From Myxococcales bacterium (lineage in GTDB: Bacteria; Myxococcota; Myxococcia; Myxococcales; Myxococcaceae), in the NCBI GenBank assembly GCA_016191815.1, contig JACPVI010000069.1:1-64000 (forward strand): a DNA stretch of 64,000 bases, given 5' to 3'. A model generated the notes under the pieces. The model was not told the DNA's origin. It made no database searches and saw nothing but the letters and a program-made list of their open reading frames with translations. This document shows positions 1 to 64,000 of this stretch, piece after piece. Within the stretch, counting starts at the first letter, position 1, and every line of letters starts with the position of its first letter. Position numbers and translations under genes: made by a program.

Positions 1-259
1 CGATGAGGGGGAAGCGCACGAGGAGTCGGGAGGCGGCGGTGCGGCGGAAGGAGCTGGCCTTGGACATGCGGAGGTGCTGGTTGCAGTAGGCGAAGGCCGA
101 CTCGTAGCCGAGCTGTGCGTCGAGATGGCGCCGCTCGACTTCGGCGAGGTGCCAGAGGAAGTCGACGAGGGAGGAACGTTCCCGGGCCACCATCTGCCGG
201 AGCCGGGCGTCGAGGACGTGGGAGGACAGCGAGGACAATTCATCGAGGCGAGGATTCAT
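1..259 (-). CDS. HNH-endonuclease-like protein, N-terminal fragment (cut by window edge)
   Basis: The minus strand is open from an ATG at 259 through position 1, giving 86 residues that begin MNPRLDELSSLSSHV. The fragment contains SLVDFLWHLAEVERR, then LGYESAFAYCNQHLRMSKAS and a basic stretch ending RLLVRFPLI. This resembles the helical N-terminal region common to large HNH-endonuclease families of deltaproteobacteria and actinobacteria (GY.S.F.YC...L..S...A..R). The catalytic HNH part would lie outside the window, so nuclease activity cannot be judged. An ISL3 element sits about 220 bp upstream of the start and may have separated the gene from its original promoter. The family call is from pattern memory only. 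Confidence 0.6.
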   Translation of the reverse strand, partial: MNPRLDELSSLSSHVLDARLRQMVARERSSLVDFLWHLAEVERRHLDAQLGYESAFAYCNQHLRMSKASSFRRTAASRLLVRFPLI

Positions 260-475
260 GACGCAGCACTACCACGAGTTTTTCGGGGCGGTTTCGAGGG
301 TCCTGGGGGCTCCGAGGGGCGAAGTCCGCAGCGTGGTGGCCGCGACGCGGGAGGGAAGCCGACTTCGTCGAGCAGCGAGCGGCCTGGAGCGCGAGGGAGG
401 CGCTTGCGAGCGCGTCAGTCTCGACGAGGGAATTCTCGGGCGGATGGGTGTCAACCGAATTCGTACGGCCGATGC

Positions 476-483
476 ATTTTTTC
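476..483. repeat. 8-bp target-site duplication of the ISL3 element (left copy)
   Basis: The sequence attttttc directly precedes the left inverted repeat. It is repeated exactly at 3704-3711, directly after the right inverted repeat. An AT-rich 8-bp duplication is what ISL3-family transposition is known to produce, so both outer boundaries of the element are visible. Confidence 0.85.
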
Positions 484-717
484 GGCTCTTCATCCGTTTA
501 CGGGACAGCGTGATGGAGACACGGCGATCGCCTCGGTATCCCTTCGGTGGGGGCTGTCGTTCTCCGCGCGCTGTTGACGGGTAGCTCGTAACGGCGGCCG
601 AGCGCGCGCTTCTACCCCCCCCCGAGACCGGGCACTTCGAACAAGGCGGCGTGGGGGTCAAGCTACTCGGTGCTTCGAATGGCCCTCGTCTCGTTAGGCA
701 GGTAGGGCGAGGAGCGC

Positions 718-1390
718 TCAGGCGGCCAGAGCTAGGAAGGCGCGGACGCCCTCGGCGGTCTGGAGCGGATTGACCGCGAGGAAGCGGAGCTTGCGGAGCA
801 GGAACTGGTAGTCGCGGTAGCCGCGGCCGCGGCGAACGAGGGTCTCCCAGTTGTTGTTGAGGGCTTCGATTCGGCCCACCGGCGGGCGGTACTTCCCGAG
901 GGCCAGAATCTGCGGGAGGTGGTCGAGCAGCGAGTCGTGGAGCTTGCGTAGAGGGGCGTTGGCTTTGCGCTGCGTCCGGCGCAGGACGTGGGCCAGGCCC
1001 TTGGCCATCGCGGCCTCGTTGGGTGCGGCGAGGACCTCTCGGAGCTCCTCCTTGAGCTGGTAGGCAGCGGCCAACTTGGCGTTGCAGGCGAGGAGCTGCT
1101 CAAGCCTGGCTTGCTGTTGCTCCGTGCAGCGTTCCCAGGCGCGCAGGAAGAGCCACCGCGTGCCACGGCCCACGGCGCGCATGTCGGGACCGGCACGGAA
1201 GAAGATTTGGCGTCGGAGCTCATCGATGGCTGCGTTGGCCCGCTTCATCACGTGGAAGGGGTCGTGGACCACGGCGACGTGGGCCAGGAGCGGGTCGTTG
1301 GCGACGGCGTTCTTGAATGCCTCATGCATGTCCATGGCGACGAGCTGGATGCCCTTCTTCTGCTTGGGCGTCAGGGTGTCGAGCCACTGC
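718..1390 (-). pseudogene. ISL3 transposase, C-terminal part of a disrupted gene
   Basis: This is the catalytic half of an ISL3-type DDE transposase. Visible motifs are IQLVAMDMHEAFKNAV (second acidic residue), VVHDPFHVMKRAN, and GRIEALNNNWETLVRRGRGY near the C-terminus, carrying the expected Glu. It joins the N-terminal part at 2881-3592 through the shared bases encoding QWL, so removing the nested element plus one target repeat restores the reading frame (ATLKQWL followed by DTLTPKQKKG). An ATG at 1449 gives an apparent 243-residue ORF, but its first residues are encoded by the nested element. It is therefore a fragment, not an independent gene. Confidence 0.85.
1381..1388. repeat. target duplication of the nested IS4-type element (left copy)
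   Basis: The bases gagccact at 1381-1388 recur at 2881-2888. The identity extends to 11 bp (cgagccactgc, 1380-1390 and 2880-2890) because the element ends in similar bases. The true duplication could therefore be 8 to 11 bp, all plausible for IS4-type elements. Confidence 0.75.
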
Positions 1391-2880
1391 ATGCGCGTTC
1401 GCTTTGCTGGGGCGAACCGCCTGATTTCACTTGAGAAGGGCCATCGCATCCGCCTCTGCTTGGAGCTGTCAAGGAACCAAGCTGGAGGAGAAAACGATGG
1501 CCCGAGGAAGATCGTCCGATGTTCGCAGGGAGCTTCGCAAGGTGATTCCGGAGTCGGCCGTGAACCAGCTGGCCCGCCTGACCGGCGCCGTTCAGCGACA
1601 GCGCCGGGTCCGCATCTACGAGCTGGTCTGGGTGCTCGTGCTCGGCTTCGCGATCGGCCGGAAGCGGACGCTTTCGGCTCTCCGGCGGAGCTACGAGCGG
1701 GAAACCGGGCAGACCATCGAGGAGAGCAGCTTCTACAAGCGCTTCTCGCCCGGCCTCGCGAGCTTGCTCAAGAAGCTGCTGGCGCGGGCATTCGAGGAAT
1801 GCCTCGGCGTGGCGCGGGGCCTGGAGGGACCGCTCGCCGCCTTCCGGGATGTCATCCTGACCGACTCGACCGTCATCCGCCTGCGCGACCTGCTCGAGAA
1901 GCGCTTCCCGGCGTGCCGGACCAACCACACCAAGGCCGCGCTCAAGGCGCACACCATCATGAGTGTCCGCGGCGTTGGCGAGCAGTCCATCAAAGTGACC
2001 GCCGAGCGCGCGCGCGACGGGCCGGTGCTCCGCGTCGGGAAGTGGGTTCGCGACCACCTGCTGATGTTCGACCTCGGCTACTTCCGCTACCAACTCTTCG
2101 CGTGTATCGGGCGGAATGGCGGCTACTTCCTCACGCGCCTGAAGGGCAACGCGGACCCGACCATCGTCGCGGTCAACCGAGTCCACCGGGGACGAGCCAT
2201 CTCGCTCGTCGGCGAGCGCCTGCGCGACGTCGTCGCGCGCATGCGACGGCAGGTGCTGGACGTCGAGGTCGAGGTGCGCTTTCCGCGCCGGCGCTACGCC
2301 GGGCGCGTTCACCGAGACACCCAACGCCTGCGCGTGGTGGGCCTTTTGAACCGCGGGACGGGCGAGTACCACCTGTACGTGACCAACGTGCCCCCCGAGA
2401 AGCTCGCGGCCGAGGACATCGGCGCCGTCTACTCCCTCCGCTGGCAAGTGGAGCTGCTCTTCAAGGAGTTGAAGAGCCACTACCGGATCGAGGACATGCC
2501 CAGCAGCAAGCGGGTGGTGGTTGAGGTCCTCCTGTACGCGGCGCTGCTGACGATGGTCGTAAGCCGGCGCCTCCTCGCGCTCGTACGCCGACGGCTCCCG
2601 GCAATGGCCGACCGACTCCCGGAGCAGCGATGGGCCGCGGTCTTCGTCTCCATGGCGCACGACCTTCTGACCGTCGCGACGCATCCCCTCCGCGTCGTGC
2701 GGCTTCTGCTCCAGCGGCTGGACCGGGTGCTCCTCTACAAGGCCGTCGATCCCAACGCCGCGCGGCGCGGGCTCCTCGCGTCCGTTGAGCAGCGCTCGCA
2801 TCATCTTCACCCGAGGGCCGCCGCAGCATGAAACCGCCGACAGATCAGACACATACACCTCGCAAGGCGATCACGCATGC
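1389..2880. mobile_element. IS4-type insertion sequence nested in the ISL3 transposase gene
   Basis: This element of about 1.49 kb has imperfect terminal inverted repeats: GCATGCGCGTTCGCTTTGC at the left, matching the right end in 16 of 19 positions. It is flanked by a direct repeat of the interrupted transposase gene. It carries one intact transposase on the plus strand, opposite to the host ISL3 gene. The reading frame and both ends look intact, so it may still be active or have arrived recently. The exact terminus is uncertain by 1-2 bp because the target repeat and the ends share bases. Confidence 0.8.
1497..2831 (+). CDS. IS4-family DDE transposase
   Basis: A 444-residue transposase that would cut and join the element ends. 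The acidic triad is recognisable: DSTVIRLRD around residue 123, DLGYFRYQLF around 190, and YSLRWQVELLFKELK around 310. The last is an exact YREK signature (Y-2-R-3-E-6-K), the hallmark of IS4 transposases. The ATG at 1497 is chosen because GGAGGAG lies eight bases upstream; the longer frame from 1431 lacks such a site and runs back toward the IS terminus. The gene is complete, without stop or frameshift, and ends about 50 bp before the right terminus. Confidence 0.9.
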   Translation: MARGRSSDVRRELRKVIPESAVNQLARLTGAVQRQRRVRIYELVWVLVLGFAIGRKRTLSALRRSYERETGQTIEESSFYKRFSPGLASLLKKLLARAFEECLGVARGLEGPLAAFRDVILTDSTVIRLRDLLEKRFPACRTNHTKAALKAHTIMSVRGVGEQSIKVTAERARDGPVLRVGKWVRDHLLMFDLGYFRYQLFACIGRNGGYFLTRLKGNADPTIVAVNRVHRGRAISLVGERLRDVVARMRRQVLDVEVEVRFPRRRYAGRVHRDTQRLRVVGLLNRGTGEYHLYVTNVPPEKLAAEDIGAVYSLRWQVELLFKELKSHYRIEDMPSSKRVVVEVLLYAALLTMVVSRRLLALVRRRLPAMADRLPEQRWAAVFVSMAHDLLTVATHPLRVVRLLLQRLDRVLLYKAVDPNAARRGLLASVEQRSHHLHPRAAAA

Positions 2881-3592
2881 GAGCCACTGCTTCAGGGTGG
2901 CCTCACTGCGGCCGTACCCCATCCAGACTGGCTCGCCGGTCTCGAGGTTGCTGACGATGGTGACGAAGTTCTCCTCGCGCTTGTGGCGCCGACCCAGGTA
3001 CTTCTCGTCGACGCCGACTTGCCGGAGGCGGACCTTGGGGCGCTGAATCTCCCAGCGGGCGATGGCGTACTCCTCGGCTCGGCGGACGGTGGACCAGCTC
3101 AGGCCGTACTGCGCGGCGACCCGAACGATGGGCATCGACGCTGACTGGAGCCCAAGGTGCTGCTGAAGCCGGCGGGTTTCTCGCTGGTACGGGTCCGCCC
3201 AGGGCAAGTCCTCCACGGGCGTCGCCCCCGCAGCGGTCGCAGACGACGCGCACCGGGGTGTACGCGATGGAGACGGGGTGGCCCGCCCATGGCAGGTCCT
3301 TCCACCGGCGCGGCTCGCAGAGGTCGTGCTTCTTGTGGCACCGTCCGCTGCACCGACTGCAGCGGGGCAACCACCGGCGCTCCACGCTCAGGACGAGACG
3401 AACACCCTGGGGCAGAAGGTGCGAGCCGAAGGGCCACACCCGAGTGCCCTCGGGGGCCTCGAAGCGGACTTCCGTCACCTTCCAGCCGTTGAACCCGAGT
3501 ATCTGTGTGAGAATCTTCGTGCGCTGGCCCAGGACGACCTCCCATCGATTCCTGTCGAAGGAAGTCAGGCCCTCGCACAGGGCGAGGGTCAA
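2881..3592 (-). pseudogene. ISL3 transposase, N-terminal part, frameshifted
   Basis: The N-terminal portion carries the zinc-binding region CSRCSGRCHKKHDLC and a second CDRC motif typical of ISL3 transposases, followed by a helix-turn-helix-like stretch (VAAQYGLSWSTVRRAEEYA) and VGVDEKYLGRR with the first catalytic Asp. The reading frame changes near 3225-3229, where the plus strand has five C. Four C would join CDRCG directly to ATPVEDLPWADPYQRE. There are thus two independent lesions: a 1-nt insertion, and the IS4-type insertion at 1389-2880. The proposed ATG is at 3592; a shorter start cannot be excluded. Confidence 0.85.
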
Positions 3593-3703
3593 TCTCTGAC
3601 GCCAGCGCGTTCGCTACGAAGCTCCGACCGGCTCACCCCCACGATGGGTCTCAAACCGTCGGAACGATTCCGAAAAACCCGTCCCGTAAACCGACGAAGA
3701 GCG

Positions 3704-3711
3704 ATTTTTTC
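3704..3711. repeat. 8-bp target-site duplication of the ISL3 element (right copy)
   Basis: An exact copy of attttttc (476-483), adjoining the right inverted repeat of the ISL3 element. Confidence 0.85.
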
Positions 3712-4019
3712 TGGGTGCACCCGGAGGCGTCAGGGGGCGCGACACAGCGTCGAGGTCGAGCCGGCTCCGAGCTGGAGGCCGGGCCGCGTGCCTCGAGCAA
3801 GTGCATTGCTGGCGGCCCACGCCCTCCGCCACAGGAGCCCGCCGCCGGAAGCGCATCGATGCCATCCGTTCGCCTCGCGCGGCGCTGCACCGCACCGAGC
3901 CAGGTTGTAGCGTGCCCTCAACCGAGTCGAAGCCGGGAGTGCGCAGGATCAAAGCGGCACGCCCGCGGTTCGCCGGGCAAGCGCGAGCCTCGAGCGATTC
4001 ATGTACGCTTCCTCGCCGA
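3712..4019. other. intergenic region between ISL3 and the FlgO-like gene
   Basis: About 308 bp without a convincing gene. The only items seen are a copy of the dispersed 14-mer cgagtcgaagccgg (3923-3936, also at 50755-50768) and a possible -10 box tacgct at 4004-4009, ten bases before the next start codon. Long overlapping ORFs here have no recognisable protein pattern. Confidence 0.5.
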
Positions 4020-4835
4020 ATGCGGCCGAAAGCTGAGACACGCCTGCTTCTCCTCGCCTTGCTCGCGGCGAGCATGGCGACTGGAGCGCCGCCCTCCCGA
4101 AAAGTTGCCGTTCTTCCGCTCGAGGCGGGCAAAGACGTCGACGCCAAGCTGGCGGAAGCGCTGACCGAGGCGTTCGTGACCGCGTATTCGCGCGGCACGA
4201 GCGCGAGCGTCATCTCGTCCGGGGACATGCTGGCGGTGATCGGGCTCGAACGCCAACGGGCCCTGCTGGGCTGCGCGGACCAGGACTCCGGTTGCTTGGC
4301 GGAGCTCGGCGGCGCCTTGGGCGCGGACTTTCTTGTCTCAGGGGCGATATCGCGGGTCGGACGTTCCTTCATCCTCACCGCACGGGTCTACGAGCTCGCC
4401 CGGTCAGCCGTGGTGGGGCGCGCTGAGCAAAGAGTCGATTCCGAGGACGGACTGCTCGACGCCAGCGGTCGACTGGCGGCGGATTTGACCACGGGAGCGG
4501 ATACCCCGGTGAGGGGTGGCGCCGGTCGCCGCCTTTTCGGGTTTGGGCTGCTGGGCATCTCCGGCCTCCTCGCGGCCGGCGGTGTTTGGGCTGGCCTCTC
4601 GGCGCAACAGCAGATGTCGATCGCCGCTCGGCCCGAAACGCCTCAACCTTCCGTCCCCCAGATGTCCTCCGCAGCGCGAACGACCGGGCTGATCGGGGAT
4701 GGCCTCTATGTCGGAGCGGCCGCTGCGGCATTCGGCGCCGCGTGGATTCTCCTCGTGCAGGGCGACGGGAAAGGCGTGGCTGTCGCCACTGCCGCCGGCT
4801 CCGGCGTGATGGTCCTGGGAACGGGGAGCTTTTGA
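4020..4835 (+). CDS. FlgO/CsgG-like N-terminal domain protein with membrane segments
   Basis: A 271-residue protein beginning MRPKAETRLLLLALLAAS, a probable signal peptide. Residues about 27-150 (KVAVLPLEAGKD..., GDMLAVIGLERQ, LGADFLVSGAISRVG, ARVYEL) follow the pattern of the periplasmic FlgO/CsgG-like fold found in myxobacterial signalling lipoproteins. Two hydrophobic stretches near residues 172-192 and 225-265 could be membrane helices. The ATG at 4020 removes 73 upstream in-frame codons that have no protein character. It is followed after one base by the beta-helix lipoprotein gene, so the two are probably cotranscribed. Biochemical role unknown. Confidence 0.7.
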   Translation: MRPKAETRLLLLALLAASMATGAPPSRKVAVLPLEAGKDVDAKLAEALTEAFVTAYSRGTSASVISSGDMLAVIGLERQRALLGCADQDSGCLAELGGALGADFLVSGAISRVGRSFILTARVYELARSAVVGRAEQRVDSEDGLLDASGRLAADLTTGADTPVRGGAGRRLFGFGLLGISGLLAAGGVWAGLSAQQQMSIAARPETPQPSVPQMSSAARTTGLIGDGLYVGAAAAAFGAAWILLVQGDGKGVAVATAAGSGVMVLGTGSF

Positions 4836-4836
4836 G

Positions 4837-6222
4837 GTGCGAGCGCGGATCGCATGCACCGCGATGGTGGCCACGTGCGCGGCCTGCTCGCTCCTGCTCG
4901 GGGATCCAGGGCTGGAGGGCCACGCGTGCGGCGCCGGCCTGCAGTGCCTCCCGGGCTACGCGTGCAGGGATGGGGTGTGCGTGAGGCAGGACGGCACCGG
5001 CGGAGGTGGCGGGGCAGGTCAGGATGCGGGCGGCGGCGGTGGGATCGGCTCGGACGGCGGTAGTGGAGGCGGAGGCGGAGGTTCTGACGGGGGCCCAGTG
5101 GTGTGCCTGCTCGATGCGGGCGCCGACTGCGAGGGGTGGGGTTTCTGCGGCGGGGCCTACGCCGCCTTTGCGTGTGCCGCCGATGCCGGCGCGCTCGGGG
5201 AGTGCCTGCCAGCGCTGGTTTCGCCGTCGTGCGGTCCTGCGTTCTACGTCTCCTCGGATGGAGGCAAAGACAACGCGGCCGGAAGCGCCGGCGCCCCGTG
5301 GCAGACTTTGACAAGAGCGCTGTTGGCGCCCGTCCCCGGCTCGCGGATCTACCTGGACGACGGCCTCTACCAAGCGCCGATCGGAGCGATCGACCTCAAG
5401 CCGGACGCTTCGATCACGATCGCCGCAAGGCCGGGGGCGGCTCCGCGCATCCGGGGCCATTTCCTGTTCTCGGAGGCAAGCAACATTCGGCTCAAGGGGC
5501 TGCGATTCGATCTTCCGACTACGACCCCGGAGACCCCGCTGATTTGGATCCGCTTCTCTTCGAACATCGAGGTGTCCGGGACCACGATTGCCGACGCCGG
5601 CGTGTACGGGATCGGAGTCGACTTCTCGGACGGGGTGTTCCTCATCGGCAATCGCATCGAGGGAAATGGGCGGACCGATCCTCTCCAGAGCGCGGGCGTC
5701 CGCGCAAAGGGGTCGAGCCGGGTGCTGATCGCGAACAACGTGTTTCATGCGAACGAGCTGGCGTCAGGGGTCGATGGCGGGCCGATCGGCAGCGCTCTGC
5801 TGGTGTTCCCGGCAGCGAAGGACACGACGATTGTCAGCAATACCTTCGTCGGCCACACCAGCTTCGGGGTGCAGGTCGGAAGCCCAAACGAGCTGCCTGC
5901 GACGGAGAGGACCGTCCTCGCCAACAACATCTTCGTCCAGAACGGCACCGCGATTTGGGGCGGCGGCATCGGAGAGAAATCAACCATCATCGCCAGGAAC
6001 CTCTTCCACCAGAACGGCACGGACGTCGAGAACCTGGACGGGGGGGCGGACGTGGTCCCCGGCGACCCAGGATTCGCGGACGCGGGTGGTGGCGATTTCC
6101 GCCCCTCGGCGTCAGGGCCGGCAGCGGAGCAGGCGATTCCGGCGCTTTCGTTGCCGTTCGACGTGCGTGAGCTCCCGCGCGGGGCTCGGCCCGACCTCGG
6201 GGCGTACGAGGTGACGCCGTGA
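4837..6222 (+). CDS. beta-helix lipoprotein (choice-of-anchor Q-like)
   Basis: A 461-residue predicted surface or periplasmic lipoprotein. The N-terminus (VATCAACSLLLG) contains a lipobox-like LAAC variant, followed by Cys-rich residues 30-50 and a flexible Gly/Asp linker at about 55-90. Residues 135-440 open with FYVSSDGGKDNAAGS and APWQTLTRAL, the usual start of right-handed parallel beta-helix domains, and continue with repeated short strands (NIRLKGLRF, NNVFHAN, SNTFVGH, NNIFVQNG, RNLFHQNG). The end PDLGAYEV is the standard closing motif. It starts with GTG one base after the preceding stop, with GGGGAG upstream. Substrate or ligand unknown. The tail converges with 6245-8518. Confidence 0.8.
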   Translation: MRARIACTAMVATCAACSLLLGDPGLEGHACGAGLQCLPGYACRDGVCVRQDGTGGGGGAGQDAGGGGGIGSDGGSGGGGGGSDGGPVVCLLDAGADCEGWGFCGGAYAAFACAADAGALGECLPALVSPSCGPAFYVSSDGGKDNAAGSAGAPWQTLTRALLAPVPGSRIYLDDGLYQAPIGAIDLKPDASITIAARPGAAPRIRGHFLFSEASNIRLKGLRFDLPTTTPETPLIWIRFSSNIEVSGTTIADAGVYGIGVDFSDGVFLIGNRIEGNGRTDPLQSAGVRAKGSSRVLIANNVFHANELASGVDGGPIGSALLVFPAAKDTTIVSNTFVGHTSFGVQVGSPNELPATERTVLANNIFVQNGTAIWGGGIGEKSTIIARNLFHQNGTDVENLDGGADVVPGDPGFADAGGGDFRPSASGPAAEQAIPALSLPFDVRELPRGARPDLGAYEVTP

Positions 6223-6244
6223 GGGGCCGCGCGAAGCCGGTGAT

Positions 6245-8518
6245 TCACCAGCAGCCGACGAAGTAGCTCACCTCGAGCCGCTGGCCGGGCCCGGGGGTAT
6301 AGCCCGGCTCGAAGTCGATGGCGTTGGAAGTCGGGTCGTACGTCCACACCGTCACTCCGCGGCTGTCCACGCTCGGCACCGCCGCTCCGTCTATCTGGAC
6401 CGTGATGCTCTTCCCTCCGGCGAGATCCGGCACCGCGTTGAGCGCGAAATGGGTGCGGAAACCGAAGGCGGTCTTCCCCAGCGTCTGGAGGGACTTCGCC
6501 CAGTCGGCAGTACAGATGCTCTCCTTCACGCCTGCGGTGAGCGTGGCCACCGCTGCGAGCCTGCCGTCGTCCGGGTCCGCGGCGCACCCCGGCGGAGGAG
6601 CGGTGAAAAAGCCGGCAATCGCGTTGAAGGTGAACAGGTGCGGGCGCGTGGGGCCCTTGAGGTTCCTGAATCCGTCCAGATAGTAGGCGTAGGGCAGCGG
6701 CGACTGGTCAGGCTCGTCCGTCACTCCGACCACCGCCAGCACGGCCTCCTGCCTGAGGAAGCCGGCGTTCACGGTGGTCACCAGCGGCGCGGAGAGCGCC
6801 CTGAGCGCGGGGCCCAGCACCTGCTCGGGACCGGCGCCGGAGGTGCCCACGCTCACCTTGGCGCGGAACTTCGCCTCGAGGTCGGCCGTAGTCTGGGTGA
6901 GGACCGTCTCGGGGTGAGCCGCTCCGGAGACGAAGCGTCCCTGCTCCCCGGAGGAGCTGTCATCGGTGGTGGTCACCGCGATGCGGAAGTCCACCGCTTG
7001 AGAGGAAGCGTGCTGGATGAAGGAGGCGAAGTTCTGCGCGAGCGACTGCTGCTCTTCCGACATGGAGCAGGAGTTGTCGATCACCAGCAGGATGTCCGCC
7101 TTGGGCTGCGCGTCCTGGACGAAGACGTCGGTGTTGAGGCCGGAGGTGTCGGCGCGGCCCTGGAGCGTCGCCAAGTAGCTCACCGGCTGGCCTCCCTGGA
7201 GCGCAGTGACGGCGACCGCGCCGAAATCCGCGCCGAGATCGATCGGCCGGTACCTCAGGCTGAACGCCGCCGGCGAGCCGCCCGGGGACAAGGAGAAGCC
7301 CCCGTCGGGCACGGGTGCGGAGGCGAGAAGCAGCTCGGGACAGGCGGCCGGCCCGGGACAGGCGGGGCCCCCGGCGCGCTGGCCCGCCGCCGCCGCCACC
7401 TCGATCGAAGTCACCGTCATCTCCGCCGCGCAGATGTTGTAGACGCTGAAGCTCTTCGCGGCGGACGTGCATCCGAGCTGCACCGTTCCGAAGTCCGCCT
7501 CGTCGGGCGCTATCGACAGGCATCCCAGCCCCACCGAGGCGGTCAGCGGGAACTGCCGGAGTGGTTGCGCTGGAGCTGAGAGGTGGACCTGAAGGTTTCC
7601 GCTCGCCAGCACGATTCCCGCCGTCGTCGGCCCCTGCGGCCAGGCGCGAACGATGAGATTCGCGGTCTCTTGCGGCCCCAGCTCGAGCGAGGGCACCGGC
7701 CCCGCGGGAAGAGAGAACAGCGGGTGCGAGCCGGGCAACAGCTCGATCGAGGAGAGGAGGCACAGCTCGCCAGGCTGGGTCCCCGCGTTCGCGAGCGTCA
7801 GAGCCAGCTCCTTGAAATCCGGCGGGACGATGTGCCCGAAGGACAGCGACGAGGCGCTGGCGACGAGCTGGCACGGAGGCAGAGCGACCGCGTCGGCCGT
7901 GATCACCACCCGCGATTCCGGCTCGAGGCGATCGTTCGAGAAGACGGTCAGCTCCAGCTCCTTGCGGCCGATCGAAGCCGGGGAGAGCTTCACCAAGAGG
8001 TCGACCGAGGACCCCACCGCGATGCCCAGCGCCGGGTCGTACGCCCCCGGGCCCGAGCGCGGCGGCTCGGCGACGGTCAGCTCGGAGGGACTGGTGCCGG
8101 CGTTCAGGGCTCTCACCGCCCAGTAGGGCCGGGCGCCTCCGCGGCCGAGCTTGAGGGCGGCGTCCGGTGTCCCCACGTTCGCGACCGTCAACTTGCGCGA
8201 CTGGTACGAGGGAGGGCTCGCCTGGGCGAAGAACTCCACCTTCCCGAACGCGAGCGGCGCAGGGCGGAGGCGGATCCGCGGACCATCGGCCCCTCCATCG
8301 GACGAGCCGGCGTCGAGCGGACCTCCGTCAGGCGCGCCGGCGTCGCCTCCTGCGTCCGAGCCAGCCCCGGCGCGGGGCAGGCAAACCCCGCCCAGACAGC
8401 CCTGGCCCTCCAGGCAAGGCACGGAGGTGGAGCACCGGCGCGGGGGAAGCTCGCCGAGGAAGACGGTCGTCCCGCATGCGGCGGAAAGCAGCAGCACCGC
8501 GGCGAAACCGGGTCTCAC
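6245..8518 (-). CDS. lipoprotein with choice-of-anchor D (Hydin-like) repeats and a vWA domain
   Basis: A 757-residue protein. The GTG start at 8518 is preferred because it begins a lipoprotein signal (RPGFAAVLLLSAACG); the longer frame to 8908 overlaps the neighbouring gene out of frame. After a Cys-rich and Gly/Asp linker, residues about 85-470 hold immunoglobulin-like ASPM/SPD-2/Hydin-type repeats (LAFGKVEFF, LSFGHIVPP, DFGTVQLGC). Residues about 470-690 form a von Willebrand A domain with the metal-site motif VIDNSCSMSEEQQ. It is a close paralogue of the gene at 8599-11811, 80 bp upstream, and is probably the last gene of the same operon. Presumed extracytoplasmic adhesion or protein binding; no partner is evident. 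Confidence 0.85.
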   Translation of the reverse strand: MRPGFAAVLLLSAACGTTVFLGELPPRRCSTSVPCLEGQGCLGGVCLPRAGAGSDAGGDAGAPDGGPLDAGSSDGGADGPRIRLRPAPLAFGKVEFFAQASPPSYQSRKLTVANVGTPDAALKLGRGGARPYWAVRALNAGTSPSELTVAEPPRSGPGAYDPALGIAVGSSVDLLVKLSPASIGRKELELTVFSNDRLEPESRVVITADAVALPPCQLVASASSLSFGHIVPPDFKELALTLANAGTQPGELCLLSSIELLPGSHPLFSLPAGPVPSLELGPQETANLIVRAWPQGPTTAGIVLASGNLQVHLSAPAQPLRQFPLTASVGLGCLSIAPDEADFGTVQLGCTSAAKSFSVYNICAAEMTVTSIEVAAAAGQRAGGPACPGPAACPELLLASAPVPDGGFSLSPGGSPAAFSLRYRPIDLGADFGAVAVTALQGGQPVSYLATLQGRADTSGLNTDVFVQDAQPKADILLVIDNSCSMSEEQQSLAQNFASFIQHASSQAVDFRIAVTTTDDSSSGEQGRFVSGAAHPETVLTQTTADLEAKFRAKVSVGTSGAGPEQVLGPALRALSAPLVTTVNAGFLRQEAVLAVVGVTDEPDQSPLPYAYYLDGFRNLKGPTRPHLFTFNAIAGFFTAPPPGCAADPDDGRLAAVATLTAGVKESICTADWAKSLQTLGKTAFGFRTHFALNAVPDLAGGKSITVQIDGAAVPSVDSRGVTVWTYDPTSNAIDFEPGYTPGPGQRLEVSYFVGCW

Positions 8519-8598
8519 TCTCGCCGTTGTTAGCACCTCCGCCGCGCCCGGAGCCAGCCAGGCTTGGCCCCGAGCTCTGGGTGAGGCTCGTCGAGTCC

Positions 8599-11500
8599 CT
8601 ACAGGCAGGCCACGTAGTAGGTGATGCCGATCGTCCTCCCCGGCTCCGGCACGAAGAGCGGCTCGAAGTTCACCGAGTTGGCCACCGGGTCGTACGCCCA
8701 CACCGTGGAGCCGCGCGCGTCGACGCTGGAGATCGGCACGCCGTCGATCGCCACCCGGATGGTCTTCCCGCCCGTGAGATCGGGGGTCGCCTTGAGGAAG
8801 AAGTTGGTGCGGAAGCCGGAGGCGATCGTGCCCAACCGCTCGAGCGTCTTCGACCAGTTCGGCGTGCAGATGCTCTCCTTGAGGCCGTTGGTCTGCGACA
8901 CCATCCACCCGTACCGCCCGTCGTCGGGCACCGCGGAGCAGCCCGCCGGCGGCGAGGTGAACATCCCGGCGATGGCGTTGACCGTCAGCATGTTGGCGTT
9001 CTTGGCGCCCTTGATGTTCAGGAATTGGTTGTAGTAGTAGGTCGCCGGCTGCGGAGATTGCTCCAGCTCGTCACTCACGCAGACGATCGCGAGCGACGCC
9101 TCGCGCCGGAGGAAGCCGCCGTTCTGCGACGGGTCGCTGATCAGCGGCGGCGTGAGCGCCCTGAGCGCCGGCTCGAAGCACATCTCGGTGGCGCTCCCGT
9201 TGGTGCCGACCGCCACCTTCGCCTTGAACTTGCTCTCCACGCTCGCGGTGGTGGGTTTGAGGATCTTCTCCGGGTGGCTCGCCCCGGAGACGAACTGCCC
9301 CTGCTCACCGCCGGGGTCCATGTCCGTGGTGGTGACGGCGAGGTGGTAGTCGACCTTGGCGCCCACCGCGTACTTGATGAAGGCGTCGAAGTTGCTCGCC
9401 AGGGCCTGCTGCTCGTCGTACATCGAGCCGGAGTTGTCGATCACGAGCAGGATGTCCGCCTTGGGCGCCGAGCTCTGGTTGAAGACCTCCGTGTTCAGGC
9501 CGGCGGTGTCGCCCTCGCCCGCGAGGGTCACCACGTAGGTGACGTTCTGCCCACCCTGCACGGCGCCGATGGCGATCGCGCCGGAGTCGAAACCGATGTC
9601 GATCGGGCGGTACTTCGCGGCGAAGGAGGTGGGGGCCGCGCCAGGTGCGACCGACAGCCCGCCACTGGGGATGAGCGGCACCTGGGTGAGGAAGAACTCC
9701 GCGCACGGGCTCGTCCCCGGACAATCCGGGCCGCCCGCCGGCTGCCCCGCCGCCGCCTGCATCGCGATCGAAGTGACCGTCACCGCGCTGGCGCAGTTGT
9801 TGTAGATGGCGAAGCCTTGGGTCTGCGAGTTGCACCCCTTCTGCACGGTGCCGAAGTCGAGGTCGTCGGGGGAGATGGAGAGGCAGGAGCCGGCCACCGC
9901 AGCCTCGAGAGGGATGATCCGCTGCGGCACGGTGGGGGAAGAGGCGAAGAACTCCGCGGTGCCCTTCGCCGGAGTGATTGCGGTGGGCACCGGCCCCTGC
10001 GGAGAAGCGCGCAAGAGGACCTGCATGCTCTCGCCGGGCTGCAGCTCCTTGGAGCTGACTGGCCCCGCCGGGAGCGAGAAGGCGGGGTCCGAGCCGGCGC
10101 CCAGGTCCAGGTTCGAGACGAGGCAGATCTCTGCCGGGTTGAGGCCGAGGTTCTTGATGGTGAAGGTGAGGTCCCGGTAGTTCGGGGGGGTCACCAGGCC
10201 GAAGTTCAGCGCGGTCGGCGCCACCGAGTACTGGCAGGGTGGCAGCTGCACCACGTCCGCGGTCACCGTCACCCTGGTCTCGGGCTCGTCGGGATCGTTG
10301 GAGAAGATGGTGATCAGGAATTCCTTTGGCCCCAGCGAGCTCGGGGTGAGCTTGACGGTGAGGTCGACGAAGTTCTTGCCCGCGGAGGCTTCGAGGCCGA
10401 CCGCCGGATCGTACGGGCCCGACGACACCTCCAGCTCCGCTCGGTCGGAGCCCGCTCCCACCGCGACCACCTTCCAGGCCGCGCCGTTGTCGCCGTGGGG
10501 AAGCAGCTTCAAGTTTGCGTTGGGGTCCGGCACGGCCGGGCGGGTGCCGACGTTCAGCACGGTCAGCTTGCGCGTCTGGAACGAGGGGGGGCTCACCCCG
10601 GCGAAGTAGGCGACCTTCCCGAACGGAAGCGGCGCAGGGCTGATCTGGATGTCCGGCCCGCCGCCGTACCCCTGGAGCTGCACGCGGCCATCGCGCTGCT
10701 TGGGAAGGTCGGTGGTGAAGGTGAGCTGTGTCGCGCGCGGCCCGAGGACGGTCGGCTTGAACCCCAGGCCCAGCTTCGCGGTGCCGCCCTTGCCAGGCAC
10801 GGTCAGCCGGGTGGGGTCCTGGCCAGGCTCGGAGATGACCCGGAACTCGGCGCTCAGCGACCGGAGCTGCGAGATCTCAGCGTCGGAGTTGCCGCTGTTG
10901 GTGAAGACCAGCTGGCGGGTGACCTCCACGCCGGGGCTGACGTAGCCGAAGTCCACCGTCTGCGGAGCCCAGGTGAGCACGCTGTCCACGCCCGTGCCGG
11001 CGAGTGACACCACCAGCTCCGGGCACTGGATCGAAGCGCGTACCCGGACGAAGGCCAGGTAGCTCCGGGCCTCGGTCGGAGTGAAGGCGAGCTCGACCTG
11101 CCGGGTGGTGCCGGAAGGGAGAGGAACCGTGCCCCGCGCGGAGGTCGCGCTGAAGGCGAACGCCAAGTGGTCGCCAAAGCTGGACTGCAGGTCTCCCACC
11201 GTTGCCTGGGTTTCCAGCCGCGAGAGGTTGGCGAGCGGGAAGCCGGCGATCCAGGTGTCGCCCCTGGCCACGCTTCCGAAGTCGATCTTCGTGGGCAGCT
11301 CGCACTGTCCGGGGACCGACTTGGCCGTGAGGGTGATGGTGGCCGATTCGCCCCCGGGCGCGGTGTTGGATGCCCTGAGGATGAGGCGCGCCTCGAACGC
11401 GGCGACTTGGCTGCTGTCGTTCAAAGGCGCGCGGAAGAGCATGTCGTATTCCACGACGTCGGAGGCGCCGAGCCTCCGCGGCTCGAACGCGATCTCGAAC

Positions 11501-11811
11501 ACCGCGTCCGGGTCTCCGGCAGCTCCGATTTGAACCGGCGCACCGGATTCCTTCTCCAGGGCTTCGAGCGTGAGGAAGCCGCGGCCGAGGTTCCGCACCA
11601 CGAGCCTGAGGGAATGGGTCTGGCCGGCGAAGACGCTGCCGAACTCGTAGCTCGCGTCGCGCGTGGGGACCTGGACGCCGTCCTGCTCGTGGACGACCCC
11701 GATCTCGCCCACCGACTTCTCGATGCCCTCGTGGTCACGCCCACAGCTCGCGCACCCGCTCGCGACGAATGACACAACGGAAAGGGCGGCGCAGACTCGG
11801 CTGGGCTTCAT
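8599..11811 (-). CDS. large lipoprotein with Hydin-like repeats and a vWA domain
   Basis: A 1070-residue protein with signal MKPSRVCAALSVVSFVASGC (lipobox ASGC). Several choice-of-anchor D repeats of about 100 residues follow (YEFGSVFAGQ, IDFGSVARGD, VDFGYVSPG, LPFGKVAYF, LNFGLVTPP, LDFGTVQKGC), then a vWA domain near residues 785-1000 with the intact metal-site motif DNSGSMYDEQQ. It has more Hydin repeats than its paralogue downstream (6245-8518), so one copy gained or lost repeats after duplication. The sigma-regulator gene 11884-12690 lies 72 bp upstream in the same direction. Envelope function inferred from the signal and domains only. Confidence 0.87.
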   Translation of the reverse strand: MKPSRVCAALSVVSFVASGCASCGRDHEGIEKSVGEIGVVHEQDGVQVPTRDASYEFGSVFAGQTHSLRLVVRNLGRGFLTLEALEKESGAPVQIGAAGDPDAVFEIAFEPRRLGASDVVEYDMLFRAPLNDSSQVAAFEARLILRASNTAPGGESATITLTAKSVPGQCELPTKIDFGSVARGDTWIAGFPLANLSRLETQATVGDLQSSFGDHLAFAFSATSARGTVPLPSGTTRQVELAFTPTEARSYLAFVRVRASIQCPELVVSLAGTGVDSVLTWAPQTVDFGYVSPGVEVTRQLVFTNSGNSDAEISQLRSLSAEFRVISEPGQDPTRLTVPGKGGTAKLGLGFKPTVLGPRATQLTFTTDLPKQRDGRVQLQGYGGGPDIQISPAPLPFGKVAYFAGVSPPSFQTRKLTVLNVGTRPAVPDPNANLKLLPHGDNGAAWKVVAVGAGSDRAELEVSSGPYDPAVGLEASAGKNFVDLTVKLTPSSLGPKEFLITIFSNDPDEPETRVTVTADVVQLPPCQYSVAPTALNFGLVTPPNYRDLTFTIKNLGLNPAEICLVSNLDLGAGSDPAFSLPAGPVSSKELQPGESMQVLLRASPQGPVPTAITPAKGTAEFFASSPTVPQRIIPLEAAVAGSCLSISPDDLDFGTVQKGCNSQTQGFAIYNNCASAVTVTSIAMQAAAGQPAGGPDCPGTSPCAEFFLTQVPLIPSGGLSVAPGAAPTSFAAKYRPIDIGFDSGAIAIGAVQGGQNVTYVVTLAGEGDTAGLNTEVFNQSSAPKADILLVIDNSGSMYDEQQALASNFDAFIKYAVGAKVDYHLAVTTTDMDPGGEQGQFVSGASHPEKILKPTTASVESKFKAKVAVGTNGSATEMCFEPALRALTPPLISDPSQNGGFLRREASLAIVCVSDELEQSPQPATYYYNQFLNIKGAKNANMLTVNAIAGMFTSPPAGCSAVPDDGRYGWMVSQTNGLKESICTPNWSKTLERLGTIASGFRTNFFLKATPDLTGGKTIRVAIDGVPISSVDARGSTVWAYDPVANSVNFEPLFVPEPGRTIGITYYVACL

Positions 11812-11883
11812 CTCGACCTCGTTCAGTGAAGGAGCACGCTTGGGTGCTAATGGAACGAGGTCGTCCGCCTGATCACGGAATCG

Positions 11884-12690
11884 TCACTTGGGCGCGCGCT
11901 CGAGGAGGGCGCGCAGCCGCGCGGCGAGAGGGCTACGCGGGTGGCGGCGGAAGAACTCCTCCGCAAGCCGTTCTGCCGCAACGCGTCGGCCACCTTCGAG
12001 CTCCACCTCGATTTTCAGGGCCTCGGCCTCCGGGGCCAGCACCCCCGAGGGGAACCGCGCGGCATATTCGGCCAGCGAGGCGGACGCAGCCTCAGCGTCC
12101 TTGCGGGCGAGGGCAACTCGCACCGAGTCAAGCAGCGCGATCTCCTCGGCGAGCGTCGAGGTATCCGGCGCTGCCGCCGGAGCCCCGGCCGCGGGAGCTT
12201 CGCCGGCGATCGGCTGCTCCAGGGGCGCTTGGTGCCGCCGCTCCGGCTCCGGCGGTCGTGGCGGCTGAGAAGGTGGCGCACGGGGAGCCCGCACCTCCGG
12301 AGCGGGAATGGCGGAAGGTGGCTGCGTGCGCGTGATGGGTGGCGCCGTCACCGGCGCGCTCTGCTCGACGCGGCTCGGCGCGGAAGGGTGGACGGCTGGC
12401 GCCGTCGCTTCGGGAGCGGGGTCGGCTCTGAGCAGGGCGAAGTGGAAAGCCCCGCCCGCCATCACGCCCCCGAGCGCCGCGACCACGGCCCACTTCGCGA
12501 ACGCTGAGATCCCGGCCTTGGTCACCGCGGCGCCCGATGGAGAGGGAGTGCCCGGCCCCGGCGCTCCAATGCCCAGCGCTGCCGCGGCCGCTTGCCGCGA
12601 CGCCTCCGAGGGAGCGTCGGAGAGCGCGGAGCGAAGGAGCGACCTCTCCAGGTCGCTCCCCGAATCCAGGAGCCGGGTGGGCTCACTCAC
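11884..12690 (-). CDS. putative membrane-anchored regulator of the adjacent ECF sigma factor
   Basis: A 268-residue protein with a cytoplasmic-looking N-terminus (LERSLLRSALSDAPSEASR), one membrane helix around residues 65-90 (FAKWAVVAALGGVMAGGAF), a Pro/Ala-rich spacer, and a C-terminal helical repeat region (ALARKDAEAASASLAEYAARFP, RRHPRSPLAARL) resembling a TPR. Its ATG overlaps the stop of the sigma gene by four bases (ATGA), which strongly suggests coupled translation and an anti-sigma or sigma-partner role. No zinc-finger anti-sigma motif is visible, so the assignment rests on topology and position. Such proteins accompany ECF factors in many myxobacteria. Confidence 0.65.
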   Translation of the reverse strand: MSEPTRLLDSGSDLERSLLRSALSDAPSEASRQAAAAALGIGAPGPGTPSPSGAAVTKAGISAFAKWAVVAALGGVMAGGAFHFALLRADPAPEATAPAVHPSAPSRVEQSAPVTAPPITRTQPPSAIPAPEVRAPRAPPSQPPRPPEPERRHQAPLEQPIAGEAPAAGAPAAAPDTSTLAEEIALLDSVRVALARKDAEAASASLAEYAARFPSGVLAPEAEALKIEVELEGGRRVAAERLAEEFFRRHPRSPLAARLRALLERAPK

Positions 12691-13223
12691 GGCACTCCTG
12701 CGAGCCCATCGCGGGTCAGGATGCGGCGTACCTTCTCCTGGAACAGCTCGCGGGCTCGCCGGAGCCGCGAGGCCACCGTGCCCTGGGGCAGCTCGAGGAC
12801 GCTGGCGATCTCGCTCATCGTCATGCCCTCCAGCTCGAAGAGGACGAAGACAGACCTGAGGTCCGGCTCCAGAGAGCCGATCACTTCGTCGAGCTGCGCC
12901 CGAGCCCGCTGCCGTTCGGCGACCTCGTCGGGCCGCGGAGCAGGATCCTCCGCATGGTCGATCGCGCTCGGGGGCGCGTCGTCTTCTCGGACCTCGGGGC
13001 GGCGACTGCCCGCGCGCCGGGCGTCGGAGGCGATCCGAGCCGTCACTCCGAACAGGAAGGCACGCTCCTTGCCGGGGAGGATCTGCGGCAGCTTCCGCGA
13101 GGCGATCAAGAAGACCTCTTGCGCCGCGTCATCGACCGCCTCGGCCGGGACGCCCAACCTCCTCGCGGATCGCCACACGAAGTCATAGTGCGCCTCGAAG
13201 AGCTCCCGGATCACTCCACCCAT
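12687..13223 (-). CDS. ECF-type RNA polymerase sigma factor
   Basis: A 178-residue sigma-70 family protein with only regions 2 and 4. Region 2 includes LFEAHYDFVWRSARRLG and DAAQEVFLIASRKLP. Region 4 includes LRSVFVLFELEGMTMSEIA and LELPQGTVASRLRRARELF, a clear helix-turn-helix. A charged linker separates them. It is 25 bp downstream of the 13249-14232 gene and overlaps the next gene by four bases, so it sits inside a run of six minus-strand genes (15314 to 6245). It would direct transcription of envelope genes, plausibly its own neighbours, when released by the membrane protein encoded next to it. Confidence 0.88.
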   Translation of the reverse strand: MGGVIRELFEAHYDFVWRSARRLGVPAEAVDDAAQEVFLIASRKLPQILPGKERAFLFGVTARIASDARRAGSRRPEVREDDAPPSAIDHAEDPAPRPDEVAERQRARAQLDEVIGSLEPDLRSVFVLFELEGMTMSEIASVLELPQGTVASRLRRARELFQEKVRRILTRDGLAGVP

Positions 13224-13248
13224 GAATGGCGCCAGGCCCGAGGATTGA

Positions 13249-14232
13249 TCACCAAAAGCGCATCCGCATCCCCGCCGCTCCCATTCCGGTCATCGCCGGC
13301 ACCTGGTGCACGGTGGTGTCGGGGCCAAAGGCGAAGCGGTCGCGGAACAGCGTGAACGCGACTCCTCCCTCGAGCGAGGCGGAAACCGCCCGCGCCAATG
13401 GAAGCTCGACGCGGACCAAGAGACCGGCGGATGCCCAGGGCCGGGTCGCACTTCGAGGATCGGGCAAGTCGAGCCCCGTGGCGGAGAGCGCACCCACCTC
13501 AATCCTGGCACACGGCTCGGCGAGGAGCAGGGGCGTGACGACCGCCACCTGACATCCCTCCACACGCCCGGCCAGCATGGAGAAGCGCGCCGCGGCGCCG
13601 GCGATGGCGGTACGGGCCTCCGGGAGGTAGGCCACGCCCGCACGGACCTCCGGTCTCCAGGAGCCTTCACCGAGCCGCCGCGCGCTGGCGCCGAGCGAAG
13701 CCCCCAGACCGACTCCCGGCGAAGCGCCGGACTGAGCGAAGAGCCCAGCCTCCGCGGCGAAGGCCCAGCCGCGCTCGTCGATCGGTGGCGGCGCTGGCAG
13801 CCTCGCCTTCGCGGTGGACGGCTCCTCCGGAGGCGCCGCATCGAGGACTGCCTCGGGGAGGGGCTCCAGTCGCCCCTCGAGCGCCACGGCCGCCACCAAG
13901 GCGAGTGCGGAGACGACTTCGTCGCAATGGTCTCCCGCGATCGCCCGAGAGGTTTCAGCTCCATCAGAGTCTCGGATCGAGAGCGTGCCGTGGAACGTCT
14001 CCGCCTCGGCCGCGATGGAGACCACGAGCGCTTGCGCGGGCTCTCCGGCCACCGCGCGCCGGACCCGGGGGCTCCGCTCCCTCAGCTGCTCCTCGAAGGC
14101 GGACTGATCGGGGCAGCCGTCCGGAGCGGTGTATCCGAGGTGGACTGGGATCGACTCGGCGGCGAAGCTTCCGCTGCCAAGGAGAGCGGCGGCCAGGGCC
14201 CCGACGCGGCCGGCCATGTCGCTCAGCGGCAT
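13249..14232 (-). CDS. exported protein with outer-membrane-like C-terminal half
   Basis: A 327-residue protein. A signal peptide is visible from the internal Met (MAGRVGALAAALLGSGSFAAE). That ATG at 14217 would start just after the previous gene ends, whereas the ATG at 14232 overlaps it by ten bases; both are possible. The first 120 residues include a CP-D motif (APDGCPDQSAFEEQL) recurring in uncharacterised myxobacterial exported proteins. The second half is rich in alternating small and hydrophobic residues and ends in MGAAGMRMRFW, with a terminal aromatic residue typical of outer-membrane barrels. No enzyme motif seen. It belongs to the ECF sigma gene run. Confidence 0.6.
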   Translation of the reverse strand: MPLSDMAGRVGALAAALLGSGSFAAESIPVHLGYTAPDGCPDQSAFEEQLRERSPRVRRAVAGEPAQALVVSIAAEAETFHGTLSIRDSDGAETSRAIAGDHCDEVVSALALVAAVALEGRLEPLPEAVLDAAPPEEPSTAKARLPAPPPIDERGWAFAAEAGLFAQSGASPGVGLGASLGASARRLGEGSWRPEVRAGVAYLPEARTAIAGAAARFSMLAGRVEGCQVAVVTPLLLAEPCARIEVGALSATGLDLPDPRSATRPWASAGLLVRVELPLARAVSASLEGGVAFTLFRDRFAFGPDTTVHQVPAMTGMGAAGMRMRFW

Positions 14233-15314
14233 TCGAATCGGCGCACCTGCAATCCTTCCTCGGTGCGGATCGAGTAGAGGACTCCGCCCTGATCGAGGAC
14301 GACCAGCTCGCGGAACGTCTCCTCGGGAGAGGTGTTCGCCGGAAGCTCTGCCTTGCCAAGCGTGCGCCCGTCGAGCGGATCGAGGCAGAGCAGGAGCACC
14401 GCCGGAGCCGAGGCAGGCTGGGGCTTGCCGGTGGGCATTTCCACCGCGAGCCCGAGGTGGATCACCCCCGCGCGATCCGTGTCGAGGAGCACGATGGCGG
14501 CCACCGGCATGCCGGCGCGAAGCTCGCGGGTGAATCGGTGCTCGAGCCCGGGACGGGCGATCGAATTGACGTACAGCCGGCCGGCGGGCGGATCCGTGAG
14601 GCCCGCGCTGATGAAGGACTGCCCGTCGCGTGAGGGACGGCCGGGAACCTCCGGCCGATCGGAGTCCGCCCGGCCCTTGATGTCCCCGACGCGCACGAGG
14701 TCGGCGTGCTCGCGCTCGACGTAGACGTCCTCGCCGTCGACGAAGATTCCGGTGACGGCGCCGCCCTCGTCGATTCCTCTTCCCTCCACCTGTAGCTCGC
14801 CGACGAGCTGCCCAGTCGGATCGAGGATCGCGATGGAGCGGTCCGCCAGCCGATCGAGCACCAGAGTGGTCCCGTCACCCGCCACCACCACGTCCTGAGG
14901 GGCCTGGACCGTGACGGGGATGGAATCGACCGGCTTTCCGTCGGGCCCGTAGCGGACCAGCCTTCCATTGACCTGATCGAGCACCATCAGTCCGCCGCGT
15001 GGATCCCAGGCCATGCTCATCGGCGCCTCGGGGTTGCCTTCCGCCGGCCGGTCTCGGCCGAGCTGGCCCGGACCCGCGCCCCAGCCGGCGGAGAGGTAGA
15101 CGCCGCTCGACGACACCGTCACCCCCCAAGGCGCCGAACCGTCCGCCACCGAGGAGTAAACGCGAGCGCTCGAATTCGGCGGCGAGGGGCTAGCCGCATC
15201 CGGCTCCGCGCTCGGCGAGGCGTCGGCCGGCGGCCTTCCGCGTCCAACGAAGACGGCGATGGCGATGGCGACCGCCGCCACCACCCCGAAGGCCACAAGG
15301 CGCGTCCGGCGCAT
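14223..15314 (-). CDS. signal-anchored beta-propeller-like (NHL/SMP-30-type) protein
   Basis: A 363-residue protein beginning MRRTRLVAFGVVAAVAIAIAVFVG, a signal anchor or uncleaved signal. The rest contains repeated blade-like segments such as APWGVTVSSSGVYLSAG, APMSMAWDPRGGLMVLDQVNGRLVRYGPDG and APQDVVVAGDGTTLVLDRLADRSIAILDPTGQ, the spacing seen in NHL and SMP-30/LRE-type six-bladed propellers. No catalytic residues can be assigned. It is the first gene of the minus-strand run that contains the ECF sigma factor, and its stop overlaps the next start if ATG 14232 is used. Confidence 0.65.
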   Translation of the reverse strand: MRRTRLVAFGVVAAVAIAIAVFVGRGRPPADASPSAEPDAASPSPPNSSARVYSSVADGSAPWGVTVSSSGVYLSAGWGAGPGQLGRDRPAEGNPEAPMSMAWDPRGGLMVLDQVNGRLVRYGPDGKPVDSIPVTVQAPQDVVVAGDGTTLVLDRLADRSIAILDPTGQLVGELQVEGRGIDEGGAVTGIFVDGEDVYVEREHADLVRVGDIKGRADSDRPEVPGRPSRDGQSFISAGLTDPPAGRLYVNSIARPGLEHRFTRELRAGMPVAAIVLLDTDRAGVIHLGLAVEMPTGKPQPASAPAVLLLCLDPLDGRTLGKAELPANTSPEETFRELVVLDQGGVLYSIRTEEGLQVRRFECR

Positions 15315-15557
15315 GCCGCGCAGCCAAGCACAGATTCGGTGTCGCGTGCGCGTGACAGCCAGCGACGCCTAGGCGTGACGCCGGAAGTCAGGACAGCAGG
15401 GCGTGCGCGTGACTCGGACTGCGACGGCTCCCGCTGGAAAGCCGCTTGGCAGATTCAGGCGGTTCTCAGGTGGTGAGAGCTCGCTGGTACGGATCTCGCT
15501 AACCCATCGAATGCATGCGCGGGCAGCCATCACGCCGCACGGAACAGGGGAAATGAG
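15315..15557. promoter_or_regulatory. divergent intergenic region with a 12-bp palindrome
   Basis: A 243-bp space between two divergently read genes (15314 minus, 15558 plus). It must hold promoters for both. A perfect 12-bp palindrome, acgcctaggcgt, lies at 15365-15376, about 50 bp upstream of the minus-strand gene, and could be an operator. No convincing -35/-10 pair was picked out. Confidence 0.35.
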
Positions 15558-16415
15558 ATGAACGCCAAGGTGACACCTCGAGTCTTCTGGATTCCGGTGT
15601 TCTTGTTCGCAGCGGGCTGCGGAGGGGCGGGGGGCGAGCTGGAGATCCAGAGCGACGAGCTTCGGGGCGTGGAGGAGACCGGTGAGGTGAGCGCGGAGCT
15701 GTCCTCCTCGGTGCCGATCGGCTCGACGCTGGCGACGACGGCGAACTTGAACCTGCGCACCGGTCCGAGCACGGGCTACCGGATCCTCCACGTGATTCCC
15801 CAGGGCGCGCACGTCACCACGGTGAACCGGACCACCCCTTCGGGCGGCTGGTACAACATCAAGCACAACGGCGTGGTGGGGTGGAGCTATGGGGGTTACC
15901 TCAAGCTGGTGTCGACGCCGAGCGGAGGGACCAGCTCCGGTCCGCGCGATGCGGCGATCGCCCGGGCCAAGACCGGCGTCGGCTTCTCGTACTGGTGGGG
16001 CCACGGCCGGTGGCTGGCGAGCGGGCCGACATCCTCCACCCGGGGCTCCTGCACCGGCTCCTGCCCGAGCTGCAGCCACTCGGGCGGCTACGGAGCGGAC
16101 TGCTCAGGCTACCTGGCGAAGGTGTGGGTGGTGCCGTCGAGCAACGACGTGCTCTCCGAGGAGGCGCACCCCTACAGCACCTGGAACTTCTACTACGAGA
16201 GCACGAGCTGGCACGGCGTCTCGCGGGGCAGCGTCCGGAAGGCCGACGCGATGGTCTACCGCAGCGACGGTGGCGGGCACACGTTCCTCTACGAGTCCGG
16301 AGATCCCTGGGGCTCGATGTGGACGTACGAGGCGCGCGGCTGCTCGTACGGCATCGTGCACAACATCCGCACTGCCTCCAGCGCGTACAAGGCGATCGCG
16401 AGAAACGGCTACTAG
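15558..16415 (+). CDS. lipoprotein with bacterial SH3 and NlpC/P60-like domains
   Basis: A 285-residue protein with signal MNAKVTPRVFWIPVFLFAAGC (lipobox AAGC). Residues about 57-115 form an SH3b domain (ATTANLNLRTGPSTGYRIL, NGVVGWSYGGYLKL), a wall-binding module. Residues 128-285 are NlpC/P60-like: YGADCSGYLAKVW supplies the likely catalytic Cys and GGGHTFLYES the likely His. Extra cysteines (GSCTGSCPSC) lie just ahead of the catalytic Cys. Known NlpC/P60 proteins cleave peptidoglycan stem peptides or related amides; substrate here unknown. It is read alone, with the next gene convergent. Confidence 0.8.
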   Translation: MNAKVTPRVFWIPVFLFAAGCGGAGGELEIQSDELRGVEETGEVSAELSSSVPIGSTLATTANLNLRTGPSTGYRILHVIPQGAHVTTVNRTTPSGGWYNIKHNGVVGWSYGGYLKLVSTPSGGTSSGPRDAAIARAKTGVGFSYWWGHGRWLASGPTSSTRGSCTGSCPSCSHSGGYGADCSGYLAKVWVVPSSNDVLSEEAHPYSTWNFYYESTSWHGVSRGSVRKADAMVYRSDGGGHTFLYESGDPWGSMWTYEARGCSYGIVHNIRTASSAYKAIARNGY

Positions 16416-16416
16416 A

Positions 16417-16444
16417 GTCGAGCGTCGAGGGTCGAGCGTCGAGT
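16417..16444. repeat. two tandem copies of a 14-bp GTCGAG-rich unit
   Basis: The unit gtcgagcgtcgagg (16417-16430) is followed immediately by gtcgagcgtcgagt (16431-16444), one base after the stop codon of the NlpC-like gene. It occupies part of the 82-bp gap between two convergent genes. No hairpin with a T-tract accompanies it. Confidence 0.7.
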
Positions 16445-16497
16445 GGGCCGTCCAGCGTCCGTCGCGCGAGCGAGGAGGTTTGGGGTCCGGCGGCCGC

Positions 16498-17520
16498 TCA
16501 AGACCGGGTGCGCCGACGCACGGTGAGTCCAGCGAGAAGCAGCGACATCAGGCCGGGGAGCCCAGAGGTCGAGGCGCACCCCACCCTCGGCGGCACGTAA
16601 TCCCGCGGCGGCTCTTCTTGCGCCGGGGCCGATGGGTCAGCCGCAAAGACGCCTGAAGCCGGCGGCGGGGCGACCGACCCGGGCAGCTCGCACGCCGATG
16701 CAGCGAGCGGCTGCTCGTCCACGTCGCCCGAGACGACGGTCGCTTGCAACGGAGCGGTGCTCGATCCGTAGCGGACGTTCCCGGCGTGGTCGACGAGGTC
16801 CGTGAAGTACACCGTGTAGGTGCCCGACAAGGGTGCCTCGAACGCCCCGTCGCATTCCCAGGAACTGCCACAGGGGTGGCAGCCCAATCTGACGGTGTAG
16901 CTGCGCGGCTCCAGCCCCACCGGCCGACTGACGTGGACAAATGCCTCCGCGGCTCCCGACGAGTCGTCTCCCGCGACCAGGCGCACCCGCGCGAGACCTG
17001 GCGCACGAACCGCCGCCGACGCCGCCAGCTCGACCACCCACGGTGGCTTGAGGTCGTCCTCGCAGCTGCGGCCTCCCCGCACCTCGACCCGCACCGCTTC
17101 GACGGTGGGATTGGGCTCCATCGTCCGAATCGCGTACCGGCCGTCCTGCTGGCACTGGAGCACTCCCACCGTGCCGCGGAACACTCCGTCCGCGCCTCGG
17201 CTCAGGTAGCCCACCATCGCTCGCGTGCGGTATCGAGCGGTGCCGGTGTCCTCCTCCTCGCGAGCCAACTCGAGCCAGGGGTAGCTGAGCGCGCTTGCCG
17301 AGAGCTGCTCGCAGTACTCGCTCTCGAAGAGCTGCGTGCGCGCGCAGAACCCTGGGACGTCGACTCGGGCGCTGATCTCCAGCGCCTCTCCTGCCCGGAC
17401 CACCGACGGCACGTCCAGCGACGCGATGACGTCGGCAAACGTCGGACCCTTGGCCTCGGCGCCCAAGGCCGCCACCGCAAAGGGCAGCACCGAAAGCCGG
17501 GCGATGCGCTTCGTATCCAT
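16498..17520 (-). CDS. exported protein with a MYXO-CTERM-like C-terminal sorting signal
   Basis: A 340-residue protein. The ATG at 17520 is chosen because it starts a signal peptide (MDTKRIARLSVLPFAVAALG); the upstream extension to 17967 reads through the neighbouring region without protein character. The middle resembles an all-beta binding region with paired Cys residues (RLGCHPCGSSWECDGAF). The C-terminus has a Pro/Ala-rich spacer, then VGCASTSGLPGLMSLLLAG and RRRTRS: a Cys, a hydrophobic helix and a terminal Arg cluster. That is the layout of MYXO-CTERM sorting signals, known only in myxobacteria-related genomes. It lies 77 bp after 17598-18308 and may be the last gene of the caspase operon. 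Confidence 0.72.
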   Translation of the reverse strand: MDTKRIARLSVLPFAVAALGAEAKGPTFADVIASLDVPSVVRAGEALEISARVDVPGFCARTQLFESEYCEQLSASALSYPWLELAREEEDTGTARYRTRAMVGYLSRGADGVFRGTVGVLQCQQDGRYAIRTMEPNPTVEAVRVEVRGGRSCEDDLKPPWVVELAASAAVRAPGLARVRLVAGDDSSGAAEAFVHVSRPVGLEPRSYTVRLGCHPCGSSWECDGAFEAPLSGTYTVYFTDLVDHAGNVRYGSSTAPLQATVVSGDVDEQPLAASACELPGSVAPPPASGVFAADPSAPAQEEPPRDYVPPRVGCASTSGLPGLMSLLLAGLTVRRRTRS

Positions 17521-17597
17521 GGTTCCTCCCCGGGAAGGCCGGCTCCGCTGCCCGCCACGGCCCATATGCCCGGGGCTGCGGGAAGGGACAAACGGAC

Positions 17598-18308
17598 CTA
17601 CTGGCAGCCGGAATCGTCGCAGGAGCAGGGCACGTCCGCGGGCGCCGAGGAACAGCCGCCCTCCGGCTCGAGCTCGATCAACGGATGGGGGTTGAAGCCG
17701 GCCGCCAGTGAGCGCTCGGTGAGGTAGCCGCGATAGCCAGGCTTCCCGGCGGAGAGCGTATGTGGTCCACCCGCAACGAGCCGCCGCAGCTCGAAGTACG
17801 GCTTGATCGCTCGCGAGCACGTCGAAGCGCCGGCGATCGTCACCCGCGCGGACAGCGCGACACCGGTGCAGGCGTCGACCACGCCCCCGGTGAGAATCGC
17901 CGCCACCGCGCACCGCGCCGTCTCTGGGTGGCAAACCTCGTTCTGTGCGCAGCCGGTCGCCCCACACGACATCGGCTCGAGGGCGAAGTCCTTTCGGTTC
18001 GCTCCGGCTCGCAGCTCGAGCTCGAAGGAGGCGGGGTAATAGCCTTCCTTGGAGCCGGCTCCCTCGACGAGGCCCGGCTTCAGCCGGTCGAGCAGGAAAG
18101 CCCCGTCTCCGCCGCTGGTGGTAGTGGAAGATTCGACCTGAATCGTCACCGAGGCGAGTGGAGCGCCGCTCCGCCGGTCCATGGCGATGCCGGAGAGCCA
18201 GGCGCGCGGCGAGGGCGACAGACCATACAAGTCTTCGCTGCTGAGGCCCGGGAATCCACAGCCGGCGAGCACGAACGCCCAGAGCGCTGCCGTCGGAGTC
18301 ACTCTCAT
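17598..18308 (-). CDS. lipoprotein with carboxypeptidase regulatory-like domain
   Basis: A 236-residue lipoprotein (MRVTPTAALWAFVLAGC). Residues about 38-100 (AWLSGIAMDRRSGAPLASV..., GAFLLDRLKPG, GYYPASFELEL) match the carboxypeptidase regulatory-like beta-sandwich often found on bacterial surface proteins. A second similar unit follows (GGVVDACTGVALSARV). The tail is Cys-rich (CSSAPADVPCSCDDSGC). The ATG at 18308 has a perfect TTAGGAGGAC ribosome-binding site five bases upstream, which decides the start against the longer frame. It begins eight bases after the stop of the caspase-like gene, so the two are cotranscribed. Confidence 0.78.
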   Translation of the reverse strand: MRVTPTAALWAFVLAGCGFPGLSSEDLYGLSPSPRAWLSGIAMDRRSGAPLASVTIQVESSTTTSGGDGAFLLDRLKPGLVEGAGSKEGYYPASFELELRAGANRKDFALEPMSCGATGCAQNEVCHPETARCAVAAILTGGVVDACTGVALSARVTIAGASTCSRAIKPYFELRRLVAGGPHTLSAGKPGYRGYLTERSLAAGFNPHPLIELEPEGGCSSAPADVPCSCDDSGCQ

Positions 18309-18316
18309 CGGTCCTC

Positions 18317-20014
18317 CTAACGCCGCAACGAGAGCCCCACCCGGGCTGCCACGCCTCCGAAGGGTTGCCGCCGGCCGTCGATGCGCACCCACACCAGCTC
18401 GGCGCGCGGCTCGAGGAACGCCGCGAGCCCGGCGCCGAGGGGAAATTCGGCGCGTGCTCCCGCCTCGGCCGCGGGCGCGGTGAGGTCGCCCCGGGACGGC
18501 GCTCCCGCCTCCTCCCGCCAGACGCTTCGCAGCCCGAGCCCCGCCCACCCGGTCAACTCCACCGCCTCCCACGGCGAGAGGCGGAAGCCCGCCCTCGCGC
18601 CCAGGCTCCCACGGCGGATGAAGACCTGGCTTCCATCCGCCGCGGCACGGTGCTCGGAGCCGGCCATTCCCAGGTGTGCGCCAACCACCATCGGGCCTGC
18701 GGTGAATCGGTAGCCAGCCTCGAGGGCGTGCTCCGCGCCTGTGAGCCCGAACGGCGCGGGGGCGACCGCGTACGAGATGTCCCCGGCGTGACGCCAGCCT
18801 CGCGGCGGCGTCCCCCCCTGGCCGGCGCGGTAACCCATCGCCAGCGCCGCCACCGCCTCGTCGGTGAACGGGGCCCAGAAGCGAGTCTCGTCGGGCTCGG
18901 CCGCTTCCTCTCCGCGGGACGCAGCCACCAGCGGTTGCCAGGCGCCGGCCGCGGGCAATTCCACGCGCGCGCCTCCGGCGAGCTCGACCTCCACCGCCTC
19001 GGCATGGCGGGCGCCCATCCGTACGACCTGCAGCCGCACCTCGGGGAGCGTCAGCTTGAGGGCGCGCCCCGGAGCTTTGTGGACCTCGACGAGCAGACGC
19101 CCACCGCGCGAGGTGCGCACCTGGAAGCGCCCGGCCACCTCGGGGCCCAATACCAGGCCTCCGAGCGCTCGCAGGTCGATCACCGTCGCGGAGAGATCTC
19201 CCTCCGGGGGCTTGAACCAGGGCCGCTGCGAGGTGCGGCGCTGGATGTTGAGCGCGACGAAGGCCGCCAACTCGCCATAGCTCACCAGCTGGTTACCGTC
19301 CGCGTCCGCGCCTCCGGCGATTCCCGAAGCGAGCACGTGCGAGAAGTAGCCGGCCTCGAGCCTCGCGTCCTCGCCGGCGGGCTCGCCCGAGAGGGCCGCC
19401 GCGAGCATTCCCAGCCGGACGCCGCGCGCCCTGGATTCGAAGGCCTCGATCTCCGCGCTCAAGTCCGGGGCCGGGCCGCGATCGGCGAACAGGCTCTGCG
19501 AGCGGCAGGCGTCGAAGAACAGGCTGGCCTGATCCGGCCGCGCTTCCGCGATCGCGGCGCGCAGCTCTCGGCCGGTGATCGCCGCCTCCTCGCCGACCTC
19601 GGGCGCGAGGAGGAACCTCCCCTCCAGCCCGTGCCCCGCGTAGACGAAGTAGAGCGTCGCCTTGCGGCCGGGAGGACGCCGGCGCATCCGCTCCGCGACT
19701 TCGGCGAGCGCAGCGGACAGCGCGGAGCGAGTGGGCGGCCGCGTCGTGGGTGCCAGAAGGCCTGCCGCTTCGAGCGCCCGCCTGGAGTCCGAATCGAGTT
19801 TGGTGAGGAGCCACACCTGCTCCGCGCCTGCGATCGCTCCGAAGAGCATCGCGAAGCGGAGGGCGTCGTCGTCGGCGAAGCGCAATTCCGGCAGGCCTCT
19901 GGGGGCGGACGGGGAGCCGACCGGCAATCCTCCGTTGTGCCCCACCACCACCGCGTAGACCTCGTCCCCGGACGCGGAGGCGAGCAGCGCGAGCAGCAGG
20001 CCGGAGGCGATCAT
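18317..20014 (-). CDS. secreted caspase-family protease fused to a barrel-like C-terminal region
   Basis: A 565-residue protein starting with an export signal (MIASGLLLALLASASGDE). Residues about 18-260 are a caspase-like (peptidase C14) domain: VYAVVVGHN, RFADDDALRF, TLYFVYAGHG (catalytic His) and ASLFFDACRSQ (catalytic Cys). Residues about 270-400 are beta-rich. From about residue 410 to the end, alternating aromatic/hydrophobic and Gly-rich segments (LEAGYRFTAGPMVVGAHLGM, RAGFRLSPWEAVELTGWAGL) look like a small outer-membrane barrel. The ATG at 20014 overlaps the anti-sigma stop (ATGA). Enzyme activity is plausible because both catalytic residues are present; substrate and localisation are inferred. 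Confidence 0.8.
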   Translation of the reverse strand: MIASGLLLALLASASGDEVYAVVVGHNGGLPVGSPSAPRGLPELRFADDDALRFAMLFGAIAGAEQVWLLTKLDSDSRRALEAAGLLAPTTRPPTRSALSAALAEVAERMRRRPPGRKATLYFVYAGHGLEGRFLLAPEVGEEAAITGRELRAAIAEARPDQASLFFDACRSQSLFADRGPAPDLSAEIEAFESRARGVRLGMLAAALSGEPAGEDARLEAGYFSHVLASGIAGGADADGNQLVSYGELAAFVALNIQRRTSQRPWFKPPEGDLSATVIDLRALGGLVLGPEVAGRFQVRTSRGGRLLVEVHKAPGRALKLTLPEVRLQVVRMGARHAEAVEVELAGGARVELPAAGAWQPLVAASRGEEAAEPDETRFWAPFTDEAVAALAMGYRAGQGGTPPRGWRHAGDISYAVAPAPFGLTGAEHALEAGYRFTAGPMVVGAHLGMAGSEHRAAADGSQVFIRRGSLGARAGFRLSPWEAVELTGWAGLGLRSVWREEAGAPSRGDLTAPAAEAGARAEFPLGAGLAAFLEPRAELVWVRIDGRRQPFGGVAARVGLSLRR

Positions 20015-21030
20015 CGCGCGATCAAGAACAGGCCGCTCGCCTGCTGGCCAGTGGTGTCCAGTCGGTGGCGCCCGCGAAGGTCGCTCGCGGCTTCCCGCGC
20101 CGCCGCCTCGAGACGGCCAGCGTCCAGCCGTTGGGGCGAGAGCACCGCGAAGACGCGAACCAGCCCGAGGCGGTGTCTCTCGCTCAGAGAGACGCTGGAG
20201 CCGACCGGCCGCGGCTCTCTCGTCGGCGGGAGCGGGCCTTGCCCAACCTGTGGCGGGAAGTACCAATGCACCTCTCCGCCGGCCTGCACCCCGAGGATCG
20301 CCAGGTAGCCCGGGGCGAGCTGGTGCGCATAGCTGAACTGGACCAGGTCGCGGGCAGAAAGCTGCCCCTCGCCAGAGCCGGGAAGCTCCGCCACCAGCCG
20401 CAGCGTGCCGGGGGCGTCCGCGGCGCGAGCGTGGACGAGCACCGAGAGATCAGCTGCCTCTTTGCCGCCGCCGCGGAAGCCGACCTCCGCGCCGCGATCC
20501 TCCGCCGGCCTCCCAAAGGTTACGAACAGCGCGACTCCGGCTGCTGCGGCGGCGAGCCCCGCGGCAGCCCATCTGGCCCAGGCTCGGGTTTTGCCCTTTT
20601 CCGCCTGCTGCGGCCGGTCTCTCCGGGGCCGGGCATCGGTGCTCGGCACATTTCGGTCTCGACGTACGTCCAGTACGCCGTCGACCGAAATGGCCTGCGC
20701 GCCTCGCGCGGCCTCCGGCGATCCTCGGCCTCGCGACGCCGGAAGAGGGCGAAACCCGAGCCACAGCCACGACGGAGAACCGCCTGCGACGGCCGGCGAA
20801 GGCGGAGGCGCCGCCAGCGCCTCTTCGAGGCGGGCCAGCTCGCGCCTCGATTGGTCCTCGGTCGCCTGCGCCGCGCCCCTCAGCGCGCGGGCGGCGAGGC
20901 TGAGCGCGTCGTAGTGCCCGCGACAGCTCTCGCATCCCCCTAGGTGCGCGCGCAGCCGCAGCTCTGCCGTGGCGTCCAGCTCGCCAGCTACCGCCCGCTC
21001 GATCTCCCTCCTCCGAAGCAACAGGCTCAT
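20011..21030 (-). CDS. zinc-finger anti-sigma factor with DUF4384-like C-terminal domain
   Basis: A 339-residue protein. Residues 1-45 (ELRLRAHLGGCESCRGHYDAL) carry the H-x3-C-x2-C zinc motif of zf-HC2 anti-sigma factors. A Pro/Ala-rich spacer and a membrane helix (AAAGLAAAAAGVALFVTF, about residues 155-172) follow. The extracytoplasmic part includes LSARDLVQFSYAHQLAPGYL and GGEVHWYFPP, resembling DUF4384 modules seen near caspase-like proteins. It overlaps the sigma gene upstream and the caspase gene downstream by four bases each (ATGA). Expected role: hold the cognate sigma factor at the membrane until a periplasmic signal arrives. Confidence 0.8.
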   Translation of the reverse strand: MSLLLRRREIERAVAGELDATAELRLRAHLGGCESCRGHYDALSLAARALRGAAQATEDQSRRELARLEEALAAPPPSPAVAGGSPSWLWLGFRPLPASRGRGSPEAARGAQAISVDGVLDVRRDRNVPSTDARPRRDRPQQAEKGKTRAWARWAAAGLAAAAAGVALFVTFGRPAEDRGAEVGFRGGGKEAADLSVLVHARAADAPGTLRLVAELPGSGEGQLSARDLVQFSYAHQLAPGYLAILGVQAGGEVHWYFPPQVGQGPLPPTREPRPVGSSVSLSERHRLGLVRVFAVLSPQRLDAGRLEAAAREAASDLRGRHRLDTTGQQASGLFLIAR

Positions 21031-21617
21031 CCGGCGCCCTCCGGCTCGAGCTCCGCCAGCGCCTGGCGGATGGAGGGATCGGCAGCCGCGCGCGCCAGCA
21101 CCTTCCGGCGCAGGTACTTGGAGCGGCGGACCGAGATCCCCAGTGCCAAGGCGACCTCCTCGTGCGAGCGCTCCTCGACCAGGCTGAGCGAGAGCGCCAT
21201 CCGCTCATGCTCCGGCAACGAGCGGGCGAAGCGGGTCACCGCCTCTCTCGCCCGCGCGCGCCTCGCCTCGTGCTCGGGGCCGGGCTCATCGAGGGGCAGC
21301 TCCTCGGACAGCTCCTCGGACGCGCTGGGCCGGCGGCCCTTGGCCCGCAAGAGCTCCTTGCAGCGATTGGCGGCCAAAGCCCTCAGCCAGGGCCGAAGCT
21401 CGCCCGCCTCGGGCTGGTAGCGGGTGCTCATCCGGTGCACCGTGAGCCAGATCTCCTGCACGGCTTCCTCCTGCTCGAAGGGGCTCGAGAAGAAGCGCGA
21501 GGCCCACTGTCGCACGTCCGCCGCGTGAGCGCGGTAGACCGCGAAGAAGGCGGTTCCCTCGCCCAGGCTGAAGCGGCGCAAGAGCGCGGGTGCTCGCGCC
21601 TCGTCCTGTTGCGCCAC
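21027..21617 (-). CDS. ECF-like RNA polymerase sigma factor
   Basis: A 196-residue sigma-70-family protein. Region 2 is visible as FFAVYRAHAADVRQWASRFF and QEEAVQEIWLTVHRMSTRY, region 4 as LPEHERMALSLSLVEERSHE and LALGISVRRSKYLRRKVLA. The latter is a helix-turn-helix diverging from the common ECF pattern. The GTG at 21617 is chosen because GGAGGTGAG lies just upstream; the frame extends to a TTG at 21662 with no such site. It heads a tightly overlapping unit with the anti-sigma factor and the caspase-like protein. asnS lies 60 bp upstream on the same strand, so partial readthrough is possible. Confidence 0.82.
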   Translation of the reverse strand: MAQQDEARAPALLRRFSLGEGTAFFAVYRAHAADVRQWASRFFSSPFEQEEAVQEIWLTVHRMSTRYQPEAGELRPWLRALAANRCKELLRAKGRRPSASEELSEELPLDEPGPEHEARRARAREAVTRFARSLPEHERMALSLSLVEERSHEEVALALGISVRRSKYLRRKVLARAAADPSIRQALAELEPEGAG

Positions 21618-21677
21618 CCTCTCACCTCCTCGAGGTATGCCGGGGGCCCCCTCGCAGGACAACGCGGCGGGGCGTGG

Positions 21678-22982
21678 CTACGGCGTGATGCGCTCCATCA
21701 TCCGCGCGAAGGGGATCGTCTCGCGCACGTGGTGCAGCCCGCACAGCCATGACACCGTGCGCTCCACTCCCAGCCCGAAGCCGGCGTGCGGGACGCTGCC
21801 GTACTTGCGGAGGTCGAGGTACCACTCGAAGGCCTCTACCGGCAGCTTGTGCTCCTCGATGCGCCCTAGCAGGGCGTCAAAGTCGTCCTCGCGCTGGCCA
21901 CCGCCGATGATCTCCCCGAAGCCCTCCGGGGCCAAGACGTCCATCCCCAGCGCCACCCGCGGGTCGGCCGGATCGCGCTTGAAGTAGAACGCCTTGAGGT
22001 CGGCTGGGTAGCGGTGGACGATCACCGGCCGGTCGAACTGGCTCGCCAGGACCGTCTCCTCGTCTCCGCCGAAGTCGTCGCCCCACTTCGATGGGTGCCC
22101 GGCCTTGTTCAGCCGCTCGATCGCCTCGCCGTAGGTCATCCGCGGGAAGGGCGGCTTCACCGTCTGCAGCTTCGAGGTGTCGCGCTCCAGCACCTCGCGG
22201 ATCTCCCGCTCGTGCTTGTCGAGCACGCGCTGCACGATGGAGCAGATGAAGCGCTCGGCCAGCGTCATGTCCTCCTCGAGGTCCATGAAGGCGACCTCCG
22301 GTTCGACCATCCAGAACTCGGTGAGGTGGCGGCGGGTCTTGCTCTTCTCGGCGCGGAAGGTGGGTCCGAAGCAGTACACCTTGCCCAGCGCCATCGCGGC
22401 AGCCTCCATGTAGAGCTGCCCCGACTGGGTGAGGTAGGCCTTCCCGAGATCGAAGTACGGCACCTCGAACAGCGTGCTGGTGCCCTCGCAGGCGGCGGGG
22501 GTGAAGATCGGCGCGTCCACCAGGGTGAACCCGTCCTCGTCGAAGAAGTCGCGGATCGCCTTCTCCACCGTGTGGCGCACCCGGAGGATGACGTTCTGCC
22601 TCGCCGAGCGCAGCCACAGGTGCCGCTTCTCCATCAGGTAGGCCACCCCGTGCTCCTTCGGGGTGATCGGGTAGTCCTTGGCCTCGTGCACCACCTCGAC
22701 GTGGTTGACCCCGAGCTCGAAGCCCAAAGGGCTCCGCTTGTCGGCCCGCACCGTGCCGCGGACCACGATCGAGCTCTCCTGGAGGATGTGGTCTGCCCTG
22801 GCGAACATCTCCGTCGGGACTTCGTTCTTGAACACCACCGCCTGGATGACCCCCGAGCCGTCCCTGACTTGAAGGAAGTGCAGCTTGCCGGAGGAGCGCT
22901 TGCCGTAGAGCCAGCCGCGCAGCTCGACTTCCTGGCCCTCGTACTTGGAGATCTGGGAGATCCTGGCGACGGGAGGTGGCAT
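21678..22982 (-). CDS. asnS: asparaginyl-tRNA synthetase
   Basis: A 434-residue class IIb aminoacyl-tRNA synthetase that charges tRNA-Asn in the cytoplasm. Residues about 5-105 are the OB-fold anticodon domain ([20 protein letters not shown]). The catalytic core shows motif 2 ([20 protein letters not shown]) and motif 3 ([18 protein letters not shown]). MVEPEVAF after motif 2 supports AsnRS over AspRS, which has a large insertion here. Length is normal. The ATG at 22982 ([10 protein letters not shown]) is preferred over an in-frame start at 23018, which would extend past a good promoter (TTGTCC-N17-TATAGA). Divergent to leuS. Confidence 0.95.
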
Positions 22983-23094
22983 GCGGCGCTCTATAGGAGC
23001 GGAGCGCGAAAGGGACAAGCCGATCCTGGCGGCCGGCCGCCAGTGGGCGAACCGGGTTGCGCGTCCTTGGGCGGTCCCGTAAGAGGTTCGGGCG
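22983..23094. promoter_or_regulatory. divergent asnS/leuS promoter region with an 18-bp palindrome
   Basis: Two sigma-70-like promoters can be read. For asnS (minus): TTGTCC at 23018-23013, 17-bp spacer, TATAGA at 22995-22990, only seven bases before the ATG. For leuS (plus): TTGCGC at 23057-23062, 17-bp spacer, TAAGAG at 23080-23085, nine bases before the ATG. Both predict transcripts beginning at or within a few bases of the start codon. A perfect palindrome, ctggcggccggccgccag (23026-23043), lies between the two -35 boxes and could bind a shared regulator. Confidence 0.5.
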
Positions 23095-25596
23095 ATGGCA
23101 CCGATGAACGAGCGGTACGAGCCGCAAGCGATCGAGTCGAAGTGGCAGCGGCGCTGGGAAGAGGAGGGGGTCTTCCGCGGCGGGACCCGGCCCGGAGCGC
23201 CCGAGAAGTACGTCCTCGAGATGCTTCCCTACCCCAGCGGCAAGATGCACATGGGGCACGTGCGCAACTACCTGATCGGCGACGTCTTGGCGCGCACCTA
23301 CTGGATGCGCGGGTTCGACGTCTTGCACCCGATGGGCTGGGACGCCTTCGGGCTGCCCGCCGAGAACGCCGCCATCAAGGACGGCGTCCACCCCGCCGTG
23401 CGCACCGCCGAGAACATCGCCTCCTTCAAGCAGGAGATGCGCTCGCTCGGCTACTCGTACGATTGGTCGCGCGAGGTCAACACCTCGGAGCCCGAGTACT
23501 ACCGCTGGAACCAGTGGTTCTTCCTCGCGCTGATGGAGAAGGGCCTCGTCTACCGCCGCTTCGCCAAGGTGAACTGGTGCACCCACTGCCTCACGGTGAT
23601 CGCCAACGAGCAGGTGAAGGACGGCCTGTGCGAGCGCTGCGAGTCGAAGGTGGTGGACAAGGAGATGGCGGAGTGGGCGTTCCGGATCACCCGCTACTCT
23701 CAGGCGCTGCTCGATGGGCTGGACCAGCTCACCGAGTGGCCCGAGCGCATCATTAGCATGCAGAGGAACTGGATCGGCCGCTCCGAGGGCGTGGAGGCCG
23801 ACTTCCAGGTGGAGGGTCGCCAGGAGCGCCTCCGCGTCTTCACCACCCGCATCGACACCGTCTTCGGCGCCACCTACGCGGTGCTGGCCCCCGATCACCC
23901 GCTGGTGGCGAAGATCTGCGCGGTGGAGCGCAAGAACGAGGTGGAGGCCTTCGTGGCCAAGATGGCGACGCAGAGCAAGACCGAGCGCACCGCGGAGGGC
24001 GCGGAGAAGGAGGGCGTCTTCACCGGCGCGCACGCGCGCAGCCCCTTCGGAGGCCCGCCCATAGCGGTGTGGATCGCGAACTTCGTGCTCGCCGAGTACG
24101 GCACCGGCGCGGTGATGAGCGTACCCGCCCACGACGAGCGCGACTTCGCCTTCGCCAAGAAGTACGGCCTGCCGATCAAGGTGGTGGTGCAGCGCCAAGG
24201 AGGCGAGCCGCTCCCGCCGGGCGAGGGGCTCTTGGCCGCTTCCGTGGAGGACGGCGTGCTGGTCGATTCGGGCGAGTTCACCGGACTCTCCTCCGAAGAA
24301 GCGCGGGCCAAGATGGGAGAGGCGCTCTCCCGCAAGGGGCTGGGCAAAAAGACCATCACCTTCCGCCAGAAGGACTGGGGCTTCTCCCGGCAGCGCTACT
24401 GGGGCACCCCGATTCCGATCGTCTACTGCGACCGGTGCGACCCGGGCCGTGGCGGCACCCCGGTGCCGGCGGAGAAGCTGCCGGTGCTCCTGCCGGAGAT
24501 CGAAACCCAGGCGGTGCTCACCGGCCGCGGCGAGCCGCCTCTCGCCAAGGTGCCTTCGTTCGTCAACACCACCTGCCCGCGGTGCGGCTGCCCCGCCCGG
24601 CGCGAGGTGGAGACGATGGACACCTTCGTGGACTCCTGCTGGTACTACGCTCGCTACCTCTCCCCGCGGCACCAGGCGGCTCCGTTCGATCCGGCCGAAG
24701 CTCGGCGCTGGTTGCCGGTGGACGTCTACGTCGGCGGCCCCGAGCACGCGGTGATGCATCTGTTGTACTTCCGCTTCTGGAGCCGGGTGATGAAGGAGCT
24801 GGGGCTCAGCCCGGCCGGCGAGCCGGTGGTGAAGCTCGTCACCCAGGGCATCGTGAACGGGCCCGACGGCCGGAAGATGTCCAAGCGCTGGGGAAACGTG
24901 GTGACGCCCTTCTCGATCGTCCAGAAGTACGGGGCCGACACCGTCCGCACCTACGTGCTGTTCGCCGGGCCTCCGGAGCGGGACTTCGACTGGTCCGACG
25001 AGCAGGTGGAGGGCGCCTTCCGCTTCCTCAAGCGGGTGTGGGTGCTGGCCCACCAGCACCAGGATTGCGCGGGCGCGAGCTGGCAAGGGGCGTATGAGGG
25101 CAAGGCGCTCCAGATCCGCCGCGCCGCCCACCGCTGCGTGAAGAGGGTCGGCGAGGCGATCGAGCGGCTGTCTCTCAACACCGCGGTGGCCTTCATCATG
25201 GAGCTATTGAACGCGCTCCACGCAGCGGGGAAGCCGGAGACGGTCGCAGAGAAGGCGGCGATGGCCGAGGCGGTGCGCCTGATGTCCCTGGTGCTGACTC
25301 CCTTCGCCCCCCACGTCTCCGACGAGATCGCCTACGCGTACGGGGCCACCAAGGTCACGGTGGCGCAGAAGTGGCCGGAGTACGATCCCGCCCTGGTGGT
25401 GGAAGAGGTGCTTCCCTACGCGGTGCAGGTCAATGGCAAGCTGCGCGCGGAGGTGCGGGTGCCGGCCGCGGCCGGCGAGGCCGAGGTGCGCAGCGCCGCC
25501 GAATCCGAGGAGAGGGTCAGGCTGGCCTTGTCCGGCAAGCAGGTGAAGAAGGTGATCTTCGTGCCGGGGAGGCTCATCAACTTCGTGGTCGGCTGA
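23095..25596 (+). CDS. leuS: leucyl-tRNA synthetase
   Basis: An 833-residue class Ia synthetase charging tRNA-Leu. The ATP-site motif HMGHVRNY is near residue 50 (HIGH signature) after YPSGKM, and KMSKRWGN near residue 594 is the KMSKS loop. A Cys-rich zinc region (NWCTHCL...CERC) is near residues 160-183. The editing domain (CP1) spans about 225-420 with [12 protein letters not shown] and [12 protein letters not shown], the conserved Thr-rich and Asp sites that hydrolyse misacylated tRNA. The C-terminus is the usual anchoring domain. A start at the second Met (23104) is equally possible. Two small genes, including lptE, follow closely. Confidence 0.97.
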
Positions 25597-25602
25597 GGTC
25601 CG

Positions 25603-26175
25603 ATGCCGGCGCAGATCCTGGTGATGTGCAAGCAGTGCCACCGGCCGCAGTTCACGGCCGGGCGCACCTGCGTGAGCTGCGGAGCCGTCCTCCCCGAGGT
25701 ACCTGCCTCGGGCGAGGAGGTGAAGGGGGCCCGCGAACGGCTGATCGAGGCCGACCAGCCGCTCCTGGAGGCCACGCTCGGAAGGGGAAGGCGGATCCTC
25801 ATCTCCGACCGGCAGCTGTTGTGGCACCCGGGGTTTGGCGAGCCGGTGCGCATCGAGCTTTCCAAGCTCAAGGAAGTCCGGCTGGAACGGCGGCCGGCCT
25901 ACGAGGCGCTGATCTTCTTCTTCCTCTTCGGCCTTGGGGCGGCGCTCACGCCGTGGCTCTGGCTGCGCCTTTTATTCGGGGTCCTCGCGGGCGTGAGCCT
26001 TTTGGCTTGCTTCGCGCAGAGGCGCTACGCCCTGGTGATGGAGGCGGAAGGCCTGCGGCTGACTCCGATGCTCGGGATCGGCACCTTGGGCTCGCCGATC
26101 GCCCGGCGGATCCACAGCGTGTGGGCGAGCGTCCGCGATGAGTTGGAGCGGAGGAGCGTGCGGTGCGGGCCCTAG
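25603..26175 (+). CDS. zinc-ribbon membrane protein of unknown function
   Basis: A 190-residue protein. The N-terminus has two CxxC pairs (MCKQCHRPQF and CVSCGAVL), a zinc ribbon. Residues about 45-95 resemble a PH-like fold (LLEATLGRGRRILISDRQLL), and two closely spaced hydrophobic helices follow (ALIFFFLFGLGAALTPWLWL and LLFGVLAGVSLLACFA). It starts six bases after the leuS stop and overlaps lptE by 13 bases, so the three genes are likely one transcript. Its position between leuS and lptE may tie it to the envelope. I do not recognise a named family. Confidence 0.7.
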   Translation: MPAQILVMCKQCHRPQFTAGRTCVSCGAVLPEVPASGEEVKGARERLIEADQPLLEATLGRGRRILISDRQLLWHPGFGEPVRIELSKLKEVRLERRPAYEALIFFFLFGLGAALTPWLWLRLLFGVLAGVSLLACFAQRRYALVMEAEGLRLTPMLGIGTLGSPIARRIHSVWASVRDELERRSVRCGP

Positions 26176-26660
26176 AGGCTGTGAGGATCTCCCTCGCGAC
26201 GGTCGCCTTGGCCGGCTGCGGCTACCGCTTCGCCGCGGGCGGCGCGCCTCTGCCGGAAGGAATCCGCTCGGTGTGGGCGCCGATCTTCGAGAACCACACC
26301 GCCGAGCCGGGGGTGGAGGCGATCTTCACCCAGGCGTTCCGGGAGCGGCTGATCCGCGCGGGCGTGGACGGAGAGCCGAGCAGCGAAGCAAGGGTGGAAG
26401 GGCAGCTCTTGTCCATCTCCGCGGCGGGGACGATCTTCTCGCCCAGCCAGCGGCTGGCGAGCTACCGGCTGACCGCCTCTGCGGTCCTGAAGCTCAAGAA
26501 GGGCGAACGGGTGCTGTCCGAGGCGCAGGTGACCGGCAGCGAAGACTATTTGCCCGGGGCCGACGCCCTGCACTCCGAGGCGAACCGGATGGCTGCACTT
26601 CACCGGCTGGCGGAGGCGATGATGAAGGACGCCTACGCCCGGCTCGCCAGCGGGTGGTGA
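26163..26660 (+). CDS. lptE: LPS-assembly lipoprotein LptE
   Basis: A 165-residue outer-membrane lipoprotein (SLATVALAGCGYRFA, lipobox ALAGC). LptE plugs the LptD barrel that inserts LPS in the outer leaflet. CGYRFAAGG at the mature N-terminus, IRSVWAPIFENHTAEPGVE, and FTQAFRERLIRAG are typical LptE signatures, and leuS-proximal lptE is a known arrangement. It starts with GTG inside the end of the preceding gene, which indicates coupling. Length is normal. No lptD was seen in this window. Confidence 0.85.
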   Translation: MRALEAVRISLATVALAGCGYRFAAGGAPLPEGIRSVWAPIFENHTAEPGVEAIFTQAFRERLIRAGVDGEPSSEARVEGQLLSISAAGTIFSPSQRLASYRLTASAVLKLKKGERVLSEAQVTGSEDYLPGADALHSEANRMAALHRLAEAMMKDAYARLASGW

Positions 26661-26727
26661 GCGGGCGATCGCCGGTCGCGTTCATCCCGCGGTCCGAGCT
26701 GGGCTGCCGTGGCTGACGCCAGCAGGG

Positions 26728-26991
26728 CTAGGGCATGCCCGCCGCAGCGTGAGCCAGCCGGGCAATGTGCCTAGAGGCGTTCCCCTTGTGCAGCACGCCC
26801 TTGGAGGCGGCCTTCTGGAGCGTCCGGGTAGCCTCCGAGAGGGCGGCGCTCGCCTTGGCCTTGTCCTTCTCCTCGATCGCCTCCCGCACCTTTCGAATCG
26901 CGGTCTTCACGCGGGTGCGGACCGCCTGGTTGCGGGCGGCGCGCTTGAGCGCCTGCCGGTTTCTCTTCTCTGCGGAGCGGGTGTTAGCCAC
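26728..26991 (-). CDS. rpsT: 30S ribosomal protein S20
   Basis: An 87-residue very basic helical protein (ANTRSAEKRNRQALKRAARN, RTRVKTAIRKVREAI, LQKAASKGVLHKGNASRHIA) that binds 16S rRNA early in 30S assembly. Length and the conserved KGxxHKNxASR-like tail match S20. The start is GTG at 26991 with GAGG upstream. It has its own promoter (27047-27019) and is convergent with lptE. A GTG start on rpsT can limit synthesis; non-ATG rpsT starts are also known elsewhere. Confidence 0.95.
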   Translation of the reverse strand: MANTRSAEKRNRQALKRAARNQAVRTRVKTAIRKVREAIEEKDKAKASAALSEATRTLQKAASKGVLHKGNASRHIARLAHAAAGMP

Positions 26992-27018
26992 GTCGGAAAC
27001 CTCGTCTGGAAGCGCGGT

Positions 27019-27047
27019 TACCTACTTCGCGAACCCGCTCGCGTCAA
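27019..27047 (-). promoter_or_regulatory. probable rpsT promoter
   Basis: Read on the minus strand: TTGACG (27047-27042), a 17-bp spacer, then TAGGTA (27024-27019). The -35 box is a near-consensus sigma-70 hexamer; the -10 is weaker. Transcription would start about 20 bases before the rpsT GTG, leaving room for the GAGG ribosome-binding site. Confidence 0.5.
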
Positions 27048-27307
27048 GCGGCGGCAACCCGCACGACCCTCTGCTCCGCCGCGCAAGCACCAGCCCGGCG
27101 CCCGAACGCACCCTGTGGACAACTGCTCGCGCGCCTTTGGCCAACTCGCCTCGCCAGCGGCGAATTCTCTCGTGCAGCACCGGGCAGCACACACGCGCGC
27201 ACCCCTCTCGCTCCCTCGCAGCGGCGCGTCAATGCGCAGTTAGCCCACAGGTTACCCAGAACCTTCCTCACAGCCTTTGTGGAAAAAACGATGCGCGGCA
27301 AAGCCAT
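27048..27307. other. rpsT-mazG intergenic region with DnaA-box-like 9-mers
   Basis: No gene is visible here. Two nonamers resemble DnaA boxes on the minus strand: tgtggaaaa at 27279-27287 (matches the reverse of TTWTNCACA) and tgtggacaa at 27114-27122 (one mismatch). The stretch 27246-27292 is less G/C-rich than its surroundings. Two boxes are too few to call an origin, and no dnaA, dnaN or parAB gene is nearby. Confidence 0.3.
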
Positions 27308-28153
27308 TCACGCCTTTTCCCTCTGCTTGGCGCGCTGCCACAGCTCGTCCATCTGCTCGAGGGTGGCCTTGCCGAAGGGGATTTTGGCGGCCCTCAGGCC
27401 TTCTTCGATGTAGTGGAAGCGCTCGGTGAAGCGCCGGTTCGCTTGGCGCAGGGCGTCCTCGGCGGGCGTGCCGATGAAGCGCGCGAGGTTGGCGAGCGCG
27501 AAGAGCACGTCTCCCAGCTCGTGCTCGAGCTGGTCGCGCTCCCCGGACTCGATCGCAAGGTCCAGCTCTGACAGCTCCTCGTTCAGCTTCTCCCTCACCC
27601 CGCGGAGGTCCGGCCAGTCGAAGCCGATCCGCGAGGCCTTCTCCGTCAGGCGCTCGGCGCGCTGGAGCGCCGGCGCGCCGCTGGGAACTCCGTCCAGCAC
27701 CGAGCCCTCGGTCCCCGTCTTTCGCCGCTTCTCCTTGGCCTTGAGCTGGGCCCAGTTGTGGAGCACCTGCTTGGGGCCTGCCACCTTGGTCTCTCCAAAC
27801 ACATGCGGGTGGCGGCTGACGATCTTCTCGGAGATCGCCCGGCAGACCTCGGCCATGCCGAACTCGCCCAGCTCCGAGGCCAGCTGGGCGTGGAAGACGA
27901 TCTGAAAGAGCAGGTCCCCCAGCTCTTCGCACAGGCCGTTCCACTTGCCTCCATAGGAGACGCGGTCCATCTCGTCGAGGACCTCGTAGGCCTCCTCGAT
28001 GAGGTAGGGCCTGAGCGACCGCAAGTCCTGCTCGCGGTCCCACGGACAACCGCCCTCGCCGCGGAGCCGGGCCATGACTTGAAGCAGCCGCTCCAATTCA
28101 CGGGCGGCGGCAGCCAAGTCGCCCGGTTGCCCCTTCTCAGGATCGCTTCCCAT
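27308..28153 (-). CDS. mazG: nucleoside triphosphate pyrophosphohydrolase MazG
   Basis: A 281-residue protein hydrolysing NTPs or dNTPs to the monophosphate and pyrophosphate, a housecleaning enzyme. Two MazG domains are visible. The first has GGCPWDREQDLRSLRPYLIE with EEAYEVLDEMD and ELGDLLFQIVFHA; the second has LNEELSELDLAIESGE and HELGDVLFALANLARF. Both keep the E-E...E-D metal-binding pattern. HPHVFGETK and KASRIGFDWPD are family hallmarks. The ATG at 28153 (MGSDPEK) matches the usual MazG N-terminus; the in-frame extension to 28231 runs nearly into the neighbouring kinase gene. Confidence 0.93.
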   Translation of the reverse strand: MGSDPEKGQPGDLAAAARELERLLQVMARLRGEGGCPWDREQDLRSLRPYLIEEAYEVLDEMDRVSYGGKWNGLCEELGDLLFQIVFHAQLASELGEFGMAEVCRAISEKIVSRHPHVFGETKVAGPKQVLHNWAQLKAKEKRRKTGTEGSVLDGVPSGAPALQRAERLTEKASRIGFDWPDLRGVREKLNEELSELDLAIESGERDQLEHELGDVLFALANLARFIGTPAEDALRQANRRFTERFHYIEEGLRAAKIPFGKATLEQMDELWQRAKQREKA

Positions 28154-28227
28154 CGGTTTCCCCGAATAGCCGAGATTGGGGCGAATGCCGAGCAACATCC
28201 AGCCGGCGGCCGGCATGGAAGACCGTC

Positions 28228-29787
28228 TCACGCTCGTTCATCCACACTTCGTGCGGCCGGGCGCGCGGGTGTGGTGCGCATGGTGTCGATCTCCGCTAGT
28301 GGCGCGGGCGACGGTTCTTCGCTTGCCCGGGCGATCGCGGCCTTGAGCTCCTCCTGCCCGTGCGGAATCGGCGCCAACTCCGGTGGCAGCCTTGCCAGCT
28401 GCTCCCGAAGCACAGCGCCCGTGGCCGTGCGCTGCGAGGGCTCCGGCTGCAAAAGCCCGCTCAGCACCGCGCACAGGCCCTGCTCGATGCCGCAGAGGTC
28501 GAACTTCGCTTCCGCCGGCGCGCGCCGGCCGGACAACATCTCGTAGAGCGTGACGCCCAGACTGTACAGATCGCTGCGGCCGTCGATCGGCTCCCCGCAC
28601 GCCTGCTCCGGGGACATGTAGCCTGTCTTGCCTTTCACCACGCCCGCCTCCGTCAGCGAGGGTCGATCCGCGGCGCGGGCAATGCCGAAGTCGGCCAACT
28701 TCACCTCGCCCATCTTCGACAGGAGGATGTTTGGCGCGTTGACGTCGCGGTGCACGAGGTGCAGCGGCTCTCCAGAGGGCGAGCGGCGGCCGTGGATGTA
28801 CTCGAGCGCCGAGGCCACTTCCGCGGCGACATAGGTCGCGGCGCGGACGGGCAGTGGAGCCTTCAGACGCTTGAGCAGGATTGAGAGCGGAGGACCATCG
28901 ACGAAGTCCAACGCCATGAAGTAATCGCCCGCATAGCGCCCCACGTCGAGCACCTGCACCACGTTCGGGTGAGAGAGCGACGCGCCCACGCGCGCCTCTT
29001 CGCGGAACATGTGGAGGAAGGCGGCGTCGTCCCGGTACTCGGGCAGCAAGCGCTTGAGCGCGACGACCTTCTCGAAGCCACCCTCCGGGCTGTAGGTGGC
29101 GCGGAACACCTCGGCCATGCCCCCCGCTCCGAGGCGCTCATGGACGAAATACTTGCCGAACACGTCGCGCGCTCTGACCGTGGCCAGCGCCTCTTCGCCC
29201 GACTTGATGATGACGTGAGCCACGGTCGCGGTGATCGCTCCCACGGCCACGAGGAAGAACGCACGCAGCAAGAGGTACGGAGGGGTCAGCGGGGGCTGAA
29301 CGTCGGTCATGCGCGGAAGCACCACCGCGAAGTAGACGGTGAGGTACGCGGCGGCCGCCAGCGCGCCCGCGATGAGCGCCATCTTCCGGCTCGCACGCAG
29401 ACCTCCGGTGCCGATGATTCCGCAATAGAAGACGATCGGCGGAGAGGTGAGCGCCCACACCGGGCCGCGCTCCATGGTCTCCAGGACGACTACCGCCGGC
29501 ACGAAGCCCACCTCGACCATCAGATTGAACCAGCTCATGGAGCGCGCATACTTGCCGCGGCGGATCAGCACCCAGATCGCCAGGTAGTAGCTGGAAACCA
29601 GGCCCAGCAGCACGAGGAGCTGCTGTGTCAGCTTTGCCCCGAGCGTCTCCCACAGGGCGATCACGCAGGCGCACGAGGCGCAGCTCGTCAACGCAAAGAG
29701 GCGGGCCAGGAGTGCCTCGCGCGAAGGCGCGGTGCGGTCGAGGTATGCACGCAGCGCGGCGAGCGGAACCGGGGCGGGCGAGGCCAC
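28228..29787 (-). CDS. membrane Ser/Thr protein kinase with N-terminal multi-helix region
   Basis: A 519-residue Hanks-type kinase. Residues about 30-205 contain about six hydrophobic helices (LLVLLGLVSSYYLAIWVLI, MALIAGALAAAAYLTVYF, AFFLVAVGAITATVAHVII). The kinase domain spans about 213-480: glycine loop LGAGGMAEVF, VVALKRLL with the ATP-site Lys, catalytic HRDVNAPNILL, ADFGIARA, and GYMSPEQACG. All catalytic residues are present, so activity is expected. The membrane part precedes the kinase, the reverse of the common layout in which one helix follows the kinase. The C-terminal tail is short and Pro-rich. Ligand and substrates unknown. Confidence 0.88.
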   Translation of the reverse strand: MASPAPVPLAALRAYLDRTAPSREALLARLFALTSCASCACVIALWETLGAKLTQQLLVLLGLVSSYYLAIWVLIRRGKYARSMSWFNLMVEVGFVPAVVVLETMERGPVWALTSPPIVFYCGIIGTGGLRASRKMALIAGALAAAAYLTVYFAVVLPRMTDVQPPLTPPYLLLRAFFLVAVGAITATVAHVIIKSGEEALATVRARDVFGKYFVHERLGAGGMAEVFRATYSPEGGFEKVVALKRLLPEYRDDAAFLHMFREEARVGASLSHPNVVQVLDVGRYAGDYFMALDFVDGPPLSILLKRLKAPLPVRAATYVAAEVASALEYIHGRRSPSGEPLHLVHRDVNAPNILLSKMGEVKLADFGIARAADRPSLTEAGVVKGKTGYMSPEQACGEPIDGRSDLYSLGVTLYEMLSGRRAPAEAKFDLCGIEQGLCAVLSGLLQPEPSQRTATGAVLREQLARLPPELAPIPHGQEELKAAIARASEEPSPAPLAEIDTMRTTPARPAARSVDERA

Positions 29788-29941
29788 CTCTCGATGCTAT
29801 ATCAAGGCCTCAAGGCCCACATCAGAGCTTGACGGGCTTCGCGTCGAGTTCCCACCGAGCAACTGCCAGCCGACAACCCCGCCCGCGGCGCTCCGTTTGG
29901 CTTCCGCGGGGGCTGACGGCCGCCTATCATCGGCGCCTTCA

Positions 29942-32095
29942 ATGCGCGCCGCCTCGATCTGGTCGCCACGCACGGCTCCTCTCGCGGCCTGCCTGCTGCT
30001 CGCCGGCGGCGCCGCGCATGCCCAGGGCGATCGGCGGGCCATCGAAGAGGTCGATCCGGATGCCGTCCGGGCCCGTCTCGAGGGAGACGAGCCGCCGGCG
30101 GTCGACCCCGAGTCCATCCCGTTCCCTGCGCCGAAGGCCACGCCGGCTCCGCCTGCCTCCACGCCCGACGCCGGCGCGAAGGCAGTCCCGGAGGCCGCGA
30201 AGGCGGGCCCTGCCGTCGAGCCGAAAGCGGACCCGGCGCCGGCCTCGGTGCAAGGCCCACCCCCCATCCTGCTGCCCAAGAGAGGGGAGGGTGATTTGGC
30301 CGCCGTCTGGGAGCAGTGGCGCAGCGCGACCATGGCCAAAGATCCGAAGGCCGCCGAGGACGCCCGCGCCAAGCTCAAGAAGCTCCGGGGAGATCTGGGG
30401 GCTACCAACCTCGACGAGTATGCGGTGGGGTTATCGCGCTCTGCGACCCAGAAGCTGGAGGCAAAAGACGCCGTGGGCGCGATCGAAGATGCGGCGGCGG
30501 CGGCGGAGCTGGCGCCGGACCTCCCCTACGCGCAGCTCGCGCTGGCGCGCACCTACTTCCTTGCCGATCCAGGCCAGCCGGGACGCACCCTCTCGGCCGC
30601 GTGGCGCGCGGTGGTCGCGGTGGCGCGAGATCCGCGGTACCACCGCCCCGCCGCGGCCGACCTGGGAGCGGCCTTCCTGGCGGCGCTGGTGGCCACCGCG
30701 GTCGCGGTGACGGCGGTGCTGTTCCTGCGCCGGGTGCGGTACTTCCTCCACGACTTCCACCACCTCTTCCCTCGCTCGGCGGCGCGCTGGCAGGCGGGGA
30801 TCCTCGCGCTGGTGCTGGTGGGCCTCCCGCTGGTCTTCCGGCTCGGCGTGGTCCCCGCCCTCTTGGCTGCCTTCGGGGCGGTGGCGCTCCACCTCCGGTT
30901 CGGCGAGCGCATCGTGGCCGCGGTGCTCATCGCCGCGGCGGGCCTGGTGCCGGTCGCGGCCACGTTGCTCGTCCGCCACACGGCCTTCGCCGGCACGCTC
31001 GCCGAGCAGATCTATCTGCTCGAGCGGGGCGGTTCGGGGGCCGACTACGCCGCCCAGGTGATCGCCGAGCGCGCTGCCGCCGAGCAGGCCGAGTTCGCGG
31101 AGCTGTTCGCCCTGGGGCGCCACGAGCTGCGCCGCGGAGAGGCGGAGGCCTCGATCGAGCACTTCAAGGCTGCGCTCGCGGTCAAGACGCTGGACGCGAG
31201 GGCGATGACCAACCTCGGGAACGCGATGATGGCCAAGGGCGATACCGAGGGCGCCCGGGCGATGTACGAGGAGGCGGCGCGGGTCGAACCCAGTCTCGCC
31301 GCGGCGCATTTCAACCTGGCCAAGGTGCACCAGCGGAGGGCGAAGTTGCTCCCGCCGGACCAGGCTCCGATGGAGATCGACCGCGCCCACGATTCGCTGG
31401 GGATGGTGCGCTCCTTGGAGCCTTCGCTGGCGGCGCGGGCCGACCCGCCGGAGGACGATCTCCAGCTGAACCGGTACCTGGAATCCCCGCCGCTTCCCGA
31501 CTCGGCGCTGGTGGAGCTGGCGACACCGCAGGAGCCGGGCGACGAGGTCTCCGCCCAGATCGCCCGCGAGCTGTTGGGCGGCTCGGAAGGGCCCCTCGGT
31601 CCCTTCTACCCTCTCCTTCTCTGTGCGCTGGCGGTGGGACTGGGGACGCTGGCCGGGCCGCTCCGAGCCTCGAAGCCGTGCGAGCGCTGCGGCCGGGCGG
31701 TGTGCCGGCGCTGCGATCGGGAGCTGGGGGTGGGCAGCTCGCTGTGCGGGCAGTGCGTGAACGTGTTCGCCCGGAAGAACGCCGTCTCCGCGCCCGAGAA
31801 GGTGCGCAAACAGATCGAGGTCGCCCGCCACCAGCGGCAGCGCGACCGGTTGGCCTACCTCTTCGGGCTGGTCTGCTCGGGCGCAGGGCACCTCTACTCG
31901 GGTCTGCCGGTGCGCGGCTCGCTGTACGCCTTCGCGTTCCTGTTCGCCATCGCCTTGTTCGTGCTCAGGCACGGCGTGCTCCGGGCGCCCTACGGCGGGC
32001 TGCCCGTGTGGCTCAAGCTCGCGCCGATCGCGGTGGCCTTCGTGGCGGTCTACCTCTTCTCCCTCCGCGGCCTGTATCGGCGCCAATCCGGGTGA
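29942..32095 (+). CDS. membrane TPR protein with zinc-ribbon motif
   Basis: A 717-residue protein starting at ATG 29942 with signal APLAACLLLAGGAAHA; upstream in-frame codons lack protein character. Residues about 35-110 are a Pro/Ala linker. Helical repeats flank several membrane helices (AAFLAALVATAVAVTAVLFL near 240; two or more around 285-345). TPR motifs appear near 395-480 (ALAVKTLDARAMTNLGNAMM, GDTEGARAMYEEAARVEPS). A four-CxxC zinc region (CERCGRAVCRRCDRELG...LCGQC) lies near 579, then three C-terminal helices. A TATCAT box lies 11 bases before the start. Followed after six bases by the DUF4388 gene. Function not known. Confidence 0.75.
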   Translation: MRAASIWSPRTAPLAACLLLAGGAAHAQGDRRAIEEVDPDAVRARLEGDEPPAVDPESIPFPAPKATPAPPASTPDAGAKAVPEAAKAGPAVEPKADPAPASVQGPPPILLPKRGEGDLAAVWEQWRSATMAKDPKAAEDARAKLKKLRGDLGATNLDEYAVGLSRSATQKLEAKDAVGAIEDAAAAAELAPDLPYAQLALARTYFLADPGQPGRTLSAAWRAVVAVARDPRYHRPAAADLGAAFLAALVATAVAVTAVLFLRRVRYFLHDFHHLFPRSAARWQAGILALVLVGLPLVFRLGVVPALLAAFGAVALHLRFGERIVAAVLIAAAGLVPVAATLLVRHTAFAGTLAEQIYLLERGGSGADYAAQVIAERAAAEQAEFAELFALGRHELRRGEAEASIEHFKAALAVKTLDARAMTNLGNAMMAKGDTEGARAMYEEAARVEPSLAAAHFNLAKVHQRRAKLLPPDQAPMEIDRAHDSLGMVRSLEPSLAARADPPEDDLQLNRYLESPPLPDSALVELATPQEPGDEVSAQIARELLGGSEGPLGPFYPLLLCALAVGLGTLAGPLRASKPCERCGRAVCRRCDRELGVGSSLCGQCVNVFARKNAVSAPEKVRKQIEVARHQRQRDRLAYLFGLVCSGAGHLYSGLPVRGSLYAFAFLFAIALFVLRHGVLRAPYGGLPVWLKLAPIAVAFVAVYLFSLRGLYRRQSG

Positions 32096-32101
32096 GCTGC
32101 G

Positions 32102-33226
32102 ATGGCCCTCAACGGGACGCTCAAGGACTTCGGCATCGCCGACATCCTGCAGCTGATCGGACAGCAGCAGAAGACCGGCACCCTGGTGCTCCGGGCGAAG
32201 GATCAGGAGGTGAGGGTCGGCTTCAAGGAGGGGAACATCGTCCGGGCGGAGTCCACCACCCGCAAGAAGAAGGACCTCATCGGCAACATGCTGGTCCGGG
32301 CGGAGCTGATCAGCGAGCGCCAGCTCGAAGAAGCTCTCCAGACGCAGAAGCGCACCTTGCGCCGGCTGGGCGACCTCTTGGTCTCCTCGGGGGCGATCTC
32401 CGCCGCGCGCTTCAAGGAGATGGTGCGGCTGCAGACCACCGAAACCCTCTTCGCGCTCTTCCACTGGAAGAGCGGCAGCTACGCCTTCGAGCAGGGCGAG
32501 GTGGAGTACGACGCCGACGTGATGGCTCCCCTGCGCGCGGAGGCGGTGCTGATGGAAGGCTTCCGGATGGTGGACGAGTGGCCGATGATCAAGAAGCGGA
32601 TCACCAGCTACCAGCTCGCCTTCGAGAAGTCGAAGGCGCTGCCGTCGAGATCCGGCTCGGTTGAGTCGTCCGACGGGGGGCTGGGCGACGCCGAGCGCCG
32701 CGTCTTCGAGCTGGTGGCCCCGGAGCGCACCGTCCGGAAGCTGATCGACCTGTCCTGCCTGGGAGAGTTCGAGACCTGCAAGGCGCTGAGCAGCCTGGTG
32801 AACCTCGACTACTTGAAGCCGGTCCCGGCAAAGGCCGGGGAGGGCGACGAAGGCGAGGGCGGGGCGCTGTTCCTCGAGCGCGCCGGTGGGGTGACCGTGC
32901 GGATCCTCGGGGCGATGCTGGTCCTCGGGGCCCTGGCCTTCGTGGCGGTGCGCGCGGACATCGGCTCGGTGAACCTCTCGCGGGCGCCCGCGGCGACCTA
33001 CTCGGACCCGGCGGCGCAGCGTTTCGTGGCCAGGCAGCAGGTCGCCCGGATCCGCGCCGCGCTGGACGTCTACCGTATCGAGCACGGGGAGGTGCCCGAC
33101 AGGCTCGACGCGCTCGTCGAGGCCGGCTTGCTGGCGCGGGAGGACCTGCACTACCCCTGGCGCGACACCTACTTCTACCGGCGCCAGGACGCCCGGCAGT
33201 TCGTCTTGCTGCCGCCGCTGCGCTAG
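32102..33226 (+). CDS. DUF4388 (PATAN-like) domain protein
   Basis: A 374-residue protein. Residues 1-150 are a DUF4388 domain (MALNGTLKDFGIADILQLIG, TGTLVLRAKDQEVRVGFKEG, FHWKSGSYAFEQGE), found in many myxobacterial signalling proteins and thought to mediate protein interaction. A helix-turn-helix-like segment (LIDLSCLGEFETCKALSSL) is near 215, one membrane helix (ILGAMLVLGALAFVAV) near 262, and a short extracytoplasmic tail follows (ALDVYRIEHGEVPDRLDALV) reminiscent of a pilin-like C-terminal region. It lies six bases after the TPR/zinc-ribbon gene and probably works with it. Confidence 0.78.
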   Translation: MALNGTLKDFGIADILQLIGQQQKTGTLVLRAKDQEVRVGFKEGNIVRAESTTRKKKDLIGNMLVRAELISERQLEEALQTQKRTLRRLGDLLVSSGAISAARFKEMVRLQTTETLFALFHWKSGSYAFEQGEVEYDADVMAPLRAEAVLMEGFRMVDEWPMIKKRITSYQLAFEKSKALPSRSGSVESSDGGLGDAERRVFELVAPERTVRKLIDLSCLGEFETCKALSSLVNLDYLKPVPAKAGEGDEGEGGALFLERAGGVTVRILGAMLVLGALAFVAVRADIGSVNLSRAPAATYSDPAAQRFVARQQVARIRAALDVYRIEHGEVPDRLDALVEAGLLAREDLHYPWRDTYFYRRQDARQFVLLPPLR

Positions 33227-33272
33227 GCTCTCCGGACGTGGCGGCGGGTTTCCGGATGGTCGGGCGGGGCCC

Positions 33273-34319
33273 GTGCGTTTTCGGATCGGCTTGACGCGAA
33301 CCTCTCCAGTCCCATCGATGCTGTCCGTGGCCGGCACCAAGGTGGACCTGTCGGACAACGAGGTGGCGAGGGCGGTAGCCGGCACCCAGAACGAGAACCT
33401 GAAATTGATCGAGCGCCGGCTGGGCGTGCGCATAGGCCAGCGAGGCGCGGAGCTGCTCATCTCCGGCCCCCCCGAGCCCACCGCCTTCGCCGCCAGGCTC
33501 CTCGAGCAGCTCTCGGCGATGGCCCGGACCGGGCGCCCCCTCTATCCCGACGACGTCGAGCAGGCGATCAAGGTCCTGGGAGTGGGAGAGGAAGTGGACG
33601 TGCTGATGGGGCCGGTGCTCTCGCGGGCCGGGCGGAAGATCGTCCCCAAGAGCATCGGCCAGAAGCGCTACGTCGACGCCATTGGCGCCCACGACATCGT
33701 CTTCGCCATCGGGCCGGCGGGCACCGGCAAGACCTACCTCGCGATGGCGGCGGCGGTGGCCTCGCTGCTCGAGCACCGGGTGAAGCGGATCGTCCTGGCC
33801 CGCCCGGCGGTGGAGGCGGGCGAGAAGCTGGGCTTCCTCCCGGGCGATCTGGCGGAGAAGGTGAACCCCTACCTGAGGCCCCTCTACGACGCGCTCCACG
33901 ACATGCTGGAGCACGAGCGGGCCGCCCAGCTCATCGAGCAAGGGACCATCGAGGTGGCCCCGCTCGCCTTCATGCGGGGCAGGACCCTGAACGACTGCTT
34001 CGCCATCCTCGACGAGGCGCAGAACACCAGTGTCGAGCAGATGAAGATGTTCCTCACCCGCCTGGGCTACCACAGCAAGGCGGTCATCACCGGCGACGTC
34101 ACCCAGGTCGACTTGCCGGTGGGGAAGATCTCCGGGCTCTCCCACGCGCGGACCATCCTCTCGGAGATCCCCGGCATCGCCTTCTCCACCTTCACCGAGG
34201 TGGACGTGGTCCGCCACCCGCTCGTCCAGGAGGTCATCCGAGCGTACGAGCGCGCGCCTGTCGAGCCGGCGGCCGCGGAGGCAAACGGCAAGCCCAAGGC
34301 CGAGGAGCCCGAGAAGTAG
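33273..34319 (+). CDS. phoH: PhoH-like ATPase
   Basis: A 348-residue P-loop ATPase of the PhoH/YbeZ type. Residues 35-110 are the KH-like N-terminal part ([30 protein letters not shown]). The Walker A site is [15 protein letters not shown] near residue 147; [20 protein letters not shown] is Walker B with the conserved Gln, and [12 protein letters not shown] follows. It starts at GTG 33273; an ATG at 33318 would shorten the N-terminus by 15 residues and is also plausible. Upstream of pgpH and ybeY, the same order as in many bacteria where PhoH/YbeZ and YbeY work together in RNA metabolism. Confidence 0.93.
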
Positions 34320-34383
34320 CCCGCTTGACCGCGCAGGCTTTCTGCAAAAGCAAGTTCGAGGCCCGGCGGCGCCCCGGCACGCC

Positions 34384-34412
34384 TTGAATCCTGCGTGCCA
34401 CCTCCGTAGGGT
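34384..34412 (+). promoter_or_regulatory. candidate promoter for pgpH
   Basis: TTGAAT (34384-34389), 17-bp spacer, TAGGGT (34407-34412). The -10 box ends 11 bases before the pgpH ATG, so the leader would be only a few bases long and no ribosome-binding site would be transcribed. Confidence 0.4.
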
Positions 34413-34423
34413 GTTGCCCGCAC

Positions 34424-36952
34424 ATGGCCGATCCGTCATCGCCCGAGCCGGCGGGCCCGCCTCCTTCGGGAGGAGCCGGGGGGGAGAGCACGCCTCTGGA
34501 TGTCCTGGCGGACCGATTGCGGCTGCCGGCGGGGTGGGGCAACCGCGCCGCCCACGGGGTGCTCTTGCTGGCGGTGTCGGTGCTGGCGGCCTTCCTGGTG
34601 TCGCCGGGGTTGTACAGCCAGCAGATCCCGGAGATCGGCCCGGAGGACGTGGGCAAGCCGTTCCGCGCCGCTTCCCCGAGCGGCTTCAAGGCCCGCAGGG
34701 ACTACGAGGTGGTGGACAAGGCGACCACCGAGCAGCGGCGGGGCGAGGCGCGCGCGGCGGTGCGGCCGGTGTTCGACCACGACCCTTCGGTGCAACGGGG
34801 CATCGTGAAGGCGCTGCAGGGCGCCTTCGGCGAGATGCAGGAGGTGGTCTCCCAGTTCGAGGCGGAGAAGGGGACCGACAAGGGGCCGAGCCGGCCGCAG
34901 ACCACCGAGGACGCCATGCTCACCTCCCGAAGAAAGCGGGACGACAGCCGCGAGCGAGACGAGCACGAGCTGCTCTACCGGCTCTCGGAGGCGCGCAAGC
35001 GCTTCGAGCAGCACGTCGCGCCGGGCGAGGACGAGGACATGGCGGCCCTGGCCGGGGCCCGCTACTCCCGCGAGGTGGAGAAGGCGGCGGTCAACCTGGT
35101 GGAGAGCGCCTACCGGGCCCGCATCACCTCCTCCCGGGAGGAGCTCTCCCGGGTTGACCCGGAGGGGCTGGGGATCATGGTGCGGGTGATCGGCGGCAGC
35201 GGCGAGCCGCACCTGTCGACCTCCTCCACTCCGGTGGTGATGGACGTGCGGGAGGCCCAGTCGGAGCTGGAGCGGTACGCCTCGGTGCCGGGGAACTTGC
35301 TCCCCGACTCGCCCGGCGTGCTCCGGCGCGCGGTGCTCAGGCTGGCCAAGCGGCAGATCCGCCCCAACCTGACCATCAACATCGCGGAGACCGACGCCCG
35401 ACGGCGCGCCGCGGCGGACGCGGTGAAGGAGGCGGTGATCACCACCAAGAAGGGCCAGAAGGTGATCGGCGACGGGGAGCTGATCAATGAGACCCACCTG
35501 GTGGTGATCAGCAGCATGAGAGCGCAGACCGACCAGATGGACCTGGTTCAGCTCCAGCTTGGCGGCGCCGGCCTGGTGGCGCTGCTCATCGGCGCCTGCT
35601 TCGCCTTCCACCGCGCCGCGTTCCGGAGGTTCCGGCCGACCCGGAAGGACGCCCTGCTCCTCGGCGGCCTCCTGGTCGGGATGCTCGGGCTGATGCACCT
35701 GTGGGTGATGATCGCCGACGCGGTGCACGACCGGTACGGCCACATCCCGGTCGAGGCGCTGTACTACTGCATCCCGGTGGCGGCCGGGGCGGCGCTGGTG
35801 CGCTTCCTGCTCTCCGACGAGCTGGCGCTCTTCTTCGCGATCGTGATCAGCAGCCTCTCCGGGGTGATGATCGGCAACTCGCTGGCCTTCGGGCTTTTCG
35901 CCCTGGTGGGCTCGCTGGTGGCGGTGGAGCGCATCGCCCGGGCCAAGGACCGGGTGGCGATCTTCAAGGCCGGGGTGGCCACCGGGACGGTGCAGGCGCT
36001 CACGGTGATCTTCTTCAGCCTGGCCGAGGGGAAGGGGCTGTCGGTGGACACCATCGCCACCGCGGGCTTCGCCTTCCTCGGCTCGGCGGCGGCGGTGCCG
36101 GTGGTGGTGATGGCGCTCACTCCGCTGGTGGAGTCGGTGTTCGGCTACGCCTCGGACATCAAGCTGCTCGAGCTGGCCAACTTGAACCACCCCGCGCTCA
36201 AGGAGCTGATCGTCCAGGCGCCCGGCACCTACCACCACTCGATCATCATGGGCAGCCTGGTGGAGTCGGCGGCGGAGGCGATCGGCGCCAACCCGCTGCT
36301 CGCGCGCTCCTGCGCCTACTACCACGACATCGGGAAGGGGAAGAACCCGCTCTACTTTGGGGAGAACCAGAAGGGGGACAACCGGCACGACAGCCTGGCC
36401 CCGGCGATGAGCGCGGTGATCGTCAAACGGCACGTCACCGAGGGCCTGGAGATGGCGCGGCAGTACAAGCTGCCCAAGCTGGTGGCGGACGCGATTCCCC
36501 AGCACCACGGCACCCGGTTGGTGGGCTTCTTCTTCCACAAGGCGGTGAAGGAGCAAGAGGGCAAGGAAGCGCCGCAGCAGATCGACGAGACCATCTACCG
36601 CTACGTGGGCCCCAAGCCGCAGTTCCGCGAGGCGGCGCTGGTGATGATCGCCGACGCGGTGGAGGCGGCGGCCCGCGCGATGCCGGAGCCCACCTCGCCG
36701 AAGCTGCAGGCGATGGTGCAGAAGCTCATCAACACCATCTTCTCCGAGGGGCAGCTCGACGAGTGCGACCTGACGCTCAAGGACCTGAACCTGATCGCCC
36801 AGTCCTTCGTGCGGACCTTGGAGGGCATCTACCACGCGCGGCCGGCGTATCCTCCCGGCGCGGTGGCGCCAAACCTGCGGCCGGGCGTGGTCGAGCCGGT
36901 CAAGGCTGCGCTCTCGGTGGCCAAGCCCGAGGGGAAGCGCTCGGCGATGTGA
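34424..36952 (+). CDS. pgpH: 7TM-HD family phosphohydrolase (PgpH-type)
   Basis: An 842-residue membrane enzyme. After a first helix (VLLLAVSVLAAFLVSPGLYS), a large extracytoplasmic 7TMR-HDED region spans about 70-370. Six more helices follow (LGGAGLVALLIGACFAFH through VPVVVMALTPLVESVFG), then a cytoplasmic HD domain at about 590-770. The metal-site motifs are LIVQAPGTYHHSIIMG, CAYYHDIGKGKNPLYFGENQ and AIPQHHGTRLV. Relatives with this architecture hydrolyse the second messenger c-di-AMP. No diadenylate cyclase was seen here. The last bases overlap ybeY (GTGA). Order phoH-pgpH-ybeY is a classic arrangement. Confidence 0.9.
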   Translation: MADPSSPEPAGPPPSGGAGGESTPLDVLADRLRLPAGWGNRAAHGVLLLAVSVLAAFLVSPGLYSQQIPEIGPEDVGKPFRAASPSGFKARRDYEVVDKATTEQRRGEARAAVRPVFDHDPSVQRGIVKALQGAFGEMQEVVSQFEAEKGTDKGPSRPQTTEDAMLTSRRKRDDSRERDEHELLYRLSEARKRFEQHVAPGEDEDMAALAGARYSREVEKAAVNLVESAYRARITSSREELSRVDPEGLGIMVRVIGGSGEPHLSTSSTPVVMDVREAQSELERYASVPGNLLPDSPGVLRRAVLRLAKRQIRPNLTINIAETDARRRAAADAVKEAVITTKKGQKVIGDGELINETHLVVISSMRAQTDQMDLVQLQLGGAGLVALLIGACFAFHRAAFRRFRPTRKDALLLGGLLVGMLGLMHLWVMIADAVHDRYGHIPVEALYYCIPVAAGAALVRFLLSDELALFFAIVISSLSGVMIGNSLAFGLFALVGSLVAVERIARAKDRVAIFKAGVATGTVQALTVIFFSLAEGKGLSVDTIATAGFAFLGSAAAVPVVVMALTPLVESVFGYASDIKLLELANLNHPALKELIVQAPGTYHHSIIMGSLVESAAEAIGANPLLARSCAYYHDIGKGKNPLYFGENQKGDNRHDSLAPAMSAVIVKRHVTEGLEMARQYKLPKLVADAIPQHHGTRLVGFFFHKAVKEQEGKEAPQQIDETIYRYVGPKPQFREAALVMIADAVEAAARAMPEPTSPKLQAMVQKLINTIFSEGQLDECDLTLKDLNLIAQSFVRTLEGIYHARPAYPPGAVAPNLRPGVVEPVKAALSVAKPEGKRSAM

Positions 36953-37482
36953 GCGGCCGCAAGGAGCGCAATCGGGTGGCGATCCGGCTCGCCCATCGAG
37001 CGGCGGCGGAGCTGGAGCCGAAGGTGCGGCGCGGGGCGCTCGCCTTCATGCGCGAGTTGGGTCTTTCGGGACGGGAGCTGTCGCTCGCGCTGGTGGGTGA
37101 CAGGGCGATCCGCCGGCTCAACCGCGCCTGGCGCGGAACGGACAGGCCCACCGACGTCTTGAGCTTCCCCGCGGGCGAGCTGGCTCCGGGGGCTCCTCGC
37201 CCTTGGCCGCTCGGGGACGTGGCGATCTCGCTGGATACGGCGAGGCGGGTGGCGGCAGAGGAGGGGGTGAAGCTCGAGGACGAGGTGTGGCGCTATCTCG
37301 CGCATGGGCTCCTGCACCTGCTCGGGTTCGATCACCGCCGGGCTGCGGACGCCGGGCGGATGGCGCAAGCCGAGCGCCGGCTGCTAGGAGGTCGAGGGAT
37401 GGTGTCCCCCGGGCGGGGAGGGGCTCGCACGAGGCGGCGGGCTGCGAGCCGGCCCCGCACCGCGCCACGAGTTGGACGGTAG
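36949..37482 (+). CDS. ybeY: endoribonuclease YbeY (rRNA maturation factor)
   Basis: A 177-residue metalloprotein processing the 16S rRNA 3' end. The zinc motif H-x3-H-x5-H is present as HGLLHLLGFDH near residue 120, and ELSLALVGDRAIRRLNRAWR with PTDVLSFPAGE is the conserved core. The GTG at 36949 overlaps the pgpH stop; it gives the correct family length and is preferred over other starts in a long open frame. The last 30 residues (after RRLLGGRGM) are a basic Arg-rich tail not usual in YbeY, possibly reading into the eroded region downstream. Confidence 0.9.
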   Translation: MSGRKERNRVAIRLAHRAAAELEPKVRRGALAFMRELGLSGRELSLALVGDRAIRRLNRAWRGTDRPTDVLSFPAGELAPGAPRPWPLGDVAISLDTARRVAAEEGVKLEDEVWRYLAHGLLHLLGFDHRRAADAGRMAQAERRLLGGRGMVSPGRGGARTRRRAASRPRTAPRVGR

Positions 37483-37497
37483 CTGGCTGCGGCTCAG

Positions 37498-38145
37498 TTG
37501 CAGCGAGCGCCTGGCTTGGCTCAGGTGCTCGCGGCCCTTCGCGGATCAATCGACCGGGTGGGGAAGGGAGTCTCGAACGGCGAGATGCCGAGCGCCTTCA
37601 TCAGGAAGCTGGTTCCGAGCGATGACGGGGGGTTCGTCGTCTTCGGGGGTGCGGACGGCAAGGGCGAAGTGAAGTTCGACGGTGCCTCGCTCACGGTAGA
37701 CGACCCGATCCAATCCTCGGTGCTCCAGTGGTTCTTCGGCCGCATCACCTCTTTCGGTGATTTCGCCGCGCTGGTGCCGGTGGACGGACTCGTTCCTGGC
37801 GGTATACCGACGGGGTTCGGGCTGACAGCCGAGCGACCGCTCTTGGCAAACGAAGAAGGGAAATGGGTGCCAAGCCTGTCCACAGTGTGCGAGCGCGCTC
37901 GGCTGAGCGAGATTTCGTCATCCGGCGAGTTGCGCCAGGTGTTCAACCCCATGCCCTCCACCTGCGATGACTCGCCGGAAACTCGCGCCTCACTGAGGTT
38001 CGCCCCGTTGGACGGCCGCCATGTCGCCGTGGCAGGCAATTTCAAAGGAACGGTCCGGTTCGGGAAGCACGAGGCGCACGTCCAGTCGCCCATCGGCTTC
38101 GACATCTACGTCGGCGTCATCCCCATCGATTCCGCGGCCCCGTAG
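37498..38145 (+). CDS. hypothetical protein, possibly a fragment of a beta-repeat lipoprotein
   Basis: An ORF of 215 residues from TTG 37498, or 186 residues from ATG 37585. It has no signal peptide. Segments such as GGFVVFGGADGKGEVKFDG and RHVAVAGNFKGTVRFGKHEA resemble single blades of repeat proteins that are common in exported myxobacterial proteins, in which many such units normally occur in a row. The small number of units, lack of a signal and position beside other gene debris suggest a C-terminal remnant. Whether it is expressed cannot be judged. Confidence 0.4.
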   Translation: MQRAPGLAQVLAALRGSIDRVGKGVSNGEMPSAFIRKLVPSDDGGFVVFGGADGKGEVKFDGASLTVDDPIQSSVLQWFFGRITSFGDFAALVPVDGLVPGGIPTGFGLTAERPLLANEEGKWVPSLSTVCERARLSEISSSGELRQVFNPMPSTCDDSPETRASLRFAPLDGRHVAVAGNFKGTVRFGKHEAHVQSPIGFDIYVGVIPIDSAAP

Positions 38146-38158
38146 CCTCGGCTGCGCG

Positions 38159-38422
38159 CTCCTCGCCGCGGTCCGGAAGGACCCTGGCGAGGGGGTCAAG
38201 AAGTCAGCCCGGCAGATGCGAAAGGCGGTGGTGGCGCTCCAGCAGAACTGGGCAGCCCGAGACGCGAAGAAGGAGGACCCACGCCCGATCGACAACCGAC
38301 TCGACGTGGGCTGGGGAGCGTTTCACGACCGGCTGGCGGCCTACTCCAAGCTTCCGGTCGACCAATACCCGAAGGCAAAGCGCGCGCAGGAGCTTGTGGC
38401 CTTGCTCTTCCCCGAGGGCCTC
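38159..38422 (+). pseudogene. remnant of a conserved myxobacterial gene, truncated at both ends
   Basis: One frame reads LLAAVRKDPGEGVKKSARQM, then LQQNWAARDAKKEDPRPIDN, FHDRLAAYSKLPVDQYPKAK and ELVALLFPEGL. It has the look of a real helical protein with normal codon use, unlike the flanking residues. No start codon with protein-like context precedes it, and protein character stops exactly where a 43-bp tandem repeat begins at 38423. I know similar short helical proteins in Myxococcota but cannot name a function. Confidence 0.5.
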
Positions 38423-38535
38423 ACCGAGCGGCAGAAGCCCACGGAGCGGCACCCACTCGGACGTGACCGGGCGGCAGAAGCCCCCGGCGCGGTACATCCT
38501 CGGAGGTGACCGGGCGCCAGAAGACCCCGGCGCGC
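38423..38535. repeat. 43-bp tandem repeat, about 2.6 copies
   Basis: Copies begin at 38423, 38466 and 38509, each opening with accg-gcg-cagaag and a C-rich run, with period 43 bp. Copies 1 and 2 match over most of the unit (roughly 34 of 43 positions). The third is clear for its first 27 bp and then diverges. A period not divisible by three argues against coding. It directly abuts the broken end of the gene remnant. Confidence 0.7.
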
Positions 38536-38670
38536 GACCGGCTGGCCTTCGCCTGCAATCTCCGCCGCTAAGGGGCTGGCTTGGGCGGTGGGGGTGTCGG
38601 ACATCGTACGAGCGCGAGGCTCGATCGAGACCGGCCTGGTGACTGGAGCGCATCGAGAACGCCCGGCAGC

Positions 38671-38700
38671 TTGACCGCCTTTTCCGGGCGGACCTACGCT
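38671..38700 (+). promoter_or_regulatory. candidate promoter of 38707-39684
   Basis: TTGACC (38671-38676), 18-bp spacer, TACGCT (38695-38700). The -10 ends six bases before the ATG, predicting a leaderless transcript. Confidence 0.5.
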
Positions 38701-38706
38701 TCTGGC

Positions 38707-39684
38707 ATGTTCCGGAACGCGCTGTGCCTGGGCCTTGTCACCTCGTGCGCGGCGGTGGCGGGTTCTCCCGCGCCGATCCAGTACGCCTCCAACCTGGGTC
38801 GGCCTGTCAGGGAGCAGGTGTGCCGCGCCATGCGGGCCCTGGAGCGGGCCCAGGGGACCTTCCCCTCGGCTGCGGGGCGCTCCGAGGCGAGCTGGGAGTG
38901 GACCTCCGGCGACGGACGGGCCGCGGACAACGCCTCCGGGGTGGTGGCGCTGGCGCTGGCGCGATCCGAGGAGCTGTGCGGCTCCAGGGGAGCGCTCCGC
39001 CGGTACGCCGAGGCGCGTTCCGCGGTGCACCGCTCCTACGGCTTTTTGTACGACGCAGACGTGGAGGCGCTGGCGATCGCCGCGGCGCGGAGCAAGGACG
39101 CAGCCCTGGCCTCTCTGGCGAGGGAAGCATTCGACCGGAGGCACGAAGGGGCGAACGGGAGGGAGATCGTGGAGCGCTCCTTCCTGTTCAGGAGCGAGCC
39201 GTCCCTGGTCGGCTACGACGCGGCCATGGCGGTCAGGGCGGCGCTCGCGGTCGGCCGCCTGGAGAAGGCAAGGGAGATCGCCGACGCAGCGCTCGCGGTC
39301 GCACCCCGGTGGAGCGAGGGCGAGGATCCCTTCGGGTACCGCACGACCTCACGCGGCGCCCTGCTCGAGGCTCTGGCGATGCTCGATGCCAAGAGCTACA
39401 GGCCGCGCGTGACCGATCTGTTGCACCACCTCGCGCTCACCCAGGGGAAGGACGGCAGCTGGGCCGGACGGAACACCCAGGCCACCGCCTACGCGGTGCG
39501 CGGGCTCTCCCGCTGGAGCGAGGAGTTCGCATTGAGCAGCGCCGCGCGGGGCCGCCGCTGGCTCCGGCTCACCCAGCTCAAGGCGGGCCCGTGGGCCACC
39601 TACAACGATCTCGTGCCAGAGCCGTTCGTGGGGCCGGTGGTGCCCGCGGTGACCGCGGAAGTCCTTCTGGCGCTGGTGGATTGA
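38707..39684 (+). CDS. exported helical-toroid-like hypothetical protein
   Basis: A 325-residue protein with a signal peptide (MFRNALCLGLVTSCAAVAGS). The ATG at 38707 is selected because it starts this signal. Repeated helical segments occur (NASGVVALALARSEELCG, YDAAMAVRAALAVGRLEKA, TRGAL-like ALLEALAMLDAKSYRP), with LTQGKDGSWAGRNTQATAYA followed by VRGLSRW. Such QDGSW-like turns are typical of alpha/alpha toroids of the prenyltransferase/terpenoid-cyclase superfamily. No catalytic residues were recognised. The gene is flanked by eroded sequence upstream. Confidence 0.6.
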   Translation: MFRNALCLGLVTSCAAVAGSPAPIQYASNLGRPVREQVCRAMRALERAQGTFPSAAGRSEASWEWTSGDGRAADNASGVVALALARSEELCGSRGALRRYAEARSAVHRSYGFLYDADVEALAIAAARSKDAALASLAREAFDRRHEGANGREIVERSFLFRSEPSLVGYDAAMAVRAALAVGRLEKAREIADAALAVAPRWSEGEDPFGYRTTSRGALLEALAMLDAKSYRPRVTDLLHHLALTQGKDGSWAGRNTQATAYAVRGLSRWSEEFALSSAARGRRWLRLTQLKAGPWATYNDLVPEPFVGPVVPAVTAEVLLALVD

Positions 39685-39768
39685 ATCGGCGGCACCGAGT
39701 CCCGGAGGCGACCACGAGCGCTCGCTGCGGCTTGACTCGCGGCAGGCTTCGGCGGGAACCTTCCGCGC

Positions 39769-40320
39769 ATGAGCTCTCCAAACATCGACCTCGATTCGGA
39801 AACCATCCAACTGGATGGGCAGTGGTGCACGCGCGACGAGCTGGCGCGGAAGATCAAGTCGATGCTCGATGCGGGCGACTACGCCATCTCCCGGCACAGC
39901 GCCGCCCTGGAGCAACTGAACGGCACGCTCGCCGCGCTGCGCACCCTGGCGTTCCGCGCCCTTCCGGAGATGTACGAGGCCCTCAACGCCGCCGCCGGCC
40001 ACGAGGGCAAGACCATCGGCGCCATCCTCCGCGAGGCGGTGAACCAGTACCTCGGCAGCCCAGCCTCCGACTCGAAGCCGGCTTCCGCCCCTGAGCCCCC
40101 GGGCCTGTCGAAGCACCAGGCGCCGGTGATGCCCGCCATCGCCGGTCCGGGCGCACTCAAGGCGGCGGCCAGTCCTCCGCCTCTGCCCTCGGTGGTGGTC
40201 GATCGCTCGGCGATCGTGACCGAGGAGGCCTCGCCCGAGGACGCCGCCCAGGCGGTGAGCCTCACCCCCAAGAAGAAGGAAGAGGACGAGGCCATCGAGA
40301 AGCGCTGGTTCGGCGGGTAG
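39769..40320 (+). CDS. hypothetical cytoplasmic protein
   Basis: A 183-residue protein. Residues 1-105 are helical (GQWCTRDELARKIKSMLDAG, LEQLNGTLAALRTLAFRALP, GKTIGAILREAVNQYLG). The rest is a Pro/Ala-rich tail ending in a charged segment (KKKEEDEAIEKRWFGG). There is no signal or membrane helix. A TTGACT box lies at 39732-39737, but the matching -10 is poor. Function not recognised. Confidence 0.6.
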   Translation: MSSPNIDLDSETIQLDGQWCTRDELARKIKSMLDAGDYAISRHSAALEQLNGTLAALRTLAFRALPEMYEALNAAAGHEGKTIGAILREAVNQYLGSPASDSKPASAPEPPGLSKHQAPVMPAIAGPGALKAAASPPPLPSVVVDRSAIVTEEASPEDAAQAVSLTPKKKEEDEAIEKRWFGG

Positions 40321-40381
40321 CGCTCCGGCCGGGCGCCATCGCCGGACCTCGCGCCGCCGGGCGCTCACATGTTCTGCCGGC

Positions 40382-41755
40382 GTGCTACGAAGGCTCGCCT
40401 TGCGCCTCTTGGACTCCAAGCGCCGCCTATCCCGCGACGTCGGGCTTCTCGCCTCGCTCGCCTGCCTGGTGTGCGGCACCGCCCGCGCCCAGGCGCCGTG
40501 GGGCACCGCAGAGAGCAACCCCGAGGACCTCGCCATCTGGCTGGTCACCTTCGGGCCGGGCGACGACGTGGCCTCATGGTTTGGCCACTCGGCGCTCGTG
40601 GTCGTCGACCAGAGGCTAAAGCGAGGGCGCCTCTACAACTACGGGATGTTCTCCTTTGACCCCACGATGCTGACCCGCTTCGCCATGGGCCGACTCACCT
40701 TCTGGGTCGGGGACGCTCCGGTCGAGGGCACGCTCAGCTTCTACCAGGCGCAAGACCGGGACGTCCGCATCCAGGAGCTGAACCTCTCCCCCGGCAAGCG
40801 GATGGAGATCGCCCGCTTCCTCGCGAACAACGTCCTCCCAGAGAACCGCGACTACCTCTACCACCACTACAACGACAACTGCGCCACCCGGCCGCGCGAC
40901 GCCATCGACCGGGTGCTGGGCGGAGAGCTGAAGAAGGCCTACTCGGGCCCCGGGAGGATGACGCTCCGGGACCACACCCGCCGGCACTCGGCGGTGCTTC
41001 CGCCCATGAGCGTCCTGCTCGACTTCCTGATGAACCACGAGATCGACCGGCCGATCGCCGTCTGGGACGAGGCCTTCCTCCCCGCCGAGCTGGAGCGGCA
41101 GGTGGGAGGGCTTCGCTTCGCCGATGAGAGCGGCCAGCCGGTTTCATTTGTCATGCGCGCCTGGACGCCCTACCGCTCCAGCCGGCCTCCGGTGCCCGAC
41201 CGCCCTCCCCCCTATGGCCCGTGGATGCTGCTCCTCGGCCTATGCCTTGGCGCCGTCCCTCTGGCGCTCGCCGCACGCCACGGCCTCTCCACTCGCCGGC
41301 GGAGGGTGCTCGCCGGCCTGCACCAGGTCCTGGTCGGGCTGATGCTCGGGCTGCCCGGCCTGGCGCTGGCCATCATGTGGGCCTTCACCGAGCACACCGT
41401 CACCTGGCGGAACGAAAACCTCCTCCTCGCCAACCCGCTCACCTTCCTCGCCTTGCCGCTGGGGATCGCGCTCTGTGCGGGAGCGCGGTGGGCCAGCTGG
41501 GCCCTCGATCGGGTGTGGCTCGCCCTGGCGGCCACGGGAATTCTCGCCCTGGCGCTCAAGGTCTTACCCTGGTTCGACCAGGACAATTGGCGGCTCATCG
41601 CGCTCATCCTCCCGGCCAACCTGGGGGCGGCGCTGGCCTTCTTCGTCGACCGGAGGGCTCGCCGAAGGGCCGCCACCGATGCCATCATCGAGCTGCCCGC
41701 CAGGAGGAGAGGGCGGCCCGAGGGTCGAACCGCGGAGGGAAGTCATGGCAGCTGA
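40382..41755 (+). CDS. DUF4105 membrane protein
   Basis: A 457-residue protein from GTG 40382, with a hydrophobic export or anchor segment near residues 20-37 (LLASLACLVCGTARAQ). The DUF4105 domain (about 50-270) includes SWFGHSALVV near 65 and DYLYHHYNDNCATRPRDAID near 165. These supply a His and a Cys consistent with a papain-like (NlpC/P60-related) site, though activity is unproven. Four or five C-terminal membrane helices follow (LLLGLCLGAVPLALA, LMLGLPGLALAIMWAF, TFLALPLGIALCAGA). The tail overlaps the prfB start by 11 bases, so the two may be cotranscribed. Confidence 0.8.
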   Translation: MLRRLALRLLDSKRRLSRDVGLLASLACLVCGTARAQAPWGTAESNPEDLAIWLVTFGPGDDVASWFGHSALVVVDQRLKRGRLYNYGMFSFDPTMLTRFAMGRLTFWVGDAPVEGTLSFYQAQDRDVRIQELNLSPGKRMEIARFLANNVLPENRDYLYHHYNDNCATRPRDAIDRVLGGELKKAYSGPGRMTLRDHTRRHSAVLPPMSVLLDFLMNHEIDRPIAVWDEAFLPAELERQVGGLRFADESGQPVSFVMRAWTPYRSSRPPVPDRPPPYGPWMLLLGLCLGAVPLALAARHGLSTRRRRVLAGLHQVLVGLMLGLPGLALAIMWAFTEHTVTWRNENLLLANPLTFLALPLGIALCAGARWASWALDRVWLALAATGILALALKVLPWFDQDNWRLIALILPANLGAALAFFVDRRARRRAATDAIIELPARRRGRPEGRTAEGSHGS

Positions 41756-42864
41756 CACAGGACAGAGAATCGAAGCGCTCCGTGCGCGCATCGCCGCGCT
41801 CAGGGGGCATCTTTGACCTCGACCGCAAGCGGTCGAGGATCGCCCAGATCGACCGCGACTCCAGCCAGCCGGACTTCTGGAACGACAACGCCAAGGCGCA
41901 GGCCGTCCTCAAGGAGAAGGCTGCCCTCGAGCAAACGGTAGGCGCCTTCGAGCGGTCCGAGCAGTCGCTGGAGGACGCCAAGGTGCTGCTCGAGCTGGCC
42001 GAGGAGGCCTCCGACGCGGCCACCCGCCAGGAAGCCGAGCGAGCGCTCTTGGCGGTGGACTTCGAGCTGTCCCGGCTCGAGCTGGCGCGGATGCTCTCCG
42101 GAGAGAACGACCGGGCGAGCTGCTTCATGGACATCAACGCCGGGGCCGGGGGCACCGACTCCATGGACTGGTCCGCGATGCTGCTCCGGATGTACACGCG
42201 CTACTGCGAGGCCAAAGGCTGGAAGGTCGAGATCAACGACTACGTGGCGGGCGAGGAGGCGGGCATCAAGAACGCCTCGCTCCGGATCGAGGGCGAGTAC
42301 GCCTACGGCTACCTCAAGGCGGAGATCGGCGTGCACCGGCTGGTGCGGATCAGCCCCTTCGACGCCAACGCCCGCCGGCAGACCGCCTTCGCCTCGATCG
42401 ACGTGTACCCGGAGATCTCCGAAGACATCAAGATCGACATCCCCGAGAAGGACGTGAGGGTCGACGTGTACCGCGCCTCGGGGGCCGGAGGGCAGAAGGT
42501 CAACAAGACCTCCTCGGCGGTGCGGATCACCCACCTCCCCACCGGCATCACCGTGGCGATGCAGAACGAGCGCTCCCAGCACGCCAACCGGGACATGGCC
42601 TGGAAGATCCTCCGCGCGCGGCTCAAAGACCTGGAGGTGAAGAAGCGCGAGGTCGCCCGGGACCAGGCGGAGGCGCAGAAGATGGACATCGCCTTCGGCT
42701 CGCAGATCCGCAGCTACGTGCTCGCCCCCTACCGCATGGTCAAGGACCACCGCACCGGAGTGGAGAAGGGAAACGTCGACGCGGTGCTCGATGGCGAGCT
42801 GGACGAGCTCGTCACCGCCAAGCTGCTCGGGGTGAAGAACCCCAACCGGGCGATCCCCGAGTAG
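41745..42864 (+). CDS. prfB: peptide chain release factor 2 (programmed +1 frameshift)
   Basis: RF2 releases peptides at UGA and UAA. Translation starts at ATG 41745, reads 23 codons ending AALRGHL, and meets TGA at 41814-41816. A +1 shift at CTT-T continues in the next frame from 41815 ([20 protein letters not shown], which starts before the shift site in frame-two reading) to 42864, giving about 372 residues, the family length. GGQ is present in [20 protein letters not shown] and the stop-recognition tripeptide SPF in [13 protein letters not shown] should be written as join(41745..41813,41815..42864). Overlaps the upstream gene by 11 bases; the L,D-transpeptidase gene follows. Confidence 0.95.
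41802..41817 (+). promoter_or_regulatory. prfB autoregulatory frameshift site
   Basis: The sequence agggggcatctttgac holds a strong internal Shine-Dalgarno (AGGGGG) three bases before the slippery CTT, then the in-frame UGA and a C. This is the arrangement known from E. coli prfB: low RF2 leaves ribosomes paused at UGA and promotes +1 slippage, so RF2 controls its own level. Confidence 0.95.
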
Positions 42865-42914
42865 GAAGACCCTCCGGGAAGAGCGCCGAGGCTCACCGGT
42901 TGTACGCTCGCCTG

Positions 42915-43637
42915 ATGAGGTTCCTGGCTGCCATCGGACTCCTGGCCGCGGCTCCGTCGCTGGCGGAGGACCGTGTGGCCCAGGCTCGGAAGGACCAGGC
43001 AGCCGCGGTGGCCGAGGCGTTTCGCGCCGCCGGCGTCTCCTACCCGCCGCGCGAGCTGTACCTCCGCGCCTTCAAGGCGGAGAAGGAGCTGGAGGTGTGG
43101 GCGGGCGAGCCTGGAAAGCCCCTGGTGAAGGTGAAGGCCTTCCCCTTCTGCTACGCCTCGGGCGAGCTGGGCCCCAAGCGCCGGCTGGGCGATCTCCAGG
43201 TGCCCGAGGGCTTCTACCGGATCAACCACTTCAACCCCCGGAGCAACTTCCACCTCTCCCTCGGAGTGAGCTACCCCAACGAGTCGGACCGCATCCTCGG
43301 CGAGAGGGGACGGCCGGGCGGCGACATCTACATCCACGGGAGCTGCGTCAGCATCGGCTGCATCGCGATCGAGGACGGGCCGATCGAGCAGCTCTACCTC
43401 ATGGCCCTCGATGCCAGGGAGCGGAGTGGAAAGCCCGTCCCGGTGCACATCTTCCCGCACAGGCTCGATGACGCCGGAATGGCCGAATTGGAGCGCGCGC
43501 ACGGCTCGAGCCAGCCGCTGCTCGACTTCTGGAAGTCCTTGCGGCCGGGTTATCTCCTCTTCGAGGAGAACCGCCGGCCGCCGCTGGTGACGGTCGACGC
43601 CAAGACGGGCGCCTACCGCATCGCCCGCGGGAGGTAA
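42915..43637 (+). CDS. L,D-transpeptidase (YkuD family)
   Basis: A 240-residue exported enzyme that would form 3-3 peptidoglycan cross-links or attach proteins to the wall. The signal is MRFLAAIGLLAAAPSLAE from ATG 42915; the TTG at 42900 adds five residues of less typical sequence. The YkuD active site is intact in IYIHGSCVSIGCIAIED near residues 138-154 (His and catalytic Cys in the HGx...GC pattern). GDLQVPEGFYRINHFNP is the usual preceding strand region. A TACGCT box lies six bases before the ATG, though a -35 was not evident. Confidence 0.88.
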   Translation: MRFLAAIGLLAAAPSLAEDRVAQARKDQAAAVAEAFRAAGVSYPPRELYLRAFKAEKELEVWAGEPGKPLVKVKAFPFCYASGELGPKRRLGDLQVPEGFYRINHFNPRSNFHLSLGVSYPNESDRILGERGRPGGDIYIHGSCVSIGCIAIEDGPIEQLYLMALDARERSGKPVPVHIFPHRLDDAGMAELERAHGSSQPLLDFWKSLRPGYLLFEENRRPPLVTVDAKTGAYRIARGR

Positions 43638-43646
43638 GCTCTCCCG

Positions 43647-44099
43647 ATGGTGCGCTCGTCGCCGAGGCGAGGGCCGGGAAGCGAGCTGGCCAATCTCATT
43701 CTCCGCGCGGGGAGGCCAGGAGGCCTCTTGGTCCTCGCTGCGGCCGCCGGCCTCTGCTGGTACGGCTGGACCGTGCTGGACGCCGCCCGCGCAGGCGACC
43801 AAGGCGCCGAGGGCGCGTCGATGAAGTACCTGGTCCCCGGGCTGAGCCTGGCGCTCTTCGGGCTGTTCCTGTTGCTCGCGCCAAGGCCGAAGGAGCGTTT
43901 CCGGCCGATGCCCACCGCCGACCTGCTCGTCGCGCTCGGTTCGACTCCGCCGCCCTTCTACGTCTGCGTCGACTGCCGCATCCTCCTGCCGCTGGAAGCC
44001 GCGATGGGGCGTTGCCCTCGCTGCAGCTCGGCGGCGGCCTGCCTCGAAGTCTCCGGCCCCGGCGACCTGGCCACGGTGCGTTCCGCGCTCGGGGGTTGA
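43647..44099 (+). CDS. two-helix membrane protein with C-terminal zinc ribbon
   Basis: A 150-residue protein with two membrane helices (GLLVLAAAAGLCWYGWTVL near 27-46 and YLVPGLSLALFGLFLLLA near 61-78). Its C-terminal part has two CxxC pairs (CVDCRILLP and CPRCSSAAAC), a zinc ribbon. It starts nine bases after the L,D-transpeptidase stop, with a TAAGCT box across the end of that gene. No named family recognised. Confidence 0.65.
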   Translation: MVRSSPRRGPGSELANLILRAGRPGGLLVLAAAAGLCWYGWTVLDAARAGDQGAEGASMKYLVPGLSLALFGLFLLLAPRPKERFRPMPTADLLVALGSTPPPFYVCVDCRILLPLEAAMGRCPRCSSAAACLEVSGPGDLATVRSALGG

Positions 44100-44118
44100 A
44101 GTGCGAGCGGCGCCCACA

Positions 44119-44190
44119 CCGGGTCTGGAACCCGGACGCCTCCCGGTTGTCCAACGGCCTGGGCGTTCACGCCTGGCCGGCCGGTGAACG
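44119..44190. terminator. two hairpins between zinc-ribbon and sigma-factor genes
   Basis: A perfect 6-bp stem with a 5-base loop (ccgggt-ctgga-acccgg, 44119-44135) is followed by a 7-bp stem (cgttcac 44164-44170 with gtgaacg 44184-44190). Neither has a T-tract, so intrinsic termination is uncertain; they could instead be regulatory or a factor-dependent stop. Confidence 0.35.
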
Positions 44191-44242
44191 GTAGACTCGG
44201 AGCGCGGCGGGTTTCCGGCACCCGTCTTCGGAGGGCAGTCGA

Positions 44243-44896
44243 TTGTCGAGCGACGTGCTCGAGATCGCCGTGGGAGAGCCACTCGCGCGCGACGAGGGCC
44301 AGCCCGAGGTGATCTCCGAGCGGGTGTTGCTCTCCCGCCTGCGCCGGCGGGACCGGAGCGCCTTCGAGCTTCTGGTCCGGTCTCACCAGGACCGGGTGTT
44401 CGATTTCTGCGTCCGCATGCTGGGGGACAAAGAGGAGGCGATGGATCTGGTGCAGGAGATCTTCGTCAGCGTCCACCAGAACCTCGACCGGTTCCGGCAG
44501 GACAGCAAGCTCGCGACGTGGATCTTTCGGATCAGCAAGAACCATTGCCTCAATCGGCTGAAGTACCTCAAGCGGCGGGGGCGGGGCCGCTCGGACGAGC
44601 TGGGCGAAGTGCCCGAAGGAGAGCTGACCGCCTCGGCGGATCCTCCCCCAAAGCCCGATGAGGCCCTGGAGGCCGCGCGGGAACGCGAGCTGGTGCGCCG
44701 CGCCATCGCGTTCCTGGACGAGGACCAGCGGCTCGTGGTGGCGCTCCGGGACATCGAGGGACTCTCCTACGAGGAGATCGTCGAGGTGACTGACCTGCCG
44801 GAGGGGACGGTGAAGAGCCGCCTCCATCGCGCGCGGGAGAAGCTGGTGGAGATCATCGCCCGCCTTGAGACAGAGGCCGGCTGTGGAGGAGACTGA
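44243..44896 (+). CDS. RpoE-like ECF sigma factor
   Basis: A 217-residue ECF sigma factor. Region 2 is FELLVRSHQDRVFDFCVRML and KEEAMDLVQEIFVSVHQNLD; region 4 is LRDIEGLSYEEIVEVTDLPE and GTVKSRLHRAREKLVE, very close to the RpoE/SigW pattern. It starts at TTG 44243. A zinc-finger anti-sigma gene overlaps its 3' end by 14 bases. This is the third sigma/anti-sigma pair in the window and sits just upstream of lysS and the BAM/LPS genes, so an envelope-stress role is plausible but unproven. Confidence 0.92.
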   Translation: MSSDVLEIAVGEPLARDEGQPEVISERVLLSRLRRRDRSAFELLVRSHQDRVFDFCVRMLGDKEEAMDLVQEIFVSVHQNLDRFRQDSKLATWIFRISKNHCLNRLKYLKRRGRGRSDELGEVPEGELTASADPPPKPDEALEAARERELVRRAIAFLDEDQRLVVALRDIEGLSYEEIVEVTDLPEGTVKSRLHRAREKLVEIIARLETEAGCGGD

Positions 44897-45257
44897 GGAA
44901 GCCGTGCAGATCCAGCTTTCACATAGCGAGGCGAGGGGCCTGTTCCTGGCGGCGCTGGACGACGAGCTGCCGGACCGGGAAGGGGAGCGCCTGAGGGCCC
45001 ACCTCGACGGCTGCGCGGACTGCCGGACCGGTTGGGAGCGGTACCACCGCACCGCGGAGTTGCTCGGGCGCGTCGAGCGCGAGAGGGTGCCCCCGGCGCT
45101 GGCGACCTTGATCATGCGAAGGGTCCGCCGCCGGCGGCTCTTCGGGCAGCGCGGCCTGTTCCAGGCGCAGGTGTACTACCGGGTGCCAGTGGAGGCGATC
45201 ATCCCGGTCCTCCTGGGAGTGCTGGTGGCGGCGTTCCTGGTGTTGATCGCGCCCTGA
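44883..45257 (+). CDS. zinc-finger anti-sigma factor
   Basis: A 124-residue protein with a zf-HC2 domain (RLRAHLDGCADCRTGWERY; the H-x3-C-x2-C site) and one C-terminal membrane helix (PVEAIIPVLLGVLVAAFLVL). The helix is near the very end, so almost nothing lies outside the cell. Start GTG 44883 overlaps the sigma gene; GTG 44904 is an alternative with GAGGAA upstream. Presumed to sequester the sigma factor encoded next to it. Confidence 0.85.
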   Translation: MEETEEAVQIQLSHSEARGLFLAALDDELPDREGERLRAHLDGCADCRTGWERYHRTAELLGRVERERVPPALATLIMRRVRRRRLFGQRGLFQAQVYYRVPVEAIIPVLLGVLVAAFLVLIAP

Positions 45258-45281
45258 GGCAGCACGGCCGTCGAGCCACGC

Positions 45282-45677
45282 TCAAACGGGTATGACGGTC
45301 AGAGAGGGATCGAGAAGCCGAATGTCATCCTGATCGCTGGTGACGACCACTCGCCCGTTGGTCCAGGCCGCCACCACGACCGACGCATCCACCACGTCGA
45401 TTGTGCCGCTCCGCCCGCAAAGCTGGCCTACGGCCTCGGCGCGGTTACGCGTCAGGTCGTGGATGCTCACCCGCTCTGAGCCCAGGAGGAGCGCCAGACG
45501 TGCCTGACGCGGTCCGCGGCCGCGCCAGACTTGGGCAAGCACACCGGCGGGTATCACGATGGGGCGCCCGAGATCCTTGGCGCGCTGAACCAAGACGTCC
45601 ATCCGCCGGTCGCGGTTCTCGAATGCCACCAGAGCACCGCTGTCGAAGGTCAGCCCCCGAGGAGCCTGTCTGCCCAT
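45282..45677 (-). CDS. PIN-domain toxin (VapC-like)
   Basis: A 131-residue PIN-domain ribonuclease. The acidic residues are visible: LTFDSGALVAFENRDR (first Asp and Glu), TIDVVDASVVVAAW (third acidic) and VVTSDQDDIRLLDPS (fourth). VapC toxins typically cleave specific RNAs such as initiator tRNA; the target here is unknown. The ATG at 45677 (MGRQAPRG) lies inside the antitoxin gene, a 28-base overlap that couples their translation. In-frame upstream codons up to 45713 lie deeper in the antitoxin gene. Confidence 0.82.
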   Translation of the reverse strand: MGRQAPRGLTFDSGALVAFENRDRRMDVLVQRAKDLGRPIVIPAGVLAQVWRGRGPRQARLALLLGSERVSIHDLTRNRAEAVGQLCGRSGTIDVVDASVVVAAWTNGRVVVTSDQDDIRLLDPSLTVIPV

Positions 45678-45922
45678 GCGCGCTCCCTTCGAGTCATCGG
45701 CCGCTCCCTCCACACCTCATCGAGCGCCTCCTGCAGCCGGTCGCGCTCGAGTTTCTCCTCCACTGCATCCGAGATGAAGGCGCTCACCGACGGAGCGTTG
45801 CCTGCGCGCACCTCGTGCTCCACGGCCCCAACCAACTCCGATGGGACGGAAACCGCCAGCTTCCGGTAGCTGGCGGCAGAACGCCGCCGGCGGACGCCGG
45901 TGGAGGCGCGCTTCGAAGTCAT
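45650..45922 (-). CDS. antitoxin of the VapBC-like pair (ribbon-helix-helix type)
   Basis: A 90-residue basic protein upstream of the PIN toxin. ASYRKLAVSVPSELVGAVEH looks like an RHH DNA-binding strand and helix (AVSVPSEL...), and the C-terminal helical part (EEKLERDRLQEALDEVWRER) would bind the toxin. It starts at ATG 45922, about 120 bp from divergent lysS. Antitoxin dimers would bind this intergenic DNA and repress the pair; no operator was picked out. Confidence 0.75.
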   Translation of the reverse strand: MTSKRASTGVRRRRSAASYRKLAVSVPSELVGAVEHEVRAGNAPSVSAFISDAVEEKLERDRLQEALDEVWRERPMTRRERAWADRLLGG

Positions 45923-46043
45923 ACTGGAATACTACCTGTCGGAAGGGGGCCGATCAATCGCCGGCTGGATCCGCCCCGCGGTTCAGAAGGACGGCGGCGC
46001 CGCCGGCGGACATTGTGCTAGCTTGCCGCGCCCCTAGACATCC

Positions 46044-47555
46044 ATGTCCGACGAAGGCGTCAAGGAGCAGGAGATCTACGCGCAGCGCCTGGAGAAGGCG
46101 CGGAAGTGGCGCGAGCTGGGGTTCCACCCCTACGGCTCCGGCTACCGGCCCTTGCACCTCGCCTCGGACATCCTCGCCCGCCACGAGAAGGACGCGCCGG
46201 AGGCGCTGGAGAAGTCCGCTCCGGTGTACTCGGTGGCGGGCCGGATGGTGGCGCTGCGTTCGTTCGGCAAGGCCGCCTTCATCAAGCTGCGCGATCGGAC
46301 TGGCGACATCCAGGTACACGTGAAGAAGGACACCCTTCTGGACGCCTTCGAGCTGTTCAAGCTCTCCGACCTGGGCGACTTCGTGGGAGTGGTGGGCACT
46401 CTCTTCCGCTCGAAGACCGGCGAGCTGACCATCTCGGCGACGCGCTTCACTCCGCTCACCAAGGCGCTCCGGCCGCTGCCGGAGAAGTGGCACGGGCTCG
46501 CCGACACCGAGGCGCGCTACCGCCAGCGCTACCTGGACCTGGTGGCCAACCCCGGGGTGAAGGAGGTGTTCCTCAAGCGGACCAGGCTGGTGAAGCTCAT
46601 CCGGGACTTCCTCGACGACCGGGGCTTCGTCGAGGTCGAGACGCCGATGATGCACCCGTTGGTATCCGGCGCGGCAGCCAGGCCCTTCACCACCCACCAC
46701 AACGCGCTGGACATCGACCTGTACATGCGCATCGCCCCGGAGCTGTACCTCAAGCGGCTGGTGGTGGGCGGAATCGAGCGCGTCTACGAGATCAACCGCA
46801 ACTTCCGGAACGAGGGCATCAGCACCCGCCACAACCCCGAGTTCACCATGCTCGAGTTCTACCAGGCCTACGCCACCTACGAGGACCTGATGGACCTTAC
46901 CGAGGAGATGCTCTCCGAGGCGGCGAGCGCTTTGGCCGGGGCCACCCGCCTCAAGTACGGCGATCACGAGCTGGACTTCGGCAAGGGGTGGAAGCGCATC
47001 CCGATGTCCGAGGCGATCAGGGAGGCGGTTCCCGGCCTCTCCGACAAGGACATGTCGGACCCCGACCGGCTCCGGCACGAATTGCTCAGGACCCGGCATG
47101 CCGACGCGGAGGTGGCCGCCGTCCAGCAGATGACGCACGGCGAGCTGGTGGGCGCGCTGTTCGAGGAGCACGTCGAACACCGCCTCACCCACCCCACCTT
47201 CATCACCCGGTTCCCCACCGCGGTCAGCCCGCTCGCCCGGCGGAACGACGAGAGCCCGGAAATGGCGGACCGCTTCGAGCTGTTCGTGGCGGGCCGGGAG
47301 ATCGCCAACGCCTTCTCCGAGCTCAACGACCCGCTCGACCAGAAGGAGCGCTTCCTGGCGCAGGTGGAGGCGAAGCGGCGTGGCCAGGAGGAGACGATGG
47401 ACTACGACGAGGACTACATCCGCGCCCTCGAGCACGGAATGCCACCCACGGCCGGAGAGGGGATAGGCATCGACCGGCTGGCGATGCTGCTCACCGACTC
47501 GCCCTCCATCCGCGACGTCATCCTCTTCCCGCTCCTCAAGCCGCTTCCCCGCTGA
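46044..47555 (+). CDS. lysS: lysyl-tRNA synthetase (class II)
   Basis: A 503-residue class IIb synthetase. An OB-fold anticodon domain (VAGRMVALRSFGKAAFIKLR) occupies residues 60-150. Motif 1 is near DDRGFVEVETPMMHPLVSG, motif 2 is YEINRNFRNEGISTRHNPEF, and motif 3 is GEGIGIDRLAMLLTDSPSI. Residues IAPELYLKRLVVGG confirm the family. Length is typical. It heads the envelope cluster: the LolC/E-type gene begins 12 bases after its stop. In myxobacterial genomes lysS next to lol genes is a familiar order. Confidence 0.97.
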   Translation: MSDEGVKEQEIYAQRLEKARKWRELGFHPYGSGYRPLHLASDILARHEKDAPEALEKSAPVYSVAGRMVALRSFGKAAFIKLRDRTGDIQVHVKKDTLLDAFELFKLSDLGDFVGVVGTLFRSKTGELTISATRFTPLTKALRPLPEKWHGLADTEARYRQRYLDLVANPGVKEVFLKRTRLVKLIRDFLDDRGFVEVETPMMHPLVSGAAARPFTTHHNALDIDLYMRIAPELYLKRLVVGGIERVYEINRNFRNEGISTRHNPEFTMLEFYQAYATYEDLMDLTEEMLSEAASALAGATRLKYGDHELDFGKGWKRIPMSEAIREAVPGLSDKDMSDPDRLRHELLRTRHADAEVAAVQQMTHGELVGALFEEHVEHRLTHPTFITRFPTAVSPLARRNDESPEMADRFELFVAGREIANAFSELNDPLDQKERFLAQVEAKRRGQEETMDYDEDYIRALEHGMPPTAGEGIGIDRLAMLLTDSPSIRDVILFPLLKPLPR

Positions 47556-47567
47556 GGCGAAAGGCCC

Positions 47568-50036
47568 GTGCAACGCCCCGAGCGCCATACCTCGTACCGC
47601 TGGGAGTGGGTGTGGGGTGGCGCCTTCTTGCTGGTGGTGGGAGCGGCCCTGCTCGCTTTGGCGCTGAGCCGAGCCGACGCCTGGGCGCTGGTGGTGGGAG
47701 ACCTCCTCTTGGGGACCTTTGGCTGGGGCGCGCCGCTCGAGGCGTTGGTGGCGGCCGGCTACCTGGCGTTCTTCGAGGAGATCGCCGAAGCCGCGCGCGT
47801 TGCGGGGGCGACGGCCAAGCCCGCAGTGCAGATCTGGCTGTACGCCGGACCCGGGCTCGCCTTATGGGTGGCGGGCTGGGCGGCGTTGGCCTTCGGCATC
47901 CGCCGGAGCGACTCCGAGTCCGAGCCGCCCTCCGAGGCGGTCGGCTCGAAGCTGTACCCCAGGCTGCAGGGCTACCGCGACTTCTACTGGAGCACCCTGG
48001 CCGCGTACGGCGGCGGGATCCTCCTCGCGGAGCTGGCGGTGATCTTCCTGCACACCCTTTTGGTGGGCGCGGACAACGAGCCGGTCGGCAATCTGGTGTC
48101 TGGGGAGCGGGGGCTGGGAGTGCCTCCCCTGGTCGCCTTCTCGTTCGCGCTGGCGGTCGGGTCGGCCATCGCCTTCGCCGGGGGATTCATCGGCGCGACC
48201 AGGGCGCGGAGGCTCTCGGCGCCCGAGTCGACCATCGCGCTCATCTACTTCGGGCTGCCCGTTCCGATCATCCTGTCGCTGATGCGGCAGGTGCCGCAGC
48301 TCATGGTGTCCTTGGGCTACCGGCTCCGAGAGGTGACCTACCTCGCCGGGCTCCTGGGCCAGGATCGCCCCGAGCTTGGCTACTGGCTGGTGCTCGCCGG
48401 GCTGGTGCTGATGCTCTACCTCGGGGTCACCACCGGCTTCGTGGCCACCTCCAGCGGGCGGCTCGACATCGCCGCCGGCTTCGAACTGTTCGTCGCCCGG
48501 CGCCACGTCTCGGTGTTCCGGCCGGGGCTTTTGCTCGGCGCCTTCGCGGTGCTCATCTTCGGCATCATCCCGCCGCTGGTGGTCTGGGCCGTCCTCCACG
48601 CGGCGGCGGCGGCGGTGGAGCGCACCCGCATCCGCGCGCTCGGGAAGGCGGACCCGCTCCAGGGCGCCAAGGCGCTGCACCAGCTCAAGCTCAAGGCCCA
48701 GAGCCCCACCGCGATGATGACCGCGCTCTCGGTGGGCGGCGTCGGCGTCGGGGTGATGGCGCTGATCATCGTCCTGTCGGTGATGAGCGGCTTCGAGATC
48801 GACCTCCAGCAGAAGATCCTCGGCACCAACGCCCACGCGGTGGTCCTCAAGTACGGCGAATCGATGGGCGAGTACGAGCAGGTGATGGAGAAGATCAAGG
48901 GCGTGAAGGGCGTGGTCGGGCAGACGCCGTTCATCCTGAACGAGGTGATGATCTCCTCCGAGGGGAACATCTCCGGGGCGCTGATCAAGGGGATCGACCC
49001 GGAGACGGTGGGCGACGTCACCGACCTGCCGAAGTACATGCTGCCCGGCGGGTCGCTCGAGGGGCTGGTGGACCCGGAGAAGATCATCCCCAAGCGGATC
49101 GCACCCAAGGGCGGGGCGGCGATCGACGACCGGCCGGCGGCGGCCGAGCTGGCGAGGCCCGCGGGAAGCCAGGGAATCATCCGCACCCCGGAGGCCGAGG
49201 AGGACGACTTCATCATCGCGCCCGAGGGCGGGAGCGAGGCGCCGCTGCCGGGCATCGTGCTGGGGAGGGAGCTCGCCGCGCAGCTCAAGGTGGTGGTGGG
49301 CGACCGGCTGAACGTGGTCTCGCCGCTGGGGGGTGAGCTCGGCCCCCAGGGCCCGATGCCCAAGAGCCGCCCGTTCCGCGTGGCCGGCATCTTCTATTCG
49401 GGGATGTTCGAGTACGACTCCAAGTTCGTCTACATCGCCCTCACCGAGGCGCAGAGGTTCTTCGGGGTGAAGGGCGCCACCGGCATCGAGCTCAAGGTGG
49501 CCGACATCGACGACGCCCGGCGCATCACCCGCGCGGTGTACGACCGGCTCGAGGGCTACCCCTACCGCACCAAGGACTGGGGAGAGATGAACCGCAACCT
49601 CTTCTCCGCGCTCCGATTGGAGAAGCTGGTGATGGCGATCATTCTCTCGATCATCGTGATCGTGGCCGCGGGCTTGATCGTGGCCACGGTGATCATGCTG
49701 GTCCTGGAGAAGCGGAAGGAGATCTCCGTCCTCAAGGCGCTGGGGGTGCCCGACGGAGGCATCGTGAAGATCTTCCTCGCCGAGGGCCTGCAGATCGGCG
49801 TCGCGGGAGGAGTGCTCGGGCTCGCGGCCGGCTTGGCCTGGTGCCTCTTCATCGAGAAGGTGGGCATCAAGCTCGACCCAGAGGTGTATTACATCCCGGC
49901 GCTCCCGGTGCGCATCGAGCCGTTGCAGACGGCGCTCTCGGTGGTGATCGCCGTCCTGGTGACGTTCCTTGCGTCCATCTACCCGGCGCTCAAGGCGTCG
50001 CAGGTCGAGCCGGTGGAAGGGCTCAAGGCAGAGTGA
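47568..50036 (+). CDS. LolC/E-type lipoprotein-releasing permease with extra N-terminal membrane region
   Basis: An 822-residue inner-membrane protein. The C-terminal 450 residues form a normal LolC/E (FtsX-like) permease: a first helix with LSVGGVGVGVMALIIVLSVM near 385, a periplasmic domain (NISGALIKGIDPETVGDV, GIVLGRELAAQL, FEYDSKFVYIAL), then three helices starting LVMAIILSIIVIVAAGLIVA and the FtsX motif VLEKRKEISVLKALGVP. The first 370 residues carry about seven or eight additional hydrophobic segments, absent from standard LolC/E of about 400 residues. It starts at GTG 47568. Together with LolD it would extract outer-membrane lipoproteins for LolA. Confidence 0.85.
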   Translation: MQRPERHTSYRWEWVWGGAFLLVVGAALLALALSRADAWALVVGDLLLGTFGWGAPLEALVAAGYLAFFEEIAEAARVAGATAKPAVQIWLYAGPGLALWVAGWAALAFGIRRSDSESEPPSEAVGSKLYPRLQGYRDFYWSTLAAYGGGILLAELAVIFLHTLLVGADNEPVGNLVSGERGLGVPPLVAFSFALAVGSAIAFAGGFIGATRARRLSAPESTIALIYFGLPVPIILSLMRQVPQLMVSLGYRLREVTYLAGLLGQDRPELGYWLVLAGLVLMLYLGVTTGFVATSSGRLDIAAGFELFVARRHVSVFRPGLLLGAFAVLIFGIIPPLVVWAVLHAAAAAVERTRIRALGKADPLQGAKALHQLKLKAQSPTAMMTALSVGGVGVGVMALIIVLSVMSGFEIDLQQKILGTNAHAVVLKYGESMGEYEQVMEKIKGVKGVVGQTPFILNEVMISSEGNISGALIKGIDPETVGDVTDLPKYMLPGGSLEGLVDPEKIIPKRIAPKGGAAIDDRPAAAELARPAGSQGIIRTPEAEEDDFIIAPEGGSEAPLPGIVLGRELAAQLKVVVGDRLNVVSPLGGELGPQGPMPKSRPFRVAGIFYSGMFEYDSKFVYIALTEAQRFFGVKGATGIELKVADIDDARRITRAVYDRLEGYPYRTKDWGEMNRNLFSALRLEKLVMAIILSIIVIVAAGLIVATVIMLVLEKRKEISVLKALGVPDGGIVKIFLAEGLQIGVAGGVLGLAAGLAWCLFIEKVGIKLDPEVYYIPALPVRIEPLQTALSVVIAVLVTFLASIYPALKASQVEPVEGLKAE

Positions 50037-50710
50037 TGGCCTTCCTCGAAGTCCGCAATGTCTACAAGAGCTTCTTCCTCCACGGGAAGCGGATCGACGT
50101 GCTCCGGGGCGTGTCGCTGGACATCGAGCAGGGCGAGCTGGTGTCGCTGGTGGGCGCCTCGGGCGCGGGGAAGAGCACCTTCCTCCACGTGATCGGCACC
50201 CTCGAGTCCCCGGCCGCCGGCGAGATGCGCTTCATGGGCCGCCCGGTGTTCGAGATGAACGACGCCGAGGTGGCCGAGTTTCGCAATCGCAGCATCGGCT
50301 TCGTCTTCCAGAGCCACTTCCTCTTGCCGGAGTTCACCGCGCTGGAGAACGTCGCCATGCCGGCGCTCATCCGCCGGACGGATCGCGCCAAGGCCTTCCG
50401 CACCGCGAGGGAGCTGCTCGAGCGGGTGGGGCTCTCCGGCCGCATGGAGCACCGGCCCGGCGAGCTTTCCGGCGGAGAGGCGCAAAGGGTCGCCCTGGCG
50501 CGGGCGCTGGCGCTCAAGCCGGCGCTGTTGCTGGCCGACGAGCCCACCGGGAACCTCGACCCCGCCACCGGCGAGGGAATCCACCAGCTCCTCCGCGACG
50601 TCAACCGCGAGCTGGGCGTCACCGCGGTGGTGGTGACGCACAACGAGCAGCTCGCCCGCTCGATGCCCAGGCAACTGCGGCTGGCCGGCGGGAGGGTGAA
50701 TCCTGCCTGA
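50036..50710 (+). CDS. lolD: lipoprotein-releasing ABC transporter ATPase LolD
   Basis: A 224-residue ABC ATPase. Walker A is GASGAGKSTFLHV near residue 42, the Q-loop is FVFQSHFLLPEFTALENV, the signature is LSGGEAQRVALARALAL, and Walker B is LLLADEPTGNLDP followed by the switch His in VVVTHNEQLA. PEFTALENV is the LolD-type Q-loop extension. The ATG at 50036 overlaps the permease stop (TGATG). The two gene products form the inner-membrane complex that releases lipoproteins. Confidence 0.95.
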   Translation: MAFLEVRNVYKSFFLHGKRIDVLRGVSLDIEQGELVSLVGASGAGKSTFLHVIGTLESPAAGEMRFMGRPVFEMNDAEVAEFRNRSIGFVFQSHFLLPEFTALENVAMPALIRRTDRAKAFRTARELLERVGLSGRMEHRPGELSGGEAQRVALARALALKPALLLADEPTGNLDPATGEGIHQLLRDVNRELGVTAVVVTHNEQLARSMPRQLRLAGGRVNPA

Positions 50711-50870
50711 GAGCGGCGATCGCTCGAGTCGAAGCTCGGCCGCTCGGGTTGGGCCGAGTCGAAGCCGGATCGCTGCCAGCGAGCACCGCCGCTGAGAAAC
50801 GGGTTGTCGCCGCGCTGCGCCATCCTCTACATTCCGCCGCCCGCCTGGACCGCCAACCGAGAGGCCTTCC
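50711..50870. promoter_or_regulatory. lolD-bamA intergenic region with candidate bamA promoter
   Basis: A 160-bp gap. An 11-bp motif, cgagtcgaagc, is repeated at 50725-50735 and 50755-50765, 30 bp apart. A promoter can be read as TTGTCG (50804-50809), 18-bp spacer, TACATT (50828-50833). GAGAGG at 50859-50864 is a possible ribosome-binding site placed six bases before a GTT codon at 50871. Confidence 0.4.
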
Positions 50871-53291
50871 GTTCACACCCGACGCGCCGCCGCCCTGGTA
50901 GTCAGCTTCGCGCTGTGGGCGCTCGCGCCTTTGGCCGCGAGGGCCCAGGCGGACGCCGGCGTCTCCGACGTCCCGCTCTTGGAGGAGGCGGGCCGCGAGC
51001 GCGTGGTCGAGGTCCGGGTGGAGGGGAACCGGCGGGTGGAGCCGGAGGCGATCAAGCGCGCCCTCCACACCAAGGAGGGCCGGCTGTTCGATCCGGCCAA
51101 GACCGCCGATGATCTTCGCGCGCTCTGGGCGCTGGACTACTTCTCGGACGTCCAGCTCCTCTTGCAAAGGTTGCCCCGCGGCGGAGTGGTCTACGTGGTG
51201 CGGGTGGAGGAGCGGCCCGCGGTGCGCGAGGTCCGCCTCCAGGGCAACGAGGAGCTATCGAGGGACGACCTCAAGGACGCCATCGACCTCAAGCCTCACG
51301 CGATCCTCGACCTCGACGACGTACGGAGGAACGTCAAGAAGATCCAGGAGAAGTACGTCGAGAAGGGCTACTTCCTCGCCGAAGTGAGCCACGAGATCGT
51401 CCCGGTCCCGGAGACCTTCGAGGCGGACGTGGTGCTGGTGATCCGCGAGCACTCGAAGGTGATGGTGAAGGAGATCAACTTCGTCGGGGTGACGCAGGTT
51501 CGGGCGGACGAGCTGAAAGGCGTGATGGCCACCCGCGAGGGCGGCCACCTGTCCTTCCTCACCGGCGAAGGCACCTACCGCGAGGAGCTGTTCCAGCGCG
51601 ACCTCGCGGCGCTCCAGGCGGCCTACTACGATCGCGGCTTCATCAACATGAAGGTGGAGAAGCCGTGGGTCTCCATCTCCGCGGACAAGCGCTTCATCTA
51701 CATCACCCTCAAGGTCGAGGAGGGCGAGCCCTACGCGATCGGCAAGCTCGACTTCTCGGGCGATCTCGTCGAGGAGAGGCCGAAGCTGTTCGCCAAGATG
51801 TCCTCGCGCGAGGGCGAGCTGTTCAACCGCTCCAAGCTCTCGCGGGACATCCTCTCGCTCACCGACCTCTACTACGACGCGGGCTACGCCTACGCCAACA
51901 TCACCCCGGTCACCCAGGTCCACGCCGACGCGCGCACCATCGACCTCACCTTCGACGTGCAGAAGGGCCAGCAGGTGTCGATCGAGCGGATCGACATCGT
52001 CGGCAACAGCAAGACGCGCGACCGGGTGATCCGCAGGGAAATGCGGGTCTACGAGGGCGAGCTGTTCAGCGGCACCGGGATGCGCCGCTCGAGGGAGCGG
52101 GTCACCGCGCTGGGCTTCTTCGAGTCGGTGGAGGTCTCCCACAAGCCGGGGAGCGACAACTCCAAGGTGGTGGTGCAGGTGGAGGTGAAGGAGAAGGCCA
52201 CCGGCACCTTCCAGGTCGGCCTGGGCTTCTCCAACGTGGAGAACTTCATCTTCACCGCGCAGATCTCCCAGAACAACTTCCTGGGCTGGGGCTGGAGCGT
52301 CGCGGCGAGCGCGCAGCTCTCTTCGCTGCGCAGCTTCGCCCAGCTGTCGTTCTACGACCCATACTTCCTCGACACGAACTACATCTTCTCGGCGGACTTC
52401 TTCAAGATGCAGGCCGACTACTTCGGCTTCATTCGCGACTCGACCGGAGGCGATCTCAACCTCGGCTACCACATCTTCGAGGACGTGATGTTCAACGTGA
52501 CGTACAACCGCGAGTACGTCAGCGTGGAGCCGGGCCGCGACTTCGACGCCGGGGTCCAGCTCGCCGGCCAATTCACCGAGCCAGGCAAGCCGAACGTCAC
52601 CAGCTCCATCCGCGCCTCGCTCACCTGGGACGAGAGGGACAACCGGCTCTTTCCCAGCAAGGGCTTCATGCTCTTCGGCAGCGCGGAGTTCGCGCCGGAG
52701 CTGAAGTTCCTGGGGGGAAACATCAACTTCGCGCGCTACACCGCCTACGCGCGCCACTACACCAACATCGGCGACTTCCTCCCCTTCCTCCAGGGGCTGG
52801 TGTTCAAGGCCAACGCCACCTTCGGTCTCATCGAGGAGCTGGGGAAGAAGGAAGCCGGCGAGGTCGGCCTGCCGATTTCCGAGCTGTACTACGTGGGCGG
52901 CATCAACAGCGTCCGCGGCTACCAGCTCCGCACCATCAGCCCGACCCGGGGGGTCGCCGCCTCCGGCGACCCCGTCTTCGGCGTGGGGCAGTTCCACGTC
53001 GGCGGTTTCAAGCAGGCCATCTTCAACTTGGAGCTGGAGTTCCCCATCTTCGAGAAGGTCGGCATCCGGGGCGTGCTCTTCTACGACGCGGGAAACGTCT
53101 ACGGGAAGTCGGCGCGCTTCTTCGAGGACAAGGAGAACGACCTTCCCTTGGGCATGTTCCACTCGGTGGGGTTCGGCTTCCGGTGGTTCTCGCCCATCGG
53201 CCCTCTCCGCTTCGAGTGGGGCATCCCGCTGAACCGCCGCCAGGACGATCTGCCGGTGCTCTTCGAGTTCACGATCGGCAACTTCTTCTAG
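50871..53291 (+). CDS. bamA: outer-membrane protein assembly factor BamA
   Basis: About 806 residues: signal peptide, five POTRA domains (VVEVRVEGNRRVEPEAIKRA; VREVRLQGNEELSRDDLK; VKEINFVGVTQVRADELKG; YAIGKLDFSGDLVEERPKLF; SIERIDIVGNSKTRDRVIRR) and the C-terminal Omp85 barrel containing YVGGINSVRGYQLRTISP and ending FTIGNFF, the terminal aromatic needed for barrel recognition. It inserts barrels in the outer membrane. The signal VVSFALWALAPLAARAQ is encoded upstream of the first standard start codon (TTG 50931). I place the start at GTT 50871 because a good ribosome-binding site precedes it, but this is a non-canonical codon; see findings. Confidence 0.9.
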   Translation, partial: VHTRRAAALVVSFALWALAPLAARAQADAGVSDVPLLEEAGRERVVEVRVEGNRRVEPEAIKRALHTKEGRLFDPAKTADDLRALWALDYFSDVQLLLQRLPRGGVVYVVRVEERPAVREVRLQGNEELSRDDLKDAIDLKPHAILDLDDVRRNVKKIQEKYVEKGYFLAEVSHEIVPVPETFEADVVLVIREHSKVMVKEINFVGVTQVRADELKGVMATREGGHLSFLTGEGTYREELFQRDLAALQAAYYDRGFINMKVEKPWVSISADKRFIYITLKVEEGEPYAIGKLDFSGDLVEERPKLFAKMSSREGELFNRSKLSRDILSLTDLYYDAGYAYANITPVTQVHADARTIDLTFDVQKGQQVSIERIDIVGNSKTRDRVIRREMRVYEGELFSGTGMRRSRERVTALGFFESVEVSHKPGSDNSKVVVQVEVKEKATGTFQVGLGFSNVENFIFTAQISQNNFLGWGWSVAASAQLSSLRSFAQLSFYDPYFLDTNYIFSADFFKMQADYFGFIRDSTGGDLNLGYHIFEDVMFNVTYNREYVSVEPGRDFDAGVQLAGQFTEPGKPNVTSSIRASLTWDERDNRLFPSKGFMLFGSAEFAPELKFLGGNINFARYTAYARHYTNIGDFLPFLQGLVFKANATFGLIEELGKKEAGEVGLPISELYYVGGINSVRGYQLRTISPTRGVAASGDPVFGVGQFHVGGFKQAIFNLELEFPIFEKVGIRGVLFYDAGNVYGKSARFFEDKENDLPLGMFHSVGFGFRWFSPIGPLRFEWGIPLNRRQDDLPVLFEFTIGNFF

Positions 53292-53312
53292 CCCTTTGCT
53301 AGCGTTCCGCTC

Positions 53313-55649
53313 GTGAAGGTGCTTTCGCGCTGCTGGGTGCTCGCCCTGGCCCTCGCCGGGTGCAGCCGGCTGGGACCGGCGCCCGAGCTGGCTTCGGTCA
53401 GCCCGACAGAGGCGCTCACCGACCGGGACACGCCCCTCCGGGTCGAGGGACGAAACCTTCGCCGCAAGGTGAAGGCCGACCTGGACGACCCTGCCCGCTC
53501 GGAGGTCGACGTTTCCTACGGGCTGGTGCTGTTCCGCGGCGAGCAGCGGATCGCCATCGAGGAGGTGCGCCTCGCCGACGATGACTCCGCGGTCTACGCG
53601 CTTTTGCGCGCTGGCGCGCCGGAGGGCCTCTGGTCGCTCGAGCTGACCGACCCCTGGGGCCGCAAAGCGCTGCTCGAAGATGCGCTGACCCTCCGAGCGT
53701 CCTGCCTGGCCGATGGCGACTGCCCGCCCGCCGTCTGCCAGTCCAAGAAGTGCGTCGCCGGTCGGTGCGTACCCACTCCCCTCGCCGATGGCACCTCGTG
53801 CGACGACGGGCAGGCTTGCACCGCTGCCGACTGGTGCCTCGGCGGCGCGTGCGGCGGGAGCCCCACCGCCTGCGACGCGGGGCCTTGCGCGGTCTCCTCC
53901 TGCCTCGGCGACGGAGGCTGCTCTTATGAGCCCTTGCCCGGAAGCCCTGCCTGCGACGACGGCGACCCTTGCACTTCCCAGGATGTCTGCGCCGCGGGCG
54001 CCTGTCTCGGTTCGCCCTACAGCTGCGCCGGCCTCGACGCGGGGCAGTGCGCGGCCTACGCCTGCGCTGGCGACGGCGGATGCGAGCTCGTCCCGCTGGG
54101 TGGGGTTCCCTGCGACGATGGGGACTCGTGCAGCTTTGGGGACGCCTGCGACGCCGGTGCCTGCCGCGGCACGCCCTACACCTGCGTGGGCCTCGATGCC
54201 GGGACTTGCCTCGTGTACGTGGCCTGCGCCGGCGATGGCGGTTGCCTCGGCACCCCCGCGAACGAAGGAGCCCAGTGCGACGACGGGATGGTCTGTACCT
54301 CGAGCGACACCTGCCGGACCGGCTCGTGCAATGGCGTGCCGGTTTGCAACACCGCGCCCGCCGCCTGTTTCACCGTGGAGCCCACCTCAGGGTTGGTCTC
54401 CACCAGGTTCAGCTTCGACGCCGGCTGCTCGTACGACATCGAAGACGGCGTTGCACTCGAGTTCCGGTTCGACTTCGAGGGCTCCGGCGCCTACACCCCG
54501 CTGCGCCCCAGCCCGGTGGGCACCTACCAGTACCCCGATGCCGGGCTGTACGAGGCGGCGGTGGAGGTGCGCGACGATGCGGGCCTCGGCGCATTCGCCA
54601 GCCGCTTCGTCTCCGTCACGTCGCCCTCGCTGGAGCTCTTGGTCACCACCCCGCTGGATGAGGACGATCCGGACGCCTCGCCTCAGGACGGGGGCGGCAC
54701 CGGCCTCTCCTTGCGCGAAGCGATCAAGCTCGCCAACGCCGCAGGCGGGGGAAGGGTGATCCGCTTCGACGGAGGCATGCAGATCGCCGCCAAGGTGCTG
54801 CCCAGCCTCAATGGCCCGGGCACGGTCCTCGTGGGCCACGGAACCTCGATCGACTTCTCGCCGGCCACGGGCACGACGGCGGCGTGCATCCAGCTCGATG
54901 GATGGGGGGCGAAGCTCGTCGGGCTGGAGGCGTTCGGCTGCAAGGGCCACGTGGTTCAGCTCAAGGCCGGCACCCAAGTCTCGGAGTGCCGCTTCCACCC
55001 AGGAGGGGCGGGCGGAGTGGGGCCGAAGTTGGGTGGAACCGGCGCGGTCTTCGGGCCGAGGAACGAGGTCTGGGGGTTTGCGGCCGAGGGAGTCAGCGTG
55101 CTGGCCGACGACGCGGTGGTGACTGGCAACTTCCTCCACGACAACGGCGGGCCTGGAGTGAGCGTGGCCAACAGCATCGACCGCGCCGTCGTGCAGCAGA
55201 ACCTGATCCTCCGGAACGGCGGCCCGGGCCTCACGCTCGGGAGGAGCGGCACCCGCGTGCGCTTCAACACCATTTACGCCAACAGCGGGGGCGGGGTGGC
55301 CTCTGCGCCGAGCACCGCCGGCTCCGAGGTGAGGAACAACCTCTTCACCTCGAACGGAGACTACGCAGTGCGGGCGACCAACGCCGAGTTGTCCGCCGAC
55401 CGCAGTCCCAACGGGTTTTACGGAAACCCCGCCTTCCTCCCCGGCACCGACGGCGGGACGGGGCAGCTTTTCGCCGACCCGCTTTATGTCAACCCTTCCG
55501 CCGGCGACTTCCGCCTCACTCCCGTCAGCCCCGCGGTCAACGCCGGGGTAGATCTCGGAGTCGACGTGAACGGGCCTGGCTCCGGCCGCTTCGACTCGTC
55601 TGCCCCGGACCTCGGCGCCTTCGAGAGCCCCTACCCGGACGCCGGCTGA
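53313..55649 (+). CDS. Cys-rich beta-helix lipoprotein between bamA and skp
   Basis: A 778-residue lipoprotein (MKVLSRCWVLALALAGCS, start GTG). Residues about 25-130 look like an IPT/TIG-type fold. Residues 130-340 contain four or five Cys-rich repeats of similar plan (CDDGQACTAADWC, CDDGDPCTSQDVC, CDDGDSCSFGDAC, CDDGMVCTSSDTC), the Dictyostelium-type CTDC repeats known in myxobacteria. A PKD-like unit follows, then a right-handed beta-helix at about 435-770, with repeats such as NSIDRAVVQQNLILRNGGPG and a closing APDLGAFESP. It is not a standard BAM component, so it seems inserted in the cluster. A TAGCGT box lies seven bases before the start. Confidence 0.8.
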   Translation: MKVLSRCWVLALALAGCSRLGPAPELASVSPTEALTDRDTPLRVEGRNLRRKVKADLDDPARSEVDVSYGLVLFRGEQRIAIEEVRLADDDSAVYALLRAGAPEGLWSLELTDPWGRKALLEDALTLRASCLADGDCPPAVCQSKKCVAGRCVPTPLADGTSCDDGQACTAADWCLGGACGGSPTACDAGPCAVSSCLGDGGCSYEPLPGSPACDDGDPCTSQDVCAAGACLGSPYSCAGLDAGQCAAYACAGDGGCELVPLGGVPCDDGDSCSFGDACDAGACRGTPYTCVGLDAGTCLVYVACAGDGGCLGTPANEGAQCDDGMVCTSSDTCRTGSCNGVPVCNTAPAACFTVEPTSGLVSTRFSFDAGCSYDIEDGVALEFRFDFEGSGAYTPLRPSPVGTYQYPDAGLYEAAVEVRDDAGLGAFASRFVSVTSPSLELLVTTPLDEDDPDASPQDGGGTGLSLREAIKLANAAGGGRVIRFDGGMQIAAKVLPSLNGPGTVLVGHGTSIDFSPATGTTAACIQLDGWGAKLVGLEAFGCKGHVVQLKAGTQVSECRFHPGGAGGVGPKLGGTGAVFGPRNEVWGFAAEGVSVLADDAVVTGNFLHDNGGPGVSVANSIDRAVVQQNLILRNGGPGLTLGRSGTRVRFNTIYANSGGGVASAPSTAGSEVRNNLFTSNGDYAVRATNAELSADRSPNGFYGNPAFLPGTDGGTGQLFADPLYVNPSAGDFRLTPVSPAVNAGVDLGVDVNGPGSGRFDSSAPDLGAFESPYPDAG

Positions 55650-55725
55650 GCCTGGCGTTCCGCCGACAGGCGGCACCACAGGCGTCCCCCTGGTGCGGGG
55701 GGCTGAGCGCCCTTTCGTCCGCTGC

Positions 55726-55754
55726 TTGACGCGCTGCGCCTGCACTCCTACTGT
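55726..55754 (+). promoter_or_regulatory. candidate promoter of the skp-lpx gene run
   Basis: TTGACG (55726-55731), 17-bp spacer, TACTGT (55749-55754), within the 191-bp gap before skp. Transcription would start about 80 bases upstream of the skp ATG, so unlike several other genes here skp would have a leader. Confidence 0.55.
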
Positions 55755-55840
55755 GCGCGCGCCCGTGAGCCCCGCCGCGGGGAATTACCAGGCCGCGCCG
55801 CCGTCTTCGGTCCGGTCTCTTTCGAGGAGCATAGGTCCCG

Positions 55841-56440
55841 ATGCCGCAAAGAAGCCTGATCACCTTGTCCTTGGCGCTCATTCTCTCCTTTCCGGCCGTG
55901 GCCCTGGCCGAGCTGAAGGTCGGCTACGTCGACCTCCAGCGCGCGCTGCTCGAGGTGCAGGAGGGCCGGGAGGCGAAAAAGCGCCTCCAGGTCCAGCTGG
56001 ACGCCAAGCAGAAGGACCTCGACCGGGAGCAGGAGGCCCTCCGCAAGGAGAAAGAGGTCCTCGACAAGCAGGCGAGCATGATGAGCGAGGAGACGCGCAA
56101 CCAGCGGCAGATCGATCTCCAGAAGAAGCTCTTCGAGCTGGCCCAGAGGTGGGAGAAGGGCAAGCTGGAGATGGCCCAGATGGAGCGCACCGAGCTGCAG
56201 GCCATCTTCCAGAAGATGGACCCGATCATCGCCCAGATCGCCGAGCGCGAAGGCCTGACTATGGTGTTCGAGAAGACTGACTCCGGGATCGTCTACGCGC
56301 CGCAGTCGCTCGATCTCACCAACGAGCTGGTTCGGCTCTACAACGACCGGAGCAAGTCCAGCCCCAAGCCCAAGGACAAGCCGGCGAAGCCCGATGCTCC
56401 GAAGGCGGACGCGCCCAAGGCCGACGCTCCGAAGAAGTAG
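55841..56440 (+). CDS. skp: periplasmic chaperone Skp/OmpH
   Basis: A 199-residue exported protein. Signal SLITLSLALILSFPAVALAE is cleaved after ALA. The mature N-terminus LKVGYVDLQRALLEVQEG is the conserved Skp strand. A long charged coiled coil (LDAKQKDLDREQEALRKEKE, LQKKLFELAQRWEKGKLEMA) follows and GLTMVFEKTDSGIVYAP is the closing strand region. The C-terminus is a Lys/Pro/Ala tail repeated as PKADA (three times), not usual in E. coli Skp. Skp trimers hold unfolded barrels between Sec and BAM, fitting its place between bamA and lpxD. Confidence 0.93.
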   Translation: MPQRSLITLSLALILSFPAVALAELKVGYVDLQRALLEVQEGREAKKRLQVQLDAKQKDLDREQEALRKEKEVLDKQASMMSEETRNQRQIDLQKKLFELAQRWEKGKLEMAQMERTELQAIFQKMDPIIAQIAEREGLTMVFEKTDSGIVYAPQSLDLTNELVRLYNDRSKSSPKPKDKPAKPDAPKADAPKADAPKK

Positions 56441-56449
56441 GCCCCTCGC

Positions 56450-57511
56450 TTGGCTGCCCGCGCCGGTAGGCCCCTGTCGGAGCTAGCCGCCCACGTCGGC
56501 GGCGAGGTGTGGGGCGACGCCTCGATTGCCATCGCCGGGGTCAACGGCCTCGCCGAGGCGAAGCCGGACGAGCTGTCCTTCTACGGGAGCCCCAGGTACA
56601 AGAGGCAGCTCCTCGAGACTCGCGCGGCAGCGGTGCTGATCACCGCGGACGCCCCACGCCGCGAAGGCGTCGCCTACGTGAAGGTGGGCAACCCGCACCT
56701 CGCCTTCGCGCGCATCTCGGCGCTGTTCCACCCGAGGCCCACATTCCGCCCCGGCGTCAGCGCGGGGGCGCAGGTGCACCCGCAGGCGATCGTGCATCCC
56801 CAGGCCACGGTGATGGCAGGCGCCACCGTGGAGCGCGGCGCCCAGGTAGGGGCGAGGACCGCGCTCTTCCCGGGCGTCTACCTCGGAGAGCAGGCAGTGG
56901 TGGGAGAGGACTGCACCCTCTATCCGAACGTCACCGTCCGCGAGCGCTGCGTGGTCGGCTCGAGGGTGACTTTGCACGCCTCCTGCGTGGTCGGAGCGGA
57001 CGGCTTCGGCTTCGCGCTCGACCTCGAAGTTCCCGAGCACGTGAAGGTGCCACAGGCCGGCATCGCCCGCATCGAGGACGACGTGGAGCTGGGTGCCTGC
57101 ACCTGTGTCGACCGCGCCACCACCGGGGAGACGGTGATCGGCAGGGGCTCGAAGGTCGACAATCTGGTGCAGATCGCCCACAACGTCCGGGTGGGCCCGA
57201 TGTCTCTGTTGTGCGCCCAGGCCGGGGTGTCCGGATCCACCGAATTGGGCGCGGGTGTGGTGCTGGCGGGGCAGGTAGGGGTGGTGGGGCACATCCGCAT
57301 CGGTGACATGGCGAAGATCGGCGCGCAGTCCGGCGTGGCCCAGGACGTTCCCGACGGCGCCGTGATGTCCGGGAGCCCGGCGTTCGATCACAAGAGGTGG
57401 CTCAGGTCCTCGGTGGAGTTCGAGCGCTTATCGGAGCTTTCCCGCGAGGTGCGGCAGCTCCGCCGCCGGCTCGAGGCGCTGGAGAAGTCGCGGGAGGAGA
57501 GCGGCCGATGA
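56450..57511 (+). CDS. lpxD: UDP-3-O-acylglucosamine N-acyltransferase LpxD
   Basis: A 353-residue cytoplasmic enzyme adding the second acyl chain in lipid A synthesis from acyl-ACP. N-terminal UDP-sugar domain (LAAHVGGEVWGDASIAIAGV, DELSFYGSPRYKRQL) to about residue 100, then hexapeptide left-handed beta-helix repeats (VSAGAQVHPQAIVHPQATVM). Catalytic His region VQIAHNVRVGPMS near 246. A C-terminal coiled helix (LSELSREVRQLRRRLEALEK) fits LpxD. It starts with TTG 56450 nine bases after skp and overlaps fabZ (ATGA). Confidence 0.95.
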   Translation: MAARAGRPLSELAAHVGGEVWGDASIAIAGVNGLAEAKPDELSFYGSPRYKRQLLETRAAAVLITADAPRREGVAYVKVGNPHLAFARISALFHPRPTFRPGVSAGAQVHPQAIVHPQATVMAGATVERGAQVGARTALFPGVYLGEQAVVGEDCTLYPNVTVRERCVVGSRVTLHASCVVGADGFGFALDLEVPEHVKVPQAGIARIEDDVELGACTCVDRATTGETVIGRGSKVDNLVQIAHNVRVGPMSLLCAQAGVSGSTELGAGVVLAGQVGVVGHIRIGDMAKIGAQSGVAQDVPDGAVMSGSPAFDHKRWLRSSVEFERLSELSREVRQLRRRLEALEKSREESGR

Positions 57512-57960
57512 TGGACCTGGTCGAGATCCAGAAGCTCCTCCCGCACCGCTACCCGTTCCTCTTGGTAGACCGGGTGGTGGAGCTGGTCCCGGGACGGAAG
57601 CTGGTCGCCTACAAGAACGTCACCGCCAACGAGCCGTTCTTCGTCGGCCACTTCCCCGGCCACCCGGTGATGCCCGGGGTTTTGGTGTTGGAGGCCCTGG
57701 CCCAAGCCTGCGCCATCCTCGCCTACAAGAGCGAGGGCATGGACCCGAGCCGGAAGGTGACCTACCTCATGGCGATCGACGGGGCGAAGTTCCGCAAGCC
57801 CATCGTCCCCGGGGACCGGCTCCAGCTCGAGGTCGAGGTGCTCAAGCACAAGGGTCCGATCTGGAAGCAGCGCGGCACCGCGACGGTGGACGGGAAGGCG
57901 GTCGCCGAGGGCGAGTTTCTGGCCACGGTGGTCGATCGCGACGCCGTGCCGGCGAGCTGA
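57508..57960 (+). CDS. fabZ: 3-hydroxyacyl-ACP dehydratase FabZ
   Basis: A 150-residue hot-dog-fold dehydratase of type II fatty-acid synthesis. [20 protein letters not shown] is the family opening. Catalytic His lies in [20 protein letters not shown], which also holds the conserved Glu. FabZ competes with LpxA and LpxD for the same hydroxyacyl-ACP, so coexpression balances phospholipid and LPS. The ATG overlaps the lpxD stop by four bases. Length normal. Confidence 0.96.
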
Positions 57961-57971
57961 CGGAGGAAGTC

Positions 57972-58748
57972 ATGGCCCAGCTCCACCCGACCGCGGTGGT
58001 ACATCCCGAGGCGCGGCTCCACGAGACGGTGGAGGTGGCGCCCTACGCGGTGATCGGCCCGAAGGTGCGGATCGGCGCGGGCAGCCGCGTCGGACCCCAC
58101 GCGGTGATCGAGGGCGACACCGCCATCGGCGAGCGAAACCGCATCTTCCAGTTCGCCTCGGTGGGAGCGGTGCCGCAGGACCTCAAGTACGCCGGCGAGG
58201 ACACCCAGCTCGTGATCGGCGACGAGAACATCATCCGCGAGTTCGCCACCCTGCACATCGGCACCGCCGGCGGCGGAGGAGTGACCAGGGTTGGCCACCG
58301 GAACCTCTTCATGGCCTACAGCCACGTGGCCCACGATTGCCAGATCGGCAGCGGCTGCATCTTCGCCAACTGCGCCAGCCTGGCCGGGCACGTGGAGGTG
58401 GGGGACCACGTCATCTTCGGAGGCCTCACCGCCGTCCACCAGTTCACCCGCATCGGCAAGCACGCCTTCGTCGCGGGCGGGGCGATGGTGGCGATGGACG
58501 TGCCTCCCTACTGCTCCGCCCAGGGAGACCGCGCCGAGCTGGTCGGGCTCAACACCGTGGGGCTCTCGCGGCACGGCTTCTCCGAGGAGCAGATCTCCCG
58601 CATCAAGGATGCCTACAAGATCCTCTTTCGCTCCAAGCTCGGGCTGAACGAGGCGCTCTCCAAGCTCAAGGCCGAGCACGGCGGTCACCCGGAGATCGAC
58701 GACCTGCTCGAGTTCGTCGGCAGCTCCAAGCGGGGCATCACCAGGTAG
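57972..58748 (+). CDS. lpxA: UDP-N-acetylglucosamine acyltransferase LpxA
   Basis: A 258-residue trimeric enzyme catalysing the first step of lipid A synthesis. Hexapeptide repeats are evident from residue 3 (LHPTAVVHPEARLHETVEVA), with the catalytic His in AYSHVAHDCQIGSGCIFAN near residue 122. FASVGAVPQDLKYAGEDTQL is the conserved UDP/acyl contact region, and NTVGLSRHGFSEEQISRIKD lies in the C-terminal helical part. It starts 12 bases after fabZ with GGAGGA upstream. Confidence 0.97.
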   Translation: MAQLHPTAVVHPEARLHETVEVAPYAVIGPKVRIGAGSRVGPHAVIEGDTAIGERNRIFQFASVGAVPQDLKYAGEDTQLVIGDENIIREFATLHIGTAGGGGVTRVGHRNLFMAYSHVAHDCQIGSGCIFANCASLAGHVEVGDHVIFGGLTAVHQFTRIGKHAFVAGGAMVAMDVPPYCSAQGDRAELVGLNTVGLSRHGFSEEQISRIKDAYKILFRSKLGLNEALSKLKAEHGGHPEIDDLLEFVGSSKRGITR

Positions 58749-58753
58749 GGCTG

Positions 58754-59620
58754 ATGGACGCGCGCACCGCTCCGAAGGCCGGGCGTCCGATCGGCCTCAT
58801 CGCCGGCTCGGGGCGCCTGCCGTTCCTCTTCGCCTCCGCGGCCCGCGAGCAAGGCCTGAGAGTGGTGGCGGTCGCCCACCGGGGGGAGACCGACCCTTCG
58901 CTGGAGGGCGAGGTGGAATCGCTCACCTGGGTCCGCCTGGGCCAGGTGGACCGCATGGTGCGCGCGCTCAAGGAGGCGGGCGCCGATCGGGCGGTGATGG
59001 CCGGGGGGATCCGCCGGGCCCGGGCGATCGCCGAGGCGCGGCCAGACCTGGGGGCGCTGCGCATACTCTCCAAGCTGAGGAGCCTCCGGGACGATGGCCT
59101 GCTCCGGGCAGTGGCGGCTCACTTCGAAGAGTCGGGCATCGCCATCGTCGCACCGACCGCTTTCCTCGCCCGCGCGCTGGCGCCCGAGGGCCTGCTCGCG
59201 GGGCCCCCGCTCACCAAGGCGCAGCGGGCCGATGTTTCGCTCGGGGCCGAGGTGGCTCGGGCGCTCGGGCGGGCCGACGTCGGGCAGACGGTGGTGCTCC
59301 GCGCCGGACACGTGCTCGCGCTGGAAGCGGTGGAGGGGACCGATGAGACCATCCGCCGCGGCGGCCGCCTGGGGGGAGCCGGCTCGGTGGTGGTCAAGGT
59401 TTCCAAGCCCGGGCAGGACGGTCGATTCGACCTGCCGGCGGTGGGGCCTTCTACGCTCGAGGTGATGCGCGAGGCGGGTGCCCGGGTGCTGGCGGTGGAG
59501 GCCGGGACGACCATCCTCCTCGACGGCGAGGCGCTCATCGAGGGGGCGAGCCGTCTGGGCATCTCGCTTTTCGGCCTTCATGGGCGACCGGAGGTGCCCC
59601 AAGAGGGCCGGCTGCGGTAA
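58754..59620 (+). CDS. lpxI: UDP-2,3-diacylglucosamine diphosphatase LpxI
   Basis: A 288-residue LpxI (DUF1009) protein, which makes lipid X from UDP-diacylglucosamine in bacteria lacking LpxH. PIGLIAGSGRLPFLFASAAR is the Rossmann-like N-terminus, VMAGGIRRARAIAEARPDLG and RLRDD-like LRSLRDDGLLRAVAAHFE lie mid-domain, and the C-terminal domain has VVKVSKPGQDGRFDLPAVGP. The start at ATG 58754 is five bases after the lpxA stop. lpxB, often nearby, is not in this window. Confidence 0.93.
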   Translation: MDARTAPKAGRPIGLIAGSGRLPFLFASAAREQGLRVVAVAHRGETDPSLEGEVESLTWVRLGQVDRMVRALKEAGADRAVMAGGIRRARAIAEARPDLGALRILSKLRSLRDDGLLRAVAAHFEESGIAIVAPTAFLARALAPEGLLAGPPLTKAQRADVSLGAEVARALGRADVGQTVVLRAGHVLALEAVEGTDETIRRGGRLGGAGSVVVKVSKPGQDGRFDLPAVGPSTLEVMREAGARVLAVEAGTTILLDGEALIEGASRLGISLFGLHGRPEVPQEGRLR

Positions 59621-59633
59621 GAGGGGGCTTGGA

Positions 59634-60008
59634 ATGCCTCCGCCGAGGAAGCAGGTCTCTCCTCCGTTTGCCAGCCGCGAGCTGAACGGCGAGACGCTGC
59701 TCGAGGAGCTGGACTCGCTCCGCGAGGCGCAGGTCGGGCAGAAGCACCTCAACGACTGCGCGGTGGCGCTCCGGCAGCTCAACGGGGTTCGCGTCTCCGA
59801 GGCGGCGGCGCGGATCCGGCAGCTTGCCACCGGGCGCTTCGCCGGGCAGCCCGCCCTGGCGAGCCTCTTGGTGCGCTGGGCGGCCCGGCTCAAGTCCGAG
59901 GTGGACGTGCCCTTGTTCAGCTCGCACATCGAGCGGCTGGCCCTCACCTCGGCCTTGATCGCGGCGATGCGGCGGGGGGCCGACCGGCTCCGCGGGGGGA
60001 GGCCGTGA
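59634..60008 (+). CDS. hypothetical helical protein
   Basis: A 124-residue, mostly helical protein (GETLLEELDSLREAQVGQKH, ASLLVRWAARLKSEVDVPLF, SHIERLALTSALIAAMRRGA). It has no signal or membrane helix. The ATG at 59634 lies 13 bases after lpxI, and the stop overlaps the following GTG start (60005) by four bases. I do not recognise a family. Confidence 0.55.
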   Translation: MPPPRKQVSPPFASRELNGETLLEELDSLREAQVGQKHLNDCAVALRQLNGVRVSEAAARIRQLATGRFAGQPALASLLVRWAARLKSEVDVPLFSSHIERLALTSALIAAMRRGADRLRGGRP

Positions 60009-60991
60009 CCACCCGGAGAGACCCGGCCGCCACGGGGGGCCGCGAGGCCGAGGCGGGGCAGAATGCCTCCCTGCCCTCGATCGACGTCCTCTCCTCCGAA
60101 GCGCAGGAGGAGCTGTCCCGCTGGAGCGAGGGCGACCGCGCCCTCTTCGGCGAGCTGATGCAGGACGCCGGCTCGGAGGTTCAGCGCGAGATGCTCCGGC
60201 GCGCCCTCGCCGCCGGCCACAGCCCCGCCGAGCTGCACGCTTTCGCCGACGCGATGAGGGCGATGCCCGACGAGGAGATCTTCGCGGCCTGCACGCTGGG
60301 AGACGGGGGCAGGGCGCCCCACTCGATCGTCGCGCGGCTCCGCGCGGAGGCCGACCCCATCTACGGCTTCACCCTGAACGGCCACCTGCTCACGCCGAAG
60401 CTCGATGACGATCCGGGACCGGCCTATTCGCCGGCTGGGCGCGCGAAGATTCCCCTGCCGCCGCCTTCGGTGATGGTGCGGCCGCCGCCCGAGCCTTTGC
60501 GGAAGGCGGAGTTCGAGCAGGAGTCCTCGGTCGCCCGGGGGCGGAAGCTGGATCTCCACGACCTCGGCGCCAGCCCGGACAGCGAGCCCTCGGCGATGCG
60601 GGAGGAGGGGAGGATCGCGGAGGAGCTCTTGAACGAGGCGGTCCGCCCGCTGGGCATCGCCTACCGCGAGCAGGCGGTGGACGGGCCGAAGCTCAAGCTG
60701 GAGAAGGCCATCGAGGCGGCCCACGCCGCGCTGGCGAGGGGAGTGCCGGTGCCGGTGATCCTCGGGCCGGCGGTGGGCGAGTACCGCCGCTACGCGCTCA
60801 TCCTCCAGGTCGTCACCACCGGGAAGAGCCGGGCCTTCCAGATTCACGATCCCTTCGCCCAGGAGACCGTCTGGGTGAACGAAGGTGACTTGTTCGCCCG
60901 CGCCGAGCTGCCGTTCGCGCAGAAGTCGCTCCGCCGCATCACCGCCATCGCGCTGCCGCGCACCGAACCCAAGCCCCTGCTGATGCCATGA
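60005..60991 (+). CDS. uncharacterised protein, C-terminal half possibly papain/C39-like
   Basis: A 328-residue protein starting at GTG 60005. The first 110 residues are helical (LFGELMQDAGSEVQREMLRR, SPAELHAFADAMRAMPDEEI), followed by a Pro-rich middle. Residues about 210-320 contain GVPVPVILGPAVGEYRRYAL and FQIHDPFAQETVWVNEGDLF, a spacing reminiscent of the C39-like peptidase fold, but neither catalytic Cys nor His is obvious at the expected positions. It may be an inactive member or unrelated. It overlaps both neighbours by a few bases, so it belongs to the same transcript as the OmpA gene. Confidence 0.5.
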   Translation: MTTRRDPAATGGREAEAGQNASLPSIDVLSSEAQEELSRWSEGDRALFGELMQDAGSEVQREMLRRALAAGHSPAELHAFADAMRAMPDEEIFAACTLGDGGRAPHSIVARLRAEADPIYGFTLNGHLLTPKLDDDPGPAYSPAGRAKIPLPPPSVMVRPPPEPLRKAEFEQESSVARGRKLDLHDLGASPDSEPSAMREEGRIAEELLNEAVRPLGIAYREQAVDGPKLKLEKAIEAAHAALARGVPVPVILGPAVGEYRRYALILQVVTTGKSRAFQIHDPFAQETVWVNEGDLFARAELPFAQKSLRRITAIALPRTEPKPLLMP

Positions 60992-62010
60992 GAATCCGCG
61001 CCTGCCTGTTCGTCGCCTCGATCCTGTCCGCGGCCGCCGCCTGGGCCGACCAGGTGGAGGTTTCACTCGATCCCAAGGCCCTGATCGGCCAGGGGGTGCC
61101 CACGCTGAACGTCCACATCGTCGAGCCCATTGCCGGGTTCGAGGTGAAGCTCAAGCGGAGCGACGGGAAGGACGTCCTGGTGCGCGGCGGGGGCCGGCCC
61201 GGGGACGTGAGGAAGATCCAGCTCACTCAGCCGGAAGGGAAGCTCGGCTACAAGGGAGAGCTGAGCGTCAACCTCCCCAACGGCTCCACCTCCTCGATGC
61301 CGCTGGAGTTCGACGCCGAGCTCTTCGGCCCCCTGCGCATGAAGCTCGAGAAGGAGGACGTCGACCTGGAGAATCGGAAGTTGACCTTCCGGCTCAGCCG
61401 TCCAGCCGGCAAGGCGCATCTCAAGGTGCTGATGGATACGGGAAGGGTCGCGATGGACGACGATGTCCTGTTCATCGGGGAGCCGGCCGATACGCCACTC
61501 GAGCTCACTTGGCCCACGGCGAGTGGGAGAGTGATGAGGATCGACCTCCAGGCCTACGACACCTCGACCTTCTTCACCGGAGTGGAGCTGTACCCATGGC
61601 AGGTGGACATCCCCCACGAAGAGGTGAGCTTCGACACTGCCAAGTGGGACATCCGCCCGGTCGAGCAGCCCAAGCTCGACAAGAGCCTTTCGGACATTCA
61701 GGAGGCGGTGTCCAAGTACGGGCGGCTGGCGGAGATCAAGCTCTACGTCGCCGGGCACACCGACACCCAGGGAGGCACCTCCTACAACCGCGGCCTCTCG
61801 CTGAACCGCGCCCGCTCGATCGGCGCCTACTTCCGCAGGAAGGGGCTGCGGATCCCGGTGTTCTACGAAGGCTTCGGCGAGGAGGCCCTGATGGTTCCCA
61901 CCCCGGACGAGACCGACGAGCAACGAAACCGGCGCGCCGAGTACATCATCACCATTCAGCCGCCGGTCCTGAAGAACCCTCCATTCCCGCCGAAGTGGCA
62001 GCGCCTCTGA
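60988..62010 (+). CDS. OmpA-family peptidoglycan-binding protein
   Basis: A 340-residue exported protein (signal MRIRACLFVASILSAAAAWA). Residues 20-215 are an all-beta region of unknown kind. The C-terminal OmpA-like domain (about 220-325) has EVSFDTAKWDIRP, LYVAGHTDTQGGTSYNRGLS and NRARSIGAYFRRKGLRIPVF, which bind diaminopimelate in peptidoglycan. There is no N-terminal barrel, unlike classical OmpA, and no lipobox, so it is probably soluble periplasmic. The last 62 bases overlap the 3' end of the opposite-strand DUF885 gene. Confidence 0.85.
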   Translation: MRIRACLFVASILSAAAAWADQVEVSLDPKALIGQGVPTLNVHIVEPIAGFEVKLKRSDGKDVLVRGGGRPGDVRKIQLTQPEGKLGYKGELSVNLPNGSTSSMPLEFDAELFGPLRMKLEKEDVDLENRKLTFRLSRPAGKAHLKVLMDTGRVAMDDDVLFIGEPADTPLELTWPTASGRVMRIDLQAYDTSTFFTGVELYPWQVDIPHEEVSFDTAKWDIRPVEQPKLDKSLSDIQEAVSKYGRLAEIKLYVAGHTDTQGGTSYNRGLSLNRARSIGAYFRRKGLRIPVFYEGFGEEALMVPTPDETDEQRNRRAEYIITIQPPVLKNPPFPPKWQRL

Positions 62011-63646
62011 GCAGCGCCTCGCGCAAGAGCGCGATCGGCAGCTGCCCCTCCGCCATCACCGCGTCGTGGAAGCGCCTGGGGGTGTAGCGCGGTCTCCACG
62101 CCTTGTGCACCTCTTCTCGCAGCGCCTCCAGGCCCAGTCGCCCCAGCGTGTAGCCGACGCAGGAAAAGTCCACCGCGCACCTCAGCGCCTCGCTCCGCGC
62201 GAGCCGCGGGGAGAACAGGCCCTCATCGCGCAGGTAGGCGGAGGCCTGCTCTAGTGTCATCTGCCGCGCGTGCAGCTCGAGACAGGCCACGCAGCGAGCG
62301 GCGCGCATCAGGGCGCCGTGCTCCTTGGAGAGGAGCAGCGAAGGGTCTCCGCGGCGGTACCCGGCCTCGAACACCAGCCCCTCCGCGTAGTGCGCCCAGC
62401 CCTCCACGAGCGTGTCCGGGCAGAAGAAGCGCCGGACCGGCGAGGGACAGCGCCGAAGCGCGCCCAGCTGCACCAGGTGCCCGGGAAATGCCTCGTGGGC
62501 GGTGAGCCAGTGGATCTGCGCCCGGTTGAAAGCGCGGAGCGCGGTCTCGCGGTCGGCGTCGTTCCAAGTGGGCTCGGGGAGCGTGACGAGGTAACGCGCT
62601 CCCTTCGGATCCGGGTCGAACGGGCCGGGCACGTCCATCGCCGCCACGGTCATCGCGGTGAGGTAGGAGGGCATCGGCTCCACCGTGCACCGGGCGGCCT
62701 CCGGGAGCGTCACCAGCTCCGCCTCGCGGCAAAAGCGCGCCAGCCCCCGCACCGTCGCGCGCACCTCGGGCAGCACCTGCCTCGCCTCCGGCCTGCTGGA
62801 GGACAGCTCGGCGAGGACCTGCGCCGCCCCCCGGCCTCGGCGCCGCGGGCCGACGATCTCGAGCGCCAGCTCTTCGCACCGGCCCCTCAGGCGCCAGAGC
62901 TCCTCCCGCGCGCGGCGGGCCAGGTCGCTCGGGCTCTCCACGAGCCGCTCATCGAGGGCCAGCTTCCTGGCGAGGACGTCCTCGCCCACTCCTAGCTGGC
63001 CGCCGGCACTCCGTCCTAGCCCGGCGAGAAACCGGGCGAAGCCCAGTGCGGCCGAGCCGGCGGCGGCGGCGGCTTCCTCCAGCCCGCGCCTGGCGGCCCG
63101 CGCGCGGACGGAGGGAAACGCGCGGGGAACCACCTTCTCGTAGAAGCGGATGGAGGAGCGGGCCTGCTCCTCGGCGACTCGGACGAGCGGCCTCGGCGGG
63201 TCCTCGAGCCGCGAGCGGGCGAGGGCGAACAAGGCGGGGACCTGGCGCAGGCGCTCGGCGCAAGTGGCGATCCGCTCGCTCGGTTCGACCGAGCTGCGCG
63301 CCACCAGCGAGCTGATGCCTTCGCCGGCCGTCTCGTTCCAGTAGTCCGGGTTCCAGACCCAGGGTTGGACCTCATCCAGCAAGAGCGCCAGCCCGGCGAG
63401 CCGATCGGCGAGCAGCCTCCGGTCCAGCTCGAGCGCCCAAGGCAGCTCCCCAAAGATGAGCCCTAGCTCCCGCTGTGCCCGCCGGACGAAGGCGAGCTGC
63501 GCCGAGATTCCCGCGGCCGACAGGTCATCGAGCCGCCCGTCGTGGGCGTGGACTCCCGCCAAGGTGGCGACCACCGGTTGGTGCTCGCACAGCTTCCTGA
63601 TGGTGTCCCTGCAAAAGGCCCTGAAGCGGGCAGGCAGGCCGAGCAT
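61949..63646 (-). CDS. DUF885 family metallopeptidase-like protein
   Basis: A 565-residue soluble, helical protein. The zinc motif HEAFPGHLVQLGAL (HExxxGH) near residue 380 and EGWAHYAEGLVFEAG near 412 are diagnostic for the DUF885 gluzincin-like family, some members of which are dipeptidyl or carboxy-peptidases. CVGYTLGRLGLEALREEVHK near the C-terminus is also typical. No signal peptide. The 3' end overlaps the OmpA-family gene by 62 bases tail to tail. The ATG is at 63646. Confidence 0.85.
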   Translation of the reverse strand: MLGLPARFRAFCRDTIRKLCEHQPVVATLAGVHAHDGRLDDLSAAGISAQLAFVRRAQRELGLIFGELPWALELDRRLLADRLAGLALLLDEVQPWVWNPDYWNETAGEGISSLVARSSVEPSERIATCAERLRQVPALFALARSRLEDPPRPLVRVAEEQARSSIRFYEKVVPRAFPSVRARAARRGLEEAAAAAGSAALGFARFLAGLGRSAGGQLGVGEDVLARKLALDERLVESPSDLARRAREELWRLRGRCEELALEIVGPRRRGRGAAQVLAELSSSRPEARQVLPEVRATVRGLARFCREAELVTLPEAARCTVEPMPSYLTAMTVAAMDVPGPFDPDPKGARYLVTLPEPTWNDADRETALRAFNRAQIHWLTAHEAFPGHLVQLGALRRCPSPVRRFFCPDTLVEGWAHYAEGLVFEAGYRRGDPSLLLSKEHGALMRAARCVACLELHARQMTLEQASAYLRDEGLFSPRLARSEALRCAVDFSCVGYTLGRLGLEALREEVHKAWRPRYTPRRFHDAVMAEGQLPIALLREALLRGAATSAGMEGSSGPAAEW

Positions 63647-63739
63647 GGGTGTGCAGACATGGTAGCGGCGCAGGCGCCTTCCCGTCGCATTTCTTCACCA
63701 TGGGGGCGCGCTCAGTTACGGTGCCGGGTAGAGGCCGCC

Positions 63740-64000
63740 TTGCCCAGACAGCAGAAGTCGCTCCGGGAGAACCTTCACAACCGCCTCGGTCGAACGCTGA
63801 ACGAGACGCTGCTCCGCCTCTCCCCAGACGAGCTGGTCGCGCTGGACCGGCAGGTGCGCGAGGAGTCCGTGAAGCACGGCCTCTTGTACGAGGACTCCGA
63901 GGGCAAGAGCCAGCCCATCCCGCTGCTGCTCAGGCCGCGGGTCCTCTCGCGCGAGCAGCGCCGCTTCTTCCACAAGGTGTGCGCGGAGATCGTCCGCGCC
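63740..64000 (+). CDS. unidentified protein, N-terminal 87 residues (cut by window edge)
   Basis: An open frame from TTG 63740 to the edge with PRQQKSLRENLHNRLGRTLN, LLRLSPDELVALDRQVREES, and RPRVLSREQRRFFHKVCAEI. It has G/C-rich third positions and no stop. TAGAGG lies upstream as a possible ribosome-binding site. The gene is divergent from the DUF885 gene. No family recognised from the visible part. Confidence 0.55.
   Translation, partial: MPRQQKSLRENLHNRLGRTLNETLLRLSPDELVALDRQVREESVKHGLLYEDSEGKSQPIPLLLRPRVLSREQRRFFHKVCAEIVRA

Follow-up and report, generated by a model that had tools for sequence, protein, structure and literature searches.

We propose that an exported caspase with specificity for Arg/Lys, encoded in a five-gene unit of the window (the whole stretch of 64 000 nucleotides of Myxococcales DNA analysed here), acts as site-1 protease on the anti-sigma factor with which it is paired, and that the unit would thereby form a closed positive-feedback envelope switch; we put the probability of this reading at roughly 55%. 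The Arg-Gly motif in the activation loop of the protease recurs at the exposed neck of the anti-sigma factor, so that the protease probably cuts this membrane-held switch and thereby turns on the unit. An earlier, sequence-only reading of this DNA had the caspase made under control of the sigma factor, and missed that the caspase probably also activates that sigma factor by cutting the anti-sigma factor.

Organization and conservation of the gene unit

The five genes all lie on the minus strand and encode an ECF sigma factor of 196 amino acids (21027..21617, GTG start), a membrane anti-sigma factor of 339 amino acids (20011..21030, ATG start), a C14B-like exported caspase of 565 amino acids with a C-terminal outer-membrane barrel (18317..20014, ATG start), a lipoprotein of 236 amino acids (17598..18308) and a secreted MYXO-CTERM-like protein of 340 amino acids (16498..17520). 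The sigma and anti-sigma genes overlap by 4 bp, as do the anti-sigma and caspase genes, and the lipoprotein gene follows after a gap of 8 bp, in agreement with the spacing first read from the sequence; a further 77 bp separate it from the MYXO-CTERM-like gene. The sigma factor exceeds the cut-offs of Pfam Sigma70_r2 (9e-13) and r4_2 and of NCBIfam sigma70-ECF (4e-20). With an operon deduced from the overlaps, the unit would belong with the sigma–metacaspase operons reported in 2012 from Myxococcus, Anaeromyxobacter, Haliangium, Sorangium, Ralstonia and Fibrobacter (Asplund-Samuelsson et al., PMC3501461), where four of the five metacaspases of M. xanthus share an operon with a sigma factor. The module is therefore not undescribed, as had been suggested. 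The main text of that report makes no mention of anti-sigma factors, and to the pairing of sigma factor and metacaspase in one operon we add a barrel tail on the caspase, a lipoprotein conserved with the unit, a promoter motif and an Arg/Lys-Gly motif common to caspase and anti-sigma factor; the new element is a barrel-tailed caspase subtype of the sigma–metacaspase unit.

Relatives were sampled from the Myxococcota (173 unique caspases). The same block recurs in other genomes, the outcome sought when conservation of the neighbourhood was proposed as a check, and the unit is thus more than a chance arrangement. The barrel-tailed subtype, consisting of sigma factor, anti-sigma factor, caspase–barrel and lipoprotein, was found in nine Myxococcales genomes, some of them with partial units.

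The caspase and its barrel tail

The match of the third gene product to Peptidase_C14 is borderline (20.8 bits in one search and 22.8 in another, against a cut-off of 21.4), and the genome holds eight C14 matches in all. The catalytic His128 (YAGHG; 19631..19633, minus strand) and Cys170 (FFDACR; 19505..19507, minus strand) are intact, as had been claimed, and are invariant in 110/110 and 109/109 relatives, respectively; several paralogues carry GH[S/A] where others have GHG, with the catalytic His retained. Its p20-type fold, with the His-Cys dyad intact, places the protein among the C14B metacaspases and orthocaspases. The N-terminal part of the AlphaFold2 model matches the folds of legumain and caspase-6 (Foldseek), and a search of the PDB by sequence found no relative. 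The export signal read from the sequence was confirmed.

Metacaspases and orthocaspases cleave after Arg or Lys, and the single characterised orthocaspase processes itself (PMC5756287). Asp50 and Asp168, both kept in 110/110 relatives, correspond in position to the α1 and L4 acids of TbMCA2 and MALT1 (PMC4357240) and, by analogy with those enzymes, would form an acidic S1 pocket for a basic P1 residue. The sequence and the model together point to R179|G180 (LFADRG; 19475..19480, minus strand), in the loop that follows the catalytic Cys, as a putative autoprocessing site: Leu175, Phe176, Arg179 and Gly180 are invariant within the barrel-tailed subtype, nearly all relatives have an equivalent [R/K][G/K] at a fixed distance, 8–10 residues past the catalytic Cys, and the pLDDT of residues 171–189 is below 50 (AlphaFold2).

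The sequence-only reading had also supposed a barrel-like tail, and structure prediction agrees. Residues 408–564 (18323..18793, minus strand) are modelled by AlphaFold2 as an outer-membrane β-barrel of eight antiparallel strands, with pLDDT mostly 70–90, and the top PDB folds retrieved by Foldseek are OmpA, OmpX, NspA and Ail, so that the tail is predicted to be of the OmpA/OmpX type. In joining a protease to an outer-membrane barrel at its C-terminus, the protein resembles the type V autotransporters; these, however, have 12 strands, whereas the caspase tail has 8, and PF03797 scores 17.4 bits against a cut-off of 26. With eight strands instead of 12, the protease would be expected to stay periplasmic. 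The conserved neighbourhood and the predicted barrel favour the earlier picture, in which a caspase anchored in the envelope is encoded next to an ECF sigma factor held at the membrane.

The anti-sigma factor and its neck motif

The anti-sigma factor has the architecture of a RIP-type membrane anti-sigma factor: a zf-HC2-type cytoplasmic domain, a linker, one transmembrane helix (residues 147–172; 20515..20592, minus strand; AlphaFold2), a disordered neck (residues 173–190) and a periplasmic β domain (residues 195–338; 20017..20448, minus strand; pLDDT mostly above 85). It had been described as zf-HC2/DUF4384-like; the first half of that description holds (22.5 bits, cut-off 22.2), but DUF4384 is weak for this copy (11.7 bits against 27), although three of 21 relatives do match it. 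No PDB fold matched the periplasmic domain with E below 0.001, and its resemblance to a RhoGDI/PDE6D-like β-sandwich is weak and not significant. A dispersed inverted-repeat element has inserted in frame in the cytoplasmic linker (20585..20781, minus strand); its arms are 83% complementary, and there are further copies in the genome. Homologues are without this stretch.

We propose R186|G187 (VGFRGGG; 20470..20475, minus strand), in the juxtamembrane neck, as the site of caspase cleavage. The pLDDT falls below 50 around these two residues, which lie between the transmembrane helix and the folded domain, and Gly187 is one of three near-invariant columns in an alignment of 21 anti-sigma factors. 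A motif [W/F/V]xx[R/K][G/S/A/K] just outside the transmembrane helix, 5–25 residues past it, occurs in 103 of 110 caspase-linked anti-sigma factors, as against 4/28 unlinked zf-HC2 anti-sigma factors, a control set drawn mostly from other anti-sigma families, and 27/110 in shuffles. When anti-sigma factors were picked solely by their own profile, a caspase lay within 3.5 kb of 34 out of 40. Six of the same family without a nearby caspase retain the motif, which may therefore be a trait of these anti-sigma factors as a family or a target for cleavage in trans.

The persistence of the motif in these six loci would also suit a caspase that is output only, made by way of the sigma factor as a protease of the periplasm or cell surface that serves in autolysis, predation or defence, with some other Arg-directed protease cutting the anti-sigma factor. 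Caspases are typical effector proteins, and for Myxococcus a part in autolysis has been suggested (PMC3501461). We consider this unlikely, since it leaves unexplained both the frequent pairing of anti-sigma factor and caspase and the copy of the motif in the caspase itself, and since the regulon showed no gene for a toxin or other effector. PADLOC likewise yields just a generic caspase profile and no system; we accordingly do not class the unit as a defence system, and we found no evidence for the self/nonself role once suggested for it.

The identity of the basic residue, Arg or Lys, agrees between loop and neck in 171/180 units, scored by alignment column with a stricter rule for the loop. 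By raw counts, phylogeny aside, the agreement is striking (Fisher, about 1e-37). On the tree, it reduces to about two to three independent switches and a sign test that is not significant, and for this reason we dropped the covariation as independent proof. The tree also leaves about five single-sided mismatches (L084, L245, L293, L294 and L238).

Promoter motif, lipoprotein and fifth gene

A promoter-like motif, TTGTCC-N15-GGCATA, lies 19 bp before the sigma gene (21636..21662, minus strand), and a second copy lies 45 bp before the MYXO-CTERM-like gene (17565..17591, minus strand), inside the 77-bp gap. The 6.8-Mb genome has exactly these two matches, and the count expected in the window is 0.01. 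The motif is kept before the sigma gene in L048, L049, L051, L125, L126, L127 and L388, and in related genomes it also precedes exported or lipoprotein genes. The sigma factor is apparently autoregulated, and we assign the MYXO-CTERM-like gene to the regulon because it carries the second copy. This tie of the fifth gene to the unit, judged from the motif sequence, had been overlooked: the 77-bp spacing had been recorded correctly, but the gap holds a promoter motif of its own, and the protein, which has no Pfam match, is missing from the other units compared.

The lipoprotein combines a CarboxypepD_reg domain (PF13620, 39 bits) with a Cys-rich domain, and has orthologues 3′ of the caspase in L047, L048, L049 and L050 and a partial one in L039. 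With a regulon of exported proteins and lipoproteins, and a lipoprotein as the conserved fourth gene, the barrel-anchored caspase might instead mature the surface proteins of its own regulon (the lipoprotein and the MYXO-CTERM-like protein) in the manner of a sortase. We think this improbable, because a conserved [phi]xxR[G/S] site was not seen in the lipoprotein alignment, conservation of the unit does not extend to the MYXO-CTERM-like gene, and the lipoprotein was seen solely beside barrel-tailed caspases among the units compared. More improbable still is that the Arg/Lys-Gly motifs are hinge glycines or docking sites at which the caspase binds without cleavage, as a co-inhibitor or sensor: the glycine after the basic residue is indeed the most conserved feature, but the anti-sigma motif falls in a predicted disordered segment, and the dyad and S1 acids, unneeded in a non-catalytic role, are retained in all relatives.

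A model for the proposed switch

In the proposed switch, the caspase would be secreted as a zymogen, its barrel would insert in the outer membrane so that the protease domain points into the periplasm (eight strands would leave no passenger pore), and the protease would process itself at R179|G180. On an envelope signal, it would cut the anti-sigma factor at R186|G187 (site 1), after which an M50 (RseP-type) protease, for which the genome encodes site-2 candidates, and cytosolic proteases would free the sigma factor to transcribe the operon and the MYXO-CTERM-like gene. As the genome has eight C14 matches, the cognate pairing of this caspase and this anti-sigma factor is our assumption. An outer-membrane protease must reach the inner-membrane neck across the periplasm, a point against the mechanism. 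Relatives with hydrophobic C-terminal segments may sit at the inner membrane, and the barrel subtype may couple the switch to outer-membrane assembly, because unassembled caspase would remain near the anti-sigma factor.

Comparison with known systems

The proposed pathway resembles RseA/DegS/RseP/RpoE in its membrane anti-sigma factor, putative juxtamembrane site-1 cut, M50 candidates and apparently autoregulated ECF sigma factor; the site-1 protease there is a PDZ-trypsin, whereas here it would be an operon-encoded caspase. In the type III-E CRISPR system Craspase (Csx29/Csx30/CASP-sigma; PMC10028731), a clan CD protease also cuts an inhibitor of an ECF sigma factor encoded in the same locus, but that protease is a cytoplasmic, RNA-triggered TPR-CHAT protein acting with Cas7-11, in contrast to the exported C14 caspase and membrane anti-sigma factor described here; neither a CHAT match (Pfam) nor a Cas protein (PADLOC) was found in the five genes. 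Caspases with variable C-termini also adjoin ECF sigma genes in the EACC2–caspase neighbourhoods, for which autopeptidase activation has been proposed (PMC8195603). No EACC domain was seen here, and the caspase is exported and accompanied by a membrane anti-sigma factor. The profile for EACC1-associated caspases, NF047832, gave 29 bits against a cut-off of 140.

More tentatively, at what we judge to be just short of even odds, a widespread class of bacterial caspases may serve as site-1 proteases of ECF anti-sigma factors, being exported, Arg/Lys-specific and self-activated at a loop motif that is copied in the juxtamembrane neck of the cognate anti-sigma factor; the subtype in the window, tied to an OmpX-like barrel, may then signal outer-membrane assembly to the inner membrane. 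The role of bacterial caspases has been open since their discovery, and for most of them a role as effectors of cell death has been guessed at. From sequence alone, the present analysis names a candidate substrate, bond and autoprocessing site for a large family, so that a signalling role can be put to a direct test, with the promoter motif as a ready reporter. If the proposal is true, these caspases would be a new kind of site-1 protease in regulated intramembrane proteolysis, with a logic that parallels the CRISPR-associated Csx29/Csx30 pair but belongs to the envelope; the barrel subtype would represent an outer-membrane-anchored version.

The gene unit and its surroundings

Five genes lie together on the reverse strand, encoding an ECF sigma factor (21617-21027), a zf-HC2 anti-sigma factor (21030-20011), a caspase (20014-18317) and a lipoprotein (18308-17598), these four placed by Pfam/NCBIfam profile families, and a MYXO-CTERM-like secreted protein (17520-16498). 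The coordinates agree with the four-base overlaps, the eight-base gap and the 77-bp spacing claimed in the sequence-only reading, and the catalytic pair claimed for the caspase, His128 and Cys170, is present and conserved among relatives; the anatomy of the unit is confirmed. The description of the anti-sigma factor as 'zf-HC2/DUF4384-like' held for zf-HC2, barely (22.5 bits, cut-off 22.2), and failed for DUF4384 (11.7 versus 27). A dispersed element of approximately 200 bp (20585-20781), with copies elsewhere in the genome, is inserted in frame in the stretch of the anti-sigma gene that separates the zinc finger from the membrane helix. Its ends are inverted repeats (ACTCGGGTTTCGCCCTTTTCCGCC and its complement) flanking a core that varies between copies; the remaining copies inspected (sites C30, C7, C6 and C33) all lie between called genes.

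On the opposite strand, an exported protein with an SH3_3 profile match (15558-16415) also has a weak NlpC/P60-type match and is possibly a cell-wall hydrolase. A separate second ECF sigma gene (13214-12687), overlapped by a putative anti-sigma gene (12690-11884), lies a few kilobases downstream of the unit and has no caspase, and a third ECF-type sigma gene is followed by one for a short zf-HC2 anti-sigma without an extended periplasmic domain (both genes together 44243-45257).

A barrel-tailed subtype of a widespread family

Exported caspases adjoining a sigma/anti-sigma pair are common across Myxococcota, where we sampled 110 unique sigma-linked units (84 in line, 26 divergent). An anti-sigma-like gene is adjacent to 162 of 173 unique caspases, with a zinc-finger motif in 135 of those 162, and the N-terminus is signal-like in 169/179. 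A hydrophobic segment in the C-terminal part is clear in 36 of the 179 and weaker in 43; the window's clade has the barrel at this position. Asplund-Samuelsson et al. described sigma-metacaspase operons in 2012 (PMC3501461), and we found no experimental study of them in the open-access literature, where most subscription papers are missing. The candidate for an undescribed module is thus of a known kind, the sigma-metacaspase operon; what is new is the subtype in which the caspase ends in a barrel and the unit has a promoter motif of its own.

Besides the window's own, a few Myxococcales genomes encode the caspase-barrel: G004, G018, G025, G159, G162 and G038 (the last being JAHFDP010000005.1), together with G005, where it is divided between two contigs, and G107, where it is represented by an N-terminal part only. 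The order sigma, anti-sigma, caspase-barrel holds wherever contig extent permits, so that the neighbourhood does recur in other Myxococcales genomes. The lipoprotein gene comes next in loci L047, L048, L049 and L050, and partially in L039, among contigs that reach that far and were looked at; the fifth gene is not kept beside the unit in relatives, and the flanking genes vary between genomes (asparagine-tRNA ligase in the window).

In an AlphaFold2 model of the window's caspase, with five full-length relatives as input (mean pLDDT 72), the caspase domain is followed by a small beta domain (~285-352) and, at 408-564, by exactly eight long strands, bearing out the suggested barrel. OmpA, OmpX, NspA and Ail rank first among PDB folds (Foldseek, E ~1e-7 to 1e-5), and the N-terminal part matches legumain-type enzymes (E 1e-4) and caspase-6 (E 1e-3). 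The C-terminus reads ...GASLWF or ...GASLWW in some relatives, resembling an outer-membrane beta-signal, and ...GLSLRR in the window's caspase. Because an eight-stranded barrel has no passenger channel, the protease domain would be expected to face the periplasm.

Promoter motif and probable regulon

An alignment of sigma-gene starts revealed TTTGTCC-N14/15-GGCATA. The window's genome as a whole contains TTGTCC-N13-16-GGCATA at two places, both inside the window (chance expectation there 0.01), before the sigma gene (21636-21662) and before the MYXO-CTERM-like gene (17565-17591); a longer pattern, with two mismatches allowed, gave no additional place in that genome. Matches in other unit-bearing genomes are intergenic, most of them 9-21 bp upstream of the sigma gene or of exported/lipoprotein genes, and three of four matches in two genomes lacking the barrel subtype fall inside genes. 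We infer that the unit's sigma factor reads this motif. The regulon is accordingly probably tiny, made up of the operon plus one or a few surface proteins. In other genomes, lipoprotein genes away from the unit (L390, L391, L393 and L394) carry the motif 9-13 bp before their starts and are likely regulon members.

A candidate cleavage motif in both partners

Two acidic residues of the caspase, D50 in alpha1 and D168 two positions ahead of the Cys, are invariant across the 110 sigma-linked units and match by position the S1 acids of TbMCA2 and MALT1, which recognise Arg/Lys (PMC4357240). The motif [W/F/V]xx[R/K][G/S/A/K], 5-25 residues past the membrane helix, is found in 103/110 caspase-linked anti-sigmas, in 27/110 in shuffles, and in 4/28 same-phylum zf-HC2 anti-sigmas without a caspase, which belong largely to other anti-sigma families. 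Three columns of a 21-member alignment are near-invariant, the motif's Gly among them. For the window's anti-sigma, AlphaFold2 places R186-G187 in a disordered stretch (173-190) that links the membrane helix (147-172) to a well-folded domain (195-338).

Nearly every caspase likewise has [R/K] followed by G or K some 8-10 residues after the catalytic Cys, in a low-confidence loop of the model. C14 enzymes are self-processed near this region, and the sole characterised orthocaspase self-processes (PMC5756287). Within the barrel clade the two sites are alike (in L126, FTERG in the caspase and VTERG in the anti-sigma). Their R-or-K identity is concordant in 171/180 units, an agreement stemming mainly from two K clades, with about five true mismatches left and too few phylogenetically independent contrasts. 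In a second large clade of these caspases (L345-L351, L256-L282 and others), both motifs have Lys instead of Arg, the anti-sigma necks take the form DYVGxKGG and, among the members inspected, the catalytic His lies in GH[S/A] rather than GHG.

Of 40 further anti-sigmas chosen by profile alone, 34 have a caspase within 3.5 kb; since the other six keep the motif, it is a mark of the anti-sigma family. Those six (L352, L355, L356, L372, L380 and L384), of the same family and with a K-G motif, are candidate targets of a trans-acting caspase.

We put forward the specific, testable proposal that these caspases would be the site-1 proteases of their anti-sigmas, making the first cut at this motif. 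Once inserted, the mature caspase may be held apart from the anti-sigma neck at the inner membrane, in which case, at a guess, the switch would fire when barrel assembly fails.
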